Shown: positions 1 through 64,000 of the stretch, one piece after another
Layout: the number at the start of each line of letters is the position of its first letter
Numbering within the stretch: position 1 is the first letter of the stretch
Assembly: GCF_002287075.1 (NCBI RefSeq)
Contig: NZ_NSKE01000001.1
Location: 186,001 to 250,000 of the forward strand
Origin: Fodinibius salipaludis
GTDB lineage: Bacteria; Bacteroidota; Rhodothermia; Balneolales; Balneolaceae
Reading direction: 5' to 3'
Length of the DNA stretch: 64,000 nucleotides
Notes under the pieces: model-generated
Told to the model about the DNA's origin: nothing
The model's database searches: none
Seen by the model: the letters and a program-made list of their open reading frames with translations, nothing else
Program-made: the position numbers and the translations under genes

Positions 1-1929
1 AGCGTGAATACAGGGCGAAAGTGACGACTCGTGCACCGTCCTCGGTTCGTAGAAATCAAAATTGCGGCGGATAGTATCTTCATCAAAATGATCCTCAAAA
101 AAGTACAGCCCCTGCACCACATCACCTTGCTTGATAAAACAGGAGCGTAGAATTCGATCCCAAGACCAGTGCTGATTAATAGGTCGTTCGCTCTTGTCTA
201 ACTCGCTGGCCGTACGCTGAACTTTATCCAGATAATTATCTTGCTGCAAAAAGATCCCCAAGTCCTCATCTTCACCAAGATAAACACGATCTAAAATATC
301 ATTCCAGTGCTCTGTCTCAGCATCATCATAAGAGGTTTTTTGGCGAATTTCCTCAAACTGTTCCGGGGACTCATCGCGCACTTTTTCAATGGCTTCCATC
401 GTATAGCGCATACACCAGCAGGCGATATACGAAGTATACCAGTTGTTATTGATGTTATTCTCGTACTCATTCGGCCCCGTTACTCCCAGCATTACATACT
501 TCTGACGTTTTTCAGAAAAGTTAAACCGTTGACTCCAAAATCTTGAGATAGCAATCAGAACTTCCAAGCCGGCTTCTTCGAGGTACGATTCGTCGCCCGT
601 ATGACGGATATAATTGTAAATCGCATAAGCGATAGCACCGTTGCGGTGAACTTCCTCAAACGTGATTTCCCACTCGTTATGACACTCCTCCCCGTTCATT
701 GTCACCATGGGATACAATGCTGCCCCATCGGTAAACCCAAGCTTTTGGGCATTTTCTATTGCCTTGGGCAGGTGTCGGTAACGATACCACAACAGTTGTC
801 GGGCTACCTTGTCGGGAGCAGTATTCAAATAAAACGGCAAGCAATACGCTTCGGTATCCCAGTATGTACAACCGCCGTATTTTTCACCTGTAAACCCTTT
901 GGGACCAATATTTAGGCGTTCATCTTCACCGGTATATGTTTGGTACAGCTGAAAAATGTTAAATCGAATACCCTGTTGGGCCTCGTCATCCCCCTCGATA
1001 TGCACGTCACTCCCCTTCCAAATATTGAGCCAGCGATCGGTATGCTCCTTCTTTAATTGCTTAAAACCGACCTTCGCTATATCGTCTACTGATTGCTTAG
1101 TATGGGAATGTAAGCGCTTACGAGCATGGTTCAAAGAAGAAGAAACTACGGCATATTTCTGAAGTTGAACTTCGTCATTTTCCTCAACTGAGATCTCATA
1201 GGCCTGATCAACATACATTGAGGAAACGGAAGCGGTCGCTTCAAGATCCAGTGACTTTCCATTTTTTTGGACGGTATTTTTCATTGCTGCTGCGACATGG
1301 AAAGCAAGCTTTTTCGTTTTCGTTGTTACCACACCGCCATCATCAAAAGAATCCTGTGTTCCCTCATCCCAAAAAATCTCATCATAGTTGGCGTCTTCAT
1401 TATACACTTCCCCGTTTATGTAGGGCGCAAGTTTAACAGTACCGGAAAAATTCAGCGCCTTAATTTTATATTCTATGACTCCCACCTCGGTTCGTTCCAT
1501 GCTTACAAATCGGCACGCTTCCACCGCAATTTTATTGCCGCTTTGCAGCTCGGCAACAAAACTGCGCTGTAGCAATCCCTGTTTCATATCGAGGGTGCGC
1601 GTAAAATCCGTGACCGAACATTCAGCCAAATCTAACTGTTCTCCGTTCACATAGACATCAATGCCAATCCAATTTACTGAGTTAAGTACCTTGGCAAAAT
1701 AGTCGGGGTAACCGTTTTTCCACCACCCTACTTTAGTAGGATCAGGATAATAAATGCCCCCAATATAGCTGCCTTGTAGCGAATCGCCGCTGTAATGCTC
1801 TTCAAAATTGGCCCGCTGCCCCATATGTCCGTTACCAATGCTAAAAATACTCTCCGATGAGCGTTGGCGCTGGGGATCAAAACCTTCTTCAATAATTTTC
1901 CATTCATCAGTTTCCAGATACTTGTCCAT
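1..1929 (-). CDS. Glycoside hydrolase family 65 maltose phosphorylase, 3' end cut by window edge
   Basis: Reading the minus strand from the ATG at 1929 gives 643 codons with no stop before the window edge, so the C-terminus is missing (the family is usually about 750-790 residues). Visible family landmarks are the TYWDTEAYCLPFY segment, the TGPNEYENN segment carrying the glutamate that acts as general acid in GH65 phosphorylases, and KQGDVVQGLYFF. The enzyme phosphorolyses maltose to glucose and beta-glucose-1-phosphate in the cytoplasm; there is no signal peptide. The gene follows pgmB by 39 bases, and pgmB handles exactly this product, which favours maltose phosphorylase over kojibiose or trehalose phosphorylase, although substrate cannot be settled from sequence. 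A LacI-type palindrome lies inside it at 1109-1122. Confidence 0.9.
   Translation of the reverse strand, partial: MDKYLETDEWKIIEEGFDPQRQRSSESIFSIGNGHMGQRANFEEHYSGDSLQGSYIGGIYYPDPTKVGWWKNGYPDYFAKVLNSVNWIGIDVYVNGEQLDLAECSVTDFTRTLDMKQGLLQRSFVAELQSGNKIAVEACRFVSMERTEVGVIEYKIKALNFSGTVKLAPYINGEVYNEDANYDEIFWDEGTQDSFDDGGVVTTKTKKLAFHVAAAMKNTVQKNGKSLDLEATASVSSMYVDQAYEISVEENDEVQLQKYAVVSSSLNHARKRLHSHTKQSVDDIAKVGFKQLKKEHTDRWLNIWKGSDVHIEGDDEAQQGIRFNIFQLYQTYTGEDERLNIGPKGFTGEKYGGCTYWDTEAYCLPFYLNTAPDKVARQLLWYRYRHLPKAIENAQKLGFTDGAALYPMVTMNGEECHNEWEITFEEVHRNGAIAYAIYNYIRHTGDESYLEEAGLEVLIAISRFWSQRFNFSEKRQKYVMLGVTGPNEYENNINNNWYTSYIACWCMRYTMEAIEKVRDESPEQFEEIRQKTSYDDAETEHWNDILDRVYLGEDEDLGIFLQQDNYLDKVQRTASELDKSERPINQHWSWDRILRSCFIKQGDVVQGLYFFEDHFDEDTIRRNFDFYEPRTVHESSLSPCIHA
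1109..1122. promoter_or_regulatory. LacI-type operator-like palindrome inside the GH65 gene
   Basis: TGTAAGCGCTTACG, with the perfect 12-base palindrome GTAAGCGCTTAC at 1110-1121 and the central CG step favoured by LacI-family hinge helices. The same 14-mer occurs upstream of pckA at 35113-35126. It lies in codons for Arg-Lys-Arg-Leu-His, so a coding coincidence is possible. A 12-mer is expected about 0.004 times in 64 kb at equal base frequencies. Confidence 0.45.
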
Positions 1930-1968
1930 ATATCGAAAATTTTAGATCAAAATATTGTTACTTACCTG

Positions 1969-2631
1969 TTACTCGTCGCTAAGTTTTTCAAACAATTCTT
2001 TAGGCGTCAGTCCAATAAAATTCGGGACAACCAAATCAGCATCCCCCAAATACTCTTCGGAACCAACACCTACGCTCATAAATCCACCATTATTGGCTGC
2101 CTCCACTCCGGAAACAGCATCTTCAAAGACGATTGTTTTTGACGGATCGGCATTCATTGCTTTTACTCCTTTCAGAAATACTTCTGGATCAGGCTTGGTA
2201 TTTTCTACTTTTGTACCGTCAATAATAACCTCAAAAGTATCATTAAGCTGCAGATAGTCAATAATGTAGGGTGCATTTTTGCTGGATGATCCGATACCCA
2301 GCGGAATATTCATCCCTTGCAATGATTCTATAAAACTGGGCACACCTTCCAAGATATCATCGGGCGTTAATTCAGCGATAGCATCCTGATACCAACCATT
2401 CTTTTTATCCATCAGTTGTTGAATCTCCTCCTCGGGCAATTCACGATCGTCAAGAGCTAAAATTTTCTCAATGGATTTTCGTCGACTTACTCCTTTTAAC
2501 TGTTCATTAAATTCTTCACCAAATGAAATTCCCAAGGATTTAGCAAGTCGCTGCCAAGCTTTAAAATGGGCATCTGATGTTTCAACAATAACGCCGTCTA
2601 AATCAAAAATACATGCATCAACTTTAACCAT
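1969..2631 (-). CDS. pgmB: Beta-phosphoglucomutase (HAD superfamily)
   Basis: A 220-residue HAD-family protein that converts beta-glucose-1-phosphate to glucose-6-phosphate through a beta-1,6-bisphosphate intermediate. HAD motif I is FDLDGVIVET (the first Asp is the nucleophile, the second the acid/base), motif II is in GIGSSSKN, and the C-terminal VFEDAVSGVEAA carries the Mg-binding acidic residue. The alpha-helical cap lies between residues of about 15 and 90. Length and motifs match beta-PGM rather than generic phosphatases. It sits between lacI (53 bases upstream) and the GH65 phosphorylase gene whose product it uses, so assignment by both sequence and context is strong. Confidence 0.92.
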   Translation of the reverse strand: MVKVDACIFDLDGVIVETSDAHFKAWQRLAKSLGISFGEEFNEQLKGVSRRKSIEKILALDDRELPEEEIQQLMDKKNGWYQDAIAELTPDDILEGVPSFIESLQGMNIPLGIGSSSKNAPYIIDYLQLNDTFEVIIDGTKVENTKPDPEVFLKGVKAMNADPSKTIVFEDAVSGVEAANNGGFMSVGVGSEEYLGDADLVVPNFIGLTPKELFEKLSDE

Positions 2632-2684
2632 AAATCACAAAATAATTTGAACTTCTATTTCCTTACTACAGACCAATATATTTA

Positions 2685-3704
2685 TCACGCCTTTTCCTTT
2701 ATTTCTTTTTCGGTAGAGGAGCGCAGAATAAGCTCCGGTGCAAAAACCTTATGCTCGGGCTCTGCTTCTCTATTTTTCATTCTTTTCATCAGTTTCTTAG
2801 TAGCCAGCGTACCCATATCATACATTGGCTGACGAATGGTTGACAAACCTATATAATTCGAAATCGTTATATCATCATAGCCTATGATGGGTATTTCCAT
2901 CCCTTTTTCTTCCATTGCTTTCATCGCACCTACGGCCTGTATATCGGAAGTACAAAAACAGGCTTGCGGAGGATTCGGCAATTCCAGTAACTTAATCATT
3001 GCTTCGTAACCGTTCTGTTCCGAAAAGCCATCTCGATACATAGAATCTCCCGTAACAATAAGATCTTCCTCAACAGTAACTCCTGCTTCATTAAGTGCCT
3101 TCTCATATCCCTCTATACGCTTTCTGCCGGGTTTTGAGGTCTTCATTGCACTGATTATGGCTATGCGGGTCAACCCATTTTCCAAGAAATAATTCATTGC
3201 TTTTTCGATACCCTCCTCATTATCGACAGAAACAGAATCCATCCCGGGATAAGACTCATCGATAAGCGTAATCGGCATGTCATAATCTTGCAACTGCTCG
3301 AGTTCTGTATCTCGCAAATGTGTTGAAATAAAAAGATACCCGTCGGCCCACTGGCGCTTTATAATATTCTTTACCTGGGGAAACATGTTATCTTTCCCAT
3401 TGCTCTGTACATTAAAAATATTCAGATCATAATTGTAATTGGAAATCTCATCCTGAATACCTGCCAACACTTCCATAAAAAAGTAATTGGACAGCACCGG
3501 CACTACTACCATAATTATATTCTTTTTCTTACGCGCAAGTCCCTGTGCATAGGCCTGCGGATAATATCCCAGCTCATCAGCCACTTTTAATACTTTCTCT
3601 CTTGTTTTATCCGCAATTCCATCACTGTTATTAACAACACGAGAAACGGTGGCAATACTTACACCCGCTTTTTTTGCAATGTCATATATTGTACTTCCAG
3701 CCAA
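2685..3704 (-). CDS. LacI-family transcriptional regulator of the maltose operon
   Basis: 339 residues. The N-terminal HTH (TIYDIAKKAGVSIATVSRVV, about residues 4-24) and the hinge-helix region ending at about residue 60 are typical of LacI/GalR proteins; the rest is a periplasmic-binding-like sensor domain. It is the first gene of a probable lacI-pgmB-GH65 operon, so the effector is likely a maltodextrin or sugar phosphate (inference). A palindrome 48-67 bases upstream of its start suggests autoregulation, and matching half-sites upstream of pckA suggest a wider regulon. The specific ligand and whether it represses or activates cannot be read from sequence. Confidence 0.93.
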   Translation of the reverse strand: MAGSTIYDIAKKAGVSIATVSRVVNNSDGIADKTREKVLKVADELGYYPQAYAQGLARKKKNIIMVVVPVLSNYFFMEVLAGIQDEISNYNYDLNIFNVQSNGKDNMFPQVKNIIKRQWADGYLFISTHLRDTELEQLQDYDMPITLIDESYPGMDSVSVDNEEGIEKAMNYFLENGLTRIAIISAMKTSKPGRKRIEGYEKALNEAGVTVEEDLIVTGDSMYRDGFSEQNGYEAMIKLLELPNPPQACFCTSDIQAVGAMKAMEEKGMEIPIIGYDDITISNYIGLSTIRQPMYDMGTLATKKLMKRMKNREAEPEHKVFAPELILRSSTEKEIKEKA

Positions 3705-3751
3705 TTGTCTATCCCTCTAAATATCCTGATTAAAATGACAGTTTATGTAAA

Positions 3752-3771
3752 AAATGTAAGGGCTTACATTT
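3752..3771. promoter_or_regulatory. Palindromic operator upstream of lacI
   Basis: AAATGTAAG-GG-CTTACATTT, two perfect 9-base arms around a 2-base centre. It lies 48 bases upstream of the lacI start codon, between lacI and the 3' end of pabB. The half-site TGTAAG is the one seen at 1109-1122 and 35113-35126. It fits the symmetric operators of LacI/CcpA-type proteins and is well placed for autoregulation; binding itself is inferred. Confidence 0.7.
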
Positions 3772-3864
3772 CTAATAACAACTAATTTTAAGGATTTCGC
3801 AACTACTCATTTATATCCCTAAAATAGACCTTCATAGCTATATAACAGCATTTTATTAAAGTAA

Positions 3865-5148
3865 TTACTTTTCTTCACAGTTCTCAAATACATCCGAAAG
3901 CGCGCGAGCCTTAATCTGTGTTTCTTCCCATTCTTTCTGGGGATCAGAATCACCGGTGATTGCGCCCCCTACTCCATAATATAAATAATTATTTTTGATG
4001 ATCGCTGTTCTAATAACCACATTAAAATCAAAATCTCCGCCAGGGGTTATATATCCAATTGCACCAGAGTATATCCCCCTCTTATAATCTTCAAGTTCTT
4101 CAATAGTTTCCATGGCACTTATTTTAGGAGCTCCTGTCATTGATCCCATCGGGAAACAAGCCCGGAGAATATTTACCGGATCTTCCTCCTTCGCTTCGGC
4201 TGTAACGGTAGATACCATCTGATGTACCGTTCCAAATGACTGTATATCAAAAAGCTCAGGGACTTTAACCGTACCCTCCTTTGCAATCCGACTTAAGTCA
4301 TTCCGAACCAAATCAACAATCATCAGGTTTTCGGCCTGCTCCTTCTTTGATGAAAGTAATTCTTTTCTTAAAATATCATCTTCGTTAATTGATGCTCCCC
4401 GTTTAGTTGTTCCCTTAATAGGTTGCGAATAAACGGTACTTCCCTTCTTCCTAAGAAATCGCTCAGGCGACTGGCAACAAACCGATAGTTCATCAAATTG
4501 CAAAAAGCTTCCGAATGGTACGGGACCTATTTCACGCATCCTTTGATATAATTGCAGTGCAGAACCTTTAAAAGGGGCTATCATTTGATGTGAAAGATTG
4601 ATTTCGTAAAAATCTCCCTCTGTAATCAAAAACTGCGACTTTTCAATTTTTTGAATATAACGCTGCCGGCTTGTCTGAGGTTTCAGCCTTCCAAGTTCAC
4701 ATTCTTCCTTCAAAGAAATAACCGAATCAATAATTTCATCTTTTGATGGCATATCTCCTATAATCAACTCCTCCTTTTGGGATTTGTGATCGTACCGAAG
4801 TAAAAAGCCGGGCTCCATGAAGTACATATCCCCGGCTCCTACCGGATCAGGGTTGGAAGAGTCTAACTGCTCGATATTATTTTTTAAATCATATCCCAAA
4901 TAGCCAAATAACCAGCTATCCACTCGGTTTCGAAAACTCTGTAAGGCGTCCCACGGATTTTGATTATACTGCTGTTCTTCGACACCCGTAATTTCAATTA
5001 TTTGATTGCCATGCGCCTTAATAATAGACTCAGGCTGCGCCGCCAAATAAGATACATTGGATGAAGGGTGGTCTTCAGACTGTGACTGTAATAAAATCAC
5101 ATCACCCCGGGAGGCAAAATACTGCGTCAATGTAAGCAGATCGACCAT
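3865..5148 (-). CDS. pabB: Aminodeoxychorismate synthase component I
   Basis: 427 residues, a chorismate-binding enzyme that makes 4-amino-4-deoxychorismate for p-aminobenzoate and folate. Characteristic segments of the anthranilate synthase I/PabB fold are YSQPIKGTTKRG, IVDLVRNDLSR, SFGTVHQMVSTV and CFPMGSMTGAPKISAME. PabB rather than TrpE is favoured because the PIKGT lysine typical of many PabB enzymes is present and because pabC lies 2 bases upstream. No glutamine amidotransferase (PabA) is fused or adjacent, so it would have to be encoded elsewhere. It is the last gene of the pfkA-GH13-thioredoxin-like-pabC-pabB run. Confidence 0.88.
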   Translation of the reverse strand: MVDLLTLTQYFASRGDVILLQSQSEDHPSSNVSYLAAQPESIIKAHGNQIIEITGVEEQQYNQNPWDALQSFRNRVDSWLFGYLGYDLKNNIEQLDSSNPDPVGAGDMYFMEPGFLLRYDHKSQKEELIIGDMPSKDEIIDSVISLKEECELGRLKPQTSRQRYIQKIEKSQFLITEGDFYEINLSHQMIAPFKGSALQLYQRMREIGPVPFGSFLQFDELSVCCQSPERFLRKKGSTVYSQPIKGTTKRGASINEDDILRKELLSSKKEQAENLMIVDLVRNDLSRIAKEGTVKVPELFDIQSFGTVHQMVSTVTAEAKEEDPVNILRACFPMGSMTGAPKISAMETIEELEDYKRGIYSGAIGYITPGGDFDFNVVIRTAIIKNNYLYYGVGGAITGDSDPQKEWEETQIKARALSDVFENCEEK

Positions 5149-5150
5149 CC

Positions 5151-6032
5151 CTAATTACGTTTTAGTAGGTTTCCGTTATCTCTGCGAAATTGAGTATATC
5201 GGTTTTGCAATTCGCCTATTACAGGGTGATCAACAGCAAAGTCTTGATTATTAACTGTTTCTACAGCTAATACCTCTCGGACTGAATTACAAATCCACAC
5301 AGCATCGGCATCCAAAAGATGATCAAGATAATATTTTCCTTCTTTATATTTCCACCGATTACTTTTTTCTATTATTTCTAAAACGATATTTCGGGTGATT
5401 CCGGGAATAAGATCACATTCTTCATCAGGTGTAAAAATGGTATTCCCCTTGACCCAAAAAATATTAGCAATGGTGGTTTCTGAAATAAACCCGTCAATTG
5501 TTTGCATCAGGGCATCATCCCCTCCTCTTTCCGCAGCCTCCTGAGCAGCCAGGATATAGTTAATCCCGTTCGTAAACTTAACTGATGATGGTATCGACCG
5601 GGAAGGAACGCGCCTTCTATCAACAGTAGCCAATGTGGGAGTAGAAAAATTATCGGGACAGACCGAAGCAGTTATTGAATAATGTATATCGCTCTTATCT
5701 TGCGGATGATACCCCCGTTGACCGTCTCTCCATACTTGCATACGAACAATAGCATCAGTGCTTAATAACTGCTGCTTTTTCAACAGTTTCCTTAGCTGTT
5801 CTTTAATTGCTCCAATTTTTAATTCAGGATCAACTTTCATTCCCAAAATACACATTCCGGAATGTAAGCGAGCGATATGATCTTCAAAAAGAACGGTTTT
5901 GCCTTTATAAGTTCTTAAGGTTTCAAAAATACCGTCCCCGTACATCAGTCCTCGAGAAACCACCGGCACCACCGGCCGGTTTGCCGGAGTAATATTGCCA
6001 TCAAAAATAACCCAGTTATTGCTGGTTTTCAT
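5151..6032 (-). CDS. pabC: Aminodeoxychorismate lyase (class IV PLP aminotransferase fold)
   Basis: 293 residues of the fold-type IV PLP family. YGDGIFETLRTY near residue 31, the lysine-containing VKFTNGINYILAAQEAAERG region and the EccDLIPGITRN-like PLP phosphate-binding segment identify the family. Class IV includes D-amino acid and branched-chain aminotransferases; pabB immediately downstream makes PabC, which releases pyruvate from aminodeoxychorismate to give p-aminobenzoate, the likeliest role. Its ATG overlaps the stop of the upstream thioredoxin-like gene (ATGA), and pabB starts 2 bases after its stop, indicating translational coupling. Confidence 0.82.
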   Translation of the reverse strand: MKTSNNWVIFDGNITPANRPVVPVVSRGLMYGDGIFETLRTYKGKTVLFEDHIARLHSGMCILGMKVDPELKIGAIKEQLRKLLKKQQLLSTDAIVRMQVWRDGQRGYHPQDKSDIHYSITASVCPDNFSTPTLATVDRRRVPSRSIPSSVKFTNGINYILAAQEAAERGGDDALMQTIDGFISETTIANIFWVKGNTIFTPDEECDLIPGITRNIVLEIIEKSNRWKYKEGKYYLDHLLDADAVWICNSVREVLAVETVNNQDFAVDHPVIGELQNRYTQFRRDNGNLLKRN

Positions 6033-6565
6033 TTTTTTATAAGTACCCGTAAGCTATCGTATTGACGGTCATCCGAATATCCCAAGAACACATGTTTAAG
6101 GTCAAGTTTTTGATCATACACAAATTGAACGGGTAATCCGGGCATATTGAACTCAGAAAACTGTTTTGAACCTGCAACAAAATGAAAAGGGAACTGATGT
6201 TTCTGGATATACCGCTCCACCTCCTGCTTTTGAAGTCCCACAGCAGCGGCCAAAACCTCTACTTCATCTGGATGTTTCTGTTTAATTTTTGCCAATTCCG
6301 TATGTGATTTCAGTGAAGCATCCGACCAGTTTGACCATAAATCCAACACAACATATGCACCTTCAAAATCGGCTACTTTAACACTATCGTCTGATTGAAC
6401 ATTATTCCACCAAGTTGTTTGAAGGGAATCCTGTGCAAACATACGCTGCTTAAAATCAGCTTTTTCAGCAGTACGGTTACTAACGATAAAATAAGAAATC
6501 AGGGAAACGGCTACGACCGCTACAATGAGTAAAAAAGTATTAAAATGTTTGGGATCTATACGCAT
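6029..6565 (-). CDS. Membrane-anchored thioredoxin-fold protein lacking the CXXC active site
   Basis: 178 residues: one N-terminal transmembrane/signal anchor (about 9-28) followed by a TlpA/ResA-like domain. At the place where TlpA proteins have WCxPC, this protein reads WSNWSDAS (residues 77-84), with serines in place of both cysteines. The downstream cis-proline loop seems kept (GLPVQFVYD). It therefore has the fold but cannot do dithiol chemistry. It is wedged in the operon with a 2-base gap to the GH13 gene and a 4-base overlap with pabC. Role unknown; a chaperone-like or binding function is conceivable. Confidence 0.72.
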   Translation of the reverse strand: MRIDPKHFNTFLLIVAVVAVSLISYFIVSNRTAEKADFKQRMFAQDSLQTTWWNNVQSDDSVKVADFEGAYVVLDLWSNWSDASLKSHTELAKIKQKHPDEVEVLAAAVGLQKQEVERYIQKHQFPFHFVAGSKQFSEFNMPGLPVQFVYDQKLDLKHVFLGYSDDRQYDSLRVLIKK

Positions 6566-6567
6566 AA

Positions 6568-8343
6568 TTAATTCTTCTCGGGGGATAACACAGCACCAGA
6601 AATTGGCGGGAGGGTAATTGATGTTTTGCTGTTGTATACCTCCACACGATTCCCGGTAATCATATTCTCAAGATGCTTCCCTTCTTCAACTTCAAAATGA
6701 TTAAGTGGTATTCTAATTTTTTGTGTCTGTTCTGAACGATTAACAACCACTAAGCAAAACATCTTCTTATTTAGAAATCGAACAAACGCAAATACATTCG
6801 CATCATTTTCAATGAGCAGTTCCTGAAACTCTCCTTTTCGCAGTGCTAAATGCTGATTCCTGATCACCCCCAATTTCTTATACCAGTTAAATAACCCCTC
6901 ATCAAAATAATTTTCATCAGCAGGGCGGTCTTTGTCCAACGGATGGGTAGCCTCCGGCTCATAATCGAGATCCGGCCACACCATCGGCTTCCGGTCATCG
7001 GGATCGTCAGCCCCCCACATTCCGGCTTCCGTACCGTAAAATATCATGGGAGCTCCCACATAGGTATATTGAAATAACGCAATGAGTCTTTGCAGGCGAC
7101 GTTCTTCGGGATTTGGTTTACGGACGTCAAAACCCTCTTTTGGCTTGGTCTTCGTATCAAATTCACGACCTGGATTTACAATCATCGAAGCCACACGCGG
7201 TGTATCGTGACTATCCATCAGATTTTGCTGCACCAGTTTAGCTTCATCAGGTACTCCTTCTCTAATTGATCGCAGGCGTTTTATAAAATCAGTAGCCGAC
7301 ACCGATTGATCAATCATATAATCTTGAACTGCTTCGGTAAATGGATAATTCATAGCTGCGGTAAAGAGCTCACCGTTCACCCATTCCCTGCCCTTCTCTG
7401 TCCATATTTCTCCCACGGTATAAGCATTGGGGTTAACACGTCTAACCAATGCATTCCATTCCTTCCAAAACTTTTGTCCAACTTCTTCGGGGACATCCAG
7501 CCGCCAGCCATCGATGCCATCCGACGGGTTACCATCCCCATCAGGATCCATCCACCGACGCGTGATAGCAAAAATATGCTCTCGTACGGGCTTTACCAGT
7601 GTCTCATCTACTTCCTTTAATTCAGGCAGGCTTTTCACGCCCCACCAGCCGTCATAATCAAACTTCTGGCCGTTGTCATCCGCAAACGAATTGACAGAAT
7701 ACCAGTCTTTATACCGAGATTTGGACTGGTTCTTCATTACATCCCTAAAAGCCCAAAAATCAGTTCCCGTATGATTAAAGACTCCGTCAATGATGATTCT
7801 CATCTCCCGTTTATGAACCTCTTCAATAAGCTTCAAAAATAGCTTATCCGCTGATGTCCACTGCCAGGTATCCGGATCTTCGGGATCTTCCTGCTTCATA
7901 ATTTCCACATCCCCCTCGGGATCGGGACCAAAAAAACGATCAATATGGTGATAGTGGCTGGTATCATATTTATGGAGAGACACTGCGTCAAATACAGGAT
8001 TTAAATAGATCCCTCCAATTCCCAACTCCTGTAAATAATCAAGCTTATCAATAATACCCTGCAGGTCACCGCCGTAACGACGTTTAAAAACGCCATTACG
8101 AAAAGAATCTCCCAATGATTTCTCCCAATCAGCCTGTTTATACCAGTCACCGGTCCACGGTGATATTTTCCATCCCTTAGGTCCGCCTACTCTTTCACGT
8201 ATAGGATCGTTGAATGGATCTCCATTCCGAAACCGCTCTGGAAAAATCTGATACCAAACCACATGCTTCGCCCATTCCGGAGCATGGTAAGAAGTATCAA
8301 CCGGATTTCCATTATGGGATGTATTTTCGAGATCGTTTTCCAT
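6568..8343 (-). CDS. Cytoplasmic GH13 alpha-amylase family enzyme (cyclomaltodextrinase/neopullulanase type)
   Basis: 591 residues with the (beta/alpha)8 barrel of GH13. Catalytic residues are visible: nucleophile Asp283 in GWRLDV, acid/base Glu312 in VGEIW, and stabilising Asp380 in DSHDTPR; DGVFNHTG (about 186-193) is conserved region I. There is no signal peptide and no room for an N-terminal CBM34 domain, since the barrel begins near residue 25 (HVVWYQIFPERF). It probably hydrolyses imported maltodextrins or cyclodextrins to maltose for the GH65 phosphorylase. It starts 24 bases after pfkA. Exact specificity (cyclomaltodextrinase, neopullulanase or maltogenic amylase) is not decidable here. 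Confidence 0.88.
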   Translation of the reverse strand: MENDLENTSHNGNPVDTSYHAPEWAKHVVWYQIFPERFRNGDPFNDPIRERVGGPKGWKISPWTGDWYKQADWEKSLGDSFRNGVFKRRYGGDLQGIIDKLDYLQELGIGGIYLNPVFDAVSLHKYDTSHYHHIDRFFGPDPEGDVEIMKQEDPEDPDTWQWTSADKLFLKLIEEVHKREMRIIIDGVFNHTGTDFWAFRDVMKNQSKSRYKDWYSVNSFADDNGQKFDYDGWWGVKSLPELKEVDETLVKPVREHIFAITRRWMDPDGDGNPSDGIDGWRLDVPEEVGQKFWKEWNALVRRVNPNAYTVGEIWTEKGREWVNGELFTAAMNYPFTEAVQDYMIDQSVSATDFIKRLRSIREGVPDEAKLVQQNLMDSHDTPRVASMIVNPGREFDTKTKPKEGFDVRKPNPEERRLQRLIALFQYTYVGAPMIFYGTEAGMWGADDPDDRKPMVWPDLDYEPEATHPLDKDRPADENYFDEGLFNWYKKLGVIRNQHLALRKGEFQELLIENDANVFAFVRFLNKKMFCLVVVNRSEQTQKIRIPLNHFEVEEGKHLENMITGNRVEVYNSKTSITLPPISGAVLSPEKN

Positions 8344-8367
8344 TACATTATATCGGCATACACACTT

Positions 8368-9342
8368 TTAAATCGAAATAATATCAGCAATACGAAGCAG
8401 CTCTTTATCCATTTTAGGATTTTGCTTGGTCGCCTTTTCAAAGTCGGTATAGCGAATCTCCCGATCACGAATACCAACCATCATATCCCGTTTGCCATCT
8501 TGTAAAGCTTCAACAGCAATAACACCAAGCCGGCTTGCCAACACGCGATCGGCACAACTCGGCCGCCCCCCCCGTTGTACGTGTCCCAAAATCGTTACTT
8601 TGGTTTCGTAGCGATCCCCAAACTCATCCTTCACTTTTTCTTCGAGATCATAGACACTGCCGTTATTATCTCCTTCAGCCACAATAACAAGTCGTGATGA
8701 CTTATTTCGTTTCGAGGTTCTTGCCAGCGACTCAAAAAGCTTTTCAACTCCCCGATCTTCTTCGGGAATAAGGATCTCCTCGGACCCGGCTGCAATACCC
8801 GAATAGACTGCAATGAATCCGGCATCGCGTCCCATTACCTCTATAAAAAACAATCGATTGTGAGACGTTGCCGTATCGCGAATTTTATCCACTGCTTCCA
8901 CAACCGTATTGACAGCCGTGTCAAATCCCACGGTAAAATCAGTACCATAGATATCATTATCAATCGTTCCGGGTATTCCAACAATGGGTAAATCAAACTT
9001 CTCCCCAAACTCCATGGCACCGGTAAAGGTTCCGTCCCCTCCGATCACTACAAGGCCGTCAAGGTTATGCTTCTGGATATTTTCCCAGGCTTTCTGCATC
9101 CCTTCATCGGTTTTAAAATCGAGACTGCGAGCAGATTTTAAAACCGTTCCGCCCTGGTGAATAATATGCTTTACTGACCCGGCGTCCATTTTTTTGATAT
9201 CATTCTGGATCAATCCCTCATATCCCTGATAAATTCCATAGGGTGTTATGTTGTAATATACGCAAGTTCGTACCACCGCACGTATGGCGGCATTCATCCC
9301 CGGCGCATCTCCGCCGGAGGTTAATACACCTATTCGTTCCAT
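8368..9342 (-). CDS. pfkA: ATP-dependent 6-phosphofructokinase
   Basis: 324 residues, the normal size for a bacterial PfkA. It phosphorylates fructose-6-phosphate to fructose-1,6-bisphosphate. Motifs are GGDAPGMNAAIRA at the N-terminus, GGDG at 101-104 (Gly at the fourth position points to ATP rather than pyrophosphate as donor), and the catalytic PGTIDNDI with Asp128. VMGRDAGFIA and GHVQRGGRPSCADR complete the substrate and effector sites. It leads the operon pfkA-GH13-thioredoxin-like-pabC-pabB, which puts the committed glycolytic step together with maltodextrin breakdown. Confidence 0.96.
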   Translation of the reverse strand: MERIGVLTSGGDAPGMNAAIRAVVRTCVYYNITPYGIYQGYEGLIQNDIKKMDAGSVKHIIHQGGTVLKSARSLDFKTDEGMQKAWENIQKHNLDGLVVIGGDGTFTGAMEFGEKFDLPIVGIPGTIDNDIYGTDFTVGFDTAVNTVVEAVDKIRDTATSHNRLFFIEVMGRDAGFIAVYSGIAAGSEEILIPEEDRGVEKLFESLARTSKRNKSSRLVIVAEGDNNGSVYDLEEKVKDEFGDRYETKVTILGHVQRGGRPSCADRVLASRLGVIAVEALQDGKRDMMVGIRDREIRYTDFEKATKQNPKMDKELLRIADIISI

Positions 9343-9429
9343 TATTTACTGTAGGATTGAAATTCTTAATTATTCAGATAAGCTAAATACCGCTATCAAC
9401 GGTCTAATTTTGAGCGCTAAATATAACAA

Positions 9430-10200
9430 TTATTGAAGATCATAAATAAGTTTTCTGCACTGTTCTTTTAGCATGGGATCGTCGGGCGTTCGACTTTTCA
9501 GCTCTACCGCCCTTTCGCAAGTTTCAACTGCTTGCTGATCCTGCCCCATCTCTTCATATACCTTGGCAAGATCATAGTAATACAGAATATTATTATCGTT
9601 AAAATCGATTGCTTTTTGGATAGCATCCGCAGCTTTTTGGTTACTTGCATCTCCAGGAATACCACCAAATAACGTATTTGCTGCTGCCCGTTCCACCCAG
9701 CTCAAGTTCACTACCTTAAAATGCCAGCGTCCGAGTACATGCCAGGCACCTGCATGATTTTCATCATATTTCAGGGCCTTATCCACATGTTTCTTAATAG
9801 ATCTGGATGCCGCAACACGATCACGAGCCCCCGAAATAAGCGCTTTACGCCCCATGGCAACCGACATCACAAAATGGGATTGAGCATCAGTAGAATCTAC
9901 TTGAAGAGCCCGTTCGGCAAGATCAATGCCATGATTAAAATATTCTTTCTGATCATCCTCGTCACTCAACCTGTTGCCAACCCGGGAATACAAGAAACTG
10001 CCTCGCCACAGTGACTTGTAATTTTTAGGTTCTTCTTCCAGAATATCGCGGTATAATTTTAGCGCCTCTTCTTCCTGAAAAGATTCATAAAGAGAATCGG
10101 CCCGTTGTTTTTTATCCACAAGATCTTGCTGGGCAAAAAGCAGTAATGGAAAAACAAAAATAGCAAGAGCAACAATAATACCTTTTCTAAATAAATTCAT
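9430..10200 (-). CDS. Secreted TPR-repeat protein
   Basis: 256 residues with an N-terminal signal peptide (about residues 1-23, ending LLLFAQQ) and several tetratricopeptide-like helical pairs: residues about 30-65, 85-125 (HGIDLAERALQVDSTDAQSHFVMSVAMG) and 195-240 (LYYYDLAKVYEEMGQDQQAVETCERAVEL). The arrangement resembles periplasmic TPR proteins of the regulator-of-microtubule-dynamics-like family seen in Bacteroidota relatives; I do not assign a function. It is 87 bases downstream of pfkA, with no clear terminator between, and on the same strand. Confidence 0.7.
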   Translation of the reverse strand: MNLFRKGIIVALAIFVFPLLLFAQQDLVDKKQRADSLYESFQEEEALKLYRDILEEEPKNYKSLWRGSFLYSRVGNRLSDEDDQKEYFNHGIDLAERALQVDSTDAQSHFVMSVAMGRKALISGARDRVAASRSIKKHVDKALKYDENHAGAWHVLGRWHFKVVNLSWVERAAANTLFGGIPGDASNQKAADAIQKAIDFNDNNILYYYDLAKVYEEMGQDQQAVETCERAVELKSRTPDDPMLKEQCRKLIYDLQ

Positions 10201-10257
10201 AACGTAAAATTATATCAAAGCTATTGTTAAACGATATTAATCAGGATAATATATTTA

Positions 10258-10890
10258 TCACAACTCATTGATACTACCCTTGGCATTAATTTTATATTCG
10301 ACTGTGATGGTGTTTTTCTGCTCCACCGGATACTTGATGTCCCGAATGGTCTCCGATCGAATTAACATCGAATTCCCTTCCCCGTTTACCGTAATCGTTG
10401 TCTGGATATTGTGAGCCGGAATTTTCTCATACATTCCAACAGTGCTAAAGCTTCGTAATTCATTATCACTAAACGTAGCAACAATAACTTCTGCATTCGT
10501 ATAAACTGACTGGTAATCCAGCAAAAACCAACGCACAGTCTGAGCCTCCAAAGTTTGTTCAGCCACCAGTGTTAACGTCTGATGTTCTTCTTCTACATTG
10601 CACGGATCTGCCTTCAATGATAGGTTTTTCAAGACCTCCCAATTAAGTGAAAAAGGCATTTCTAAAGTTGAAACAGAAGCACAATCTGATACTTCAACTA
10701 AATTATCCGCTAAATTCTCCGAATTGCTACTCTCTTTTAATTCCTGATCTGTATTCTCTTTAAAGGTGGAATAGTCTTGAGCATCAAGATACTGTTTATC
10801 AACCTTTTGCTCTTTCTCCTCAGAACATGAAATAAAACTAACAGCTACTGCAAAAATAATGAATACATAAAATACCTTCCTTTTAACCAT
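10258..10890 (-). CDS. Lipoprotein of unknown function
   Basis: 210 residues. The first 22 form a lipoprotein signal with the lipobox FISC (lipidated Cys22), followed by a short acidic linker rich in Glu, Ser and Asn. The remainder is predicted mostly beta strand, with two internal cysteines (in VSDCASVS and KADPCNVEEE) that could form a disulfide. I do not recognise a family. It lies 57 bases upstream of the TPR gene and 23 bases downstream of ispG, all on one strand, so they may be co-transcribed. Confidence 0.65.
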   Translation of the reverse strand: MVKRKVFYVFIIFAVAVSFISCSEEKEQKVDKQYLDAQDYSTFKENTDQELKESSNSENLADNLVEVSDCASVSTLEMPFSLNWEVLKNLSLKADPCNVEEEHQTLTLVAEQTLEAQTVRWFLLDYQSVYTNAEVIVATFSDNELRSFSTVGMYEKIPAHNIQTTITVNGEGNSMLIRSETIRDIKYPVEQKNTITVEYKINAKGSINEL

Positions 10891-10913
10891 AGCAGCATAT
10901 TAATTGCAATTAT

Positions 10914-12173
10914 TTATGATGCACTTTCTTCAACAGCTTCGCTTTCCTCTTCTCCATTGGTATTGCCATAATTCCGCATTACATAATCATCCAGGATATT
11001 GCGAAACTCTTCACCAATACCGTCACCACGAAGGGTCGTATAATGATCACCATCCATATAAACGGGAGCTTTGGGCTCTTCAAAGGTTCCGGGCAAAGAA
11101 ATACCAATATTAGCATTACGCGATTCCCCGGGACCGTTAACCACGCATCCCATAACCGCAACGTTCATTTCCTCAACCCCGGGATAAACATCGCGCCAGA
11201 TCGGCATCATTTCGCGCAGATAATCCTGAATTTCATCAGCAAGCTCCTGAAAATACGTACTGTTTGTACGTCCACATCCGGGGCAAGCCGTTACTTGAGG
11301 TACAAAACTACGGATGCCGAGCGATTGTAAAACCTGCTGACATATTCGTACTTCCTCAGCCCGATCACCTCCCGGCTTTGGTGTCAGCGAAACGCGAATG
11401 GTATCTCCAATGCCCTGCTGCAATAACACAGACAGTGCTGCTGTACTGGCAACCGTTCCTTTCATGCCCATTCCCGCTTCGGTAAGCCCCACATGCAGCG
11501 GATAGTCGAGCAGTTCAGCAATACGTTCATACACATGCACAACATCCTGCACATGAGACATTTTACAGCTGATGATAATTTTATTGGAGGCAAGTCCTAC
11601 ACTTTCAGCCAGCTCCGCAGAACGACGGGCACTTTCAACCATTGTATCCAACATCACCTGCTTGGACGACTTGGGATTTTCGAGTTCACTATTGGCATCC
11701 ATTTTCTTAGCCAACAACTTTTGATCCAGCGAACCCCAGTTTACTCCAATACGTACCGGCTTGTCATGTTTTATCGCCTGCTCTACAATAGTACAAAAGT
11801 TCTCATCCCGTGTTTTGGTACCGGTATTACCGGGATTGATACGAAACTTCGACAGAGCTTGTCCCGCTTCCGGATAATCAACCAGAAGCTTGTGCCCGTT
11901 ATAGTGAAAGTCGCCAACGATGGGTACCGTCACATCATCCGCAAGCAGCTTTTCCTTAATTTTGGGAACCGCCTTTGCCGCCGCATCATTATTTACGGTA
12001 ATACGGACGATCTCCGAACCGGACCTATGCAAGTGCTTAATCTGTTCTACCGTCGCGTCAACATCCGACGTATCAGTATTCGTCATTGACTGTACCACAA
12101 TTGGTGCTCCACCGCCTACCGGAACATCACCAACCATTACTTGAATAGAATCTCGCCGTTTAATGTGAGACAT
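10914..12173 (-). CDS. ispG: 4-hydroxy-3-methylbut-2-enyl diphosphate synthase (IspG/GcpE)
   Basis: 419 residues. Converts methylerythritol cyclodiphosphate to HMBPP in the MEP isoprenoid pathway. The three 4Fe-4S ligands are visible as Cys297 and Cys300 in TACPGCGRT and Cys343 in [11 protein letters not shown], with the fourth ligand Glu350. The N-terminal TIM barrel starts [20 protein letters not shown]. The length is that of the short two-domain form, without the large insert of the Bacteroidetes/Chlamydia/plant three-domain type, which is a useful taxonomic hint away from classical Bacteroidales. An acidic tail ([12 protein letters not shown]) ends the protein. Confidence 0.96.
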
Positions 12174-12247
12174 AATATCGTTGTTTCTTTTTCTGATCGT
12201 ACCTTAATGAACCACAGGTACGATAAAAATCATTCAAAATTTTGCAA

Positions 12248-13114
12248 TTAATTCTTATTACTAAGCTCAAAAAGTTTTTGCTTTTCCTCATCAGTCAGAC
12301 CATCATATCCTTTTTGAGAAATCTTCTCCAGGATCGCATCAAGTTCAGATTGATCCGTTTCTTCAACAATTTCCACATCAGAAACAGAATACATATTATC
12401 GTTTTTAGGGCGGGACTTCTTCTTTTGGTACGTTCCCTTCAACCGATACCAAAGCTGTTCAATAGGTAACACCCAGCGACTCAGATCGTTCCCCTGAGCA
12501 TGGTATTTCATCAATAAATAACCAACACCGGCTCCGGCCAAGTGGACAATTCGCGCCGTACCGTCCGATGATCCCAATAATAAAGCATCAATAGCAATAA
12601 GTCCGGCTACGACGTAGCGCGCCTGGATAGGTGGAAAGAAAATAAGCATAATGGGCATGGTAGGATACAGCATCGCAAAGGCAACCATGATACCATAGAC
12701 AGCTCCCGACGCCCCAATTACGGGATTAAATCCCAATACCGGGGCTGCAATAATATTGAATAACGCTCCACCGATGCCAGCACCAAAAAACAGAACAGAA
12801 AATGTCCGAGGCCCCATCGACTCTTCAACTGAACGCCCCAGCCACCAGAGCCAAAGCATATTAAAAAGTAAATGAAAAGCGCCCCCATGCAAAAACATAT
12901 AGGTAACCGCTCTCCACGGCTGAAAAAGAGCCATCTGCCACTCCGGATAAAAGGCAAATGCATTAACAAATAGATTGCTATAGGCGGGACTGAAGATGCT
13001 CAGTACTGTTTGGAAGATAAAAACGGCTACATTGATCGTAACAATCACACGGATTGCCGCCGGCAATCCCCAATAACCGCGTTTTACTGAGTTACCAAAA
13101 GAGTCGTTATACAT
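12248..13114 (-). CDS. Rhomboid-family intramembrane serine protease (first of a tandem pair)
   Basis: 288 residues with about six hydrophobic helices. The catalytic dyad is Ser136 in GASGAVYG and His191 in IVHLAGAGVGYL; HLLFNMLWLWWLGRSVEE is the conserved TM2 segment. A charged cytoplasmic C-terminal tail (about 215-288) contains KKKSRPKND and a short segment resembling the DUF6576 tail found on some rhomboids (KISQKGYDGLTDEEKQKLFELS). It cleaves transmembrane substrates within the membrane; the substrate is unknown. The second rhomboid gene lies 58 bases upstream. Confidence 0.9.
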   Translation of the reverse strand: MYNDSFGNSVKRGYWGLPAAIRVIVTINVAVFIFQTVLSIFSPAYSNLFVNAFAFYPEWQMALFQPWRAVTYMFLHGGAFHLLFNMLWLWWLGRSVEESMGPRTFSVLFFGAGIGGALFNIIAAPVLGFNPVIGASGAVYGIMVAFAMLYPTMPIMLIFFPPIQARYVVAGLIAIDALLLGSSDGTARIVHLAGAGVGYLLMKYHAQGNDLSRWVLPIEQLWYRLKGTYQKKKSRPKNDNMYSVSDVEIVEETDQSELDAILEKISQKGYDGLTDEEKQKLFELSNKN

Positions 13115-13172
13115 GTTGGTAGTTCGCCATTAATACTATTGCTGTATTGCGTAAAGTTAAAAAAATCCCCTG

Positions 13173-13802
13173 TTAGTAGTAAGAGTCTTCACTTTTTAAT
13201 CCCCAATATTTTATCAGGATAAAACCTACGAGCATCCCCCCCAAGTGTGCAAAATGTGCTACCCCAGAGTTTGTTCTCGTTAGCCCACTGACGAGTTCAA
13301 TTGCTCCAAATATAGCTACGAAATACTTTGCTTTAATGGGGATTGGTGGAAAAAGAAGCATAATCGGGCGGTTGGGAAACATCATTCCAAATGCCAACAG
13401 AATTCCATAAACGGCTCCCGAAGCACCCAACGTAGGTGCACCACCTCCGCCAATAAGCATGTGCAGCAAAGCCGCACCAATACCGGTTAAAAAGTAGTAC
13501 AGTACAAAACGGTTGGTTCCCCAAAAGTTTTCGATAGCCTGACCAAACATCCAGAGGGCAAACAAGTTAAAAAAGATATGCCCAAATCCAGCGTGTAGAA
13601 ACATGTAAGAGATCAATTGCCAAACCCCGAAACGTCCGGAGTCGATTGGCCAAAGTGCTCCGTAGGTAAATAAATACTCCGAAACCACAGGCGTACTCAA
13701 TGCTACAAAAGCCAGCAAATTAATAATCAACAGATGTTTAACAGCCGGCGGAAATATCGAAAATTGCGTATTGGGACTATATTGTGGGGATTGATAATTC
13801 AA
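13173..13802 (-). CDS. Rhomboid-family intramembrane serine protease (second of a tandem pair)
   Basis: 209 residues, six predicted transmembrane helices and nothing more. Catalytic Ser128 lies in GASGAVYGILLAFG and His186 in AHFAHLGGMLVGF; GHIFFNLFALWMFGQAIE is the TM2 signature. It shares layout and motif wording with the adjacent rhomboid (both have GASGAVYGI and PNRPIML/PTMPIML followed by a FPPI segment), so the two probably arose by duplication. Unlike its neighbour it lacks a cytoplasmic tail. Confidence 0.9.
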   Translation of the reverse strand: MNYQSPQYSPNTQFSIFPPAVKHLLIINLLAFVALSTPVVSEYLFTYGALWPIDSGRFGVWQLISYMFLHAGFGHIFFNLFALWMFGQAIENFWGTNRFVLYYFLTGIGAALLHMLIGGGGAPTLGASGAVYGILLAFGMMFPNRPIMLLFPPIPIKAKYFVAIFGAIELVSGLTRTNSGVAHFAHLGGMLVGFILIKYWGLKSEDSYY

Positions 13803-14035
13803 GAATAAATGATATTTGTTAGCAATTTATTTTGATGGAATATACGGTTCCTAAGCGTCAATTCTAATAGCTTATAACACTCGTACATCGACTATTATAG
13901 ATACGAATTCAAATGCTTTTTGTTGTTAGTCACCCGAAAAGTATTAATATAACAATAACCACTAAGACCGCTGTGTGTTATCTTTATATAAAACTCTAAA
14001 ATGATTTGAAAAAGATATGGAGCTAAAATTTATAA

Positions 14036-15364
14036 CTACTGGCTACTGTGTTGATTCATGTAATCAACAGTAAGTCCGACCATCGATTTTACACCCAGCT
14101 TCATTCCTTCTTCTTTAATATAAAAATCAGGTGTATGATGAGGCGCAGCCTCGGCAGGATCCATTCCCTTGGGCATGCCGCCGACAAACCAATACAAGCC
14201 GGGTACTTCTTTTTGGAAGAATGAAAAATCCTCGGCCCCGGTAATAGCATCCGATAAAATAACATCTTCTGAACCGGCAACTCCTTGTAGCGTAGGCAAC
14301 ATCTTCTCGGTAAGGTCTGGATCGTTATACGTCACCGGATATCCTTCTTCAATTTCAACCTCCGCCGTTGCTCCCATGCTTTCTGCCGTCTTTGTTGCTA
14401 CATGACGTATTTTTTTGTGGATGATATCCTGCATCTCAGTATCGAGCGTGCGAATGGTACCGATCATCTCCGCTTCTTCCGGGATAATATTATTGCGAAC
14501 ACCGGACTCAATCTTTCCAACTGAAATGACCGCGGCAGCTTTTGTAAGTTCAGTTTGGCGGCTGATGATGGATTGTAATCCCTCAATTATTTTTGCCGAA
14601 GTTACGATGGGGTCAACCCCAGTCCACGGTGTAGATCCATGAGTCTGTTTCCCCTTTACGGTAATTACAAAACGATCAGATGCGGCCATAGTGCCCTTAG
14701 GTCGGTATCGAATTTTACCCACTTCGGTTTGTGAATTGATGTGCTGACCAAAAATCACATCTACATTAGGATCTTCCAACACTCCTTCCTCCACCATCAA
14801 TTCGGCTCCGCCTTCCTCACCCGGAGGGGCACCCTCTTCAGCCGGCTGAAAGATGAATTTTACCGTACCTTGCAGCTCATCCTTCATGTCGGTAAGAATT
14901 TTTGCCGCGCCCATCAGCATAGCAATATGGGTATCATGCCCACAGGCATGACTTACGCCCACTTCTTTACCCAGATAGGTCGTTGTTTTCGTTGATTTAG
15001 AGGGGACATCTGTCCGTTCCTTAACCGGCAACGCATCAATATCAGCTCGCAAGCCTACAACAGGCCCTTCTTTACCTCCTTCCAAAATTCCGACCACCCC
15101 CGTGTGTGCAACGCCCGTTTCAACTTTCATTCCCAGATCCCGTAAATAATCCGCTATATATTCAGCGGTTTCCTCTTCCCGATTCGAAAGCTCCGGATTT
15201 TGGTGAAAATGGCGCCGCCATTCTAAAACCTGCTCAAAGATTTCTTCGGTCTGCTCGTTAATCTGTTGATACCGTTCTTCGGAATCTTGTTGCTGTGCCA
15301 GTGCCGGCCATTGTAATCCCAATAACAGTACTGTAATGAGTATTCCGAATCCTATTCTGTTCAT
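14036..15364 (-). CDS. Exported M20-family amidohydrolase
   Basis: 442 residues with a cleavable signal peptide (about 1-23, ending PALAQQ), so it acts in the periplasm or outside. Metal-binding features of M20D enzymes are seen: GLRADIDALP, HACGHDTHIAMLMGAAK, FQPAEEG and a late histidine in PHHTPDF. The family includes N-acyl-amino-acid (hippurate) hydrolases and IAA-amino-acid hydrolases; the physiological substrate is probably an N-acylated amino acid or dipeptide. It stands alone, flanked by 233 and 191 bases of non-coding DNA; the 13803-14035 gap shows no coding sequence. Confidence 0.88.
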   Translation of the reverse strand: MNRIGFGILITVLLLGLQWPALAQQQDSEERYQQINEQTEEIFEQVLEWRRHFHQNPELSNREEETAEYIADYLRDLGMKVETGVAHTGVVGILEGGKEGPVVGLRADIDALPVKERTDVPSKSTKTTTYLGKEVGVSHACGHDTHIAMLMGAAKILTDMKDELQGTVKFIFQPAEEGAPPGEEGGAELMVEEGVLEDPNVDVIFGQHINSQTEVGKIRYRPKGTMAASDRFVITVKGKQTHGSTPWTGVDPIVTSAKIIEGLQSIISRQTELTKAAAVISVGKIESGVRNNIIPEEAEMIGTIRTLDTEMQDIIHKKIRHVATKTAESMGATAEVEIEEGYPVTYNDPDLTEKMLPTLQGVAGSEDVILSDAITGAEDFSFFQKEVPGLYWFVGGMPKGMDPAEAAPHHTPDFYIKEEGMKLGVKSMVGLTVDYMNQHSSQ

Positions 15365-15497
15365 AATATCAAAATTAATTAAACCCGTAGTTATCGATCC
15401 TTTTTATTTTGTTGAAATAATTACAGATCTGCAAAAATCATTCTTCAATAACTAAAAATGCAGTGAGCCATTCATTTGTAACAGATCCTAAATATAA

Positions 15498-15528
15498 AAC
15501 CCCCAGGAATTTATATATCCTGAGGGTT
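15498..15528 (-). terminator. Rho-independent-type hairpin after glnN
   Basis: Arms AACCCCCAGGA and TCCTGAGGGTT pair with one mismatch around a TTTATATA-rich loop. It begins 28 bases past the glnN stop on the minus strand. The following run (TTTATATTTAGG) is only a weak U tract. Confidence 0.6.
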
Positions 15529-15555
15529 CAAATAGTTAACTGTTTACAAATACTA

Positions 15556-17739
15556 TTATTTAACAAACAGCATCTCCCGATAAATGGGTAACGGCCAATA
15601 ATCATCGGCTACATGACGCTCAAGATAATCGACTGAGTCACGTATCTTTGTCATCGCCGGCCGTACATTATCCTTTACATATGCTGCATTTCCCAGGATC
15701 GACTCATCATCACTATGAAGGACAATCTCTCGAAGTTCCTCCAAAGCATCGTTGAGATCATTCAATCCATTATTAACCTTTTTGAGCATCTCCATTGATC
15801 CCCTGTTTTCAAGACCGAGACCATCAATACGCTCCACATTATCGGCAAGCTCATTCATGTATCGTACCGCAGCAGGATAAATCATGGTTTTGGCCATCGA
15901 TTCGGTAGTATCTGCCTCGATATTGAGCGTTGTTAAATATTGCTCGGCCCAAATTTCCTGTCGTGAGTGTATTTCACGCTTATTCAGCACCTGATGCTTC
16001 TCAAACAGATCGATATTTTTATCATCTGTCAACTTAGGTAATGCATCCATGGTAGTGGGAAGATTAAGCAATCCGCGCTCTTCCGCTTCTTTCTCCCATT
16101 CTTCAGAATATCCGTCACCGTTAAATATGATATCCTCGGAATCGGAAAGTGCTTCTCGAATCACTTCACCCAGCGATTCTTCCAGCGATTCCCCATTTTC
16201 GACCTTTTCCTCAAGATCAGTACAAAGCTGATCGATAGCATCAGCCACAATGGTATTTAAAACAACAATGGGAAACGAAATAGACTGACTGGAACCCACA
16301 GCACGGAATTCAAACTTATTGCCAGTAAAAGCAAACGGAGACGTTCGGTTACGATCACCTGCATGCTTCGGCAGCGAAGGCAGTACAGGAGTTCCCAATC
16401 CCAGTAGGCCTCCCTGTTTTGATTTCTTAGCCCCGCCATTTAAGAGTTGATCAATCACATCTGCCAACTGATCACCAATATAAGCAGATATAATAGCCGG
16501 AGGTGCCTCATTAGCTCCAAGACGATGATCGTTGCCCGCATGCGCAATACTAATACGAAGCAGATCCTGATGTTCATAAACAGCCTTTAAAATAGCCGTG
16601 AAGAAAAACAGAAACTGCATATTGTCATGCGGATTATCACCCGGTTCAAGCAGATTCATCCCTTCGCTGGTGCTAAGCGACCAATTAAGGTGCTTGCCGC
16701 TCCCATTTACGCCGTCAAATGGTTTTTCATGTAGCAGGCATTCAAAACCATAGTTGCGTGCTATCCGTTTTAACGTAATCATCATCAACTGCTGATGATC
16801 GGCTGCAATATTACACCTTTCAAAAATGGGTGCAATTTCAAATTGTCCCGGCGCCACCTCATTATGACGTGTTTTAACAGGTATTCCCAGCTTGTAAAGT
16901 TCTTTTTCGGCATCCAGCATAAACGAGAGTACCCGCTCTTGGATAGTGCCAAAATAATGGTCATCAAGTTCTTGGCCACGTGGAGGTTTAGCCCCAACAA
17001 GTGTTCTTCCTGACGTCATTAAATCAGGACGACGGTAGAAAAACTCCTGATCAATTAGAAAATACTCTTGCTCACAACCTACAGTTGATGAAACCCTCTT
17101 GGCGTCAACATCAAAAAGCTTAAGTGCTCTTTTCGCTTGTTTATCAAGTGTTTCATTGGAACGCAAAATAGGCGTCTTATGGTCAAGCGCTTCGCCAGAC
17201 CATGAAGCAAAAGCGGTGGGAATACACAGGTAACAACCATTATCATTCTCCATAATAAAGGCCGGTGATGTCGGATCCCAAGCGGTATAGCCTCGGGCTT
17301 CAAATGTCTGCCGTAACCCTCCACTCGGGAAGCTGGAAGCATCTGGCTCACCCTGAATAAGATCTGATCCCGAAAATTCGGCAATTGCTCCTCCTCCCTG
17401 GTTAGGAGTTATAAAGCTGTCATGCTTTTCAGCAGTTAATCCTGTTAACGGTTGAAACCAGTGCGTAAAGTGAGTAGCACCCTTTTCAGTAGCCCAATCT
17501 TTCATAGCCACAGCAACAGCATCAGCCACTTCAGAATTTAGCTGCTCTCCTTCTTCGATTGTTTTTTCCAGATCCTTCCAAATAGCCTGGGGCAGCCGTT
17601 CTTCAAGATCTTCCTGCTGAAAGGTGTTCTCACCGAATATCTCGGTAATATTCATAGACTCTCGTTCTGAACCATTAGATTTTGGCGACCAGTTCCGAGC
17701 AGCCGCCAAAGGATCGTATCGTCGCATTAATTTTGTCAT
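15556..17739 (-). CDS. glnN: Glutamine synthetase type III
   Basis: 727 residues, matching GSIII (about 700-730), far longer than GlnA type I. It makes glutamine from glutamate and ammonia with ATP. GSIII landmarks are [31 protein letters not shown] (glutamate/ATP site) and [18 protein letters not shown]. The enzyme forms double-stacked hexamers in studied members. The first ATG is used here; Met5 (17727) and Met29 (17655) are alternative starts, since the first 28 residues carry no family signal. It is divergent from menA across an AT-rich 280-base gap that must hold both promoters. Confidence 0.96.
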
Positions 17740-18019
17740 TGGAAAAGTATGTGTGGATAGTTTGTTAGAATTTAAACTGCCCTAAATATAATTGAAACTC
17801 AGACTACAACACAAATTATTTAATTAAAAATTTATTAACATATTATTTTTAAAGGTCTAATTGGCAATTATATTTAATATTTTAATTTATGATGATCTTA
17901 TTTCCATTCTCAGTTAAATTAGTTTACTACAAATTAAAAATAGCTTGTTTTTTTAAGCGAGAAATTTATTGCTATAATTGGAGCCAAACTTTTTCCACAA
18001 TTTTTCCCACATTTTACAC

Positions 18020-18916
18020 ATGACTAATTCAAAAACGCTGAGCATTTGGATCAAAGCTGCGCGTCCACAAACCCTGCCCGCCGCCTTTGTTCCTGTTTGC
18101 GTTGGAGCCGCCTTAGCATATCACGACCAACTACTTTTATGGGATGCTACAATCGTTGCCCTGCTGTGTGCTTTCCTCATTCAAATAGGAACCAATTTTG
18201 CCAACGACTATTTTGATTTCAAAAAAGGAGCCGATACTGAAGAACGCATCGGCTTCGAACGCGCTACAGCAAATGGACTTATTTCTGCCGAAGCGATGCG
18301 CAATGCTGCTATCATTACAATGGGACTGGCTTTTCTTTTAGGATTGTACCTTGTTTGGCATGCCGGGTGGGCAATTTTCTGGATCGGTGTAGCCTCCCTC
18401 GTCTTTGGAGTCCTTTACACCGGCGGCCCTTTTCCCCTCGGTTATAATGGACTTGGTGATATATTTGTATTTATTTTTTTTGGGATCGTTGCCGTCATGG
18501 GCACCTATTATGTTAATGCCCTCGAATGGAGTAACGCTTCTTTTTGGGCCTCGCTGGCCGTAGGAGCACTGGCTACTAACATTTTAGTTATTAATAACCT
18601 GCGCGACGTTGAACAGGACAAGAATGCCGGAAAAAACACGCTTGGAGTCCTTTTAGGAGAAGATGCCCTGCGCTGGGAATATCTGCTAATGTTGTTGTTG
18701 GCATTAGCCATACCTCCTCACTTTTATTTTCAACTGGGATATGGTACAATCATATTCCTTCCCTTTATAATCTGCCCTTATGGATTCGCCCAACTTTATA
18801 AAGTGTGGTTCTGGGATGATAAACATAAATTCAATAAAGTATTGGAACACACCGCTCGTTTCATGACCTTTTATGGAATCTTGTTTAGTATCGGAATTAT
18901 TGTGGATCATCTATGA
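18020..18916 (+). CDS. menA: 1,4-dihydroxy-2-naphthoate polyprenyltransferase
   Basis: 298 residues from the ATG at 18020; an in-frame TTG at 17978 would add 14 residues of no family character. MenA attaches the prenyl chain to DHNA in menaquinone synthesis, in the inner membrane. Visible are the N-terminal WIKAARPQTLPAAFVPV, the first Asp-rich motif ANDYFDFKKGAD, the second NNLRDVEQDKNAGKNTL, and about eight hydrophobic helices. Its stop overlaps the start of menC (ATGA), and menE follows, giving a translationally coupled menaquinone operon. menD, menF, menB and menH are not in the window. Confidence 0.94.
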   Translation: MTNSKTLSIWIKAARPQTLPAAFVPVCVGAALAYHDQLLLWDATIVALLCAFLIQIGTNFANDYFDFKKGADTEERIGFERATANGLISAEAMRNAAIITMGLAFLLGLYLVWHAGWAIFWIGVASLVFGVLYTGGPFPLGYNGLGDIFVFIFFGIVAVMGTYYVNALEWSNASFWASLAVGALATNILVINNLRDVEQDKNAGKNTLGVLLGEDALRWEYLLMLLLALAIPPHFYFQLGYGTIIFLPFIICPYGFAQLYKVWFWDDKHKFNKVLEHTARFMTFYGILFSIGIIVDHL

Positions 18917-19983
18917 AATTAGCCTGTTACTCATATAAACTCCCGTTTTCTACACCACTGCAAACAAGTAGCCAAAGGTTTCAGCATCGCGAAGGATTTA
19001 TTTTGTCATACACAACTGAAGGACGGCAAATTTATGGCGAAGCAGCGCCCTTGCCCGGATTTTCCACCGAATCCCATAAATCAGTTCAAAATCTCCTGAC
19101 CTCTTATCAAGAAACCATCAGCAAAAAGTTGATCGGCTCACACCCGGTTAAAGAGCTTCAACAATTTTATCAGGATAATGAAGTTCCTCCCTCTTTACAA
19201 TTTGGCCTGGATACACTTGCTTACCAGATTGAAGCCCACAAAAATGAACAACCGCTACTCCCCTATTTATTTGCTGATGCATCTCCAAAAGTAGGTGTCA
19301 ACGGGTTAGTTTCGCTTCAAGCTGATGATGTCCTGAAAGATGTAGCACGCAAAATCACATCGGGCTTCAGGACTATTAAATTTAAAATCGGGCTCCACTT
19401 TGAAAACGAACTTGCGTTGCTTCATAAAGTAAGACATAAGCATCCCGAACTAACCATTAGGGTCGATGCCAATCAAGCCTGGGATCTGGACGTAGCAGTT
19501 CACCATTGCAAGCAACTCAACAAACTGGGTATAGAATATTGTGAGGAACCGCTAAAAAATATTACTCCGGCAAATATTGAGCAGTTATATCAAGAAACTT
19601 CTTTGCCTTTTGCTCTGGATGAATCGATGACTCAACATTCTTACTGGCCAAACTTACTTTCCTTTACAGAATACCTTATTATGAAGCCGATGATTGTCGG
19701 TAGTTTCCAGAGAAATATTAAAACAAAACGTCTTGCAAACACTCATAACAATAAAGTAGTGGTTACAACCAGCCTTGAAAGTGGCGTTGGTCGATATTTT
19801 ACAAGTTTGTTGGCAGCGGGATTGGGATCACCAAACACAGCACATGGACTTTCAACCGGTTTTATATTAGCCAAGGATATTATTACTGAGAAAAATGTTA
19901 TTTCAGAGGGATATATGGATCTATCTTCCCAACGTTTACCAATGATCAATTTTGATCAACAGTTTTTTACCAAAGTATTTTAG
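18913..19983 (+). CDS. menC: o-succinylbenzoate synthase
   Basis: 356 residues of the enolase superfamily. Dehydrates SHCHC to o-succinylbenzoate. Catalytic residues match OSBS: the KxK pair Lys156/Lys158 in TIKFKIG, metal ligands Asp185 (VDANQAW), Glu212 (CEEPL) and Asp236 (LDESM), and the second-face lysine Lys258 in LIMKPM. The muconate-lactonizing group has the same scaffold, but position between menA and menE (2-base gap to menE) settles the function. Confidence 0.94.
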   Translation: MKLACYSYKLPFSTPLQTSSQRFQHREGFILSYTTEGRQIYGEAAPLPGFSTESHKSVQNLLTSYQETISKKLIGSHPVKELQQFYQDNEVPPSLQFGLDTLAYQIEAHKNEQPLLPYLFADASPKVGVNGLVSLQADDVLKDVARKITSGFRTIKFKIGLHFENELALLHKVRHKHPELTIRVDANQAWDLDVAVHHCKQLNKLGIEYCEEPLKNITPANIEQLYQETSLPFALDESMTQHSYWPNLLSFTEYLIMKPMIVGSFQRNIKTKRLANTHNNKVVVTTSLESGVGRYFTSLLAAGLGSPNTAHGLSTGFILAKDIITEKNVISEGYMDLSSQRLPMINFDQQFFTKVF

Positions 19984-19985
19984 CA

Positions 19986-21500
19986 GTGACTAACTCAGAT
20001 CAAATACCAATATTTTCAGCCCCCAGAGAAGATGACTTGTTCTTGGGGTCCAGCTTTGGTCTGCACTCCTATGGCGACCTCAAGCAATTTGAACGTTTTT
20101 TCTTACAATTCCTTTTTGATTTTGATCATAACTTTGAGAAACCGGTAGGATTTCTTGCCCCCTCTTCTGATACTCTAATTTTTGCGATTGCTGCCTGCTG
20201 GAATCTTGGTATCCCGTTTGTTTCGTTTGATACGAAAGCCACTTCTACTGAGCTCAATCGTCAATTTGAACAGGTTGATCCCGGGTTGATTTTTGCTAAT
20301 CAGGCACTGCAGTCAAAAATTGATCATCGCGATACCATTGATATCAAGCAGCTTGATTTAACGCGATCGCTTGATATTGATGTTGTGCTCGGCTTCGAAG
20401 CCAAAAACTACAGCCCGACCACTGAACCGGATAACATTTTTGGATATTTTTTCACTTCGGGCACAACAACCGGAACACCAAAGATTGTCCCGCTCAAACG
20501 CCGCCAAATGCTTTTTGCCGCAAAATCCTCAGCCAAAAACTTCAAACCTCGTAAGAATCACTTCTGGCTACTCTGTATGCCCTTAAATCATATTGGCGGC
20601 ATATCAATTATTTTACGATCTCTTCTCTACGGATCAGCAATATTCCGGATGAAAAGCTTTCATCCCAAAATGATTGCTACCTTCTTAACCGAAAATAAGC
20701 TTTTCCAAGCGGCCTCATTGGTCCCAACAATGCTAAGACGTTTGTTGGAGCGATCCGATTTTTTTGTCCATCAGAACTTCAAAGCCATTTTACTTGGTGG
20801 CGGTCCCGTAAATACAGACCTCATTAAAGAATGCAGAAATAAAGGCATACCATTGGTTCCAAGTTATGGTATGACCGAAACCTGTGCACAAATTGCAGCC
20901 AACCCTATTCTTAAACCCAGCGGCACCTATGGACCATTAAAAAGTGTGGGCACCGTATTTGAACCCAATCACATTCAAATTCGAGATGAGAATGATAAAG
21001 CTGCCAGCATCAATACAACAGGGGAAATATGGATTAAGGGGCCGCAGGTTTTTGATGGGTATTTGAACCTGGACAATAAAAACTTTTTTGATGAGGACGG
21101 GTGGTTTAGAACGGGTGATTTCGGATACTTTAATGCCAAGAATCAGCTTTTTATTGATTCCCGTCGTTCCGACCGCATTGTCACAGGAGGAGAAAATGTA
21201 TCTCCTTTCGAAGTTGAATCTAAACTCAACAAACTAACCCATGTTAAAGAAGCTGCGGTATTTGGGATAACAGACAATGAGTGGGGACAAAAGGTTGCAG
21301 CCGTTGTGGTTACCAAAAATGGGGAGCCAATCAACTCTGCATCTATTAAAGAGAGTTTAAAACAGAGCCTTGCAGATTATAAAGTGCCCAAAGAGATTAT
21401 TCAGGTAGATACACTACCCAAAACAAGGACAGATAAAGTTATCCGCAGCAAGTTACCTGAATTATTTTTAGATCAGGCAGAACAAAAAGGGAACTCTTAA
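19986..21500 (+). CDS. menE: o-succinylbenzoate-CoA ligase
   Basis: 504 residues of the acyl-adenylate-forming (ANL) family; activates OSB to OSB-CoA. Core motifs are the P-loop TSGTTTGTPK, PSYGMTETCAQ (A5), GWFRTGDFG (A7/A8), the hinge DSRRSDRIVTGGENVSP, and the C-terminal catalytic lysine in PKTRTDKVIRSK. Start codon is GTG at 19986, 2 bases after the menC stop, which fits operon coupling better than any later Met. The 3' end converges on purD with only 16 bases between. Confidence 0.93.
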   Translation: MTNSDQIPIFSAPREDDLFLGSSFGLHSYGDLKQFERFFLQFLFDFDHNFEKPVGFLAPSSDTLIFAIAACWNLGIPFVSFDTKATSTELNRQFEQVDPGLIFANQALQSKIDHRDTIDIKQLDLTRSLDIDVVLGFEAKNYSPTTEPDNIFGYFFTSGTTTGTPKIVPLKRRQMLFAAKSSAKNFKPRKNHFWLLCMPLNHIGGISIILRSLLYGSAIFRMKSFHPKMIATFLTENKLFQAASLVPTMLRRLLERSDFFVHQNFKAILLGGGPVNTDLIKECRNKGIPLVPSYGMTETCAQIAANPILKPSGTYGPLKSVGTVFEPNHIQIRDENDKAASINTTGEIWIKGPQVFDGYLNLDNKNFFDEDGWFRTGDFGYFNAKNQLFIDSRRSDRIVTGGENVSPFEVESKLNKLTHVKEAAVFGITDNEWGQKVAAVVVTKNGEPINSASIKESLKQSLADYKVPKEIIQVDTLPKTRTDKVIRSKLPELFLDQAEQKGNS

Positions 21501-21518
21501 TAAACCGGTTCTCCTTTT
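21485..21518. terminator. Possible bidirectional terminator between menE and purD
   Basis: AAAAGG-GAAC and GTTCTCCTTTT pair with a single-base bulge around a TCTTAATAAACCG loop, flanked by A and T runs. It overlaps the 3' ends of two convergent genes (menE plus, purD minus), the place where a shared terminator is expected. Confidence 0.4.
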
Positions 21519-22797
21519 AGCCGATAAATTTCAATCCTTTTGTACCAATATCCGATCGGTAATATTTATTGTCAAAATCGATTTTCTTTACTTCTGCATA
21601 AGTGTTTTTGATGGAATCCTGCAAAGAATCCCCAGCGCCAACTACACTTAAAACACGGCCCCCGTCGCTATATATCTTACCATCCTCAGCCTTGGTACCG
21701 GCATGGAAAACGAGTGACCCCTCAGCAACATCATCAATCCCTGTAATTTCTTTTCCTTTCTCGTAGTCCAGCGGATACCCTTCCGAAGCCATAACAACAC
21801 AGCAGCGATACTTACCATCAATTTTAACCTCTTTGGTATTCAACTTCTCATTTACAGCAGCATCCATTAAATCCAAAAGGTCAGATTCCAGCGAAGGCAA
21901 TATTGCCTGTGCTTCCGGATCACCCAATCGACAGTTAAATTCAACGACCTTGGGCCCTTCTTCCGTGATCATTAATCCACAATACAAAATGCCTTTATAT
22001 GGATTCTCATCCAACAGCATAGCCGATATTGTAGGCAGGATAATCTCTTTCTCTACCCGTTGCAGCATTCGATCGCCTATTATGGGAGTAGGACAATAAG
22101 CGCCCATCCCACCCGTATTCAACCCCGTATCGCCTTCTCCAATGCGTTTATGATCCTGAGCATAGTGTAAAATCTTGGCCGTTTTCCCATCGGATATAAC
22201 AAATACAGAGGCCTCATCTCCTTTCAAAAACTCTTCGACAACCAGCTTTTGAGCAGCTTCCTCAAAACGATCATTCTTTTTTAATTCATTCAATCGTTTT
22301 TCGACCTCCTCGGCTGATTCACAAATAAAAACGCCTTTTCCTCCGGCCAAACCATCAGCTTTCAAGACAACGGGATACTCCCCCTTGCTTTTAATCACTT
22401 TCAGCGCTTTATCAAATTCGTCGCGGGAATATGTTTGGAAGTCAGCCGTAGGAATTCGGTTCTCCTTCATGAATTCATTGGCAAACTTTTTACTGCCTTC
22501 GAGCTGTGCTGCTACCTTGGATGGGCCAAAAACCTTGTGTCCCTTTTCTTCTAAAAAGTTAGTAATACCATCAACCAGCGGTTTTTCCGGTCCTACAATG
22601 GTTAACTCAATATCATTCTCTTCTATAAAAACAAGAATAGCTTCAAAGTCTGAAAGATTAAGATCTACATTTGTACCTACCTGATCCGTACCCGGATTCC
22701 CCGGTGCTATAAACAGTTCATCCAGCCTATCTGACTTAGCAATACTCCACGCCATCGCATGTTCACGTCCACCACTGCCCAGTAGTAATACATTCAT
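21517..22797 (-). CDS. purD: Phosphoribosylamine-glycine ligase
   Basis: 426 residues, normal for PurD. Second step of purine synthesis: glycine is joined to phosphoribosylamine with ATP. The N-terminal GSGGREHAMAWSI, the TIVGPEKPLVDG segment, the ATP-grasp LKADGLAGGKGVFIC and the metal/ATP end VEFNCRLGDPEAQ are all present. It is not next to other purine genes; purK-purE lie 16 kb away on the other strand. Confidence 0.96.
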   Translation of the reverse strand: MNVLLLGSGGREHAMAWSIAKSDRLDELFIAPGNPGTDQVGTNVDLNLSDFEAILVFIEENDIELTIVGPEKPLVDGITNFLEEKGHKVFGPSKVAAQLEGSKKFANEFMKENRIPTADFQTYSRDEFDKALKVIKSKGEYPVVLKADGLAGGKGVFICESAEEVEKRLNELKKNDRFEEAAQKLVVEEFLKGDEASVFVISDGKTAKILHYAQDHKRIGEGDTGLNTGGMGAYCPTPIIGDRMLQRVEKEIILPTISAMLLDENPYKGILYCGLMITEEGPKVVEFNCRLGDPEAQAILPSLESDLLDLMDAAVNEKLNTKEVKIDGKYRCCVVMASEGYPLDYEKGKEITGIDDVAEGSLVFHAGTKAEDGKIYSDGGRVLSVVGAGDSLQDSIKNTYAEVKKIDFDNKYYRSDIGTKGLKFIG

Positions 22798-22863
22798 AAG
22801 TTGTCAGCTATTATTGATTCAAAAACTTTTCTGTTGAAGATAAATGCTCAAATACTAAAGTAC

Positions 22864-23643
22864 CTAATTACTTTTTGCAAGTTCCTCAGCTATATGGATA
22901 ATATCGGTAAAACTATCGGCTTTTAGCGATGCCCCGCCAATAAGTCCACCGTCAACATCAGGCTGCTCCAGAAGTTCTTCAGCATTATGCGGTTTCATGC
23001 TGCCACCATATAAAATGCGAATCTGATTTGCGGCGTCATCGGAATAAAGATCTGCTATTTCCTTCCGAATCATCTTATGCATCTCCTGTGCCTGGTCAGG
23101 AGTTGCTGTTTCTCCCGTTCCGATTGCCCAAATGGGTTCATAGGCAATAACAAGGTTAGAAGCATCCTCGTCCTCAACACCAATTAAAGCAGCCTGTATC
23201 TGTTTCTTGACACGCAATTTATGTTCATCGGCTTTCCGCTGTTCCAAAGACTCTCCAACACAGATCACCGGTTTTAATCCATCATTCAATGCCTTGTTGA
23301 CCTTGGCATTCACCGTTTTATCGGTTTCTCCAAAATACTGGCGACGTTCGGAATGACCCAGTATTACATACTCACAATTTACTTCATTAAGCATCTCAGT
23401 GCTTACTTCGCCCGTAAAAGCACCATTATCTTCGGAGTGGACATTTTGGGCTCCCAGTGCAAGGCCCTCTATATTTTGCAATTCAACCGAGGCCGTTGTC
23501 AGCGAAATAGTAGGCGGACATACCAATCCATCAACAGCTTCCGGCATATTTCCAATAATATTTTCTATCTCTTGCAGAAGTGTTGAAGTCTCCTGAGGTC
23601 CACAATTCATTTTCCAGTTTCCGGCTATTAAAAATCGTCTCAT
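22864..23643 (-). CDS. tpiA: Triosephosphate isomerase
   Basis: 259 residues. Interconverts DHAP and glyceraldehyde-3-phosphate. Catalytic residues are in AGNWKMN (Lys), ILGHSERRQYFGE (His) and VIAYEPIWAIGTGETATP (Glu, with the mobile loop 6). YGGSMKPHNA and DGGLIGGASL bind phosphate. Its start overlaps the stop of the TlpA-like lipoprotein gene by 4 bases, an odd but tight pairing. Confidence 0.97.
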   Translation of the reverse strand: MRRFLIAGNWKMNCGPQETSTLLQEIENIIGNMPEAVDGLVCPPTISLTTASVELQNIEGLALGAQNVHSEDNGAFTGEVSTEMLNEVNCEYVILGHSERRQYFGETDKTVNAKVNKALNDGLKPVICVGESLEQRKADEHKLRVKKQIQAALIGVEDEDASNLVIAYEPIWAIGTGETATPDQAQEMHKMIRKEIADLYSDDAANQIRILYGGSMKPHNAEELLEQPDVDGGLIGGASLKADSFTDIIHIAEELAKSN

Positions 23644-25013
23644 AATGCAGGTTCCTCGCTATTATCTTTATTAATAATTTTCTGAATGCCTTGAATTACA
23701 TCTTCAAACTCATTGCCCACATACTTCCTGATAATTTGTCCATTTTTGTCTACAAGAAAGCGCGTGGGTAGTAAACGGATATTAAATTTTTCAAGTAGTT
23801 CTTCCCGGTCAAATGCCTGCGCATCAGCTACCGGCCACGGTTTTACACGACCTTCAAAAAAGGCATCAACCGTAACCTGGCTTTCATCCAGAGGTAATGT
23901 TATAACCTCCAAACCATAATTTTTGTAAATGCTGTGAATTACTACCGTCCGGTCAAACTGTTCCTGATACAACCGATTACTCAGCTGGGTAACTTCCAGA
24001 ATATAAGGAGTTCCTGAAAGCGAATCACGGCTTATAGTTTTCCCATTTTGCGAAAATTGAAATTCAGGAATGGTATCACCCGGCGACAGATAGTTAATAT
24101 CATAGCTCATAGACTCAACCCACTCACTTGTTGAGTCTTGGGGATAAGCCTTTTTAAATGTAGTCAGTTCTTTCTGGGCCTGATCTACTCGAGCACTATC
24201 GTAAAGCAGTTTTATTCTTTGGCGGGCAATCTGTTTCGAACTGTTGGGTGATTCTGTTATTTGTGATAACGAATCCAAATATACCAGCGCCGAATCGAGC
24301 CCCTTGTTCTCGGCCATATATCGCTTACCAAACGTAGCCCCAAGATCACTTAAATCATCCTGGTTATCAACACTACGAATGCGATTCATCATTTGGGGCT
24401 TGTCAAATCCTTCCAGAATTTTTATTGCCTCTCGAGCAGCAAAATTTGATGCAAAGGTCCCCTCTTCTTCCTCATAAACATCCCAATATAGGTTAGTCCA
24501 CTTTTGGAGCTCATCGCGCAGGGTGTCCCCTTTAAGCTGTCCGGCTCGGGCCAGCTGCATTACCCTATTAAAATTCTTACCCAAACGTTGAAAGGTTTGC
24601 ATCGCGTTATGCTCGCGTGATGCAATCTTCAGTGTTTCCCTGACATTTGGAAGTTGCCCCGTGATAAAAACGGAATCATCCTCGGCCAGTATAACACCAC
24701 TGCGCGCCAAGTTTCTGTTATTGCGGCTGATAATTAAGGGATACCGACGTTTTTCCTGAAACGTTGCCATTCCTGAAAAACTGCCATTAGAGTCAGATAC
24801 CGCATGGTACAGTGTGTCTGCATCCGCGTTGGCAGAATCTTTTTTTATGATAGTGAATCCAATACCCGAATAATCTCCACTTGAGTCTATAGAATCTGAG
24901 ACGGTAAAGTTGCCTGAGATATGTGCCGTTTTATTTTCTGATTCATTTGAACATCCCCAACTGATTACCCCTACTGCCAGAACAACAAAAAGATACTTTA
25001 ACTTGGTTAGCAT
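23640..25013 (-). CDS. Lipoprotein with N-terminal beta domain and cysteine-less thioredoxin-like C-terminus
   Basis: 457 residues. Lipobox VISWGC (Cys21) anchors it in the envelope. Residues about 30-125 look like the beta-sandwich (DUF4369-like) module found ahead of TlpA domains in Bacteroidota; about 130-300 is helical; about 310-455 is thioredoxin-like with a preserved LPTRFLVDKNGQIIRKYVG (cis-Pro loop). The strand that would carry CXXC reads ILEVTQLSNRLYQEQF, with no cysteine, and the mature protein has only the lipidated Cys. It is therefore redox-inactive by inspection. Translationally coupled to tpiA downstream and 43 bases after gatB. Confidence 0.72.
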   Translation of the reverse strand: MLTKLKYLFVVLAVGVISWGCSNESENKTAHISGNFTVSDSIDSSGDYSGIGFTIIKKDSANADADTLYHAVSDSNGSFSGMATFQEKRRYPLIISRNNRNLARSGVILAEDDSVFITGQLPNVRETLKIASREHNAMQTFQRLGKNFNRVMQLARAGQLKGDTLRDELQKWTNLYWDVYEEEEGTFASNFAAREAIKILEGFDKPQMMNRIRSVDNQDDLSDLGATFGKRYMAENKGLDSALVYLDSLSQITESPNSSKQIARQRIKLLYDSARVDQAQKELTTFKKAYPQDSTSEWVESMSYDINYLSPGDTIPEFQFSQNGKTISRDSLSGTPYILEVTQLSNRLYQEQFDRTVVIHSIYKNYGLEVITLPLDESQVTVDAFFEGRVKPWPVADAQAFDREELLEKFNIRLLPTRFLVDKNGQIIRKYVGNEFEDVIQGIQKIINKDNSEEPAL

Positions 25014-25056
25014 AAATTTCTACTGGAATAAAACGTTGTATTTTCTGATAACTTTA

Positions 25057-26508
25057 TTACTCCTGCTCCAGACGATCTGAAATCATTTCACGTACCATTT
25101 CCGGATTAGCCTTGCCTTGCGAACGCTGCATAACCTGTCCGATAAAGAAGCCAATTAATCCCTTTTTACCATTTCTGTAGCGCTCTACTTCATCCGGATG
25201 TTGTTCAATAACTTCATCAACTATCGGTTCTAAGAAGTCGGTATCTGAAACCTGTACCAAATTCATTTCTTTTGCCAGCTCTTCGGCGGTTTTCTCTTCC
25301 TCAAGCATAGCGTTATAAATCTCAGTCATTGCTGATGAATTGATTTTATCATCCTCTCTCAGCTGTACCAATCCAGCCAACCGCTCCTCGGAAATAGGAA
25401 ATTCCTTAATGCCAATACTACGATCATTTAACGTGCGCAAGACCTCGGTTAAAATCAAATTAGACACCGCTTTTGGATTACCTGCATGGAGCAGTACCTC
25501 CTCATAGAAGTCGGCCAAATACCGATCTTCAGTCAGCGTTTGCGCATCATCATCACTCATATCAAACTCATCAATAAAGCGCTGCTTGCGCACATCGGGC
25601 ATCTCGGGCAGCTCTTCCTTAATATCTTCGAGCATTTCATCAGTCACGACCACCGGCGGTATATCCGGTTCGGGGAAATAGCGATAATCATGGGCTTCTT
25701 CCTTAGAACGCATCATCCGCGTCTCCATCTTATTGGCATCCCAGAGCAATGTCTGCTGCACAACTTTGCCACCCGATTCGATGAGTTCAATCTGGCGCTC
25801 GATTTCGAAATCTATTGCTCGCTCCACATTACGGAACGAGTTCATGTTTTTGAGCTCCGTTCGTGTACCAAATTCCTCTCGCCCTTTTGGTCGTACCGAG
25901 ACGTTGGCATCACAACGCAGGCTCCCTTCTTCCATATTTCCGTCACAGATCTCCAAATACTGTACTATCTGCTTGATGCGCTTCAAATACTCGTAAGCTT
26001 CTTTTGCTGATCGGATATCTGGTTCCGATACAATCTCAATAAGCGGAACGCCCGCCCTATTAAGATCGATCAACGTATTAAAGGGATCCTGATCGTGAAT
26101 AGACTTACCGGCATCTTCTTCCATGTGGATACGCGTAATACCGATCTTCTTATCCACTCCATCCGTCGTAATATCAATATGTCCGTCGTGACAAATGGGG
26201 GTATCATATTGCGAAATCTGGTATCCTTTGGGAAGATCCGGGTAAAAATAATTTTTTCGAGCAAAAATAGATTTTCGGGCGATATCACAGTTTGTAGCCA
26301 GTCCCATTTTTATGATATAACGTACCAGGTTTTCGTTGAGGACCGGCAGCGTTCCGGGATGTCCCAAACAAAGCGGTGAAACCTGTGTGTTGGGCGATCC
26401 GCCAAATTCTGTTGAAACCGGGGCAAAAGCTTTACTTTCTGTTAATAACTGGGCATGAACTTCAAGCCCAATAACTGCTTCGTAATTATCGTTAACCGAA
26501 CTGCTCAT
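25057..26508 (-). CDS. gatB: Asp-tRNA(Asn)/Glu-tRNA(Gln) amidotransferase subunit B
   Basis: 483 residues, full length. GatB transfers ammonia to mischarged Glu-tRNA(Gln) or Asp-tRNA(Asn). Signatures are YEAVIGLEVHAQLLTESKAF at the N-terminus, LPKGYQISQYDTPI, RIHMEEDAGKS, SLRCDANVSVRP and the C-terminal tRNA-binding YqeY-like tail (GKKGLIGFFIGQVMQRSQGKANP). gatA and gatC are not adjacent, which is common. Confidence 0.97.
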   Translation of the reverse strand: MSSSVNDNYEAVIGLEVHAQLLTESKAFAPVSTEFGGSPNTQVSPLCLGHPGTLPVLNENLVRYIIKMGLATNCDIARKSIFARKNYFYPDLPKGYQISQYDTPICHDGHIDITTDGVDKKIGITRIHMEEDAGKSIHDQDPFNTLIDLNRAGVPLIEIVSEPDIRSAKEAYEYLKRIKQIVQYLEICDGNMEEGSLRCDANVSVRPKGREEFGTRTELKNMNSFRNVERAIDFEIERQIELIESGGKVVQQTLLWDANKMETRMMRSKEEAHDYRYFPEPDIPPVVVTDEMLEDIKEELPEMPDVRKQRFIDEFDMSDDDAQTLTEDRYLADFYEEVLLHAGNPKAVSNLILTEVLRTLNDRSIGIKEFPISEERLAGLVQLREDDKINSSAMTEIYNAMLEEEKTAEELAKEMNLVQVSDTDFLEPIVDEVIEQHPDEVERYRNGKKGLIGFFIGQVMQRSQGKANPEMVREMISDRLEQE

Positions 26509-26694
26509 TACTTATTATTTATATTACTCTTTATGGAATGTTCTCAATACACGATGTTAATCCGAATTAAGTTCCGAACAACATCGTACCTAAATTAACT
26601 TTTGTAAACTCATTTTGATGGCGAAAGATATTAAACGTCTGGGACTTTTATTAATCATTCTGATATAAATTCGGCGCATCATAACGAAAATACA

Positions 26695-27243
26695 ATGAGA
26701 CATAATGAACTGCATGTATTTGAGGAAAGCAACCATCTTTTCTGGGGTTTGATAATTCTGGTTTCCACCGCGTTAGGTACTTATCTGCTGGTCGGCTCTT
26801 TTGTGACGATGGAGTGGTACCCTTTTAATATCAGACAGTTGCTGGCACTGGCATTTTTTGGGATTAGCTTTTCGGGTATTATCAAACTATCGGAACCGCT
26901 GTACCATTTTATTCTTTATTTTGAAGGAGATATACTCGTCATCGATATCAAGAAAGGAGATGTTAAAACCAATACACTACAAATTCGTGTCGATCATATT
27001 CAACACCTGAAATTTGCCCCACATGACCCGCGCGATGCTGATGAAGCCCTGTTCGATTTTTCCACAAATTATCACCTGCTCTATAAGAAAAAGGATGATG
27101 CCACTTTTCATAAACTTCTTGGAGACCAATCTGCATCCATTACCCTAAAAGTAGATGATATAGCTGATATTATGCGATTTATCAGTAAGCGGAATCCCGA
27201 CGTTCAAATTCCGTCTGAACAAGCCGAATATTTTAACCTATAA
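26695..27243 (+). CDS. Small two-helix membrane protein, unknown
   Basis: 182 residues: a short N-terminus, two hydrophobic helices at about 16-35 and 46-64, then a mostly beta C-terminal domain (about 70-182) with no cysteine or recognisable motif. The likely topology is two membrane passes with the C-terminal domain on the cytoplasmic side (inference). It stands alone on the plus strand between gatB and the collagen-like lipoprotein genes. I do not recognise the family. The 186-base gap upstream (26509-26694) contains no other gene. Confidence 0.6.
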   Translation: MRHNELHVFEESNHLFWGLIILVSTALGTYLLVGSFVTMEWYPFNIRQLLALAFFGISFSGIIKLSEPLYHFILYFEGDILVIDIKKGDVKTNTLQIRVDHIQHLKFAPHDPRDADEALFDFSTNYHLLYKKKDDATFHKLLGDQSASITLKVDDIADIMRFISKRNPDVQIPSEQAEYFNL

Positions 27244-27311
27244 AACGGTATAGAATAACATTGGTCAATTAAATGCAGGGTCATATCCTTAGGAAATCCT
27301 AAAATAAAAAA

Positions 27312-27335
27312 TGCCACCGCCCGAAAGCGATGGCA
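27312..27335 (-). terminator. Terminator of the first collagen-like lipoprotein gene
   Basis: TGCCACCGC-CCGAAA-GCGATGGCA, a 9-base stem with one mismatch. On the minus strand it is followed at once by TTTTTATTTT. It lies 36 bases past the stop of the gene at 27371-28243. Confidence 0.8.
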
Positions 27336-27370
27336 CCCAAGGTATCTATCTCTATCAGAGTAGTTTTGCT

Positions 27371-28243
27371 CTATTTATAAAAACCATAATACTCGGCTAC
27401 TTCATTATAATTTGAAGTATTCAAATCGTTATATATCGTGGCATTATTTCCTGATCGCTTAGAGCGGTCTTCAGTTGAGCTAGTTTCGATACGAACAACC
27501 TCAAGCCCACTGTATTCATCTCCGTTTCCATCTGTGAGCTCAACGATAATACGTATCCCACTTCCATTCCACTCATGACTAATTGCATAACGATTGTACG
27601 TACCAGCACCCCCAGATATCTCTCCTGGCAAATGATGGTAAGTACCAATATTGTCTATCACATAAACCAACCAAATATTTTCTCTCATCTCGCTTGCACT
27701 TTCTACAATACCATTTGTATTCAATATATAACGGTAATCCTGTTCAAAATTGTGTCCCGGAAAGATATACCGTGTCACATTCGCATTGCCATCAGCCCCT
27801 TTCAAATTCAGCGGACTCCCCCATCCGGTGCTGGTTTTCGGCCCATACAGCTCATAGCTGTCTTTATCCAGATAATAATCCCCTTCAACTCCCAGGGAAG
27901 CATCCGGCGCCCCAGTGCCCGAATAAATCTGGCTGCCATCTTCACCATCTTGTCCGTCTTCGCCCATCAATATAATAATCGGATTGCCCCAACCATTGCT
28001 GTCTTTCAGACCATAATATTCTCCGGTGTTGGAATTCAGGTAATAATCGCCCTCGTTACCAATATCTGCAGTTGGGGCGTCCGGTCCGGCATACATAACA
28101 CTCCCGTCTTCACCTGCGGGTCCAATTGGCCCTGCTTCTCCCTGCGGGCCTTGAGGTCCTTCTGATCCGGAGGGGCCTTCGCAGGCTAATGCAATTAGAC
28201 TTACCAAAAGAATACTTAATACGATTCGACTTATTTTATACAT
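27371..28243 (-). CDS. Collagen-like repeat lipoprotein A
   Basis: 290 residues. Lipobox LIALAC with lipidated Cys21, then a run of Gly-X-Y triplets (about 22-48), then two copies of a ~50-residue module with EGDYYL...YG.K...GWG.P (about 50-105 and 110-165), separated by a second Gly-Asp rich triplet tract. Residues about 166-275 form a distinct domain, and the protein ends NEVAEYYGFYK. Modules of this kind occur on surface proteins of Bacteroidota; the function is unknown, probably a surface fibre or adhesin-like protein. It has its own ECF-type promoter (28290-28318) and terminator (27312-27335). The first ~165 residues are nearly identical to the paralogue upstream. Confidence 0.82.
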   Translation of the reverse strand: MYKISRIVLSILLVSLIALACEGPSGSEGPQGPQGEAGPIGPAGEDGSVMYAGPDAPTADIGNEGDYYLNSNTGEYYGLKDSNGWGNPIIILMGEDGQDGEDGSQIYSGTGAPDASLGVEGDYYLDKDSYELYGPKTSTGWGSPLNLKGADGNANVTRYIFPGHNFEQDYRYILNTNGIVESASEMRENIWLVYVIDNIGTYHHLPGEISGGAGTYNRYAISHEWNGSGIRIIVELTDGNGDEYSGLEVVRIETSSTEDRSKRSGNNATIYNDLNTSNYNEVAEYYGFYK

Positions 28244-28289
28244 AACTCTCTTTTTAAATTATTTAAGATTATAGCTAACCATTAATACA

Positions 28290-28318
28290 TACGACAGAAA
28301 AAAGTCAAAAAGCTCAAA
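28290..28318 (-). promoter_or_regulatory. ECF-type promoter of collagen-like gene A
   Basis: Read on the minus strand: TTTGAGCT (28318-28311), 17 bases, CGTA (28293-28290), 47 bases before the ATG. The same two boxes with exactly 17 bases between precede the genes starting at 29278 and 31451. The -35/-10 form and CGTA -10 core resemble ECF sigma promoters. Confidence 0.72.
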
Positions 28319-28325
28319 AAAAATA

Positions 28326-28351
28326 GTGCCACCACAATTAAGTGTTGACAC
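28326..28351 (-). terminator. Terminator of collagen-like gene B
   Basis: On the minus strand GTGTCAACAC-TTAATT-GTGGTGGCAC folds into a 10-pair stem with one mismatch and one G-U pair, followed by TATTTTTTTT. The T tract runs straight into the TTTGAGCT box of the next promoter. Confidence 0.75.
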
Positions 28352-28396
28352 CAACAGCTATATCTACCCTGCTATATTTTATTTTCCAAGGATATT

Positions 28397-29278
28397 TCAT
28401 TTATAGAATCCGTAATACTCGGCTACTTCCGCGTAACTTGATGTATCTAAATAATTGGGCATTATCTTTGCCTGATTGGTATTTATTGTATCATTAGATT
28501 CAATACGTACAATCTCAATCTGGATATATTCTTCACCCGAGCCTTCTGCTGTTACGAAATAAAAACCTACTCGCTCACTGTTATCCATCCAGCTAAAAGA
28601 AAATGCATATTGGGAAAGAGTGCCATATGCGTATCCCGGAATAGAATAATATTGTGGGCCATTATTAGTGTCAAATACCAAGTATGGAAGCCATGCACTT
28701 TGCTTCATCTCCGATTCGCTTTCTAAGCCATCAAGAAATCGAAAAACATTATTCATACTACCAAAATTATGACCCGGAAAGATATACCGCGTCACATTCG
28801 CGTTTCCATCAGCCCCTTTCAAATTCAGCGGACTCCCCCATCCACTGCTGGTTTTCGGCCCATATAGTTCATAGCTGTCTTTATCCAGATAATAATCTCC
28901 TTCAACTCCCAGGGAAGCATCAGGGGCTCCGTTGCCCGAATAAATCTGGCTGCCATCCTCCCCATCCTGTCCGTCAGCCCCGTCTTGACCGTCTTCGCCC
29001 ATCAATACAATAATCGGATTGCCCCAACCATTGCTGTCTTTCGGACCATAATATTCTCCGGTGTTGGAATTCAGGTAATAATCGCCCTCGTTACCAATAT
29101 CTTCAGTTGGGGCGTCTGGACCAGCATACATAACACTGCCATCTTCACCGGCCGGACCAATCGGTCCAGCCTCTCCCTGCGGACCTTGAGGCCCTTCTGA
29201 TCCGGAGGGACCTTCGCACGCTAATGCAATTAGACTTACCAAAAGAATACTTAATATGATTCGACTTATTTTATACAT
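28397..29278 (-). CDS. Collagen-like repeat lipoprotein B
   Basis: 293 residues, paralogue of the next gene downstream. Same signal (lipidated Cys21), Gly-X-Y tract, two EGDYYL...GWG modules and C-terminal end AEVAEYYGFYK. It has six extra residues in the second triplet tract (GEDGQDGADGQDGEDGS against GEDGQDGEDGS). Between about residue 168 and 280 the two proteins differ strongly while keeping the same pattern (PGHNF at the start, EIVRIES near the end), so the exposed head domain has diverged faster than both flanks. Own promoter at 29334-29362, own terminator at 28326-28351. Confidence 0.82.
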   Translation of the reverse strand: MYKISRIILSILLVSLIALACEGPSGSEGPQGPQGEAGPIGPAGEDGSVMYAGPDAPTEDIGNEGDYYLNSNTGEYYGPKDSNGWGNPIIVLMGEDGQDGADGQDGEDGSQIYSGNGAPDASLGVEGDYYLDKDSYELYGPKTSSGWGSPLNLKGADGNANVTRYIFPGHNFGSMNNVFRFLDGLESESEMKQSAWLPYLVFDTNNGPQYYSIPGYAYGTLSQYAFSFSWMDNSERVGFYFVTAEGSGEEYIQIEIVRIESNDTINTNQAKIMPNYLDTSSYAEVAEYYGFYK

Positions 29279-29333
29279 AACTCTCCAATTTTTTATTTAG
29301 ATATAATTAGTTGCAGGGGTTTCCATAGGTATC

Positions 29334-29362
29334 TACGAAATGCAGAACAGAATAAGCTCAAA
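29334..29362 (-). promoter_or_regulatory. ECF-type promoter of collagen-like gene B
   Basis: Minus strand: TTTGAGCT (29362-29355), 17 bases, CGTA (29337-29334), 56 bases before the ATG. The spacer and leader differ from those of gene A, although the coding sequences are near-duplicates, so the conserved boxes look selected. Confidence 0.72.
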
Positions 29363-29370
29363 AGAAAAAA

Positions 29371-29395
29371 AGCGAGACGCTCTCAACGTCCCACT
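29371..29395 (-). terminator. Terminator of the PKD/beta-helix lipoprotein gene
   Basis: Minus strand AGTGGGACGT and GCGTCTCGCT pair (with three G-U pairs) around a TGAGA loop, followed by TTTTTTTCTTTT. It starts 38 bases past the stop and ends next to the promoter of collagen-like gene B. Confidence 0.7.
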
Positions 29396-29432
29396 TTTAT
29401 AGGCTATTTGAATGTAAATTCATCCTACTACT

Positions 29433-31451
29433 TTAGTAGGTGTACAAATTGTCATTGTTGTTATCAAAATAGGTAACGTTACTTCCCATATTGAGCTGAG
29501 CGCCCCGGCTTTCTCTGACAATGATGCCATAGTTAGCACTATTCTCAATGGCTGCATTAGATAAATCCAGATATGCGTCACTGTGCACTCCTAAATTCCC
29601 GGAACTCATATAAATATCCAGATCTTTGCCGCCGCCATATTCTATCACTATATGGTCCATTTCATTCTCCAGTGAGCCCGAAGAAATCCATATGCCGCCC
29701 CAAGCACCTTTAGCCTTAGATCGGCCGCTGAACACAATAGGATCATTGGATGTTCCTATCGCTTTAATATGTCCGGGACTGTTTCCACCGGGTACTTTTA
29801 AAACCACATCAGTTCCCATTTCAAAAAGTGCTCCAGCTTCAACAGATACTCCCTTTTCGATAGAGACGGTAGAAGTAAAATAGTAGGTTCCGTTATTCAG
29901 ATTACTCCAAGTCTCAGACCCGGTAGACTCTGTATCTCCTCCATAAACCTCCACATCTCCTCCATTGAAATCAGTTTGATTATCAATGAAATCAACCTGT
30001 GTTGGATGAATACGCATATCGTGATTAGCATTATTTTCGAAATAACTGTTCTCTATGCTAAACTCGGAACCGGAGCGTCGGGTTTGGATTCCATAACCGG
30101 CACTACCCGTAAGAGAAACATTGCGGAGAGTGATTTTAGCATTGTCAATCACCATATTGGTTTTGCCAAAATAGGTGGCCATATTCGTACTTCCGCCGTA
30201 AGTAATATCTACGTGCTCCATAATATTATCTACAGAAGCAGAAACGATTCGTATACCGCGCCATGCCCCTGCAGTTTTACTGGTACCTGTAAATACAATT
30301 TTATTGGATGCTGTTCCGATGGCTTCTATAACAGCACCGTTGCGAACAACAATACCGGCATCAGCCGCAAATTCAAACTCAGCGCCTTCATCAATTGTAA
30401 TATGATGTTCAAAGTCCACATTATTCACGATTTGGTATTTAGCACCGTCAAGAGCTGATACATTCATATCTCCCGTTGTGCCACCGCCGAAGGCTGTCAC
30501 ATATCCACCGTCAAAGGTACTTCCCGCATCTACATAACCTAATTGACTAATATGTATGTAGGCATGATAATTATTATTGTTAGCAAAGGTCATGTTTTGC
30601 ATGGGAAATTCGGACCCGTCCCTTCGGGTTTGGATTCCATGTCCCCCACTCTTGGTGATGGTAACGTTAGCCAGCTGTACTTTGGCCTGATCAATTGTTA
30701 GAGCAGCCGCATCGAAATAGGTTCCGGCAGAAACACTACCAGCATACTCTATAGTAGTATGGCTTATTTCATTCTCTACGGTATTCGAGGAGATAAAAAT
30801 TCCACTCCAGTATCCATTTGATTTTTCTTCTCCTGTTAAAGTAATAGGCTCTTCCTCGGTTCCTGCTGAAACAAGCACTGAGTTATCTGAATTGATATGA
30901 ATGCCGGCATCTGAGGCAAATTCTACCGTTACGCCCGGCTCAATAGTCAATTTAGCACCAGATCTAACATCAATATAGTTTGTTACACGATACAAATTAT
31001 CTGCGGTCCATGTATCATCTTCGGTAATATCTTCAGTAATTACTACAACATCTGATTCTGCAGTTATGGTAACATCATCCTGATCAGATTCACCATTCCC
31101 ATCACTAACCGTTACGGTAGCAACATAATCGCCGGCCACATCGGGCGTAAAAGTGGGACTTTCAGCCTGATCATCAGACAGCTGTGAACTACTTCCAGAC
31201 GGCCCATTCAAACTCCAGACGAAAGAAAGATTATCACCATCGGGATCTGAAGAACTTGACGCATCTAAAGTCACCTGTTGACCTACATCAATAGTTTGCG
31301 CATCTGCATCAGCCACTGCAGTAGGTGCCCCATTGGTTGGCTGATTACTGTTATTCCCGGAATTGTTAGAACTCGAAGGACTGTTGCTGCAAGAACTGAA
31401 TACCATCAATGCTATGATCGATATTCCAAGTAGCGTTCGTATCATCTTCAT
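29433..31451 (-). CDS. PKD-domain and right-handed beta-helix surface lipoprotein
   Basis: 672 residues. Lipobox VFSSC (Cys21), a Ser/Asn-rich linker (about 22-40), a PKD-type Ig domain (about 42-132, with DADAQTIDVGQQVTLDASSSSDPDGD), then three long repeats of about 160 residues (roughly 145-310, 315-475, 480-672). Each repeat has an EPGVTVEFASDAGI-like line, FTGxSKxxGAWxGIxI, a YGGS line and an ENSxxYGI/TRRSGSEF line, the pattern of parallel beta-helix proteins. Predicted to sit on the cell surface and bind or modify polysaccharide, but no catalytic residues can be named. It carries the same ECF-type promoter as the two collagen-like genes. Confidence 0.82.
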   Translation of the reverse strand: MKMIRTLLGISIIALMVFSSCSNSPSSSNNSGNNSNQPTNGAPTAVADADAQTIDVGQQVTLDASSSSDPDGDNLSFVWSLNGPSGSSSQLSDDQAESPTFTPDVAGDYVATVTVSDGNGESDQDDVTITAESDVVVITEDITEDDTWTADNLYRVTNYIDVRSGAKLTIEPGVTVEFASDAGIHINSDNSVLVSAGTEEEPITLTGEEKSNGYWSGIFISSNTVENEISHTTIEYAGSVSAGTYFDAAALTIDQAKVQLANVTITKSGGHGIQTRRDGSEFPMQNMTFANNNNYHAYIHISQLGYVDAGSTFDGGYVTAFGGGTTGDMNVSALDGAKYQIVNNVDFEHHITIDEGAEFEFAADAGIVVRNGAVIEAIGTASNKIVFTGTSKTAGAWRGIRIVSASVDNIMEHVDITYGGSTNMATYFGKTNMVIDNAKITLRNVSLTGSAGYGIQTRRSGSEFSIENSYFENNANHDMRIHPTQVDFIDNQTDFNGGDVEVYGGDTESTGSETWSNLNNGTYYFTSTVSIEKGVSVEAGALFEMGTDVVLKVPGGNSPGHIKAIGTSNDPIVFSGRSKAKGAWGGIWISSGSLENEMDHIVIEYGGGKDLDIYMSSGNLGVHSDAYLDLSNAAIENSANYGIIVRESRGAQLNMGSNVTYFDNNNDNLYTY

Positions 31452-31521
31452 AAGTCGTATATTTTTAATTAACAGTTTTTTTTAAGCTATTCATCGGGAA
31501 TAATCCCCGCTACTAATGGAA

Positions 31522-31550
31522 TACGCAGTCAACAAGTAAAAGAGCTCAAA
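31522..31550 (-). promoter_or_regulatory. ECF-type promoter of the PKD/beta-helix lipoprotein gene
   Basis: Minus strand: TTTGAGCT (31550-31543), 17 bases, CGTA (31525-31522), 71 bases before the ATG. The gene is unrelated to the two collagen-like genes, so the shared boxes are not explained by gene duplication. It lies in the 244-base divergent gap facing the sigma factor gene. Confidence 0.72.
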
Positions 31551-31695
31551 TAGGGCAAAGTTTTTTCGATTGATTCGGATTAACTGTTTTCATGAATGGG
31601 AAAGATGTATTAGTAAACTGGCGTGTAATGAAAAATTTATGTTAATTAGCTCTAACTAATTCATAGAGAAATAATGAGGCGCAAATATTAGGGAT

Positions 31696-32313
31696 ATGCC
31701 GTTAGGCACGATTAACAAATATACTACAGACAAAATGGGTACCGGTTCAAAAGTTACACAGCTACTTGTTCGTCTTAGGGAAGGTGAAGAAGGCGTATTT
31801 GACAAAATTTATCCTCTTATCTACCAGAAATTACATCAGATGGCCCACTCTCATATGGTCCGGCAAAGCCCTGATCATACACTGTCCAAAACAGAACTGG
31901 TGCATGAGGCCTACCTCAAAATGATTGACCAAACCCAGATTGAGTTCAACGATAAATCTCACTTTTTGGCAATTGCATCGCGATGTATGCGACAAATTCT
32001 TATTGACCATGCAAGAAAAAAACACGCCCAAAAGCGGGGTGGCCAAGATAAAGATCTGACCTATATTGATGGCATCCTGAATGCTCAAAAACAAAAAGCG
32101 GAAGAATTTATAAATATTGACGAAGCGTTAAAGGAACTGGAAACACTAAATGAGAGGCTCGTCAGAGTTGTTGAAATGCGTTTTTTTGGAGAGATGACTA
32201 TTGCTGAAACGGCCAGTGCTCTTGACATTTCTGAAAGTACCGTAAAGAGAGATTGGATGAAGGCACGGGGATGGCTTTATAAAAAGTTAAAGCAAAGATT
32301 TGAAGTAGAGTAA
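31696..32313 (+). CDS. ECF RNA polymerase sigma factor of the kinase-linked (ECF43/sig-70_X6-like) type
   Basis: 205 residues. Region 2 runs from about 20 to 100 and region 4 from about 148 to 200 (VVEMRFFGEMTIAETASALDISESTVKRDW, an HTH). Where most ECF factors have the acidic DAED motif that contacts the core enzyme, this one reads LSKTELVHEAYLKM (residues 63-76). Loss of that charge is a trait of ECF43 proteins, and in Vibrio EcfP a threonine in this region is phosphorylated by the neighbouring kinase PknT to restore activity; Thr66 is a candidate here by inference. No anti-sigma gene adjoins it. A kinase gene follows 99 bases downstream. Met14 (31735) is an alternative start. Confidence 0.9.
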   Translation: MPLGTINKYTTDKMGTGSKVTQLLVRLREGEEGVFDKIYPLIYQKLHQMAHSHMVRQSPDHTLSKTELVHEAYLKMIDQTQIEFNDKSHFLAIASRCMRQILIDHARKKHAQKRGGQDKDLTYIDGILNAQKQKAEEFINIDEALKELETLNERLVRVVEMRFFGEMTIAETASALDISESTVKRDWMKARGWLYKKLKQRFEVE

Positions 32314-32314
32314 G

Positions 32315-32342
32315 TGAACTGATTCATGCATTACACTTCGTA
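32315..32342 (+). promoter_or_regulatory. Possible variant ECF-type promoter before the kinase gene
   Basis: TGAACT (32315-32320), 18 bases, CGTA (32339-32342), 71 bases before the kinase ATG. Compared with the three lipoprotein promoters it has A for G in the first box and one extra spacer base. TGAACT is closer to the general ECF -35 element. Could indicate autoregulation, or be chance. Confidence 0.3.
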
Positions 32343-32412
32343 CATCTAAATAGGTAGCACAAATTTAATACACTGCATTCTCAGACAACAATAACTTATA
32401 CAGGTTTATGAC

Positions 32413-34932
32413 ATGGATGATCTAAACTGGGATAAAGTAGAAACGATTATTGACGAAGTTTTAAGTCTTCCCGAGGAAAAACGATATACCTATATAGAAG
32501 AAACATGTGGCCATAATCAGCGCTTGAAGGATGAGGTTACACAATTAGTTGAATCAATTTTTGATTCAGAAGGATGGCTGAAAGACCTTAAAGATCATAA
32601 ACATGAATTTTATGATGACGTCTCGGAAGACTTAAAATCTCTTAGTTCCACTCAAGATTTTGTTGGCCAGCAAGTTGGATCCTATACGATCAAGGAAAAA
32701 ATCGGTCAGGGAGGGATGGGACTTATATATTTGGCAGAGCATACGGATGACAATTTCAGTCATCAAGTCGCCATCAAAATTATACGCGACGGTCAGGCTA
32801 CTAAGACAAATATCCAACGATTCCGTAGAGAACAACGCATTTTAGCCAGTCTAAATCATCCAGGTATAGCGCAACTCTATGATGGTGGGATCATAGATAA
32901 AGAAACTCCCTATATCATCATGGAGTACGTTTGTGGAATACCCATTACCAAATACTGCCGCAAACACAACTGTTCAATTGAAAAGCGGATCGACCTATTC
33001 AAACAAGTGTTAGAAGCTGTTCGCTATGCTCATGAAAATTTGGTCATACACAGAGATTTAAAACCCGATAATATTTTAGTTGATGAAAGCGGCCAGATTA
33101 AGATTCTCGACTTTGGAATCTCCAAACTATTAGAGGATGAGCATAATCTTTCTCTTACCAAGACAGGAGCACGGCTTTTGACTCCCAAATATGCAGCTCC
33201 CGAACAGATTAAAGAAACCAATATTACCACCGCCACTGATTTGTATTCACTGGGTGTTATTTTTTATGAACTTTTATCTAATAGGCCACCTTTTGATTTA
33301 GATGATTGCACCACCTATCAAGCCGAACAGATTATATTAAACCAAGCTCCTACCAAGCCCAGCAGCAGATGTTCTGATAACCATTTATCAGAAGCGTTAC
33401 GGGGGGATTTAAATGCGATAGCTTTAAAAGCAATCAGAAAAGAACCTAACCAGCGATACCGGGTAGCAACAGAATTTCTGGAAGATTTGAACAATTATTT
33501 AAAGGGATTGCCAATTTCAGCCCGGACCGATTCTTTTCAATATCGTTCATATAAATTCATAGGACGCCATAAACAAAGTCTAACGGCTGCTGCCTTTATT
33601 TTTATACTGATTATTGGTCTAACCGGATTTTATACCTGGAAAATTGCAGAAGAACGTAACCATGCCCGCGTAGAGGCACAAAAGGCCGAGAATATTTCCA
33701 ACTTCTTGTTAACCCTGTTTGAATCAAGTCATCCGTCAAATTCAGGGCCGGAAGACATCACCGCACGCGAACTCCTACAAGAAGGTCGACAGAAAGCCGA
33801 TCAAATAATAGATGAGGCTATGCAGGCAAATATGCTTTCTGTCATTGGTCAGGCCTATGCCAAACTTGGATATAGAGACAGCGCCCTTACAATTTTAAAC
33901 CAATCCAAAGATTTAATTAAACGTACGCATGGGCAAGAAAGCCTTGAATATGCAACCATTAATTTTGACATAGGCAACACTTATGATGTTTATGCTGATT
34001 TGGCTCTGCCGTTTTATCAAAAATCATATAACATCCGGTCCGAACTGCTTGGCAAAAATCATTTGAGATCAGCAGAATCTTTGCTTCAAATTGGGAAAAC
34101 ACATAATAACCTCGGAAATACCGATTCAGCCCGATATTATCTTGAAAGATCAGAAGATATTATTGCCAAATCTACAACTCCTAATCCCTCAATAGAATTG
34201 GAAGTTGATCAGGAGATAGCACGCCTATACTACTATTCAAAGGACTATCAAAAAGCCGAAGAAGCCTATCTTGAACTGCTTTCACGACCGAAAGATAATC
34301 TCCAAACTGATTCATTAGCTATCAGCCGATGGAATCAAAATCTGGCATGGGTCTATATCCGGCAGCAACAGTTTGATAAAGCCGTGCCCTATCTGGAAAA
34401 GGCCCTGTTAATTACAGAATCACTTTTAGGAAAAGGACATGAAAAAACCCTGAAGGCGAGAAATGATTTAGCAGGCGTTAACAGCGATCTTGGTAACTTG
34501 GAAAGATTTCAAAGTTTAAGCGAAGAGAACATTGAGTATACTATTGAACAATACGGTAATACACATAAAATGACCTGCCAGGCAAATTCTGCCTATGGCC
34601 TGCAGCTAACACTCTACAAGATCTTTGATAAAGGAGAAAAATATTTGCGTCAAGCCCTCGAAATTTGTTCCAGTGCCATGGGCAGCAACCATATTTGGAC
34701 TGCTTTTGCAAATGCAGCGCTATCTGCCAACCTTGAGTTCAACAATAAACCCGAGGCTTCTCTTAAATATTTTAACGAGGGCCAAAAAATATTTAAAAAT
34801 AACTCAGCCAAGCTCAACAGAGTTAATAAACGTCAGATTTCTATTCTGTTGAGATTATATAATGAAGTTGACCCATCAAGTAAAGATAGAATAGAAAGCT
34901 ATTCAAACTTGCTTGCAGAAGATGATTCCTAA
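32413..34932 (+). CDS. Transmembrane Hanks-type Ser/Thr protein kinase with TPR sensor domain
   Basis: 839 residues. A helical N-terminal segment (1-80) common to this subfamily is followed by a complete kinase domain (about 91-365): Gly-rich loop GQGGMG, Lys122 in VAIKII, HRDLKPDN with Asp215, DFG with Asp233, and APE. One transmembrane helix (about 391-409) leads to a long TPR region (about 430-830), with tetratricopeptide pairs such as EEAYLELL and AVPYLEKALLITESLLGKGHEKT. By this layout the TPR domain lies outside the inner membrane and may sense a ligand while the kinase acts inside. Its gene position makes the ECF sigma factor the natural substrate (inference). Confidence 0.92.
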   Translation: MDDLNWDKVETIIDEVLSLPEEKRYTYIEETCGHNQRLKDEVTQLVESIFDSEGWLKDLKDHKHEFYDDVSEDLKSLSSTQDFVGQQVGSYTIKEKIGQGGMGLIYLAEHTDDNFSHQVAIKIIRDGQATKTNIQRFRREQRILASLNHPGIAQLYDGGIIDKETPYIIMEYVCGIPITKYCRKHNCSIEKRIDLFKQVLEAVRYAHENLVIHRDLKPDNILVDESGQIKILDFGISKLLEDEHNLSLTKTGARLLTPKYAAPEQIKETNITTATDLYSLGVIFYELLSNRPPFDLDDCTTYQAEQIILNQAPTKPSSRCSDNHLSEALRGDLNAIALKAIRKEPNQRYRVATEFLEDLNNYLKGLPISARTDSFQYRSYKFIGRHKQSLTAAAFIFILIIGLTGFYTWKIAEERNHARVEAQKAENISNFLLTLFESSHPSNSGPEDITARELLQEGRQKADQIIDEAMQANMLSVIGQAYAKLGYRDSALTILNQSKDLIKRTHGQESLEYATINFDIGNTYDVYADLALPFYQKSYNIRSELLGKNHLRSAESLLQIGKTHNNLGNTDSARYYLERSEDIIAKSTTPNPSIELEVDQEIARLYYYSKDYQKAEEAYLELLSRPKDNLQTDSLAISRWNQNLAWVYIRQQQFDKAVPYLEKALLITESLLGKGHEKTLKARNDLAGVNSDLGNLERFQSLSEENIEYTIEQYGNTHKMTCQANSAYGLQLTLYKIFDKGEKYLRQALEICSSAMGSNHIWTAFANAALSANLEFNNKPEASLKYFNEGQKIFKNNSAKLNRVNKRQISILLRLYNEVDPSSKDRIESYSNLLAEDDS

Positions 34933-35281
34933 CGTCCATTAGCAGAGTGATAGTTATATAATTTTTTAAACAGACATAGCCTGAATTATATCTCCTTCCT
35001 TACCATATAATCCTTTTTGAAATATATTTGTCACTTTACTTAGTTTTTGATCTATATATTGATTGGTAATAAAATTAACACAAGTTCTTATTGATCTTTA
35101 TTTATTTTAGGCTGTAAGCGCTTACGGTTATCAAAGAATTCACATTCTTTAAAGCCACAACACATTCATCATAAAAATCCTTATACTTAGCACTTGAAAT
35201 TGGCGGTGATGGTAACTGTCAATTTTTATTTTTTCGAGCTGTTATAATAAAAACGCTAAAGGAATCTAAATTCACTTATCA
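34933..35281. other. Intergenic region between kinase gene and pckA
   Basis: 349 bases without a gene. It holds the LacI-type palindrome at 35113-35126 and, just after, a small inverted repeat AAAGAAT-TCAC-ATTCTTT (35133-35150) that could be a second protein-binding site or an mRNA hairpin. The pckA promoter must lie here; I cannot place it with confidence. No terminator for the kinase gene is evident. Confidence 0.6.
35113..35126. promoter_or_regulatory. LacI-type operator upstream of pckA
   Basis: TGTAAGCGCTTACG, with the perfect palindrome GTAAGCGCTTAC at 35114-35125, about 156 bases before the pckA ATG. It is identical to the site at 1109-1122 and shares half-site TGTAAG with the lacI operator at 3752-3771. 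Canonical LacI/CcpA-like symmetry with central CG. Confidence 0.7.
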
Positions 35282-36880
35282 ATGAGTAAGCATTCACATC
35301 CCCGAAGTAAAATCGGACTTGATTATTTAGGGTTAGAGAACAACGAAGAGACTCTCTGGAACCTCACGGCCCCCGAACTTTACGAAGAGGCTATTGAAAA
35401 TGGAGAAGCGGTCCTTACAAAGGATTATGCACTTCGTGTTTTAACAGGCAAGTACACCGGACGATCGCCCAAAGATAAATTTATCGTCGATCAGCCTTCC
35501 ATTCATGACGATATTGATTGGGGCGAAATAAATCAGCCTACAAATGAGGAAGTTTTTGAAAATTTGTTTGAAAAAGTAACCGGTTACATGCAGGATAAGA
35601 AGTTGTATGTAAAAGATTGCTATGCCGGTGCTGATGAAAAATACCAGTTGAATGTACGAGTAGTAAGTGAAGCAGCTTATCACGGGTTGTTCTCACACAA
35701 CATGTTTATCCGTCCTACGAATGACCAGCTCAAAAATCATGATCCGGATTTTACCGTAGTAGCGGCTCCCAACTTTAAAGCTGATCCCGAAGAAGATGGA
35801 ACACGCAGTGAAGCTTTCGTACTCGTAAATTTTGATAAGAAGATCATCCTTATCGGTGGAACATTGTATTCCGGAGAAGTAAAAAAGGGGATTTTTTCTG
35901 TGATGAATTACCTGCTTCCCAAGCAGAATGTAATGGCTATGCACTGCTCAGCCAATATGAGTCAAGACGGAGACACCGCTGTATTCTTTGGGTTATCTGG
36001 AACAGGAAAAACGACCCTGTCATCTGATCAAAGTCGGGTACTTATTGGTGATGACGAGCACGGATGGAGTGAAGACGGCGTCTTTAATATCGAAGGCGGA
36101 TGTTATGCTAAAACCATCAACCTTTCTGAAGAAGGTGAACCGCTCATTTATGCGACCACCAAAATGCCCGGAACCATCCTTGAAAACGTAGTACTCCATG
36201 GAAATCGAGAACCAGACTTTGACGACACCAGCTATACCCAAAACACGCGCTGCTCGTATCCTATTCATTACATTCCCAATGCGGCAGATAATGGACAAGG
36301 AAACCATCCAAGTAATGTAATTTTCCTAACTTGTGATGCATTTGGAGTCCTCCCTCCCATTTCCAAACTAACACCGGAACAGGCAATGTATCACTTTATC
36401 AGTGGATATACGGCTAAGGTAGCGGGGACTGAACGTGGAGTCACTGAACCCCAGGCAACATTTTCAGCTTGTTTTGGAGCACCTTTTATGCCCTTGCATC
36501 CCACGGTATATGCCGAGCTGTTGGCGGATAAAATCCGTAAGCACAACTCAACCGTTTGGTTACTCAATACCGGCTGGACCGGCGGACCGTACGGCGAAGG
36601 ACATCGCATGAAACTGGGTCATACTCGTCAAATGTTGAGCGTAGCTCTTGAAGGCAATCTCGATGAAGCCACTTTCGATATCGATCCGGTATTCGGGTTA
36701 GCTATTCCCAATAAAGTGGATGGCATTCCTTCAGAGATACTTACTCCACGAAATACCTGGAGTGACAAGGATGCCTATGATGAAAAAGCAGAGGAATTAG
36801 CTGCCATGTTTGCCGAAAACTTCCAGCAGTTCGAAGATGAAGCAAGCAAAGAACTCATCAAAGCCGGACCTAAAGTATAA
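35282..36880 (+). CDS. pckA: Phosphoenolpyruvate carboxykinase (ATP)
   Basis: 532 residues, normal for the ATP-dependent enzyme. Converts oxaloacetate to PEP, the entry to gluconeogenesis. The kinase-1a P-loop GLSGTGKTT lies at 237-245, kinase-2/metal-binding LIGDDEH near 255-260, the oxaloacetate-binding GRSPKDKF near 60-67, and MHCSANMSQDGDTAVFFGL is the usual PckA signature. Transcribed alone, with a LacI-type operator in its leader region, so probably controlled by carbon source. Confidence 0.97.
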   Translation: MSKHSHPRSKIGLDYLGLENNEETLWNLTAPELYEEAIENGEAVLTKDYALRVLTGKYTGRSPKDKFIVDQPSIHDDIDWGEINQPTNEEVFENLFEKVTGYMQDKKLYVKDCYAGADEKYQLNVRVVSEAAYHGLFSHNMFIRPTNDQLKNHDPDFTVVAAPNFKADPEEDGTRSEAFVLVNFDKKIILIGGTLYSGEVKKGIFSVMNYLLPKQNVMAMHCSANMSQDGDTAVFFGLSGTGKTTLSSDQSRVLIGDDEHGWSEDGVFNIEGGCYAKTINLSEEGEPLIYATTKMPGTILENVVLHGNREPDFDDTSYTQNTRCSYPIHYIPNAADNGQGNHPSNVIFLTCDAFGVLPPISKLTPEQAMYHFISGYTAKVAGTERGVTEPQATFSACFGAPFMPLHPTVYAELLADKIRKHNSTVWLLNTGWTGGPYGEGHRMKLGHTRQMLSVALEGNLDEATFDIDPVFGLAIPNKVDGIPSEILTPRNTWSDKDAYDEKAEELAAMFAENFQQFEDEASKELIKAGPKV

Positions 36881-36881
36881 T

Positions 36882-36944
36882 TAGTTATTGGTTAAGTGTT
36901 ATTAGTTATTGGGGAGCTCCCTAATAACTAATAACCAATAACTA
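36882..36944. repeat. Long imperfect intergenic inverted repeat between pckA and prfA
   Basis: Outer arms TAGTTATTGGTTA (36882-36894) and TAACCAATAACTA (36932-36944) are perfect complements; inner arms TTATTAGTTATTGGGGAG and CTCCCTAATAACTAATAA pair with minor mismatch. The palindrome fills the whole gap between two convergent genes. It could act as a bidirectional terminator, but it has no T tract and its reiterated TTAGTTATT wording looks like a mobile extragenic palindrome. Confidence 0.7.
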
Positions 36945-38027
36945 CTATCCTTCCTCCATCACTGCATTCAACTTATCCAGGTTATCCTGTACGCGTAGCG
37001 CTTCTATAACCTCTTCAATTTCTCCCTTCATAATATCTTCGAGATTATACAGCGTTAAGTTAATGCGATGATCTGTCAATCTACTTTGCGGGAAGTTATA
37101 TGTTCGAATTTTAGCACTTCGATCACCTGTTGAAATCTGGCTATTCCGCTCTTCTTCACGTTCCTTGCGTAATTTTTCCTCCTCTTTTTCATACAGCTTT
37201 GAACGCAGCATTTTCATTGCTTTATCCTTGTTCTGATGCTGTGACCGCTCCTGCTGACATTCTACTACCACACCACTGGGCTCATGCGTTAACCGTACAG
37301 CCGAATCCGTCTTGTTTACGTGCTGTCCCCCCGCCCCACTGGCGCGAAAAGTATCTACCCGGATATCCGACATATTTACATCTATATCCACCTCCTCGGC
37401 TTCGGGCAATACGGCGACAGTCGCAGCAGACGTGTGAACACGTCCCTGTGTCTCGGTCTCCGGCACTCTTTGAACACGATGAACACCACTTTCATACTTC
37501 ATCTTGCCATAAACCTCATCGCCCTCAAGACCAAACGTAAGCTCCTTATATCCTCCTTTTGTAGATTCGCTAAGACTCAGCAGATTTAACTTCCAACCTT
37601 TTTTGTCGGCATAGCGACGATACATATCAAAAAGATCGCCCACAAAAATAGCCGCTTCATCACCACCGGTACCGGCACGTAATTCGACAATTACGTTCTT
37701 CGAATCATCCGGATCCTTGGGAATAAGCTTAAACTTGATAGCTTCTTCCAACTCTTCGAGCTGTGGTTTGAGCTCTTCCAGTTCAAGTTCGGCCATCTCT
37801 GTAATTTCCTCGTCATCTCCCTCTTCAATCAGTTCTTTATTACCGGAAATCTGATTTTTAGTTTCTTTCCATTTGTCATATAGCTCCACCAATTCCTTCA
37901 AATCACTGTGCTCTTTGGTAAGCTCGGTATAGCGGTCAGGATCGTCATACACCGACGGATCACTCATTGCCGCAGTCACTTCTTCAAACCGTTCTCTTAC
38001 CTGCTCTAACTTTGCTTCAATATCCAT
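36945..38027 (-). CDS. prfA: Peptide chain release factor 1
   Basis: 360 residues. Terminates translation at UAA and UAG. The GGQ loop is in [20 protein letters not shown], and the RF1-type codon-recognition neighbourhood is seen in [27 protein letters not shown]. Full length, starting with [17 protein letters not shown]. The track record of RF1 neighbours (prmC) is not seen here; the gene is flanked by a palindrome and, upstream, by 171 bases of non-coding DNA shared with divergent purK. Confidence 0.96.
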
Positions 38028-38198
38028 ATACCTACTTCTTTTGGAAGTGTTTTTCTATTTTACCGCCATTAAAATACGATACTTTCCGCAAAATTAAGAA
38101 TAGATAACCTATTCAAATTACCGGATCTATTTTCTTAATTCCCAATCGAATAATTATTAAGTTCGGGACAAATTTGAAACTATTAAAACAACAGATTA

Positions 38199-39359
38199 AT
38201 GGATAAAAATTCGTTATCGGCAACGTTTAAACTCGGCTTTCTGGGTGCGGGACAATTAGCCCGAATGTCGGGATTGCAAGCCTTTAGATACGGTATTCAA
38301 CTTGCTGTTTTTTCTGACCGGGAGGAACATGAGCCTGTACAATTTATGACTCCGCATTCCATGACCGGCTCCTATGATTCTGCGGACGATCTTGCCAATT
38401 TTGCTAAAGAGTGTGATGTTCTTACGCTCGAAAATGAATTTATTGATTCTTCAATTCTCAGGGAGGCCCAGGAACAAAGCGGCACCAATATATTTCCCTC
38501 CCCCAATACATTCGCAAAAATTGAAAATAAGCTGATCGAAAAGCGTACTTTTGAAGACGCCGGAATTCCGGTTACTCCCTACGAAATTGTGAAAACCGTG
38601 ACAGACCTAAAGGACTTTGGACAAAATTACGGCTGGCCTTATGTTCTCAAATCATCCAAAGGCGGATATGACGGCTATGGTAATGAGACAGTCCGAAACA
38701 TTGAAGAAGCTAAAAAAGCATTTCGTGAATTGGGCGGTCATAACAATCATGACATTGTAGCTGAAGCTTTTGTAGATTTCACTCACGAATTGGCAGTACA
38801 AGTTGCCCGAAATGAGACTGGACATGTGGTTTATCCCTGTTGTGAAACGGTACAGGAGAACCACATCTGTGTAGGGGTTAAGTCTCCGGCTCCTGTTTCA
38901 CAATCCATCCAGCAAAAGGCACAAGAGATGGCCCTAAAAGCTACAGAAGCCATCGATGGAAAAGGCATTTTTGCCTACGAGTTTTTCTTGACGAAAGAAG
39001 GAAACCTCCTTCTCAACGAATCTGCCCCCCGTCCCCACAATTCAGGTCACTACACCATTGAGGGATGTGTTACATCGCAATTTGAAAATCACGTCCGCGC
39101 TGTCATGGGACTTCCACTGGGTTCATCAGAATTACGTACCCCTTCCGTGGCAATGATCAACCTTTTGGGCACCGATGAGCGCGATGCGCAAGTTGATAAT
39201 GCATTAGAGGCACTGGCAGGAAGCGACGGCCATCTTCATGTTTACGGCAAGCTCGACAGTCGTGTGGGACGAAAAATGGCGCACTATACACTGCTTGGAA
39301 ACGATATGGATAAGACCTATGAAACGGCACAAAAAGTCACAGAAAAGATCAGAATATAA
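38199..39359 (+). CDS. purK: N5-carboxyaminoimidazole ribonucleotide synthase
   Basis: 386 residues, ATP-grasp fold. Makes N5-CAIR from AIR, bicarbonate and ATP. Motifs are LGFLGAGQLARMSGLQA at the N-terminus, VLKSSKGGYDGYGN in the ATP site, and EFFLTKEGNLLLNESAPRPHNSGHYTIEGC. It is 109 bases upstream of purE, separated by an inverted repeat, so the pair may be transcribed together or partly attenuated. Confidence 0.96.
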   Translation: MDKNSLSATFKLGFLGAGQLARMSGLQAFRYGIQLAVFSDREEHEPVQFMTPHSMTGSYDSADDLANFAKECDVLTLENEFIDSSILREAQEQSGTNIFPSPNTFAKIENKLIEKRTFEDAGIPVTPYEIVKTVTDLKDFGQNYGWPYVLKSSKGGYDGYGNETVRNIEEAKKAFRELGGHNNHDIVAEAFVDFTHELAVQVARNETGHVVYPCCETVQENHICVGVKSPAPVSQSIQQKAQEMALKATEAIDGKGIFAYEFFLTKEGNLLLNESAPRPHNSGHYTIEGCVTSQFENHVRAVMGLPLGSSELRTPSVAMINLLGTDERDAQVDNALEALAGSDGHLHVYGKLDSRVGRKMAHYTLLGNDMDKTYETAQKVTEKIRI

Positions 39360-39368
39360 TTTCAGTTA

Positions 39369-39421
39369 CAGAATTCAGGATTCAGTTGTCAGAATTAGTT
39401 GATTCTGAATTGTGAATTCTG
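39369..39421. repeat. Imperfect inverted repeat between purK and purE
   Basis: Arms CAGAATTCAGGATTCAG (39369-39385) and CTGAATTGTGAATTCTG (39405-39421) pair with two mismatches; an alternative inner hairpin TCAGAAT...ATTCTGA lies at 39389-39408. No T tract follows. It resembles the palindrome at 36882-36944 in size and reiterated wording. Confidence 0.6.
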
Positions 39422-39468
39422 ACTACTATATTCAAAGCACAATTTCTAATCTATATTTCTAACAAAGT

Positions 39469-39960
39469 ATGAGTAAAACTACTCCTAAAGTCGGTGTAAT
39501 CATGGGCAGCGACAGTGACTGGCCTACAATGAAAGCTACCTGCGAAATATTAGACGAATTTGATATCCCCTACGAGAAAAAAGTGGTTTCAGCACACCGT
39601 ACTCCCGATGATATGGCTGAATACGGAAAAACTGCCCGGGAACGTGGTATTCAAGTCATCATTGCAGGTGCAGGCGGTGCAGCACATCTTCCCGGAATGA
39701 CAGCCGCTCATACCACACTGCCGGTTATTGGCGTTCCTGTTAAAACGAGCACGTTAAGCGGACTTGACAGCCTCTACTCCATCGTTCAAATGCCACCTGG
39801 CGTCCCCGTAGCTACAGTAGCTATTGGCAAAGCGGGTAATGCAGCCCTTCTTGCAATTCGCATGCTTAGTACCAAAAACAGCGAACTTGCCGATAAACTG
39901 TCTGATTATCATAAAGAGATGGCTGAAGCTTCGCGGGCAAAAACGCAGAACCTAAAATAG
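39469..39960 (+). CDS. purE: N5-CAIR mutase, class I PurE
   Basis: 163 residues. Rearranges N5-CAIR to CAIR. Signatures are [25 protein letters not shown] (catalytic His region), [26 protein letters not shown] and [11 protein letters not shown]. Presence of purK next door shows the bacterial class I route rather than direct AIR carboxylation. Confidence 0.97.
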
Positions 39961-39966
39961 GTTGTT

Positions 39967-40416
39967 ATGCATCTGCATGAACAGGATTTCTTAATGCGGC
40001 AAATTCAATTCCTCACCCAATTGCTGCAGCAGATTATTTTCAAAAAGAATCAAGATAAGTATCAAGAGGCTATAGAAGAAATCCAAAATGCTTTAACCAA
40101 ACTTACCAAAGATCATCCCAAGGCATTCCACCAACTTGACTTTGAGGAAACACTTGAGCTTTTTACTAAAGATAAGACCTTTGAATCTGAGTTGGCTTTA
40201 GCAGTTGCAGATCTCCTTGTAGAACAAGGGAAACTTTTATATGATGAGTCATTTAAGCGTTCTCAAAAGTCAATGGGGCAGGCGCTCATTTTATATAAAC
40301 GATCGTTGAAAAATCCCAATGCCTCTGTTCCATTGGATATCGAACACAAAATTAAAAACCTTGAAAAGAAAGTGTCAGCGAACCATCTTGAGCAAATAAA
40401 TAACATTCTCAACTAA
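39967..40416 (+). CDS. Small helical protein of unknown function (DUF6483-like)
   Basis: 149 residues, mostly alpha-helical and rich in Gln, Lys and Leu (QIQFLTQLLQQIIFKKNQDKYQEAIEEIQ), without membrane segment or cysteine. The N-terminal layout, with an RQIQFLTQLLQQI helix followed by a YQEAIEEIQNAL segment, recalls the DUF6483 proteins found beside metabolic genes, but I am not sure. It starts 6 bases after the purE stop and is followed 10 bases later by the TfoX-like gene, so it belongs to the purE transcription unit. Confidence 0.55.
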   Translation: MHLHEQDFLMRQIQFLTQLLQQIIFKKNQDKYQEAIEEIQNALTKLTKDHPKAFHQLDFEETLELFTKDKTFESELALAVADLLVEQGKLLYDESFKRSQKSMGQALILYKRSLKNPNASVPLDIEHKIKNLEKKVSANHLEQINNILN

Positions 40417-40426
40417 ACTGGTTATT

Positions 40427-40786
40427 GTGGCTGAGTATAATGAGAGACTCGAAGATTTACTGGATCACCATCTGATTGCTAATGAAGAGCTGGAAAAAAA
40501 GAAAGCAAGAGGCGGAATTGGCTATCTCATCAACGGGAATATGTGCTTGGGGATTTATGAGGACTTGCTCATAGCCCGAATTGGAGATAAGTTGGCATCA
40601 TCATTGGTAGATCGTCCCGGTATAAGAAAATATTTACCGGATCAGGGGCTATATGATGACTTTATCATGATTGAAAAAAAGGTGTATTCTCATACAAAAG
40701 CTCTTCAAAAGTTTATCGATCAAAGTATCTCCTACACCGGAAGTTTGCCAGAAAAAGACCACGGCAAAACACGACAAGATTCTTAG
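40427..40786 (+). CDS. TfoX N-terminal-domain-like protein
   Basis: 119 residues from the GTG at 40427. The segment KKKARGGIGYLINGNMCLGIYEDLLIARIG matches the TfoX/Sxy N-terminal fold (the family's MFGG...G.Y..gkmFg.v..d.lylR), including the WR-like DFIMIEKKVYSHTKALQKFI end. In Gammaproteobacteria TfoX induces competence, but short single-domain members occur widely with unknown role. It is the last gene after purE; a 92-base gap follows. Confidence 0.65.
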   Translation: MAEYNERLEDLLDHHLIANEELEKKKARGGIGYLINGNMCLGIYEDLLIARIGDKLASSLVDRPGIRKYLPDQGLYDDFIMIEKKVYSHTKALQKFIDQSISYTGSLPEKDHGKTRQDS

Positions 40787-40878
40787 TTAATTGCAAACAT
40801 CACAGAGGATATTATAAATACATCCGTAATATCATCTGAGCTATTAGCTTTCTTATACAGCTCATATAAGTTTTATAA

Positions 40879-41451
40879 TTACTCTGGCAGAAGGTCTTTA
40901 ATCCTGGGTTCTAGCTCTTTATTCGTAAGCGCACCAACGGCAAAATACTCCAAGTTTCCTTTCTTATTGATAACATACGTTGTTGGAATTCCCATCGTAG
41001 GACCATATTTATCCATGATAGTGCCGTCATCAATTACTATTGGATAGGATACCTCGTACTTCTCAATAAATGGTCGTACTACCGACTCTCCCTGCTCATC
41101 AATGGATACTCCTAAAATCATCAATCCCTTATCTTTATACTTTTCGTACAGCTCTTGTAAATCAGGAGTCTCTTCCCTGCACGGCGCACACCAGGTAGCC
41201 CAGATATTCAGCAGTACCACCTGTCCTTCATAATCCGAAAGTTTAAACGCCTCATCACTAAGTAATGTAACTTCAAAATCACGAGCTTTTGCCTCACGCT
41301 GAGCAGGATATAATTGTGCCGATCCGGAATCAAGTTGTTCGAGTGGCTTGGTGGGACCTTCTTTTTGGGATTGGTTATCCGACTCACATCCCCAAAACAA
41401 AAAGGCAGTTATCAATAGTAACAACTCGAAAAAATAGAATGATTTCTTCAT
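40879..41451 (-). CDS. TlpA-family thiol-disulfide oxidoreductase lipoprotein
   Basis: 190 residues from the ATG at 41451, chosen because it puts a short basic start (MKKSF) directly before the hydrophobic core and lipobox LFWGC (Cys22). An upstream ATG at 41481 overlaps the DUF411 gene's stop (ATGA) and would add 10 residues ahead of the signal; it may be the translational start in a coupled operon. The thioredoxin domain has an intact WATWCAPC (Cys88, Cys91) and cis-Pro loop GIPTTYVI. It reduces periplasmic disulfides, perhaps in cytochrome c or metal-protein maturation. Confidence 0.85.
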   Translation of the reverse strand: MKKSFYFFELLLLITAFLFWGCESDNQSQKEGPTKPLEQLDSGSAQLYPAQREAKARDFEVTLLSDEAFKLSDYEGQVVLLNIWATWCAPCREETPDLQELYEKYKDKGLMILGVSIDEQGESVVRPFIEKYEVSYPIVIDDGTIMDKYGPTMGIPTTYVINKKGNLEYFAVGALTNKELEPRIKDLLPE

Positions 41452-41477
41452 TATCAGATCTTTACCCTCATAATTGA

Positions 41478-41954
41478 TCAATGCTGAGCAAATACTTCAG
41501 TACTACCATCATTCTTAAGTAAATACACTTTAAAGGGCTCATTTATTTTTGTATTCATTCCCGGAGAACTGGCGGGCATCCCGGGTACTACTAAACCACG
41601 AGCATCGGGCTTTTCTGCTAACAACCGTTGGATATCCTCGGCTGGCACATGTCCCTCTACCACATAATCACCAACCACAGCAGTGTGACAAGCTCCCATA
41701 TCTTGTGGCACCCCTTGATCGGCTTTGACGCCGTACAGATTATGCGAATTCACTGATTTAACACTATAACCATTACCCTGCATGTAAACAGCCCATTTAT
41801 CACAGCATTGGCAACCTTCATTTTTATACATAACAACCTCAGCCGTCGAGTCGTTATCCTGGTGCTCATAATAGTTATCAACAATATACCAGATGGCACC
41901 ACCGGCAATAAGAAGTATTAGTGCGGCGTAAGAAAAAAATTTTTGGGGCTTCAT
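41478..41954 (-). CDS. DUF411 periplasmic metal-binding protein
   Basis: 158 residues from the ATG at 41954, with an N-terminal hydrophobic anchor (about 7-24). The open frame extends upstream across the tRNA-Leu gene, so the longer start is not real. The DUF411 motif VMYKNEGCQCCDKWAVYM has Cys48, Cys50 and Cys51; VPGMPASSPGM near the end is Met-rich. DUF411 proteins are usually linked to copper handling. The TlpA-like gene follows immediately, suggesting that the pair manages copper and thiol state in the periplasm (inference). Confidence 0.86.
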   Translation of the reverse strand: MKPQKFFSYAALILLIAGGAIWYIVDNYYEHQDNDSTAEVVMYKNEGCQCCDKWAVYMQGNGYSVKSVNSHNLYGVKADQGVPQDMGACHTAVVGDYVVEGHVPAEDIQRLLAEKPDARGLVVPGMPASSPGMNTKINEPFKVYLLKNDGSTEVFAQH

Positions 41955-41987
41955 AATCAGAATATTTGCCGTTTTAGAAATGAAAAG

Positions 41988-42072
41988 TACCTGAGGGGGG
42001 ACTCGAACCCCCACGACCGCAATGGCCACCGGATTTTGAATCCGGCGCGTCTACCAATTCCGCCACTCAGGC
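41988..42072 (-). tRNA. tRNA-Leu (anticodon CAA)
   Basis: On the minus strand: acceptor GCCTGAG pairs with CTCAGGT (one G-U), D arm, anticodon stem CCGGA/TCCGG around loop TTCAAAA giving CAA (reads UUG), a long class II variable arm (GTGGCCATTGCGGTC region), T arm GGGGG-TTCGAGT-CCCCC and discriminator A. CCA is not encoded. 85 bases. Confidence 0.95.
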
Positions 42073-42480
42073 AATTAATTTAAGAAACAGAATATAAGAG
42101 ATACACTGCTATTTCTACAACCCAAATTGTACTTTTTTTGGTGCCCCACCAATTCAAATAGCCCCTTCCCATAATGTTATTATTCTCATCAACCTTTATT
42201 CATTTTTATCTCAAGATCCCAAGAGGTCTCCCGTCTGAAAATTCTCCCTATATAAAGCGGTAAACCACGATTGTTACGAAATCAAATTAGTACCTCTCTA
42301 CTTTTACATATTCAGACTTTATTTGTTCACTCAGTCCATAGCAAAATATGAGTTCAACACTTTTCTAATCAAGGCACCATTTTCTCCTCGAGTTGAAAAA
42401 TTGCAGCAACTGGTACCTGGCAATCATGTCCCGATTACAATTTGAAGACCTACCTATAACATCAAATTGAAATCTCAAAA
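42073..42480. other. Intergenic region upstream of tRNA-Leu, no gene seen
   Basis: 408 bases with stops in all frames at short intervals and no convincing hairpin, repeat or motif. It should contain the promoter of tRNA-Leu close to 42080-42120 and the end of the receiver-protein transcript from 42481. I see nothing else in it. Confidence 0.5.
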
Positions 42481-42876
42481 TCAGCTGGATTCCAAAACAG
42501 TATCTTTGTCTCGTAAGAGATCATCAATAATTCCCAGTAGAGATTGATATTCAAAAGGCTTTTTAATAAATCTATCTACTCCTATTGTACGTGCTTGTTT
42601 TCGAATAGCATCATCAGCTTTCGAGGAAACCAAAAAACATGGGATGTTCTCTCCTTTTGAGAAACCCCTCACCTTTTCAATCAGTTCAAAACCGTTGAGT
42701 TCAGGCATATGGATATCTGAAATAATCAAGTACGGCGTATCAACTGACAGGGCTTTAATCAAATCGGCCCCTTTGCTAAACGCCTCAACAGAAAAGCCCT
42801 CTTTTAGTAACACTTTCTCCAAGAGTACTAACTGTATAGGAGAATCATCTACTATGAAAATTTTTAAATTATCCAT
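42481..42876 (-). CDS. Single-domain response regulator (CheY-like)
   Basis: 131 residues, a receiver domain only. Acidic pocket Asp10/Asp11 (IVDDSPIQ), phospho-acceptor Asp54 (LIISDIHMPELNGF), switch Ser in FLVSSKADD and conserved Lys in FIKKPFEY. There is no output domain and no histidine kinase nearby, so it is an orphan. It diverges from another orphan receiver gene across 299 bases that contain no other gene. Confidence 0.9.
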   Translation of the reverse strand: MDNLKIFIVDDSPIQLVLLEKVLLKEGFSVEAFSKGADLIKALSVDTPYLIISDIHMPELNGFELIEKVRGFSKGENIPCFLVSSKADDAIRKQARTIGVDRFIKKPFEYQSLLGIIDDLLRDKDTVLESS

Positions 42877-43175
42877 GTCCTAATTGCTATAGTAATACCT
42901 TAAAACCATATTTCATTTTATACTAATTTTGGAAGGGGGCTAAACTAATTATTTTATCCTCTTTTTTCGCTTAAGTTTTATTAATTAAACATTTTCTAAT
43001 CCGCTTAAGCCATATAAAAACAAGGATCCTCTATTCAAAGAACTTTATGTATTTATTACCTAATTGTCGAAACCCATTAATTAAAATTTGCTTTGAGAAT
43101 TGTAAAATTAGTGCGAAATTAGCATACTAACCCAACTAAATATCATTTTACTTTGTAATAGTTTTATACAGAATT

Positions 43176-43574
43176 ATGGCTCAAGATACACAGTTACAAT
43201 CAAAAAAAGTGCTGATTGTAGAAGATGACAGTATTCAACAACTATTCCTTGAGCGTATTATTAATCAAATGGGACATACCGTCATTGGTTCCAGTTCAAA
43301 AGGCTCTCAAGCCATAGAATCGGCCCTACGTATTGGAGCGGTTGATCTTATTTTAATGGATATCAATCTTGCCGATGATGTTGACGGTATTGAGGCAGCT
43401 AAAGAAATTAACAAGCACCGCGATGTAAAATTAGTCTATATCACTTCTTCTGAAGACCCAAAAGATCTGGAACGAGCCCAAAAAACGGATTATGTGGCGT
43501 ACCTAACGAAACCATTATCAAAAGAGAGTTTAGAGAATGCTTTTGCTAAGGCATTTTCCACAACCCCAATATAA
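43176..43574 (+). CDS. Single-domain response regulator
   Basis: 132 residues. Acidic pocket Asp17/Asp18 (IVEDDSIQQ), phospho-acceptor Asp62 (LILMDINLADDVDGIEAA), switch residue in YITSSEDP and Lys in YLTKPLSKE. The VIGSSSKGSQAIESALR and DGIEAAKEI wording resembles receivers of hybrid kinase/adenylate-cyclase type systems. Followed after 119 bases by the acidic TPR protein gene. Its kinase is not in the window. Confidence 0.9.
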   Translation: MAQDTQLQSKKVLIVEDDSIQQLFLERIINQMGHTVIGSSSKGSQAIESALRIGAVDLILMDINLADDVDGIEAAKEINKHRDVKLVYITSSEDPKDLERAQKTDYVAYLTKPLSKESLENAFAKAFSTTPI

Positions 43575-43693
43575 CCCCACACCAAGGGTTCTAAAGTTTT
43601 AGTTCTAAAAAGACTTTTATTAATAGTTTTTAATTAGAAATTTTGCTGTGAATTTTAGAAAATACGTTTCATACAAAACAAACTATTCATGCT

Positions 43694-45355
43694 ATGAAGG
43701 TATCAGAAGCTTTTTTAGTAAACACAGAAAACTTTGTACCAATCATTGAGTCATTGGTTCACTACGATGCGGATGACATCGTAATTAACAGCGATCTCTT
43801 GGAACACCTCTCCTATTCTGATCCCAATGATCTTTTGGTCATTAGAATTCTAAAAGATTTTGCCATTATCGACAACAATGGTGAGCCTGGCAAATACTTT
43901 GAGGAGTTCCAAAATCCTGAGACGACCAAAATAGCATTAGCCAAGGGACTTGTTACTGCTTATAAAGGTATTTTTGATCAGCACCCAAACATCCATCAAC
44001 GGTCGCCCGAAAAAATTAAAGAGGTCTTTCAAGAACATTTTAAAGACAAAAAAACAGATCTCATCATTAAATACATTTTGGGAACGTTCCAAAAAATTGT
44101 TTCTCATATTGGCGTTTCTACTATCGATGCGGTGTTAAATGACGAAGCAAACAAAGAAAAAGTAACGGCAGAAGTTAGTGCTTCTGAAAGAAATGAAAAT
44201 AGCAGTAGTAATAATGGCAGGGATCAGAGAACTAATAGCAACGAGGGTCAAGAAGTAAAAAAAGAAGAAATCAGTGACAATAGTATTGATGATTTTCTGA
44301 ATGGTTTTGAAACATCATCTCCTAAAAATAGGGGCTCAGACACTAATAATGAACAATCAGAATTTACCCCCAATCCCGAGACGCACCAGACTGATGATCC
44401 CCCCATCCAAGAATTTGTAAATAGTATCGAGGAATCAACCGAGGAACCTATTGAAACAGCAGAAGAAAAAGAGAAGAAGACCAAGTCAGAAGAACTTTCT
44501 GGTACTCTTGACGAAATAGAAGAAAATAATATTGAAAAAACAGAGGATCAGGACGAAAATGAGGATGATGCTTTCGACCTTGGAACAAACGGACAGCCTG
44601 AACAAGAATCAAACTCTTCTGAATCAAACAAAAAACAAGAACCCGGAGATATCGATCCTATTGATCTGGAACTTCCAATGTCACAGGCAACGAAACCTAA
44701 TAACGCTATGCAAAATGTAACCGAAGAGCATCAATTCGTAAAAAAAGCGTTACTTCGTAAGTCTGATCTGCTTCATAAAATGAAGCGGTGGGAAGAACTT
44801 GTTCCAACCCTTGAGGAGATCATTAATCGCTACGATAATCAGGAACACACTGATCTCAAAAATGCTATAGAACGTGCAGTTATTCGCCGAGCTATAGCTC
44901 TGCTTAAACTTGGTAAAAGCGAGGAAGCTCTCCCGGCCTTAAATTCTGTCATTGATCGTTTCAAAGACTCGGATAATGAGGAGTTTTATGAACAGGCATC
45001 ACGAGCAATGCTTTTTAAAATTGATATCTTAGAAAAGAAAAATATTCCATCCGACGAACTGCTACCTCTTTATAACACTATCATTAACAGGCTGGACTCA
45101 AATTCCCAGCTTCTGCTTGAAGAGAAGCTCGATGCGATCCATTGTAAACGATTTGATTTGATTGTTGATGAGAACAATACTTCTATGCTATTAGATGCCA
45201 GCTCAAAGCTTATTAGCAGATTTAAAGACTCTGGAAAGCATCAAGAATATCTGCAGAAAGCCATGATCGTTCGGGCTGAAGCTCTTGATGAAATGGGTGA
45301 AGACGAGGCTGCATTAAAAGCTTATGATGAGTTTCTCAAGCGATTTGGAAACTAA
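43694..45355 (+). CDS. Cytoplasmic protein with long acidic linker and C-terminal TPR region
   Basis: 553 residues, no signal peptide. Three parts: a helical N-terminal domain (1-150) that I do not recognise; a low-complexity, highly acidic segment rich in Glu, Asn, Ser and Thr (about 155-340); and a helical C-terminal domain with three or more tetratricopeptide-like repeats (about 345-550), each carrying a WEELVPTLEEIINRYDN / EEALPALNSVIDRFKDSDN line. The architecture suggests a scaffold. It lies behind a receiver gene and may work with it (inference from position only). Function unknown. Confidence 0.72.
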   Translation: MKVSEAFLVNTENFVPIIESLVHYDADDIVINSDLLEHLSYSDPNDLLVIRILKDFAIIDNNGEPGKYFEEFQNPETTKIALAKGLVTAYKGIFDQHPNIHQRSPEKIKEVFQEHFKDKKTDLIIKYILGTFQKIVSHIGVSTIDAVLNDEANKEKVTAEVSASERNENSSSNNGRDQRTNSNEGQEVKKEEISDNSIDDFLNGFETSSPKNRGSDTNNEQSEFTPNPETHQTDDPPIQEFVNSIEESTEEPIETAEEKEKKTKSEELSGTLDEIEENNIEKTEDQDENEDDAFDLGTNGQPEQESNSSESNKKQEPGDIDPIDLELPMSQATKPNNAMQNVTEEHQFVKKALLRKSDLLHKMKRWEELVPTLEEIINRYDNQEHTDLKNAIERAVIRRAIALLKLGKSEEALPALNSVIDRFKDSDNEEFYEQASRAMLFKIDILEKKNIPSDELLPLYNTIINRLDSNSQLLLEEKLDAIHCKRFDLIVDENNTSMLLDASSKLISRFKDSGKHQEYLQKAMIVRAEALDEMGEDEAALKAYDEFLKRFGN

Positions 45356-45378
45356 AGAACTTTAACAATTCATACTTT

Positions 45379-45410
45379 AAAAGGCGATGTGTTAACTTAC
45401 ATCGCCTTTT
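45379..45410 (+). terminator. Rho-independent terminator of the acidic TPR gene
   Basis: AAAAGGCGATGT-GTTAACTT-ACATCGCCTTTT, a perfect 12-base stem followed by TTTATTTG. It begins 24 bases past the stop codon. Confidence 0.92.
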
Positions 45411-45508
45411 TTATTTGCCTCTATTTTAGATATCCTTCCCTTTCTGCTCTTAACAGTATTTTTTAAATGACAACCTAAAAAAGTATATCAACAGAACTAT
45501 ATTCTGTT

Positions 45509-46684
45509 ATGAATATTAACACACTGAGAGACGATACCCCGGGCACTAAAAATGTCATACATTTTAATAACGCCGGTGCATCACTAATGCCAAAGAATGT
45601 TTCAGAAAGCGTTATAAATTACCTTCGCGAGGAGTCGCTGTATGGAGGATATGAAACGGCGGATAAAAACAGAGACTCGATAAATAAGGCTTATTCATCA
45701 ATCGCAGAATTTATCAACGCTCGGCCCAACGAGATTGCTCTTCTTGAAAATGCGACTGCAGCGTGGAATATGGCATTCTTTTCAATTGATTTTAGTGATG
45801 GAGATCGTATTCTAACCTCAATATCTGAATATGCAAGTAATTTTATCTCTTATTTGAGGCTTCAGGAAAAAGCAGATGTTAATTTAGAAATCATTCCAAA
45901 TGATGAACATGGTCAAACTTCTGTATCATCGCTCAAAAAAATGATGGATAAAAATGTCAAATTAATCAGCATCACTCACATACCTACTAACAGCGGACTT
46001 GTTAATCCTGTTGAAAAAATTGGTGATATTACCCAAGAGTACGACTGTTTTTATTTAGTTGATGCTTGCCAGTCGATAGGCCAATATCCTGTTGATGTCC
46101 AAAAAATAGGTTGCGACATGCTCTCCGCGACAGGACGAAAATATCTGCGCGGGCCACGAGGTACCGGATTTTTATATACCAAAAAGGATCAAATTGAAAA
46201 CCTCATCCCTCCTTTTATTGATTTACATGCTGCTGAATGGTCGTCAAAGCAAAAATATGAACTCCGTAACGATGCCCGTAGATTTGAAAATTGGGAAATG
46301 AACTATGCCGGAATTATGGGTTTGCAAACAGCTGTGGAATATGCCAGCGATATTGGAATCAATCAAATCTGGAAACGCATTACCAAGCTGGCAGAAAAAC
46401 TACGCTGGGAACTGGCCAAATTACCTCGCGTCTCCGTCCACGATATTGGAGAGATAAAGGGAGGGATTATCACTTTTACGATAGATTCTATATCATCCCG
46501 AGAAATAAAAAATCATCTTTCCGGAAAAGGCATTAACGTAAGTACCTCCTCTAAAAGCAGTACGCTGTTGGATATGGAAGAAAGAAATCTCTCCAACCTT
46601 GTCAGAGCTTCAATTCACTATTACAACACCTTAACTGAAATCGACCAGTTCATACGTGTTGTTAAAAAAATTGCAGATCGGTAA
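45509..46684 (+). CDS. Class V PLP-dependent aminotransferase (cysteine desulfurase/isopenicillin epimerase-like)
   Basis: 391 residues of the fold-type I, class V family. HFNNAGASLMPKNV at the N-terminus, the PLP ring-stacking region THIPTNSG, PLP-binding Asp185 in YLVDACQSIGQ, and the Schiff-base lysine Lys211 in SATGRKYLRGPRGTGFLY are present. The YLRGPRGTGF wording is typical of the egtE/isopenicillin-N-epimerase-like branch rather than IscS or SufS, and the mobile cysteine loop of desulfurases is not apparent, so the substrate remains open. Stands alone, convergent with the ABC exporter gene 3 bases beyond. Confidence 0.8.
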   Translation: MNINTLRDDTPGTKNVIHFNNAGASLMPKNVSESVINYLREESLYGGYETADKNRDSINKAYSSIAEFINARPNEIALLENATAAWNMAFFSIDFSDGDRILTSISEYASNFISYLRLQEKADVNLEIIPNDEHGQTSVSSLKKMMDKNVKLISITHIPTNSGLVNPVEKIGDITQEYDCFYLVDACQSIGQYPVDVQKIGCDMLSATGRKYLRGPRGTGFLYTKKDQIENLIPPFIDLHAAEWSSKQKYELRNDARRFENWEMNYAGIMGLQTAVEYASDIGINQIWKRITKLAEKLRWELAKLPRVSVHDIGEIKGGIITFTIDSISSREIKNHLSGKGINVSTSSKSSTLLDMEERNLSNLVRASIHYYNTLTEIDQFIRVVKKIADR

Positions 46685-46687
46685 CTA

Positions 46688-48472
46688 CTATTCTGATTCT
46701 ACCGTCGGAAGCAGTTCATCTTTATACTGCAATTCATAAAGTTTGCGATAAATACCTTCGTCCTTTTCGATAAGTTGTTGGTGCGTTCCACGTTCCCGGA
46801 TCTTTCCTTTGTGCATGACCAATATCTTGTCTGCTCCCTGGATGGTTGATAAGCGATGAGCAATTACGATAGAGGTTCGTCCTTCCATCAACTTTTTGAA
46901 GGCTTTATTTACCGTTTCTTCCGTTTCAGAATCTACACTGGATGTTGCCTCATCAAGAATTAAGATATTGGGATCATAGACCATCGCACGTATAAAGCAA
47001 ATAAGTTGCCGCTGCCCCATCGAAATAGATTGTCCCCGTTCGCTAAGCTCATAACTATATCCACCCGGCAATTTATTGATAAAAGCATCAGCCCCAATTT
47101 TCCGGGAGGTTGCAATAACTTCTTCTTTGGAAATCTCAGGATTTCCGAGGGTGATATTTTCCATAATACTGCCCGAAAAAAGCGCATTATCCTGCAGTAC
47201 CAGCGCAAAATTAGAGCGTAATTCATTAAGGGGCAATTCCCTTATATCTTTCCCATCAATTTTTATAGCCCCTTTGTCAATATCATAATAACGGAGCAAT
47301 AAATTGATAATCGTTGATTTTCCGGCTCCGGTAGCTCCTACAAATGCTATTGATTTTCCCGGTTGGGCTTTAAAAGAGACATCCTTTAATACCGTCTCTT
47401 CTTTATTATAGCTGAACCATACATTCTCAAACTCTATTTCACCCTTAACCTCATCAATATGTTGAGGCTCTTGGGGATCGGTAATTTCATTTTCGGTATC
47501 CAGTACATTAAAAATCCGTTCTGATGACGCCAGCGCCGACTGTAGGGTATTGAACTTCTCTGAAAGTCCCTGTATGGGTCGAAAGAAATCTCGAACATAC
47601 TGAACGAAGGCTAACAATATCCCAAACGTTACTTGTCCCATTAAAGCACGTCCGCCACCGTACCAAATAACCAAGGCCATAGCCAAACTGGCAATAATTT
47701 CAACCAGCGGCCAAAAGATGGCAAAGTAAAAAATTGTTTCTATATACGCTTCGCGATGGGCCGCATTAATATCTTTGAATTTCTCCCGTTCCCGCTCCTC
47801 TTTACTAAAAAGCTGAACAATGGCCATACCGTTTATATGCTCCTGCACAAAAGAGTTAAGACGGGCTATTTGATCTCGGACGTTAAGAAATGAAACCCGG
47901 ACTTTTGCTTTAAAAACGAAGGTGGCATAAAATAAGATGGGTAATACTGATATCGCTACCAGCGATAGTTCCCAACTCATACTGAACATGAAATACAAAA
48001 TGAAGAAAATCCGAAACATATCTCCAATGATATTGACCACCCCGTCACTTAAAAGATCACTCAGCGCTTCAATATCACTGGTAGTTCGGGTAATTAGACG
48101 ACCAATGGGATTTTTATCAAAAAATTGTACATGCAGCGACTGTATCTTTTGAAATACCGCATTACGCAAATTAAAGAGTGTGCCCTGCCCAAACCAGCGG
48201 GTTAAATAGGTATTGGCAACGAGCAGTAAGAATTCACCGACCAATGCACCGACAAGCAGTAAAACAATCCAAAGCAGTCCCTGGAAGTCTTTATTTCGGA
48301 TGTATTCATCAACGGCTATTTGCGTCAATTTAGGGCGTACCGTACCCATAAAGGCCGCACTTAGGGTTAGTGCAATGCCCAGCAATACATACCATCGATA
48401 AGGTCGAATAAATTGATAAAGCCGCCGAAGTAGATCCGAATCGACGGCCTTATCAGTTGTTGAGTTGCTCAC
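46688..48472 (-). CDS. ABC exporter half-transporter with canonical catalytic Glu (heterodimer partner B)
   Basis: 594 residues: six-helix type IV exporter domain (about 1-325) and an NBD (about 343-580). Walker A GATGAGKST at 379-387, Walker B ILILDE with catalytic Glu508. The signature reads SMGQR (484-488) instead of LSGGQ. In heterodimeric exporters such as BmrCD and TM287/288, one partner has a normal Walker B but an aberrant signature, exactly as here; the partner is probably the gene at 49841-51643, with the RNase Z gene between. Probable export of lipids or drugs. Confidence 0.88.
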   Translation of the reverse strand: MSNSTTDKAVDSDLLRRLYQFIRPYRWYVLLGIALTLSAAFMGTVRPKLTQIAVDEYIRNKDFQGLLWIVLLLVGALVGEFLLLVANTYLTRWFGQGTLFNLRNAVFQKIQSLHVQFFDKNPIGRLITRTTSDIEALSDLLSDGVVNIIGDMFRIFFILYFMFSMSWELSLVAISVLPILFYATFVFKAKVRVSFLNVRDQIARLNSFVQEHINGMAIVQLFSKEEREREKFKDINAAHREAYIETIFYFAIFWPLVEIIASLAMALVIWYGGGRALMGQVTFGILLAFVQYVRDFFRPIQGLSEKFNTLQSALASSERIFNVLDTENEITDPQEPQHIDEVKGEIEFENVWFSYNKEETVLKDVSFKAQPGKSIAFVGATGAGKSTIINLLLRYYDIDKGAIKIDGKDIRELPLNELRSNFALVLQDNALFSGSIMENITLGNPEISKEEVIATSRKIGADAFINKLPGGYSYELSERGQSISMGQRQLICFIRAMVYDPNILILDEATSSVDSETEETVNKAFKKLMEGRTSIVIAHRLSTIQGADKILVMHKGKIRERGTHQQLIEKDEGIYRKLYELQYKDELLPTVESE

Positions 48473-48484
48473 ACTTAGAGTTAT

Positions 48485-49756
48485 TTAGAAACGGTCGAAG
48501 TCATCGAATGGGGTACGCGGGGTAATCTGCTTGGGTTGGCGCTGATCACCGTTGTTACCACCATTATTATTCTTGTTGTTATCTTTTTTGCTGTTACTTT
48601 TGCTTCTTCGCTTTCTTTTTCTTCCGGAATCGCTGTCGTTGCTTTTGTTATACTTTTTCCGGGATTTTTTACCTTTTCCTGAATAGTTCTTCCGTTTTCG
48701 AAACCGCTTTTTCTTTTTCCGGCTACGTTTATTCTTACCGGACGAGGAAGATCCCCCATTGTTATTATTGTTGCCTTTATTCTTGTCTTGGTTGATCTCT
48801 TTCAGATAAACCTTCGGCTGGATAATGCCTTTTTCATGAGCCGGATCAGTAAAGATCGGACGCAATTCGGTAGCAACCCATGTCGGAAAGAAATCGTCTC
48901 GAGCTTCGCGGAGCAATACATACTCGTTTGTATAACGAGCCGAGAAGTGTGTAATCACCAACAGCTTAGTTTTGGCTTCGTTAGCTACACGTGCTGCATC
49001 TTTGGCGGTAGAATGTCCTGTTTCTTCGGCTTTATCAGATAGGCTTTCACTAAATGTAGCCTCATGGAAAAGCACATTTGTATTCATCGCAAGTTTCACT
49101 GAATTCGGGCAATACTTAGTATCCGTAATGTAGGCAAAACTATCACCTGGACGTGGATGCCCGACAATATCTGCTGATTTTACAACAGTACCATCATCAA
49201 GCTCAACATCGTTGCCGGCTTTCAATTCTTTGTATTGCCAGTCCTCGCTGATACCCTGTTCCTGTGCTTTTTCCGCATCAACTTTTCCAGGTTGATCTTT
49301 TTCCTGGAAACGATATCCGATACAAAACTTAGTATGATTTAACGGACGTGCCTCAATATAAAATTCATCCTCATCAACAACACGTTCCTCTTCAAAACCT
49401 TCTTCAACCTCAACAAAATTGAGTTCGTAATTGAGATCTATATTCGCAAAATCAAAATTCCATTCTACAAATTTCTTTATTCCTTCCGGACCAACAATGG
49501 TTAATTCTCTGTCTCTTCGCTGAAGCTGAAGAGTCGAGAGTAATCCGATTAGTCCCGAATAGTGATCTGTATCAAAGTGCGAAATAAAGATACAGTCGAT
49601 TTGTGAACGCTTTAAGCCTCCTTGCAGCATTCTCATTTGTGCGTTTTCTCCGCAGTCAAATAAGTAAACGCTGCCTTCTCTCCATACAGCTACTGATGAA
49701 AGGTGACGTGTAGCCGTTGGTGTAGCAGAACCGACACCTAATGGTACAATAATCAT
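48485..49756 (-). CDS. rnz: Ribonuclease Z with basic C-terminal extension
   Basis: 423 residues. The core (1-322) matches RNase Z: metal residues His60, Asp64, His65, His141, Asp212 (YITDTKY) and His270 (VITHFSARY), plus the flexible-arm region GYRFQEKDQPGKVD. It should mature tRNA 3' ends, in keeping with the CCA-less tRNA-Leu gene. Two oddities: the motif normally HxHxDH reads HFDTDH, with Asp62 in place of the second His; and residues 323-423 are a disordered Asn/Gly/Ser and Lys/Arg-rich tail ending TPFDDFDRF. Located between two ABC half-transporter genes, 12 and 84 bases from each. Confidence 0.86.
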   Translation of the reverse strand: MIIVPLGVGSATPTATRHLSSVAVWREGSVYLFDCGENAQMRMLQGGLKRSQIDCIFISHFDTDHYSGLIGLLSTLQLQRRDRELTIVGPEGIKKFVEWNFDFANIDLNYELNFVEVEEGFEEERVVDEDEFYIEARPLNHTKFCIGYRFQEKDQPGKVDAEKAQEQGISEDWQYKELKAGNDVELDDGTVVKSADIVGHPRPGDSFAYITDTKYCPNSVKLAMNTNVLFHEATFSESLSDKAEETGHSTAKDAARVANEAKTKLLVITHFSARYTNEYVLLREARDDFFPTWVATELRPIFTDPAHEKGIIQPKVYLKEINQDKNKGNNNNNGGSSSSGKNKRSRKKKKRFRKRKNYSGKGKKSRKKYNKSNDSDSGRKRKRRSKSNSKKDNNKNNNGGNNGDQRQPKQITPRTPFDDFDRF

Positions 49757-49840
49757 TATGATACCTCTTTTGTTTTTAGATTAGATTGCGGTCAGACAAT
49801 CAACCTTAGTTCGTTAGTGATTCTATTTCCTATTTGTTCG

Positions 49841-51643
49841 TTAAATTTCAGCCAACTCTTGTTCGATGAGCTGTTTGTTATACATCACTGAATATCGGCC
49901 ATCTTTTTCAAGTAACTCTTCGTGAGTCCCTTGTTCTACAACTGTGCCATCTTCCAGATAGTATATAATATCTGCATCTTTTATTGTTGAGATGCGATGG
50001 CTTATCATCAAGGTTGTCCTTCCTTTAAGTTCTTTTCTGAGATGTTGTAGAATGGCCTCTTCAGTTTTAGTATCTACTGCACTTAACGAATCATCGAGTA
50101 TTATAATTTTAGGATCTCGAATTAAGGCCCTTGCGATGGCGGTTCTTTGTTTTTGCCCGCCCGACAAGGTTATACCTCGTTCTCCTAATATGGTCTCAAA
50201 TTTTTTATCAAATTCCAAAATATTGTCGCGTACCTGGGCCTTCTCAGCTGCTTCTTCAATTTCTTGTTGTGTGGCATTATTCGTGCCAAATGCAATATTT
50301 TCTCCAATGGTATCAGAAAACAAGAACGTATCCTGAGGCACAAGCCCAATACTTTCCCTAAGTAATTGCAGCGGAATGGATTCAATATTCTTTCCGTCAA
50401 CTAAAATTTCTCCTTCCGTAGTATCAAATAGGCGTGGAACTAATTCTATTAACGTTGTTTTTCCACTTCCCGTTCGACCAACAATAGCTGCATTTTGCCC
50501 GGCCTCCACTTTTAAATTTACATCTTTTAATGCAAATTCCTCCGCTCCGGGATATTTAAAAGAAACATTTTTAAACTCTATTGCACCTTGTATCTCATCT
50601 ATCTCCTGATCGGTATGTGATTTATCTTCAATATTCACTTCTTCTGTCAACACCTGATCAATTCTTTTCCATGATGCCATTGATTGTTGAAAGCGATTAA
50701 CGGTATATCCCAATGAAGCTACGGGCCACGTTAAATATGCAACATACACGATAAATTCCAGAATATTTCCAACGGTAAGTTGACCTTCAATCACAAGTTG
50801 TCCCGCCTTCCAGACTACAATAACAACCGATAATCCAATCAGTAAGTTTAATGTGGGATGAAAAAGCGATTCAACAAGATCGAGGCGCAACTTTTTCTTT
50901 CTATACGATTCACTTTCATCCTCAAAGCGCTGCATTTCATAATCTTCACGATTGTAAGCTTTTATCAGCCTAATACTGGAAAATGACTCTTTTGCCCGTC
51001 CCGCTATGGTTGAATATTGTTCCTGAATAATCCGTGAGTAATCGTTGATATAGCCGCTTACCCAATAGGCAAAAGCTGACAGAAATGGAAGCGGTAGCAA
51101 CGCCCACATCGTCAATTCAGGGCTCACAATAATCATCATTGTGATAATAAAACCCATACGCGTTAAGGTATTAATGGTATACATATAAGCCGGACCAAAA
51201 TATTCACGCACTTTTGAAACATCTTCTGTAGCGCGAACATATACTTCTCCGGAATCATAATTACTGTAAAAACGCTGGGGCAGTTTCAGAAGTTTATCAA
51301 AAATATCGTTACGCAGATCAAACTCAATTTTGCGTGAGGCAACAATTAAGGTTTGACGTGTGGCAAACAATAAAAACCCGGAAAGTAGAACGGCACCAAC
51401 AAGTAACAGGGCATTTTTGACAAGCACCCAACTTGCACTGCTCGTAAAAAGTACTTCAAAAATGGTGTCAAAAGACTCGGGAGATTTTTCAATATCAATA
51501 CTGGAAACCTCATCCACCGTACGGCGCAGATATACCGGTATCCAAATCAAAAAGAAATTTGAAGCGGTTAGAAAAAGAGAACCAAGGATAATGGTTCCCT
51601 TATATTTTTTAAAATATTGATTGAGCTTATGTAGCGATCCCAC
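49841..51643 (-). CDS. ABC exporter half-transporter with degenerate Walker B (heterodimer partner A)
   Basis: 600 residues: exporter transmembrane domain (about 1-335) and NBD (about 355-595). Walker A GRTGSGKTT at 389-397, intact LSGGQ at 493-497, but Walker B IIILDD has Asp518 where the catalytic Glu belongs. That substitution is diagnostic of the non-catalytic site in heterodimeric exporters (YheI/BmrC, TM287). Paired with the half-transporter at 46688-48472, its Asp would sit opposite the partner's aberrant SMGQR signature, giving one dead and one live ATP site. Confidence 0.88.
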   Translation of the reverse strand: MGSLHKLNQYFKKYKGTIILGSLFLTASNFFLIWIPVYLRRTVDEVSSIDIEKSPESFDTIFEVLFTSSASWVLVKNALLLVGAVLLSGFLLFATRQTLIVASRKIEFDLRNDIFDKLLKLPQRFYSNYDSGEVYVRATEDVSKVREYFGPAYMYTINTLTRMGFIITMMIIVSPELTMWALLPLPFLSAFAYWVSGYINDYSRIIQEQYSTIAGRAKESFSSIRLIKAYNREDYEMQRFEDESESYRKKKLRLDLVESLFHPTLNLLIGLSVVIVVWKAGQLVIEGQLTVGNILEFIVYVAYLTWPVASLGYTVNRFQQSMASWKRIDQVLTEEVNIEDKSHTDQEIDEIQGAIEFKNVSFKYPGAEEFALKDVNLKVEAGQNAAIVGRTGSGKTTLIELVPRLFDTTEGEILVDGKNIESIPLQLLRESIGLVPQDTFLFSDTIGENIAFGTNNATQQEIEEAAEKAQVRDNILEFDKKFETILGERGITLSGGQKQRTAIARALIRDPKIIILDDSLSAVDTKTEEAILQHLRKELKGRTTLMISHRISTIKDADIIYYLEDGTVVEQGTHEELLEKDGRYSVMYNKQLIEQELAEI

Positions 51644-51681
51644 GGGGACCTTCCTATTTTCTATCTGACTCTCTCAGATTA

Positions 51682-52716
51682 TTAAGCAGTAATTTCTGTG
51701 TATTTCTTTATCCAATATTCTGACAGGTTATACCCTGATACAAAGGCGCTTTCCAGAGAAGAGCCACCTAAGTAGTCTCCTATTAACGCAAGAGGAGCGT
51801 CTTCGAGTTCCAACTCCATAAAATATTCATTAATAGGATTTTTCGTTTTAAAATACTTCCAACCCTGTAGATAGGTCGATTTTGATCGATGAACCCACGT
51901 CCCCACTATATCGGAGGCTTCCTCAAAAAGCAACTCTTTAATCTCATCATCGCTCTTTTGTGCGTGCTTTCGGTAAAATTCAGGAGTAGACTGTATCACA
52001 AGAGCCGTTTTATCAGTATTCAACTTTGACGACTCATTGCAAATCCAGCTAATAGAATTGTTTTCACATTCAATTCCCTTCCAATCCGGCACCTCTTGGT
52101 TATCGAAGGTTGCCGCCAACGAAAAGCACCCGTCATATCGTACTTCATCCACGTGTCGAATAATCCGGCGGGATTCCGTTTTATTTTGTGCCGTTTGCAT
52201 AAGACCATAAGCTTCAACAGCCGAAGTGGCAATAATAACGGCATCACACTCAAAAACACTAATATCAGTTAGGTTGATCATCCAGGATCGTTTCTTACTA
52301 CGATCAGGACCGATATAGGTCAATCCCCCAGCCTGCTCTTCCGATTTAATATCTACCCAGCGGCTCATACTTTCCGCGAACGGCTGCAGACCATTTGTCC
52401 CTGTATAATATTGCCGGGAATCAGAATTCGGATCATCATTGATAACTTCTAATCCATCGTAATAACTAAATTCTTTAGCCCACTTTTGCACAATGCCTTC
52501 TTCTTCCTGGGTTTTTACAAAAGAATCAAATGTATTGGTAGTTACATCAAAGCGGGAAAGTCCAACATCTAAATTCAAGCTATCCAACTCCACAGTTTTG
52601 AGGCGTCCACCAAGGGAACGATTTTTTTCGATAATAGTAACATCATGCCCGGCTTTAGCCAATCGCTTGCCGGCTATAAGTCCCGAAATACTTGAGCCAA
52701 TAATTCCAATAACCAT
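51682..52716 (-). CDS. Renalase-like FAD-dependent oxidoreductase
   Basis: 344 residues. The N-terminal Rossmann motif GIIGSSISGLIAGKRLAKAGHDVTIIEKNRSLGGRL binds FAD, and a C-terminal IGDYLGGSSLESAFVSGYNLSEY is the second FAD segment shared with renalase and amine-oxidase flavoproteins. The middle carries CDAVIIATSAVEAY. Renalases oxidise isomeric forms of beta-NAD(P)H; whether this one does is not shown. Only 38 bases from the upstream end of the ABC exporter gene, but a functional link is not evident. The Rossmann motif deviates from GxGxxG by Ser-Ser in place of Gly. Confidence 0.78.
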   Translation of the reverse strand: MVIGIIGSSISGLIAGKRLAKAGHDVTIIEKNRSLGGRLKTVELDSLNLDVGLSRFDVTTNTFDSFVKTQEEEGIVQKWAKEFSYYDGLEVINDDPNSDSRQYYTGTNGLQPFAESMSRWVDIKSEEQAGGLTYIGPDRSKKRSWMINLTDISVFECDAVIIATSAVEAYGLMQTAQNKTESRRIIRHVDEVRYDGCFSLAATFDNQEVPDWKGIECENNSISWICNESSKLNTDKTALVIQSTPEFYRKHAQKSDDEIKELLFEEASDIVGTWVHRSKSTYLQGWKYFKTKNPINEYFMELELEDAPLALIGDYLGGSSLESAFVSGYNLSEYWIKKYTEITA

Positions 52717-52807
52717 TTTTATGAGGTACTCTTATTTACTGTTTTATTTTCAGTACCGTAAAATCCGAAATATTACACCAAAATTCTAAGTTAATTCACA
52801 ATTAACC

Positions 52808-54169
52808 TTAAAAGATGCGAACTTTGGGAGAAACCGCTGACTTGGCTAAAAGAGCCGGCCAATAAGCTACAATGCCGCTTGCTTTGGGACGTCCGCCGGC
52901 AAATCCCGTGACTCCGCTTGGACCGGTTAAAATAAGAGGAGCAACTTCTTTACCGAAACGATTTAAATCTTCTTTACTGCTTCCGGAAAGAGAAACACGC
53001 ATCTGTATCTCTTCATGCTCCTCTTCTAAGAGCTCATCAGTAATAGGTTGCTCGCTGCATCCGTTAACGCCAATATATTCTACTCTGAAATCATCGTATT
53101 CAAGTCCCAAAGCATCAGCCCTGCCCTGCAATATTTCTCCGGCCCTTTTTGCTTTTTTCAAAGCTCCCGGCCAGGAATATACCAGGGTTGAAGATAACTT
53201 ATAACCATCATTATAGCTGGCTGAAATCTTATAGGTATCTGTTTCAGGCCGACCTTTTATTCCGGATACTTTAACTCGATCAGGACCCGCTTTTTCCAAA
53301 TTGACCGACGTAAAATCAGCGATACAGTCGGGTGTAATATATTCGGTGGGATCGCCGATTTCATAGAGTAACTGCTCTTTTACGGTCTGTTTACTAATTA
53401 GTCCACCGGTATCCTCGTGTTTCGTCACATAAAAACTACCATCGGGATTAGCTTCAATAATGGGAAAACCGATATCTACAAAGTCATCAATCTTTTCCCA
53501 ATCAGTAAAATTCCCGCCGGATACCTGACCACCACATTCTATTATATGCCCTGCAATTGTTCCAGCCGACATTTTATCGTAATCATCAAACGACCAGTCA
53601 AATTCGTGAATCATCGGCGCCAAAGTTAATCCTGTATCTGTCACCCTCCCGGTAACCACGATATCAGCTCCCCTGTTGAGGGCTTCCACAATGGGACGCG
53701 ATCCAAAATAGACATTAGCGCTAAGCAGCTCATCCTTAACCGTCGTAATGGGTTCGCCGGTTTCCATATTATTAAGGGGATGCCCATCCTCAATAAGGGT
53801 ATCGAGGTCATCCAAAATATTATCGCCGTCCACCACTGCTACTTTGATATCATCATACCCTTGCTCCTCAATTGCCCCAAGAATTTGCTCTTTACATGCC
53901 TCGGGATTTACACCACCTGCATTGGAAATTACTTTTATTCCTTTTTCTGCAATATCAGGAAGGATTTCACTTACTACTCCCACAAAATCCCGGGCATATC
54001 CATAGTCAGGATTGCGTAACTTCTGCTTTTGCATGATTGACATGGTCACCTCGGCCAAATAGTCCATTACCAAATAGTCAATAGGTCCCTTGCGCACCTG
54101 GTTGATGGGAGCGTTTGGCAGATCTCCCCAAAAACCTTGTCCTGATGCAATCCTGATCGAATCTTTCAC
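52808..54169 (-). CDS. Acyclic terpene utilization AtuA-family protein (DUF1446)
   Basis: 453 residues. The family opens with a glycine-rich ASGQGFWGDLPNAP segment and keeps SNAGGVNPEAC, VTGRVTDTGLTLAPM, IIECGGQVSGGNFTDW and the late SGVTGFAGGRPKASG, all present. In Pseudomonas the atu locus degrades citronellol-type terpenes, but AtuA itself has no established reaction, and members occur outside terpene pathways. No atu partner genes (carboxylase AtuC/AtuF, AtuE) are in the window. Stands alone, facing the trkA relic. Confidence 0.85.
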   Translation of the reverse strand: MKDSIRIASGQGFWGDLPNAPINQVRKGPIDYLVMDYLAEVTMSIMQKQKLRNPDYGYARDFVGVVSEILPDIAEKGIKVISNAGGVNPEACKEQILGAIEEQGYDDIKVAVVDGDNILDDLDTLIEDGHPLNNMETGEPITTVKDELLSANVYFGSRPIVEALNRGADIVVTGRVTDTGLTLAPMIHEFDWSFDDYDKMSAGTIAGHIIECGGQVSGGNFTDWEKIDDFVDIGFPIIEANPDGSFYVTKHEDTGGLISKQTVKEQLLYEIGDPTEYITPDCIADFTSVNLEKAGPDRVKVSGIKGRPETDTYKISASYNDGYKLSSTLVYSWPGALKKAKRAGEILQGRADALGLEYDDFRVEYIGVNGCSEQPITDELLEEEHEEIQMRVSLSGSSKEDLNRFGKEVAPLILTGPSGVTGFAGGRPKASGIVAYWPALLAKSAVSPKVRIF

Positions 54170-54363
54170 GGTCGGTATTTTTTTTAGTTAAATTTTGTAT
54201 CTATGCGAAGATAAGATTTGCATTAACACTATAAAAATAATTACTCACTTCTATGTTATTCTTCAATTGCCAACCTTAACAACAGATAAATATTATTACT
54301 GTTGCAATTTGGGTATCACTTTATGACTTTTAGCATACTTTTTGAAAGTAGAAGGAGTAAGAT

Positions 54364-54842
54364 TTGAAAATAGTTATTATTGGTGCCAGCGAAATTGGCT
54401 ATGATCTTACCAGCGTACTGTCGCAATAAAACACGACGTTATTGTACTTGATCGGGCCCCCTGAATGTCCGAATAAGGTCTCTGATAATTTAGATATTCT
54501 CACCCCGAGGGGAATGCCACTTCGGCCGAAGACCTTGTAGATACCGGGGTAAAAGACGCAGATATTTTAATTGCTGTAACCAGTATTGACGAGGTGAATA
54601 TGATTGCCTCCATGATGAGTAAACAGCTCGGTGCCCAAAAAGTTATTGCCCGCATCCGAAGTGATGAGCTTTTACGTCCCAATGCCCCACTAAAGCCCAC
54701 CGACTTAGGTATCGACGTACTTATCCACCCAGAATTAAGTGTGGCGCATGAAATTGTTCGTCTTATGAAACGGGCATCTGCCAACAACCAGGTAACCCTT
54801 GCAGATGGGAAAATGCAGATAATTGGACGACTCGAAATTTTT
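54364..54842 (+). pseudogene. trkA: Frameshifted, truncated trkA (potassium uptake regulator)
   Basis: The N-terminal Rossmann strand KIVIIGASEIGYDL is at 54364-54426, then the frame shifts at about 54427 (KHDVIVLDR follows in another frame), a stop and shift interrupt near 54465, and a further shift near 54505 restores GNATSAEDLVDTGVKDADILIAV. From there the reading frame gives EVNMIASMMSKQLGAQKVIARIRSDE and ends trkA-like at ADGKMQIIGRLE (about 54842), after about one third of the usual 450 residues. At least three lesions and loss of the second RCK domain show that the gene is dead. No trkH is in the window. Confidence 0.85.
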
Positions 54843-54998
54843 ACGGTGCTGCTAATCTTTACTCTCACCTTCTGGAAACAGTAATACTCGGATGTCAGAT
54901 CTTAGACGATAAAGATTTGAAGTTGGGGGTAGAAAAAAACTGGGAGTTAGCAGTTAGAAGTTTGAGTCAGGAATTTTTACCAATAAATAATCCAATCA

Positions 54999-57500
54999 CT
55001 AAAATCGAATCCAACCAGTATCCTCAAGCCACTGTATTAAGGCAGGTAAAAAGGTAAGTCCAGCAACCAGCGTCATACCAATTCCAATAACAGCCATCAT
55101 TCCCAGCGATTGCAAGCCCGGATGATTCGTAAACAACAGACCCGAAAACCCAAGCATTGTTGTTAAGGAACCCACTGTTACATGCTGACCCGTGCTCGAC
55201 AGGACATCCCACATGCTGTTTTTGCCCTCTTCTCGATATCGACTGGCCAAATGAACTCCATTATCCTCTCCTATTCCTAAAATAGCCGGTAGAACAACCA
55301 AGTTGTAGAAGTTGAACATCATGCCGGTAAACATCATAATAGCAAATAGTAGCAATAGCCCTACCAATAGCGGAAGCATAGCAATAATAGCCCAACGAAG
55401 GGATCTAAATGAAATCAACATCAATAAAAATACCATTACAAATGTGGCGGCAACCATGTACGGACTCTCCTCACGCATAAGCTCCAGCATTTCGGCAGCT
55501 ATAATCGAAGTACTGGCAGCATAAAACACATCTCCACTATCGAGCTCTACTTTGCCTACATCATTTTTAAAGGCTATCGATTTTTCTCCGTCCGATAATC
55601 CTACGCTGGGATATACCATTACAAAATTACCAATATCCCCATCTTGGGTTACAAACTGACTTTTAAAATAGTCGGGCACCTGATTTATGTTGAGTTTTTG
55701 CCTGGTCTGGGCAGCTCTTCGCAGTTTATCGAGCTGTTCATCTTCCTGGTCAACAAGGAACGGATCGTTTAACAGTTCACGGACTTCGGCAATCTCCTGT
55801 AGTTTAGCCTTGGCCGCCGTATCAGAAGGCGGGAAGCGCTCAGGCAGAGCCTCTACATCCAAAATGGTAGGACTTGTTGTATCAGTCTTCATCCGATGGC
55901 GAAGCTTCTCTAAAATCTCAATAACCTGATCCTCATTATCGGCTAAAATATAGGCGGGATTTCGCTTATCAGAGCTGGAAACCTGGTTTTCAAGCTTATT
56001 GAACTCGGCATATTCAGGAAATTCCGGTTCCAGATCTCCAAAATCATACTGAAACTGCAAGTGCTGATAATTGAAACCCACGGCAACGGAAATTAACAGT
56101 CCCATTACAACGATGGAACGAGCAAACGGGAAGCGATGAAACAGGCTGTCTGAACGATCCTGGGGAGTTTCACTCTCATTAAATAAAATCCAGTTAAAGC
56201 GTTCAAAAACAACCAGCAACGAGGGAATAATGAATAGCATGCATAACAGCGCCAAGATGATGCCTGATCCTGCGATAAACCCAAATTCAGAAAAGCCTCT
56301 AAACTGAGCCAAAATTAATACGTAAAGGGAAAAAGCTGTAGTCAGACCACTAACTAAAATTGCTGAACCTGTATTTTCATAGGTATCTAAAAGTGAATCC
56401 ATGATGGGTTTTCCACCAGCACGAAACTCAATATATCGGGCATAATAGTGAATACCGTAGTCGATGCCCATCCCAAAAAGAATCACAAAAAGTACCGACG
56501 TCATAGTATTTAGGGTACCGAGCACGAAATAGGTAATCCCAAATGTCCATGCAAGACTAATAACCAGCGGTATGCCAATAACTAAAATAGGTACGGGCAG
56601 TCGCAGAAGATGCTCCCAAAAGCTGTGCTCTTTGCCCTCTTTACCCCCGCGCTGATAATTAATATACTTTTTAAAGGAGAAATAGAACATTACTAACAAC
56701 AGTACGCTTGAAATCCCCGAAGCGAAACTATTGAGCACATCGCTCATGATAGAGTCTATTTCTGAAAGATGTCGCTTCAGACGTCCCCCGTACTCCACTT
56801 CCATTTCAGCATTATATTTTTGCGGATTCATCTCTGTAAGCAAAGAATCGTATGACGCAAAGGTCCGGCGCAAGTAACTCAAATCACTCTTGGAGCCGGT
56901 TGGATATAATTTAAAAACAGCAACAGTACTATCGGCACTAATGGGATATTCTGAAGGAATCAATGCATCGTAGCTTTCCTCGAAATCTCCTATTTCCGCA
57001 GATTCCCCTTCTTCATCCTCATCAAAATCCACCAGAAAAGGGTTAGCATCTTCTTTGGCTTTTTGAATTTCATCCCTCAGGTAGGATTTAATATCATCCA
57101 GCTCATTGGGGGTAGCAAAATAAAGAGCATTATCCTCTAAAAAGTCGGTCTCCTTACGAAACTGGGCTCTTTTAAAAAAGTACCGTTCTGCTTCATTATC
57201 GTAGAGCTTTAAACTTTCACGAACCAGATCCTCAATAAAGCGCTTGTTATCTTCAAAACTGGGCGACTTTACCGCTACTTCCATAGCTGTTTCCCCTCCC
57301 ACAGTCTCTTGTAATTCATCCAGCGCCGTTACATGGGGATTCTTATCCGGTAGAAGATTGGCCAAGTCAGTATCTATTTTTAGCTGTAGCGCATAACTAC
57401 CTAAAAATATTGCGGATAGTATAGTAATTCCTAATACCCAAAATGGATGTGAGGCATTAAATTTTATAAGGGGTCGAAAAAAATGGAGAATCTTTTCCAT
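54999..57500 (-). CDS. MMPL/RND-superfamily membrane transporter
   Basis: 833 residues with the duplicated RND layout: TM1 (about 17-36), large periplasmic loop (about 40-260), TM2-TM6 (about 265-430), TM7 (about 470), second periplasmic loop (about 490-680), TM8-TM12 (about 690-825). FGMGIDYGIHYYARYIE and GIGEDNGVHLASRYREEG are the paired TM4/TM10 motifs with the acidic residues of the proton relay. Loops are too short for AcrB-type efflux, so it belongs to the MMPL/HpnN-like lipid exporter group. Cargo unknown. A DUF3047 gene precedes it by 74 bases. Confidence 0.85.
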   Translation of the reverse strand: MEKILHFFRPLIKFNASHPFWVLGITILSAIFLGSYALQLKIDTDLANLLPDKNPHVTALDELQETVGGETAMEVAVKSPSFEDNKRFIEDLVRESLKLYDNEAERYFFKRAQFRKETDFLEDNALYFATPNELDDIKSYLRDEIQKAKEDANPFLVDFDEDEEGESAEIGDFEESYDALIPSEYPISADSTVAVFKLYPTGSKSDLSYLRRTFASYDSLLTEMNPQKYNAEMEVEYGGRLKRHLSEIDSIMSDVLNSFASGISSVLLLVMFYFSFKKYINYQRGGKEGKEHSFWEHLLRLPVPILVIGIPLVISLAWTFGITYFVLGTLNTMTSVLFVILFGMGIDYGIHYYARYIEFRAGGKPIMDSLLDTYENTGSAILVSGLTTAFSLYVLILAQFRGFSEFGFIAGSGIILALLCMLFIIPSLLVVFERFNWILFNESETPQDRSDSLFHRFPFARSIVVMGLLISVAVGFNYQHLQFQYDFGDLEPEFPEYAEFNKLENQVSSSDKRNPAYILADNEDQVIEILEKLRHRMKTDTTSPTILDVEALPERFPPSDTAAKAKLQEIAEVRELLNDPFLVDQEDEQLDKLRRAAQTRQKLNINQVPDYFKSQFVTQDGDIGNFVMVYPSVGLSDGEKSIAFKNDVGKVELDSGDVFYAASTSIIAAEMLELMREESPYMVAATFVMVFLLMLISFRSLRWAIIAMLPLLVGLLLLFAIMMFTGMMFNFYNLVVLPAILGIGEDNGVHLASRYREEGKNSMWDVLSSTGQHVTVGSLTTMLGFSGLLFTNHPGLQSLGMMAVIGIGMTLVAGLTFLPALIQWLEDTGWIRF

Positions 57501-57574
57501 TAAAATGAGATTGTTCTTTTTTAAGCCGTGAAGTTAACCATTTTAAAAACATATCTACAATGAAGTAGGTGAGA

Positions 57575-58336
57575 TTACTTCTCCGGTTTCAACAGGATAT
57601 CATCGTAATCAGCCTTAACATAACTATTTGTACTGTCACCGTCGCTGAGTATCAGAATAGCTATTGGATTCTTAGGCGGATCATCCCCAAACATTCGTCG
57701 ATAATCTTCCACTAAGTTTCGCTCAAAAGTAACCCACTTACCTTTATCCTGTTCCCCCGAATTGACAACAATGATCTGTTGATTGCCAAATAGTTTTGAT
57801 CCGGTCTCTCCTTCCGGTAGCGTAGTACTCCACGTATAACGGATCGATTTGGGTACTTTTTTTACCAATGCTACGCGCCCCATATCAAATACCACATAAA
57901 TACTTGCTACCGAATCATTGCGATCACTTGATTTCTCATTTGCCCCTTTAGGAAGTTTATGTGCCCTCACCTTCCACGAAAGTATGGGGGTCTCGTAAAG
58001 ATTAATGTCATAAATATTTTCCTTTTCCTCATTGATCAATGGAAAACTAATGTGCTTGGCTCGAGTACCTTTGTAACGAAGGAATTTATTTTTTCCTTCG
58101 TTCTGTATTTTATATTTATAAGTTTTTTGTTCTCCGATACTATGTTGATATAATAGTTTATTCCCATCACGATCATACCAGTCACCAGGCAATTCCCCTA
58201 CCTGGTTATCTTCAAAATTTTCCAACAAAATTGCCTCATTTTCTAACTTTTTAACATGAGACTGTCCCAAACTTAATGAATGAGGTATTGTAACCATCAA
58301 AATTAATAATAGAACTCTTGAGTAGATAATTTTCAA
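57575..58336 (-). CDS. Exported DUF3047 protein
   Basis: 253 residues with an N-terminal signal peptide (about 1-24). The DUF3047 pattern is clear: ILLENFEDNQVGELPGDWYDRDG at the start, SWKVRAHKLPKGANEKSSDRNDSVASIYVVFD in the middle, IRYTWSTTLPEGE, and DPPKNPIAILILSDGDSTNSYVKADYDDILL at the end. The fold is a carbohydrate-binding-like beta sandwich and its role is unknown. It lies just upstream of the MMPL transporter gene and downstream of a glycosyltransferase gene, so it may belong to an envelope pathway. Confidence 0.8.
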   Translation of the reverse strand: MKIIYSRVLLLILMVTIPHSLSLGQSHVKKLENEAILLENFEDNQVGELPGDWYDRDGNKLLYQHSIGEQKTYKYKIQNEGKNKFLRYKGTRAKHISFPLINEEKENIYDINLYETPILSWKVRAHKLPKGANEKSSDRNDSVASIYVVFDMGRVALVKKVPKSIRYTWSTTLPEGETGSKLFGNQQIIVVNSGEQDKGKWVTFERNLVEDYRRMFGDDPPKNPIAILILSDGDSTNSYVKADYDDILLKPEK

Positions 58337-58411
58337 AATTAAGTACCGGTTATTAAAATTAAATCTTATAACTACGTATAATGTTACTTAAACTCTAAAA
58401 CCCAAAAGATA

Positions 58412-59551
58412 TTATACCATACCATTTAAAATACGTTGCGCTGAGGTATCCCAATTAATTTCTGATAAAATTCGTTTCCTTCCGGCTTCTCCCATCTTGT
58501 GTGCCAAATCTGTATTAGTAATCAATTTTGATATAGCTATTTTGAGCTCTTCAATATTATTTTCATCTACCAGTAATCCTGTTTCACCGTCAACTATGGC
58601 ATCAGGAATGCCCCCCGTTTTACTTCCAATAACCGGAGTTCCACAGGCATTAGCCTCTAAAAATACAATTCCAAATCCTTCTACATCCGGAGGATTATTT
58701 TTAGCAGGCATCACAAATACATCAGCTAAACTGTAATAGTAGGGTAACTCCTGTTCTGCAATTCGTCCTAAAAACTTGACATGGTCTTTTAGTCCCAAAT
58801 TATTGCACAATGCTTTTAGACGACTGGCATCAGGCCCACTTCCACCAAGAAGATAAATCACATTGGGATCCTGTTGAACAATTTCTTTCAATGCCTTAAG
58901 TACCACATCCATTCCTTTTCGGGGAACTAAGCGACAAACAGAAAAAATAATTTTCTTATTTTCTACTTCGAGTTTTTTAGCCAATGCATTGGCGTTCTTA
59001 GGCGTAAAAAATAGTGGATTAGTCCCATTTTCAACTACTCGAATATTATCTTTCCGTACTCCCTCTTTTTCAAGTAATTTGGCAGTATACCGACTGACCG
59101 GGAAAAATCCATCTATTTGGGATAACAGCTTCCTCCTTAAGGCGTGTAACTGTTTTGATAAAAAACCTCCCTGACCTGCAAAAGGTTCAATCAACAGTTC
59201 TCTGGCATGAGCCGAAACATAAATTTTCTTGGGATAACCGATAAGTTTTCTTGTAATAACCGATGCAATAGCGGTTTGCCACTGGGCATGTAAGACAGTG
59301 TCGATAAGCCTATTTCCAATCAAACTAAGTAATGTTATGGGAGCCGCAACGGGAAGAAGGCTATCCTTGATAGGAACTCGAACAACTTCAAAAGGCATTT
59401 CGCTATCTGTACCCGATGCATGAGGATGTGAAGGGGCAACTACACCAAACTTATCAACACGGTTTTGGAATCGTTTCGCCAATTCAAAAGAATAGGTTTC
59501 GATTCCTCCTGTTTTCGGTGGAAAATCCTGAGTTATAAACAGTAAATTCAT
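58412..59551 (-). CDS. GT4-family glycosyltransferase
   Basis: 379 residues, GT-B fold. LFITQDFPPKTGGIETYSFELAKRF is the acceptor-domain start, and the donor domain holds SVCRLVPRKGMDVVLKAL, LLGGSGPD and the retaining-GT motif EGFGIVFLEANACGTPVIGSKTGGIPD, whose two glutamates bind the nucleotide sugar. It probably adds a hexose to a lipid-linked or surface glycan. It opens the envelope group that continues with the plus-strand membrane genes and the Wzi-like protein. Confidence 0.9.
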   Translation of the reverse strand: MNLLFITQDFPPKTGGIETYSFELAKRFQNRVDKFGVVAPSHPHASGTDSEMPFEVVRVPIKDSLLPVAAPITLLSLIGNRLIDTVLHAQWQTAIASVITRKLIGYPKKIYVSAHARELLIEPFAGQGGFLSKQLHALRRKLLSQIDGFFPVSRYTAKLLEKEGVRKDNIRVVENGTNPLFFTPKNANALAKKLEVENKKIIFSVCRLVPRKGMDVVLKALKEIVQQDPNVIYLLGGSGPDASRLKALCNNLGLKDHVKFLGRIAEQELPYYYSLADVFVMPAKNNPPDVEGFGIVFLEANACGTPVIGSKTGGIPDAIVDGETGLLVDENNIEELKIAISKLITNTDLAHKMGEAGRKRILSEINWDTSAQRILNGMV

Positions 59552-59637
59552 CGGAATTAATTTGCCGCAGTTTGTTTTATTGGTAGGTCAAAAGTACATA
59601 TATTTAGCCTGAAACTTTAACCATTCAAGAGCTTATT

Positions 59638-60120
59638 TTGGAGAGACAAAACTCACTAAAAAAATCAATAAAAGTAACCCTTGCTACATTAGTTATTTAT
59701 GGGATTCTCGTTGCTACACACCTTGGAGAATTTTGGCCGTTTAGTATTTATCCGATGTTTTCTCAGGCTGGAAATCCATGGAAGAGAGCTATTGTACAGG
59801 ATATTAGTCAAGCAGAGATAGATTCGCTTTGGAAAGTAACTGATAAAAGTGGCCTACCCGGGAAAACTATTGCTCTTAATGAGCTTAATGTTAATACGAA
59901 TGACATTGCCAATTATCTATCTAAAACAGAGATTTGGACCCCTAAAAAACAGTCAGGAGTGCGTAAGTTATTGCAAAAAAAATTGAATCAAAGCAACTTA
60001 TTAGTTTATCAGGCCAAAGGATCGCTAAGCGAAAATGACGAACCTAAGGTAGAATTCATTCCCTACCTCTACCTTTCTGCAGACACTACACTTTTAAATA
60101 AAAATCTAAGAATCAAGTAG
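59638..60120 (+). CDS. Small exported or membrane-anchored protein, unknown
   Basis: 160 residues from a TTG start at 59638; no ATG gives the hydrophobic N-terminus, and the next gene follows after 2 bases. One N-terminal hydrophobic helix (about 11-29) is followed by LGEFWPFSIYPMFSQAGNPWKRA, a Trp/Pro/Tyr-rich segment, and a soluble remainder. Family not recognised, but an FSxYPMF segment followed by a polytopic membrane gene is reminiscent of partner proteins of HTTM/VKGC-like membrane enzymes (inference). Confidence 0.55.
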   Translation: MERQNSLKKSIKVTLATLVIYGILVATHLGEFWPFSIYPMFSQAGNPWKRAIVQDISQAEIDSLWKVTDKSGLPGKTIALNELNVNTNDIANYLSKTEIWTPKKQSGVRKLLQKKLNQSNLLVYQAKGSLSENDEPKVEFIPYLYLSADTTLLNKNLRIK

Positions 60121-60122
60121 AC

Positions 60123-61025
60123 GTGAATTTTTGGAATAACATTTTTAAACCAGATAAAAAGCCAACAAAAGGAGAAGCTTTATTTTTTAAGATATTTGAG
60201 CTTTTTATTATCGTATTTGTATTAAAATATGCTTGGCAGTGGGGGCCATATATTCAACAAGTTGGGGAAGTCGTACTCCCCTTGGGTATTGCTCAATATA
60301 TCGATGTTTCTTTTATGTTTGAGCATAATATCTCCCTAATAAATGCTTTTCTTATCTCACTTTTTGCAGTTTTGGGCTTTTTTCGAATCTTACCTAAATA
60401 TTCATACCTCCTTTCGTTAGTTCTTTTTCATTTACATTATGTATCAAGGTTTTCATTAGGAGAAATATCACATGGTTCCAATTTTATTGGGATGAGTTTA
60501 CTAGCATTAGGTCTTGGCTTGTTTTTCTTTGGAAAACATCCCGTTCAATATCGTCGATTTACGATGGGGGTCATCTTTTTCTTTTTTGGCTTGGGTTATA
60601 CCTCGGCAGCTGTGAGCAAATTAATCGGGACTGGACTCACATGGCCTGCAGGAGAGCACCTTTGGCTTTGGATCGCTGAACGAAGTGTCGACGTAGCTTC
60701 TGCTACGGGGCAGTTTTCTCCAAACATCATCCAAGAATGGATTATGGAGTATCGATTTCTCGGCACTTTATCTCTCGTATTTGGACTCTTGGCTGAATTT
60801 TTCGGCTTTCTCTTCTGGTTTGAAAAAACGCGTCCATATATCGCCACGGCTCTAATAATGATGCACTTTGGGGTGTATTTAACGATGAGCATTATGTTTG
60901 ATGTATATATCTATGAACTACTCATTATTGGATATCCCTGGGCTAACCTTTTTGACCGCTATCTAAATTTTGAAAATAATCCAATCTTGAGTAAAATCTA
61001 TCAATGGAGTATCCAAATCTCGTAA
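60123..61025 (+). CDS. Polytopic membrane protein, HTTM/VKGC-like
   Basis: 300 residues from the GTG at 60123, with seven or eight predicted hydrophobic helices (about 22-42, 70-90, 96-112, 128-140, 147-168, 210-230, 240-265). Aromatic/His-rich stretches (LFHLHYVSRFSLGEISHGSNF, GLTWPAGEHLWLWIAERS) recall the HTTM/vitamin K-dependent gamma-carboxylase-like fold, but no catalytic residue can be assigned. Coupled to the preceding small gene with a 2-base gap, so the two likely function together. Confidence 0.6.
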   Translation: MNFWNNIFKPDKKPTKGEALFFKIFELFIIVFVLKYAWQWGPYIQQVGEVVLPLGIAQYIDVSFMFEHNISLINAFLISLFAVLGFFRILPKYSYLLSLVLFHLHYVSRFSLGEISHGSNFIGMSLLALGLGLFFFGKHPVQYRRFTMGVIFFFFGLGYTSAAVSKLIGTGLTWPAGEHLWLWIAERSVDVASATGQFSPNIIQEWIMEYRFLGTLSLVFGLLAEFFGFLFWFEKTRPYIATALIMMHFGVYLTMSIMFDVYIYELLIIGYPWANLFDRYLNFENNPILSKIYQWSIQIS

Positions 61026-61179
61026 TTCTACTATCTAATCACCTTCTCTTTTAGTCATTATTTTCCAGTACTTTCTCTTGGGATCATTGTTTTAAAGATG
61101 AACTATACAGCTTCGCAATTGCCTGCCCATATTGATATATTTACATCCATATTTTTAAAATATCTAAAATTGTATTTAG

Positions 61180-62589
61180 TTGATGAGTTTTAAAAAACTG
61201 TCATGCTTTGTAGTTCTTAGTACCCTGATTATAATAGGAATACATTCTATAGCTTTTGGGCAAGATCAGGGAGACGATCTAAATCCTGACCTCAACATCG
61301 ATTTGGAATTTGGAACAGCCATTAGCGAGGAGCATGAACTTCCGTTCTGGCTGCAAAGCAATCGTTGGGGAATCATTGATCGGAACCAGACCAACGGCTT
61401 TGTTAGAGTGGCCCCAACACTCGACTTAGGATCAGCTGGTCCAGTTGAATTGCAGGCAGGGGGCGAAATTATTAGTCGTATCGCCGAGGATAATGCCATC
61501 TTTTTTAACGAAGCCTACCTACAAGCGAACTGGGAGATATTTAAGTTTGTGGGGGGACGTAAAAAAGAAAGAATCGGTATAACCGACAGCAGTCTTACAA
61601 ATGGATCCATGATTCAAAGCGGAAACACCTCCCCTATTCCTAAGATTCGTATTTATACTCCTAAATTTGTAGGAGTACCTGGAACTCAAAACTGGCTTAG
61701 CTTTAAAGGATATTTTGGACACGGCTGGATGGGAAATGGTCGTTATATAGATGATCCCTGGCTTCATCAGAAATATTTCTATTTGAAAGCCCTTCCCAAA
61801 AGATATCCCCTACAATTATTTGGAGGGATTGTGCAAAGTACCCTCTGGGCAGGCACGCATCCAACATATGGTGATTTGCCCGATGGATTAGGAGATTTCT
61901 GGAATGTATTTACAGCACAAGAAAGTGATGCTGAAAATGCGGAACCCTCAGCAACCGGAGAAGCGGTGGGCAGCTCTATAGGTATTTATGACTTTGGTGC
62001 CAGCTATGATTACAAAGAATTTAGTGGAATCATACATCGCCAGTTCTACATGGAAACTGGCGCCGGGGCGAAGTTCCGAAATTTATGGGACGGCCTCTGG
62101 GGGGCGTCAATTAGGTGGGATAAGAAATTTCAGCTCATAAACCGAATTTCATGGAGTCACCTTTATACCAAACGGCAGAGTTCCCAGGAACACCGGGGTG
62201 ATCCTCCTTACGGTGCAGATGGTTATTATGGCAATAGTACCTACCGTAGCGGATGGACTTACCATGGCCGAACCATCGGAAACCCGTTAATGTTTACAGA
62301 TGGCATTGGCATAGGAATAGATAATAATATCGTTATTGCTCACCAGTTTGACTTGGGGGGAGAAATCGGAAAAGTTGACTATTCTTTTACTGGAACATAT
62401 AGCAGGAATTATGGATCAAGAAACACAGTAGGTTTTACCGGCCGTCGAGACCAGTATTCTTTACTGTTGCAAACTTCAGTGAATATAAAGACCAATATGA
62501 ATTTAAAACTGGATTTGGCCTATGACACTGGTGAGCTATATCCTGACCAAATAGGTGGGATGGTTAGTTTATTCTATAAAATTCGATAA
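61180..62589 (+). CDS. Capsule-assembly Wzi-family outer-membrane protein
   Basis: 469 residues with a signal peptide (about 1-27, ending AFGQ). The EHELPFWLQSNRWGIIDRNQTNGFVRVAP opening and repeated aromatic-ended beta strands to a terminal LFYKIR match Wzi-type 18-strand barrels, which in E. coli hold group 1 capsule at the surface. Homologues in Bacteroidota are common and not always tied to capsule. The nearby glycosyltransferase supports a role with a surface polysaccharide. Confidence 0.82.
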   Translation: MMSFKKLSCFVVLSTLIIIGIHSIAFGQDQGDDLNPDLNIDLEFGTAISEEHELPFWLQSNRWGIIDRNQTNGFVRVAPTLDLGSAGPVELQAGGEIISRIAEDNAIFFNEAYLQANWEIFKFVGGRKKERIGITDSSLTNGSMIQSGNTSPIPKIRIYTPKFVGVPGTQNWLSFKGYFGHGWMGNGRYIDDPWLHQKYFYLKALPKRYPLQLFGGIVQSTLWAGTHPTYGDLPDGLGDFWNVFTAQESDAENAEPSATGEAVGSSIGIYDFGASYDYKEFSGIIHRQFYMETGAGAKFRNLWDGLWGASIRWDKKFQLINRISWSHLYTKRQSSQEHRGDPPYGADGYYGNSTYRSGWTYHGRTIGNPLMFTDGIGIGIDNNIVIAHQFDLGGEIGKVDYSFTGTYSRNYGSRNTVGFTGRRDQYSLLLQTSVNIKTNMNLKLDLAYDTGELYPDQIGGMVSLFYKIR

Positions 62590-62709
62590 TTATTGGTTGT
62601 GTTTTTTTGCTTATCTACCCTACTACATTATCAATAAACTTCCCTATCCGATTGGCAACTCAGAGACATCTATCCAATGAATAAACTTACCCACTTATCC
62701 CGAGTCGCC

Positions 62710-63669
62710 TTAAGATGTAGCCTTCTGGGTAGAATCTGTCTCTTCTTTTTTTATCAAACTTCCTTTAAATGCTAAAAAAGAATAGAGTCCCAAGTTCATT
62801 AGTTTTGTTAACACATTGCTTGCCAATAATATTCCAGCAATTCCTGCTCCCGAAATGTTCAAGAATTGGGATATCTCCAAACTTGCGCCAATAAATAATA
62901 AATCTCTACTCGGTAAGAACGGTATACGTGTGGAAATAATCTTAATACCCATATAAGTAAACCAAATATATAAAGGTACTTCAGGCATAACTACCATCCA
63001 CTGAATAATCTCTACACTATAGACAAACAGTAATCGAGCTAAGTGTATGCCAAATATTTTGGATGCCATCCCCGAGGACATTGTGATGATATAATGCCTA
63101 AAGTAAATTAGTGAGGCTAATATTAATACAACAGCTATTGCACCATAATAAAAATACTCTCGGTTAACTTCGATAATCTGCTGCAAATTTAACTGACTAA
63201 CATATAAGAAAATAGATAACAATACCGCTGCAACCAACGTCGAAGTAACTGAAGAAATAATATTATTGTCTTTAATTACTCCAAAAATATACCCTGAAGA
63301 TTCTTTAAGATTCTTTTTTGCCCAGATAAAAAAGTAAGCCTCTCCTGAATAACCAAGCACATCTGCATTATAGATTTTCTTCTGTATGAAGACTGGTAAT
63401 CCTTTTTTAAAAGAAAAATTGAGGGACGTGCCATATATAAATTGTTCAGACACTGGTAAAGCGAAATACAAGAATAAAAATAACACATAGAACCACGGTG
63501 TCACAGGTAGGGATTCCCAAACCCGCTGCCATCCAATTTCAGTAAGCTGATAAATCAGATATCCAATAACTATCGCAATAAAAACATACTGCAATGTTTT
63601 AGATATTCGTTTACCTGTCTTTGTCCTCCAAAAAGACAGCCATCTTTTTTTAAGTTTAGAAAAGGTCAA
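62710..63669 (-). CDS. Integral membrane protein, lysylphosphatidylglycerol synthase TM/flippase-like
   Basis: 319 residues and about eight hydrophobic helices, with a charged N-terminus (KLKKRWLSFWRTKTGKRISK) and C-terminus (KKEETDSTQKATS). The overall layout, with a central GYSGEAYFFIWAKK segment and a late FLPSRDLLFIGASLEI, resembles the UPF0104/LPG-synthase transmembrane family that includes glycolipid flippase-like proteins, but the match is weak. It is on the same strand as the partial gene upstream and near the Wzi-like gene. Confidence 0.5.
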   Translation of the reverse strand: MTFSKLKKRWLSFWRTKTGKRISKTLQYVFIAIVIGYLIYQLTEIGWQRVWESLPVTPWFYVLFLFLYFALPVSEQFIYGTSLNFSFKKGLPVFIQKKIYNADVLGYSGEAYFFIWAKKNLKESSGYIFGVIKDNNIISSVTSTLVAAVLLSIFLYVSQLNLQQIIEVNREYFYYGAIAVVLILASLIYFRHYIITMSSGMASKIFGIHLARLLFVYSVEIIQWMVVMPEVPLYIWFTYMGIKIISTRIPFLPSRDLLFIGASLEISQFLNISGAGIAGILLASNVLTKLMNLGLYSFLAFKGSLIKKEETDSTQKATS

Positions 63670-63798
63670 TATATCTGTCTAACGGAATTTAGATAAAGCA
63701 GTTTTTACTGCGATTATTTTTATATGAGAAGATATTTGGCAGGACATAAAGAAGTTCATCAATAAAAGAATGTGAACATTTGGATTTTAGGTAAAACC

Positions 63799-64000
63799 TT
63801 ATGGAAGATTCTTTAGTCGGCTTTGACTATCTCCTAAATTTGGGAGTTGTTTCTTAACCAACCGATTCCACGTCCGCTCGGAAAATTCAAAAAACGGCTG
63901 TTTTTCATGATACCACCCAAAGTGCAAGCAATATGGAGTGGTTTTTAAGTAATCGCCTTTTCCGGGGATGAGTGAAAATAAATTAATCAGTAACTTGCGG
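63799..64000 (-). CDS. 3' end of an unidentified gene cut by the window edge
   Basis: Minus-strand frame open from the window edge to a TAA at 63799-63801, giving the last 66 residues of a protein. It contains SLIPGKGDYLKTTPYCLHFG, then WYHEKQPFFEFSERTWN and a basic end. The Trp- and aromatic-rich composition and the absence of stops over 201 bases look coding. Family not recognised. A 129-base gap separates it from the flippase-like gene downstream on the same strand. Confidence 0.6.
   Translation of the reverse strand, partial: RKLLINLFSLIPGKGDYLKTTPYCLHFGWYHEKQPFFEFSERTWNRLVKKQLPNLGDSQSRLKNLP

Follow-up and report, generated by a model that had tools for sequence, protein, structure and literature searches.

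Three lipoprotein genes in a 64-kb stretch of the Fodinibius salipaludis genome (64,000 nucleotides, referred to below as the window) are each preceded by the same pair of short boxes, TTTGAGCT and CGTA, set 17 bases apart. The question raised by this locus is what the pair is for, and whether the ECF sigma factor encoded beside one of its copies drives these genes as a local regulon, as the initial annotation had proposed. Comparison with related genomes makes it very probable that the motif, in the extended form TTTGAGCY-N-WTTT-N12-CGTAT, is the -35/-10 promoter of this sigma factor (31735–32313) and of its Balneolaceae orthologs, that the sigma factor is activated by a transmembrane kinase, and that its targets are the kinase gene together with divergent and dispersed lipoprotein genes.

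Three copies of the motif in the window

TTTGAGCT-N17-CGTA was found exactly three times when the whole window was searched, always on the minus strand and at the positions reported earlier; no copies were obtained in 100 dinucleotide shuffles of the window, and the gaps hold no additional exact copy, as had been claimed. The putative promoter at 31522–31550 (TTTGAGCTCTTTTACTTGTTGACTGCGTA) lies 70 bases before the ATG of a minus-strand gene for a 672-aa lipoprotein with a PKD/Ig-like domain and repeats (29433–31451), and is divergent to the sigma gene. That at 29334–29362 lies 55 bases before the gene for collagen-like lipoprotein 1 (28397–29278, minus strand; 293 aa, lipobox Cys21, GPxG repeats), and that at 28290–28318 lies 46 bases before its tandem duplicate, collagen-like lipoprotein 2 (27371–28243, minus strand; 290 aa). 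The distances of 71, 56 and 47 bases given previously are correct if counted to the first base of the ATG, but are one too many as intervening bases. All three sites are ECF-type and belong to class A as defined below. The first recurs with equal position and motif in the orthologous module of G004 (L023/L086); the second is kept in G004 and appears with N18 in G002.

The collagen-like genes being tandem duplicates of each other (73% identical), the three sites are not fully independent cases. The recurrence might be due to chance or to one promoter having been duplicated with its gene. This explanation has next to no probability: the third gene is unrelated to the others, as previously stated (BLASTP E 0.17), the spacers of the three sites are not alike, and in ten congeneric genomes the motif is found again in front of unrelated genes. 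With only two or three independent instances in the window, our verdict is drawn from the relatives.

Statistics for the motif within the F. salipaludis genome itself are pattern searches. A fourth exact copy (C37:247446) lies within a coding region and lacks the T element described below. A strict search with TTTGAGCN-N14..20-CGTA returned 21 genome matches versus 9 for the reversed control and was abandoned as too noisy, making it necessary to use the extended motif and to consider where each match lies relative to genes. Further candidate sites, all before lipoproteins, are TGTGAGCT (C37:49739), TTTGATCT (C37:138282), TTTGACCC (C23:231556) and TTTGACCT, the last with CGCA (C35:182113).

The sigma factor and the adjoining kinase

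The sigma gene is listed as an open reading frame at 31696–32313 on the plus strand (TIGR02999 Sig-70_X6; PF07638), and its product scores 201.9 bits against TIGR02999, above the curated cut-off of 126.15. Alignment to orthologs indicates that translation likely starts at Met14 (31735) and not at 31696. Region 2.2 reads SKTELVHEAY, and its threonine (Thr66 in open reading frame numbering) is kept in all 70 sigma factors compared; the recognition helix is ISESTVKRDWM. Orthologs were found in Fodinibius (Aliifodinibius), Gracilimonas, Balneola and Rhodohalobacter. Cultured species that carry the module include Fodinibius sediminis, F. roseus, F. salsisoli and F. halophilus. A PDB sequence search with the sigma factor as query gave no match, and a literature search on sigma factors in Fodinibius returned nothing.

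Adjoining the sigma gene on the same strand is a gene for a Hanks-type Ser/Thr kinase (32413–34932; PF00069). The protein is composed of an N-terminal helical domain (residues ~1–60), the kinase domain (91–350) and C-terminal TPRs, with one predicted transmembrane helix at about 390–408.

Conserved box pairs on either side of the sigma gene

Autoregulated ECF genes carry a promoter before the sigma gene or operon. No such promoter was present on the sigma gene's own strand upstream in 22 of the 24 orthologous modules, and the box pairs found on that strand in the other two lie inside a lipoprotein gene. The box pair is placed instead between sigma and kinase. In the window, a predicted kinase-gene promoter, TGAACT-N18-CGTA (32315–32342, plus strand), begins directly past the sigma stop codon and ends 70 bases before the kinase ATG; it is a variant (TGAACT, N18) and not the exact motif. 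A TGANC-N18..20-CGTA pair directly 3' of the sigma stop codon, with CGTA about 25 bases past the stop, was retained in 17/24 orthologous modules, compared with 0/46 paralogous sigma genes (Fisher p 4e-11) and a mean of 0.02 in shuffled sequence. The sigma gene's own TGA stop codon contributes to the -35 box in G011 and G057. The pair is absent from G005, G007:C40, G032 and G070, and it is not shown by clade 1b, a five-member group nested near clade 1, the clade of the window's sigma factor.

On the other side, a box pair facing away from the sigma gene within about 310 bases of its start was seen in 16/24 modules. Retention varies with the gene that it faces: where the divergent gene encodes a lipoprotein the pair is present in 10/10 modules, versus 6/14 for other divergent genes (p 0.004). 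The latter include homologs of leuS, agmatine deiminase and N-carbamoylputrescine amidase, predicted and named from N-terminal sequences. The motif is thus conserved at orthologous genes beside the sigma gene, as expected from the initial annotation.

A probable dispersed regulon in genomes that carry the sigma ortholog

Across ten congeneric genomes with the sigma ortholog, TTTGAGCY-N17-CGTA occurs 38 times versus 4 for the reversed pattern (3.8 vs 0.4 per genome). Two genus members lacking the ortholog gave 1 versus 3; other family members possessing it gave 25 versus 14, and 61 family members lacking it 39 versus 55 (0.64 vs 0.90 per genome). The motif is therefore enriched in members of the genus that have the sigma factor, and not in genomes without it, which is the pattern anticipated for a link between the two.

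Eight of the 38 exact copies lie inside genes, as chance predicts. The remaining 30 precede a start codon, the median distance being 56.5 bases and most starts lying 37–81 bases away. By eye, 24 of these precede lipoprotein genes (collagen-like, Ig/PKD, propeller-like, CarboxypepD_reg), one precedes the kinase gene and five precede genes for other exported or membrane proteins. Of these five, one encodes an OMP beta-barrel protein, another a protein with a signal peptide, and three belong to a single membrane family of 341 aa. The proposal that the neighbouring sigma factor drives a local regulon is hence supported with regard to the sigma factor, but the regulon appears to be dispersed rather than only local and to include the kinase gene.

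Alignment of 35 sites revealed an additional conserved T element behind the first box and showed that CGTA is followed by a further T, giving the full form TTTGAGCY-N-WTTT-N12-CGTAT with 17 bases between the 8-base box and CGTA. The first box starts with TTTG and so recalls the housekeeping promoter of Bacteroidota (TTTG at -33, TAnnTTTG at -7), which might have been conserved here by accident. This was rejected as exceedingly improbable: the 35 sites show no TAnnTTTG consensus, the second box being CGTAT, and the motif numbers only about 4 copies per genome and is tied to one sigma clade.

Two short boxes at fixed spacing could also form an operator, in which case the motif would be a transcription factor binding site and not a sigma promoter. 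The inverted repeat in the promoter spacer of the CGDDSTGP lipoprotein described below, seen in some relatives, would fit. We regard this as very unlikely in view of the ECF-like anatomy (-35 and -10 boxes, N17 with N18 variants, a CGTA core, 37–81 bases before most starts), the covariation of the motif with sigma paralog clade and its conserved place at the sigma factor's own kinase gene. The preferred assignment remains an ECF promoter.

One target could be followed throughout the genus. The lipoprotein with the sequence CGDDSTGP is present in 12/12 congeneric genomes, and the ten members with a resolved upstream region carry two boxes with identical spacing about 100 bases before the lipid-anchored Cys. 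The boxes read TTTGAGCY-CGTA in four genomes, TGTGAGCT-CGTA in the genome of the window and weaker TGANC variants elsewhere. G008 has no sigma ortholog, yet carries TTGATCC-N17-CGTA at the orthologous gene, and this is the chief caution against attributing all sites to the one sigma factor. In several species (L283, L285, L288, and L284 from F. salipaludis itself, C37:49480) the spacer contains an inverted repeat, e.g. TTTGTGA..TCACAAA, possibly an overlapping operator.

A sister sigma clade paired with a different motif

Paralogous sigma factors served as an internal control. Upstream regions of collagen-like lipoprotein genes, picked irrespective of motif, fell into two classes, A (TTTGANCY/CGTA) and B (TTTGTCCY/CGCA). 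Of 32 class B pairs (TTTGTCCY-N17-CGCA) examined within the genus and G077, 15 have a clade-2 sigma gene no more than 15 kb away, versus 0.65% expected. Class B sites near clade-2 sigma genes precede paralogous collagen-like lipoproteins (L147, L133, L109, L122). The recognition helices of clade 1 (ISESTVKRDWM) and clade 2 (ISERTVKRDWA) differ at two positions, S181/R and M188/A. Clades 1 and 2 are separate in the tree, though five rows of a related subgroup sit inside the wider clade-1 fork.

It is possible, though we consider it rather less likely than recognition by clade 1, that the motif serves all the paralogous ECF sigma factors of these bacteria that are linked to kinases, with mixed readers of which the neighbouring sigma is one of several. 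Related pairs of the form TTTGNNCY-N17-CGYA do stand beside several sigma clades, GATC/GACC variants occur inside clade-2 clusters, and some class A sites are located in clusters of clade-2 or other sigma factors (G003:C78, G010, G001:C1, G007:C4). These sites, together with the variant kept in G008 without clade 1, suggest that other paralogs may read the motif and that some sites of the regulon may be shared. However, the exact AG/CGTA form tracks the presence of clade 1 from genome to genome and is located at the kinase gene of that clade, whereas clade 2, with its different recognition helix, pairs with TC/CGCA. At the level of sequence comparison, the motif, its placement, its conservation and its link to the clade-1 sigma factor are thus established.

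The N-terminal domain of the kinase

The kinases paired with these sigma factors have in common an N-terminal helical domain of ~60 residues with no Pfam match, and kinases with this domain follow most sigma factors of the family. Its predicted fold consists of four helices (mean pLDDT 76), and comparison of this fold with the PDB gave no meaningful match. Several genomes also encode free-standing copies of 60–70 aa; those corresponding to 32413–32592 of the window were located at L043, L045, L090, L122, L147, L168, L183 and L187. Most are preceded by TTTGGCC/TTTGACC-N17-CGCA or class A-like putative promoters, the former being found at the five copies that lie beside clade-2 lipoprotein clusters. 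In G060 (L045/L097) and G057 (L043/L098) the clade-1 sigma gene is followed by a gene for the lone domain, and in G060 no kinase open reading frame follows the sigma gene.

We tentatively suggest that the domain could be a sigma-docking module and that its free copies could be regulon-encoded decoys or anti-sigma factors exerting negative feedback. The two-base -35 code (AG, TC, GC) might then insulate paralogous kinase-sigma circuits over paralogous sets of collagen-like lipoproteins. This speculative proposal is clearly less secure than the promoter assignment.

Proposed mechanism

Direct recognition of the motif, phosphorylation, signal sensing and the direction of feedback are inferred. 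The kinase would probably sense a signal by means of its TPR portion, which would lie outside the membrane, and phosphorylate the sigma factor, most likely at the region 2.2 threonine, upon which the sigma factor would bind core RNA polymerase. The holoenzyme would transcribe the kinase gene, resulting in positive feedback, as well as the divergent lipoprotein gene and the dispersed genes whose products are surface lipoproteins, collagen-like ones among them. The order from signal to kinase to phosphorylated sigma factor to lipoproteins and more kinase is deduced from ECF43 sigma factors, which are phosphorylated at the equivalent threonine. The motif first seen at three lipoprotein genes thus seems to identify the genes under a kinase-controlled switch that alters the cell surface.

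Such a switch suggests how surface lipoproteins of Balneolaceae are turned on. The analysis provides a promoter that can be tested, a list of targets and two naturally occurring paralogous sigma factors with different promoter codes, in which the two differing recognition-helix positions are candidate specificity residues. Such kinases may recognize their sigma factor through the small shared domain.

Comparison with known systems

Kinase-activated ECF sigma factors are numerous. Our literature search for their targets found only two proteobacterial examples and none for Balneolaceae. Both belong to ECF43, EcfK/PknS of Xanthomonas citri and EcfP/PknT of Vibrio parahaemolyticus. In these sigma factors the acidic motif is missing and the equivalent threonine is phosphorylated by the adjacent kinase, at Thr51 within QATE in EcfK, with STTA as the EcfP counterpart (PMC13147305, PMC8999054). 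Thr66 of the present sigma factor aligns with both. As in ECF43, the ECF gene lies beside a gene for a membrane Ser/Thr kinase, the canonical acidic DxxD/DAED of region 2.2 is replaced and the threonine is conserved, the likeness being one of gene order and region 2.2 residues. The acidic residue after the threonine is also kept, in SKTE here and in QATE of EcfK. A Thr51Ala mutant of EcfK is still functional, so sites other than this one may be relevant. The ECF43 examples differ in coming from another phylum and in their targets, T6SS or polymyxin resistance as opposed to surface lipoproteins. A further difference is that the predicted feedback promoter is placed here at the kinase gene and not at the sigma gene.

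With canonical ECF promoters (AAC at -35, CGT at -10; PMC8103513) the motif shares the CGTA -10 core and the 16–17-base type of spacing, within the canonical range of 16–18 bases. It departs from them at -35, where TTTGANCY has a GAGC/GANC core and precedes the WTTT element; the exact motif has AGC, and AAC is confined to variants, for example TGAACT in the putative kinase promoter. The locus thus presents a kinase-coupled ECF system with a non-canonical -35 box and feedback predicted at the kinase gene. As with EcfG1/EcfG2-type systems (PMC8103513), paralogous ECF sigma factors in one genome have distinct promoter sequences; unlike them, the paralogs here are coupled to kinases, with no anti-sigma factor or PhyR, and stand beside paralogous lipoprotein sets.
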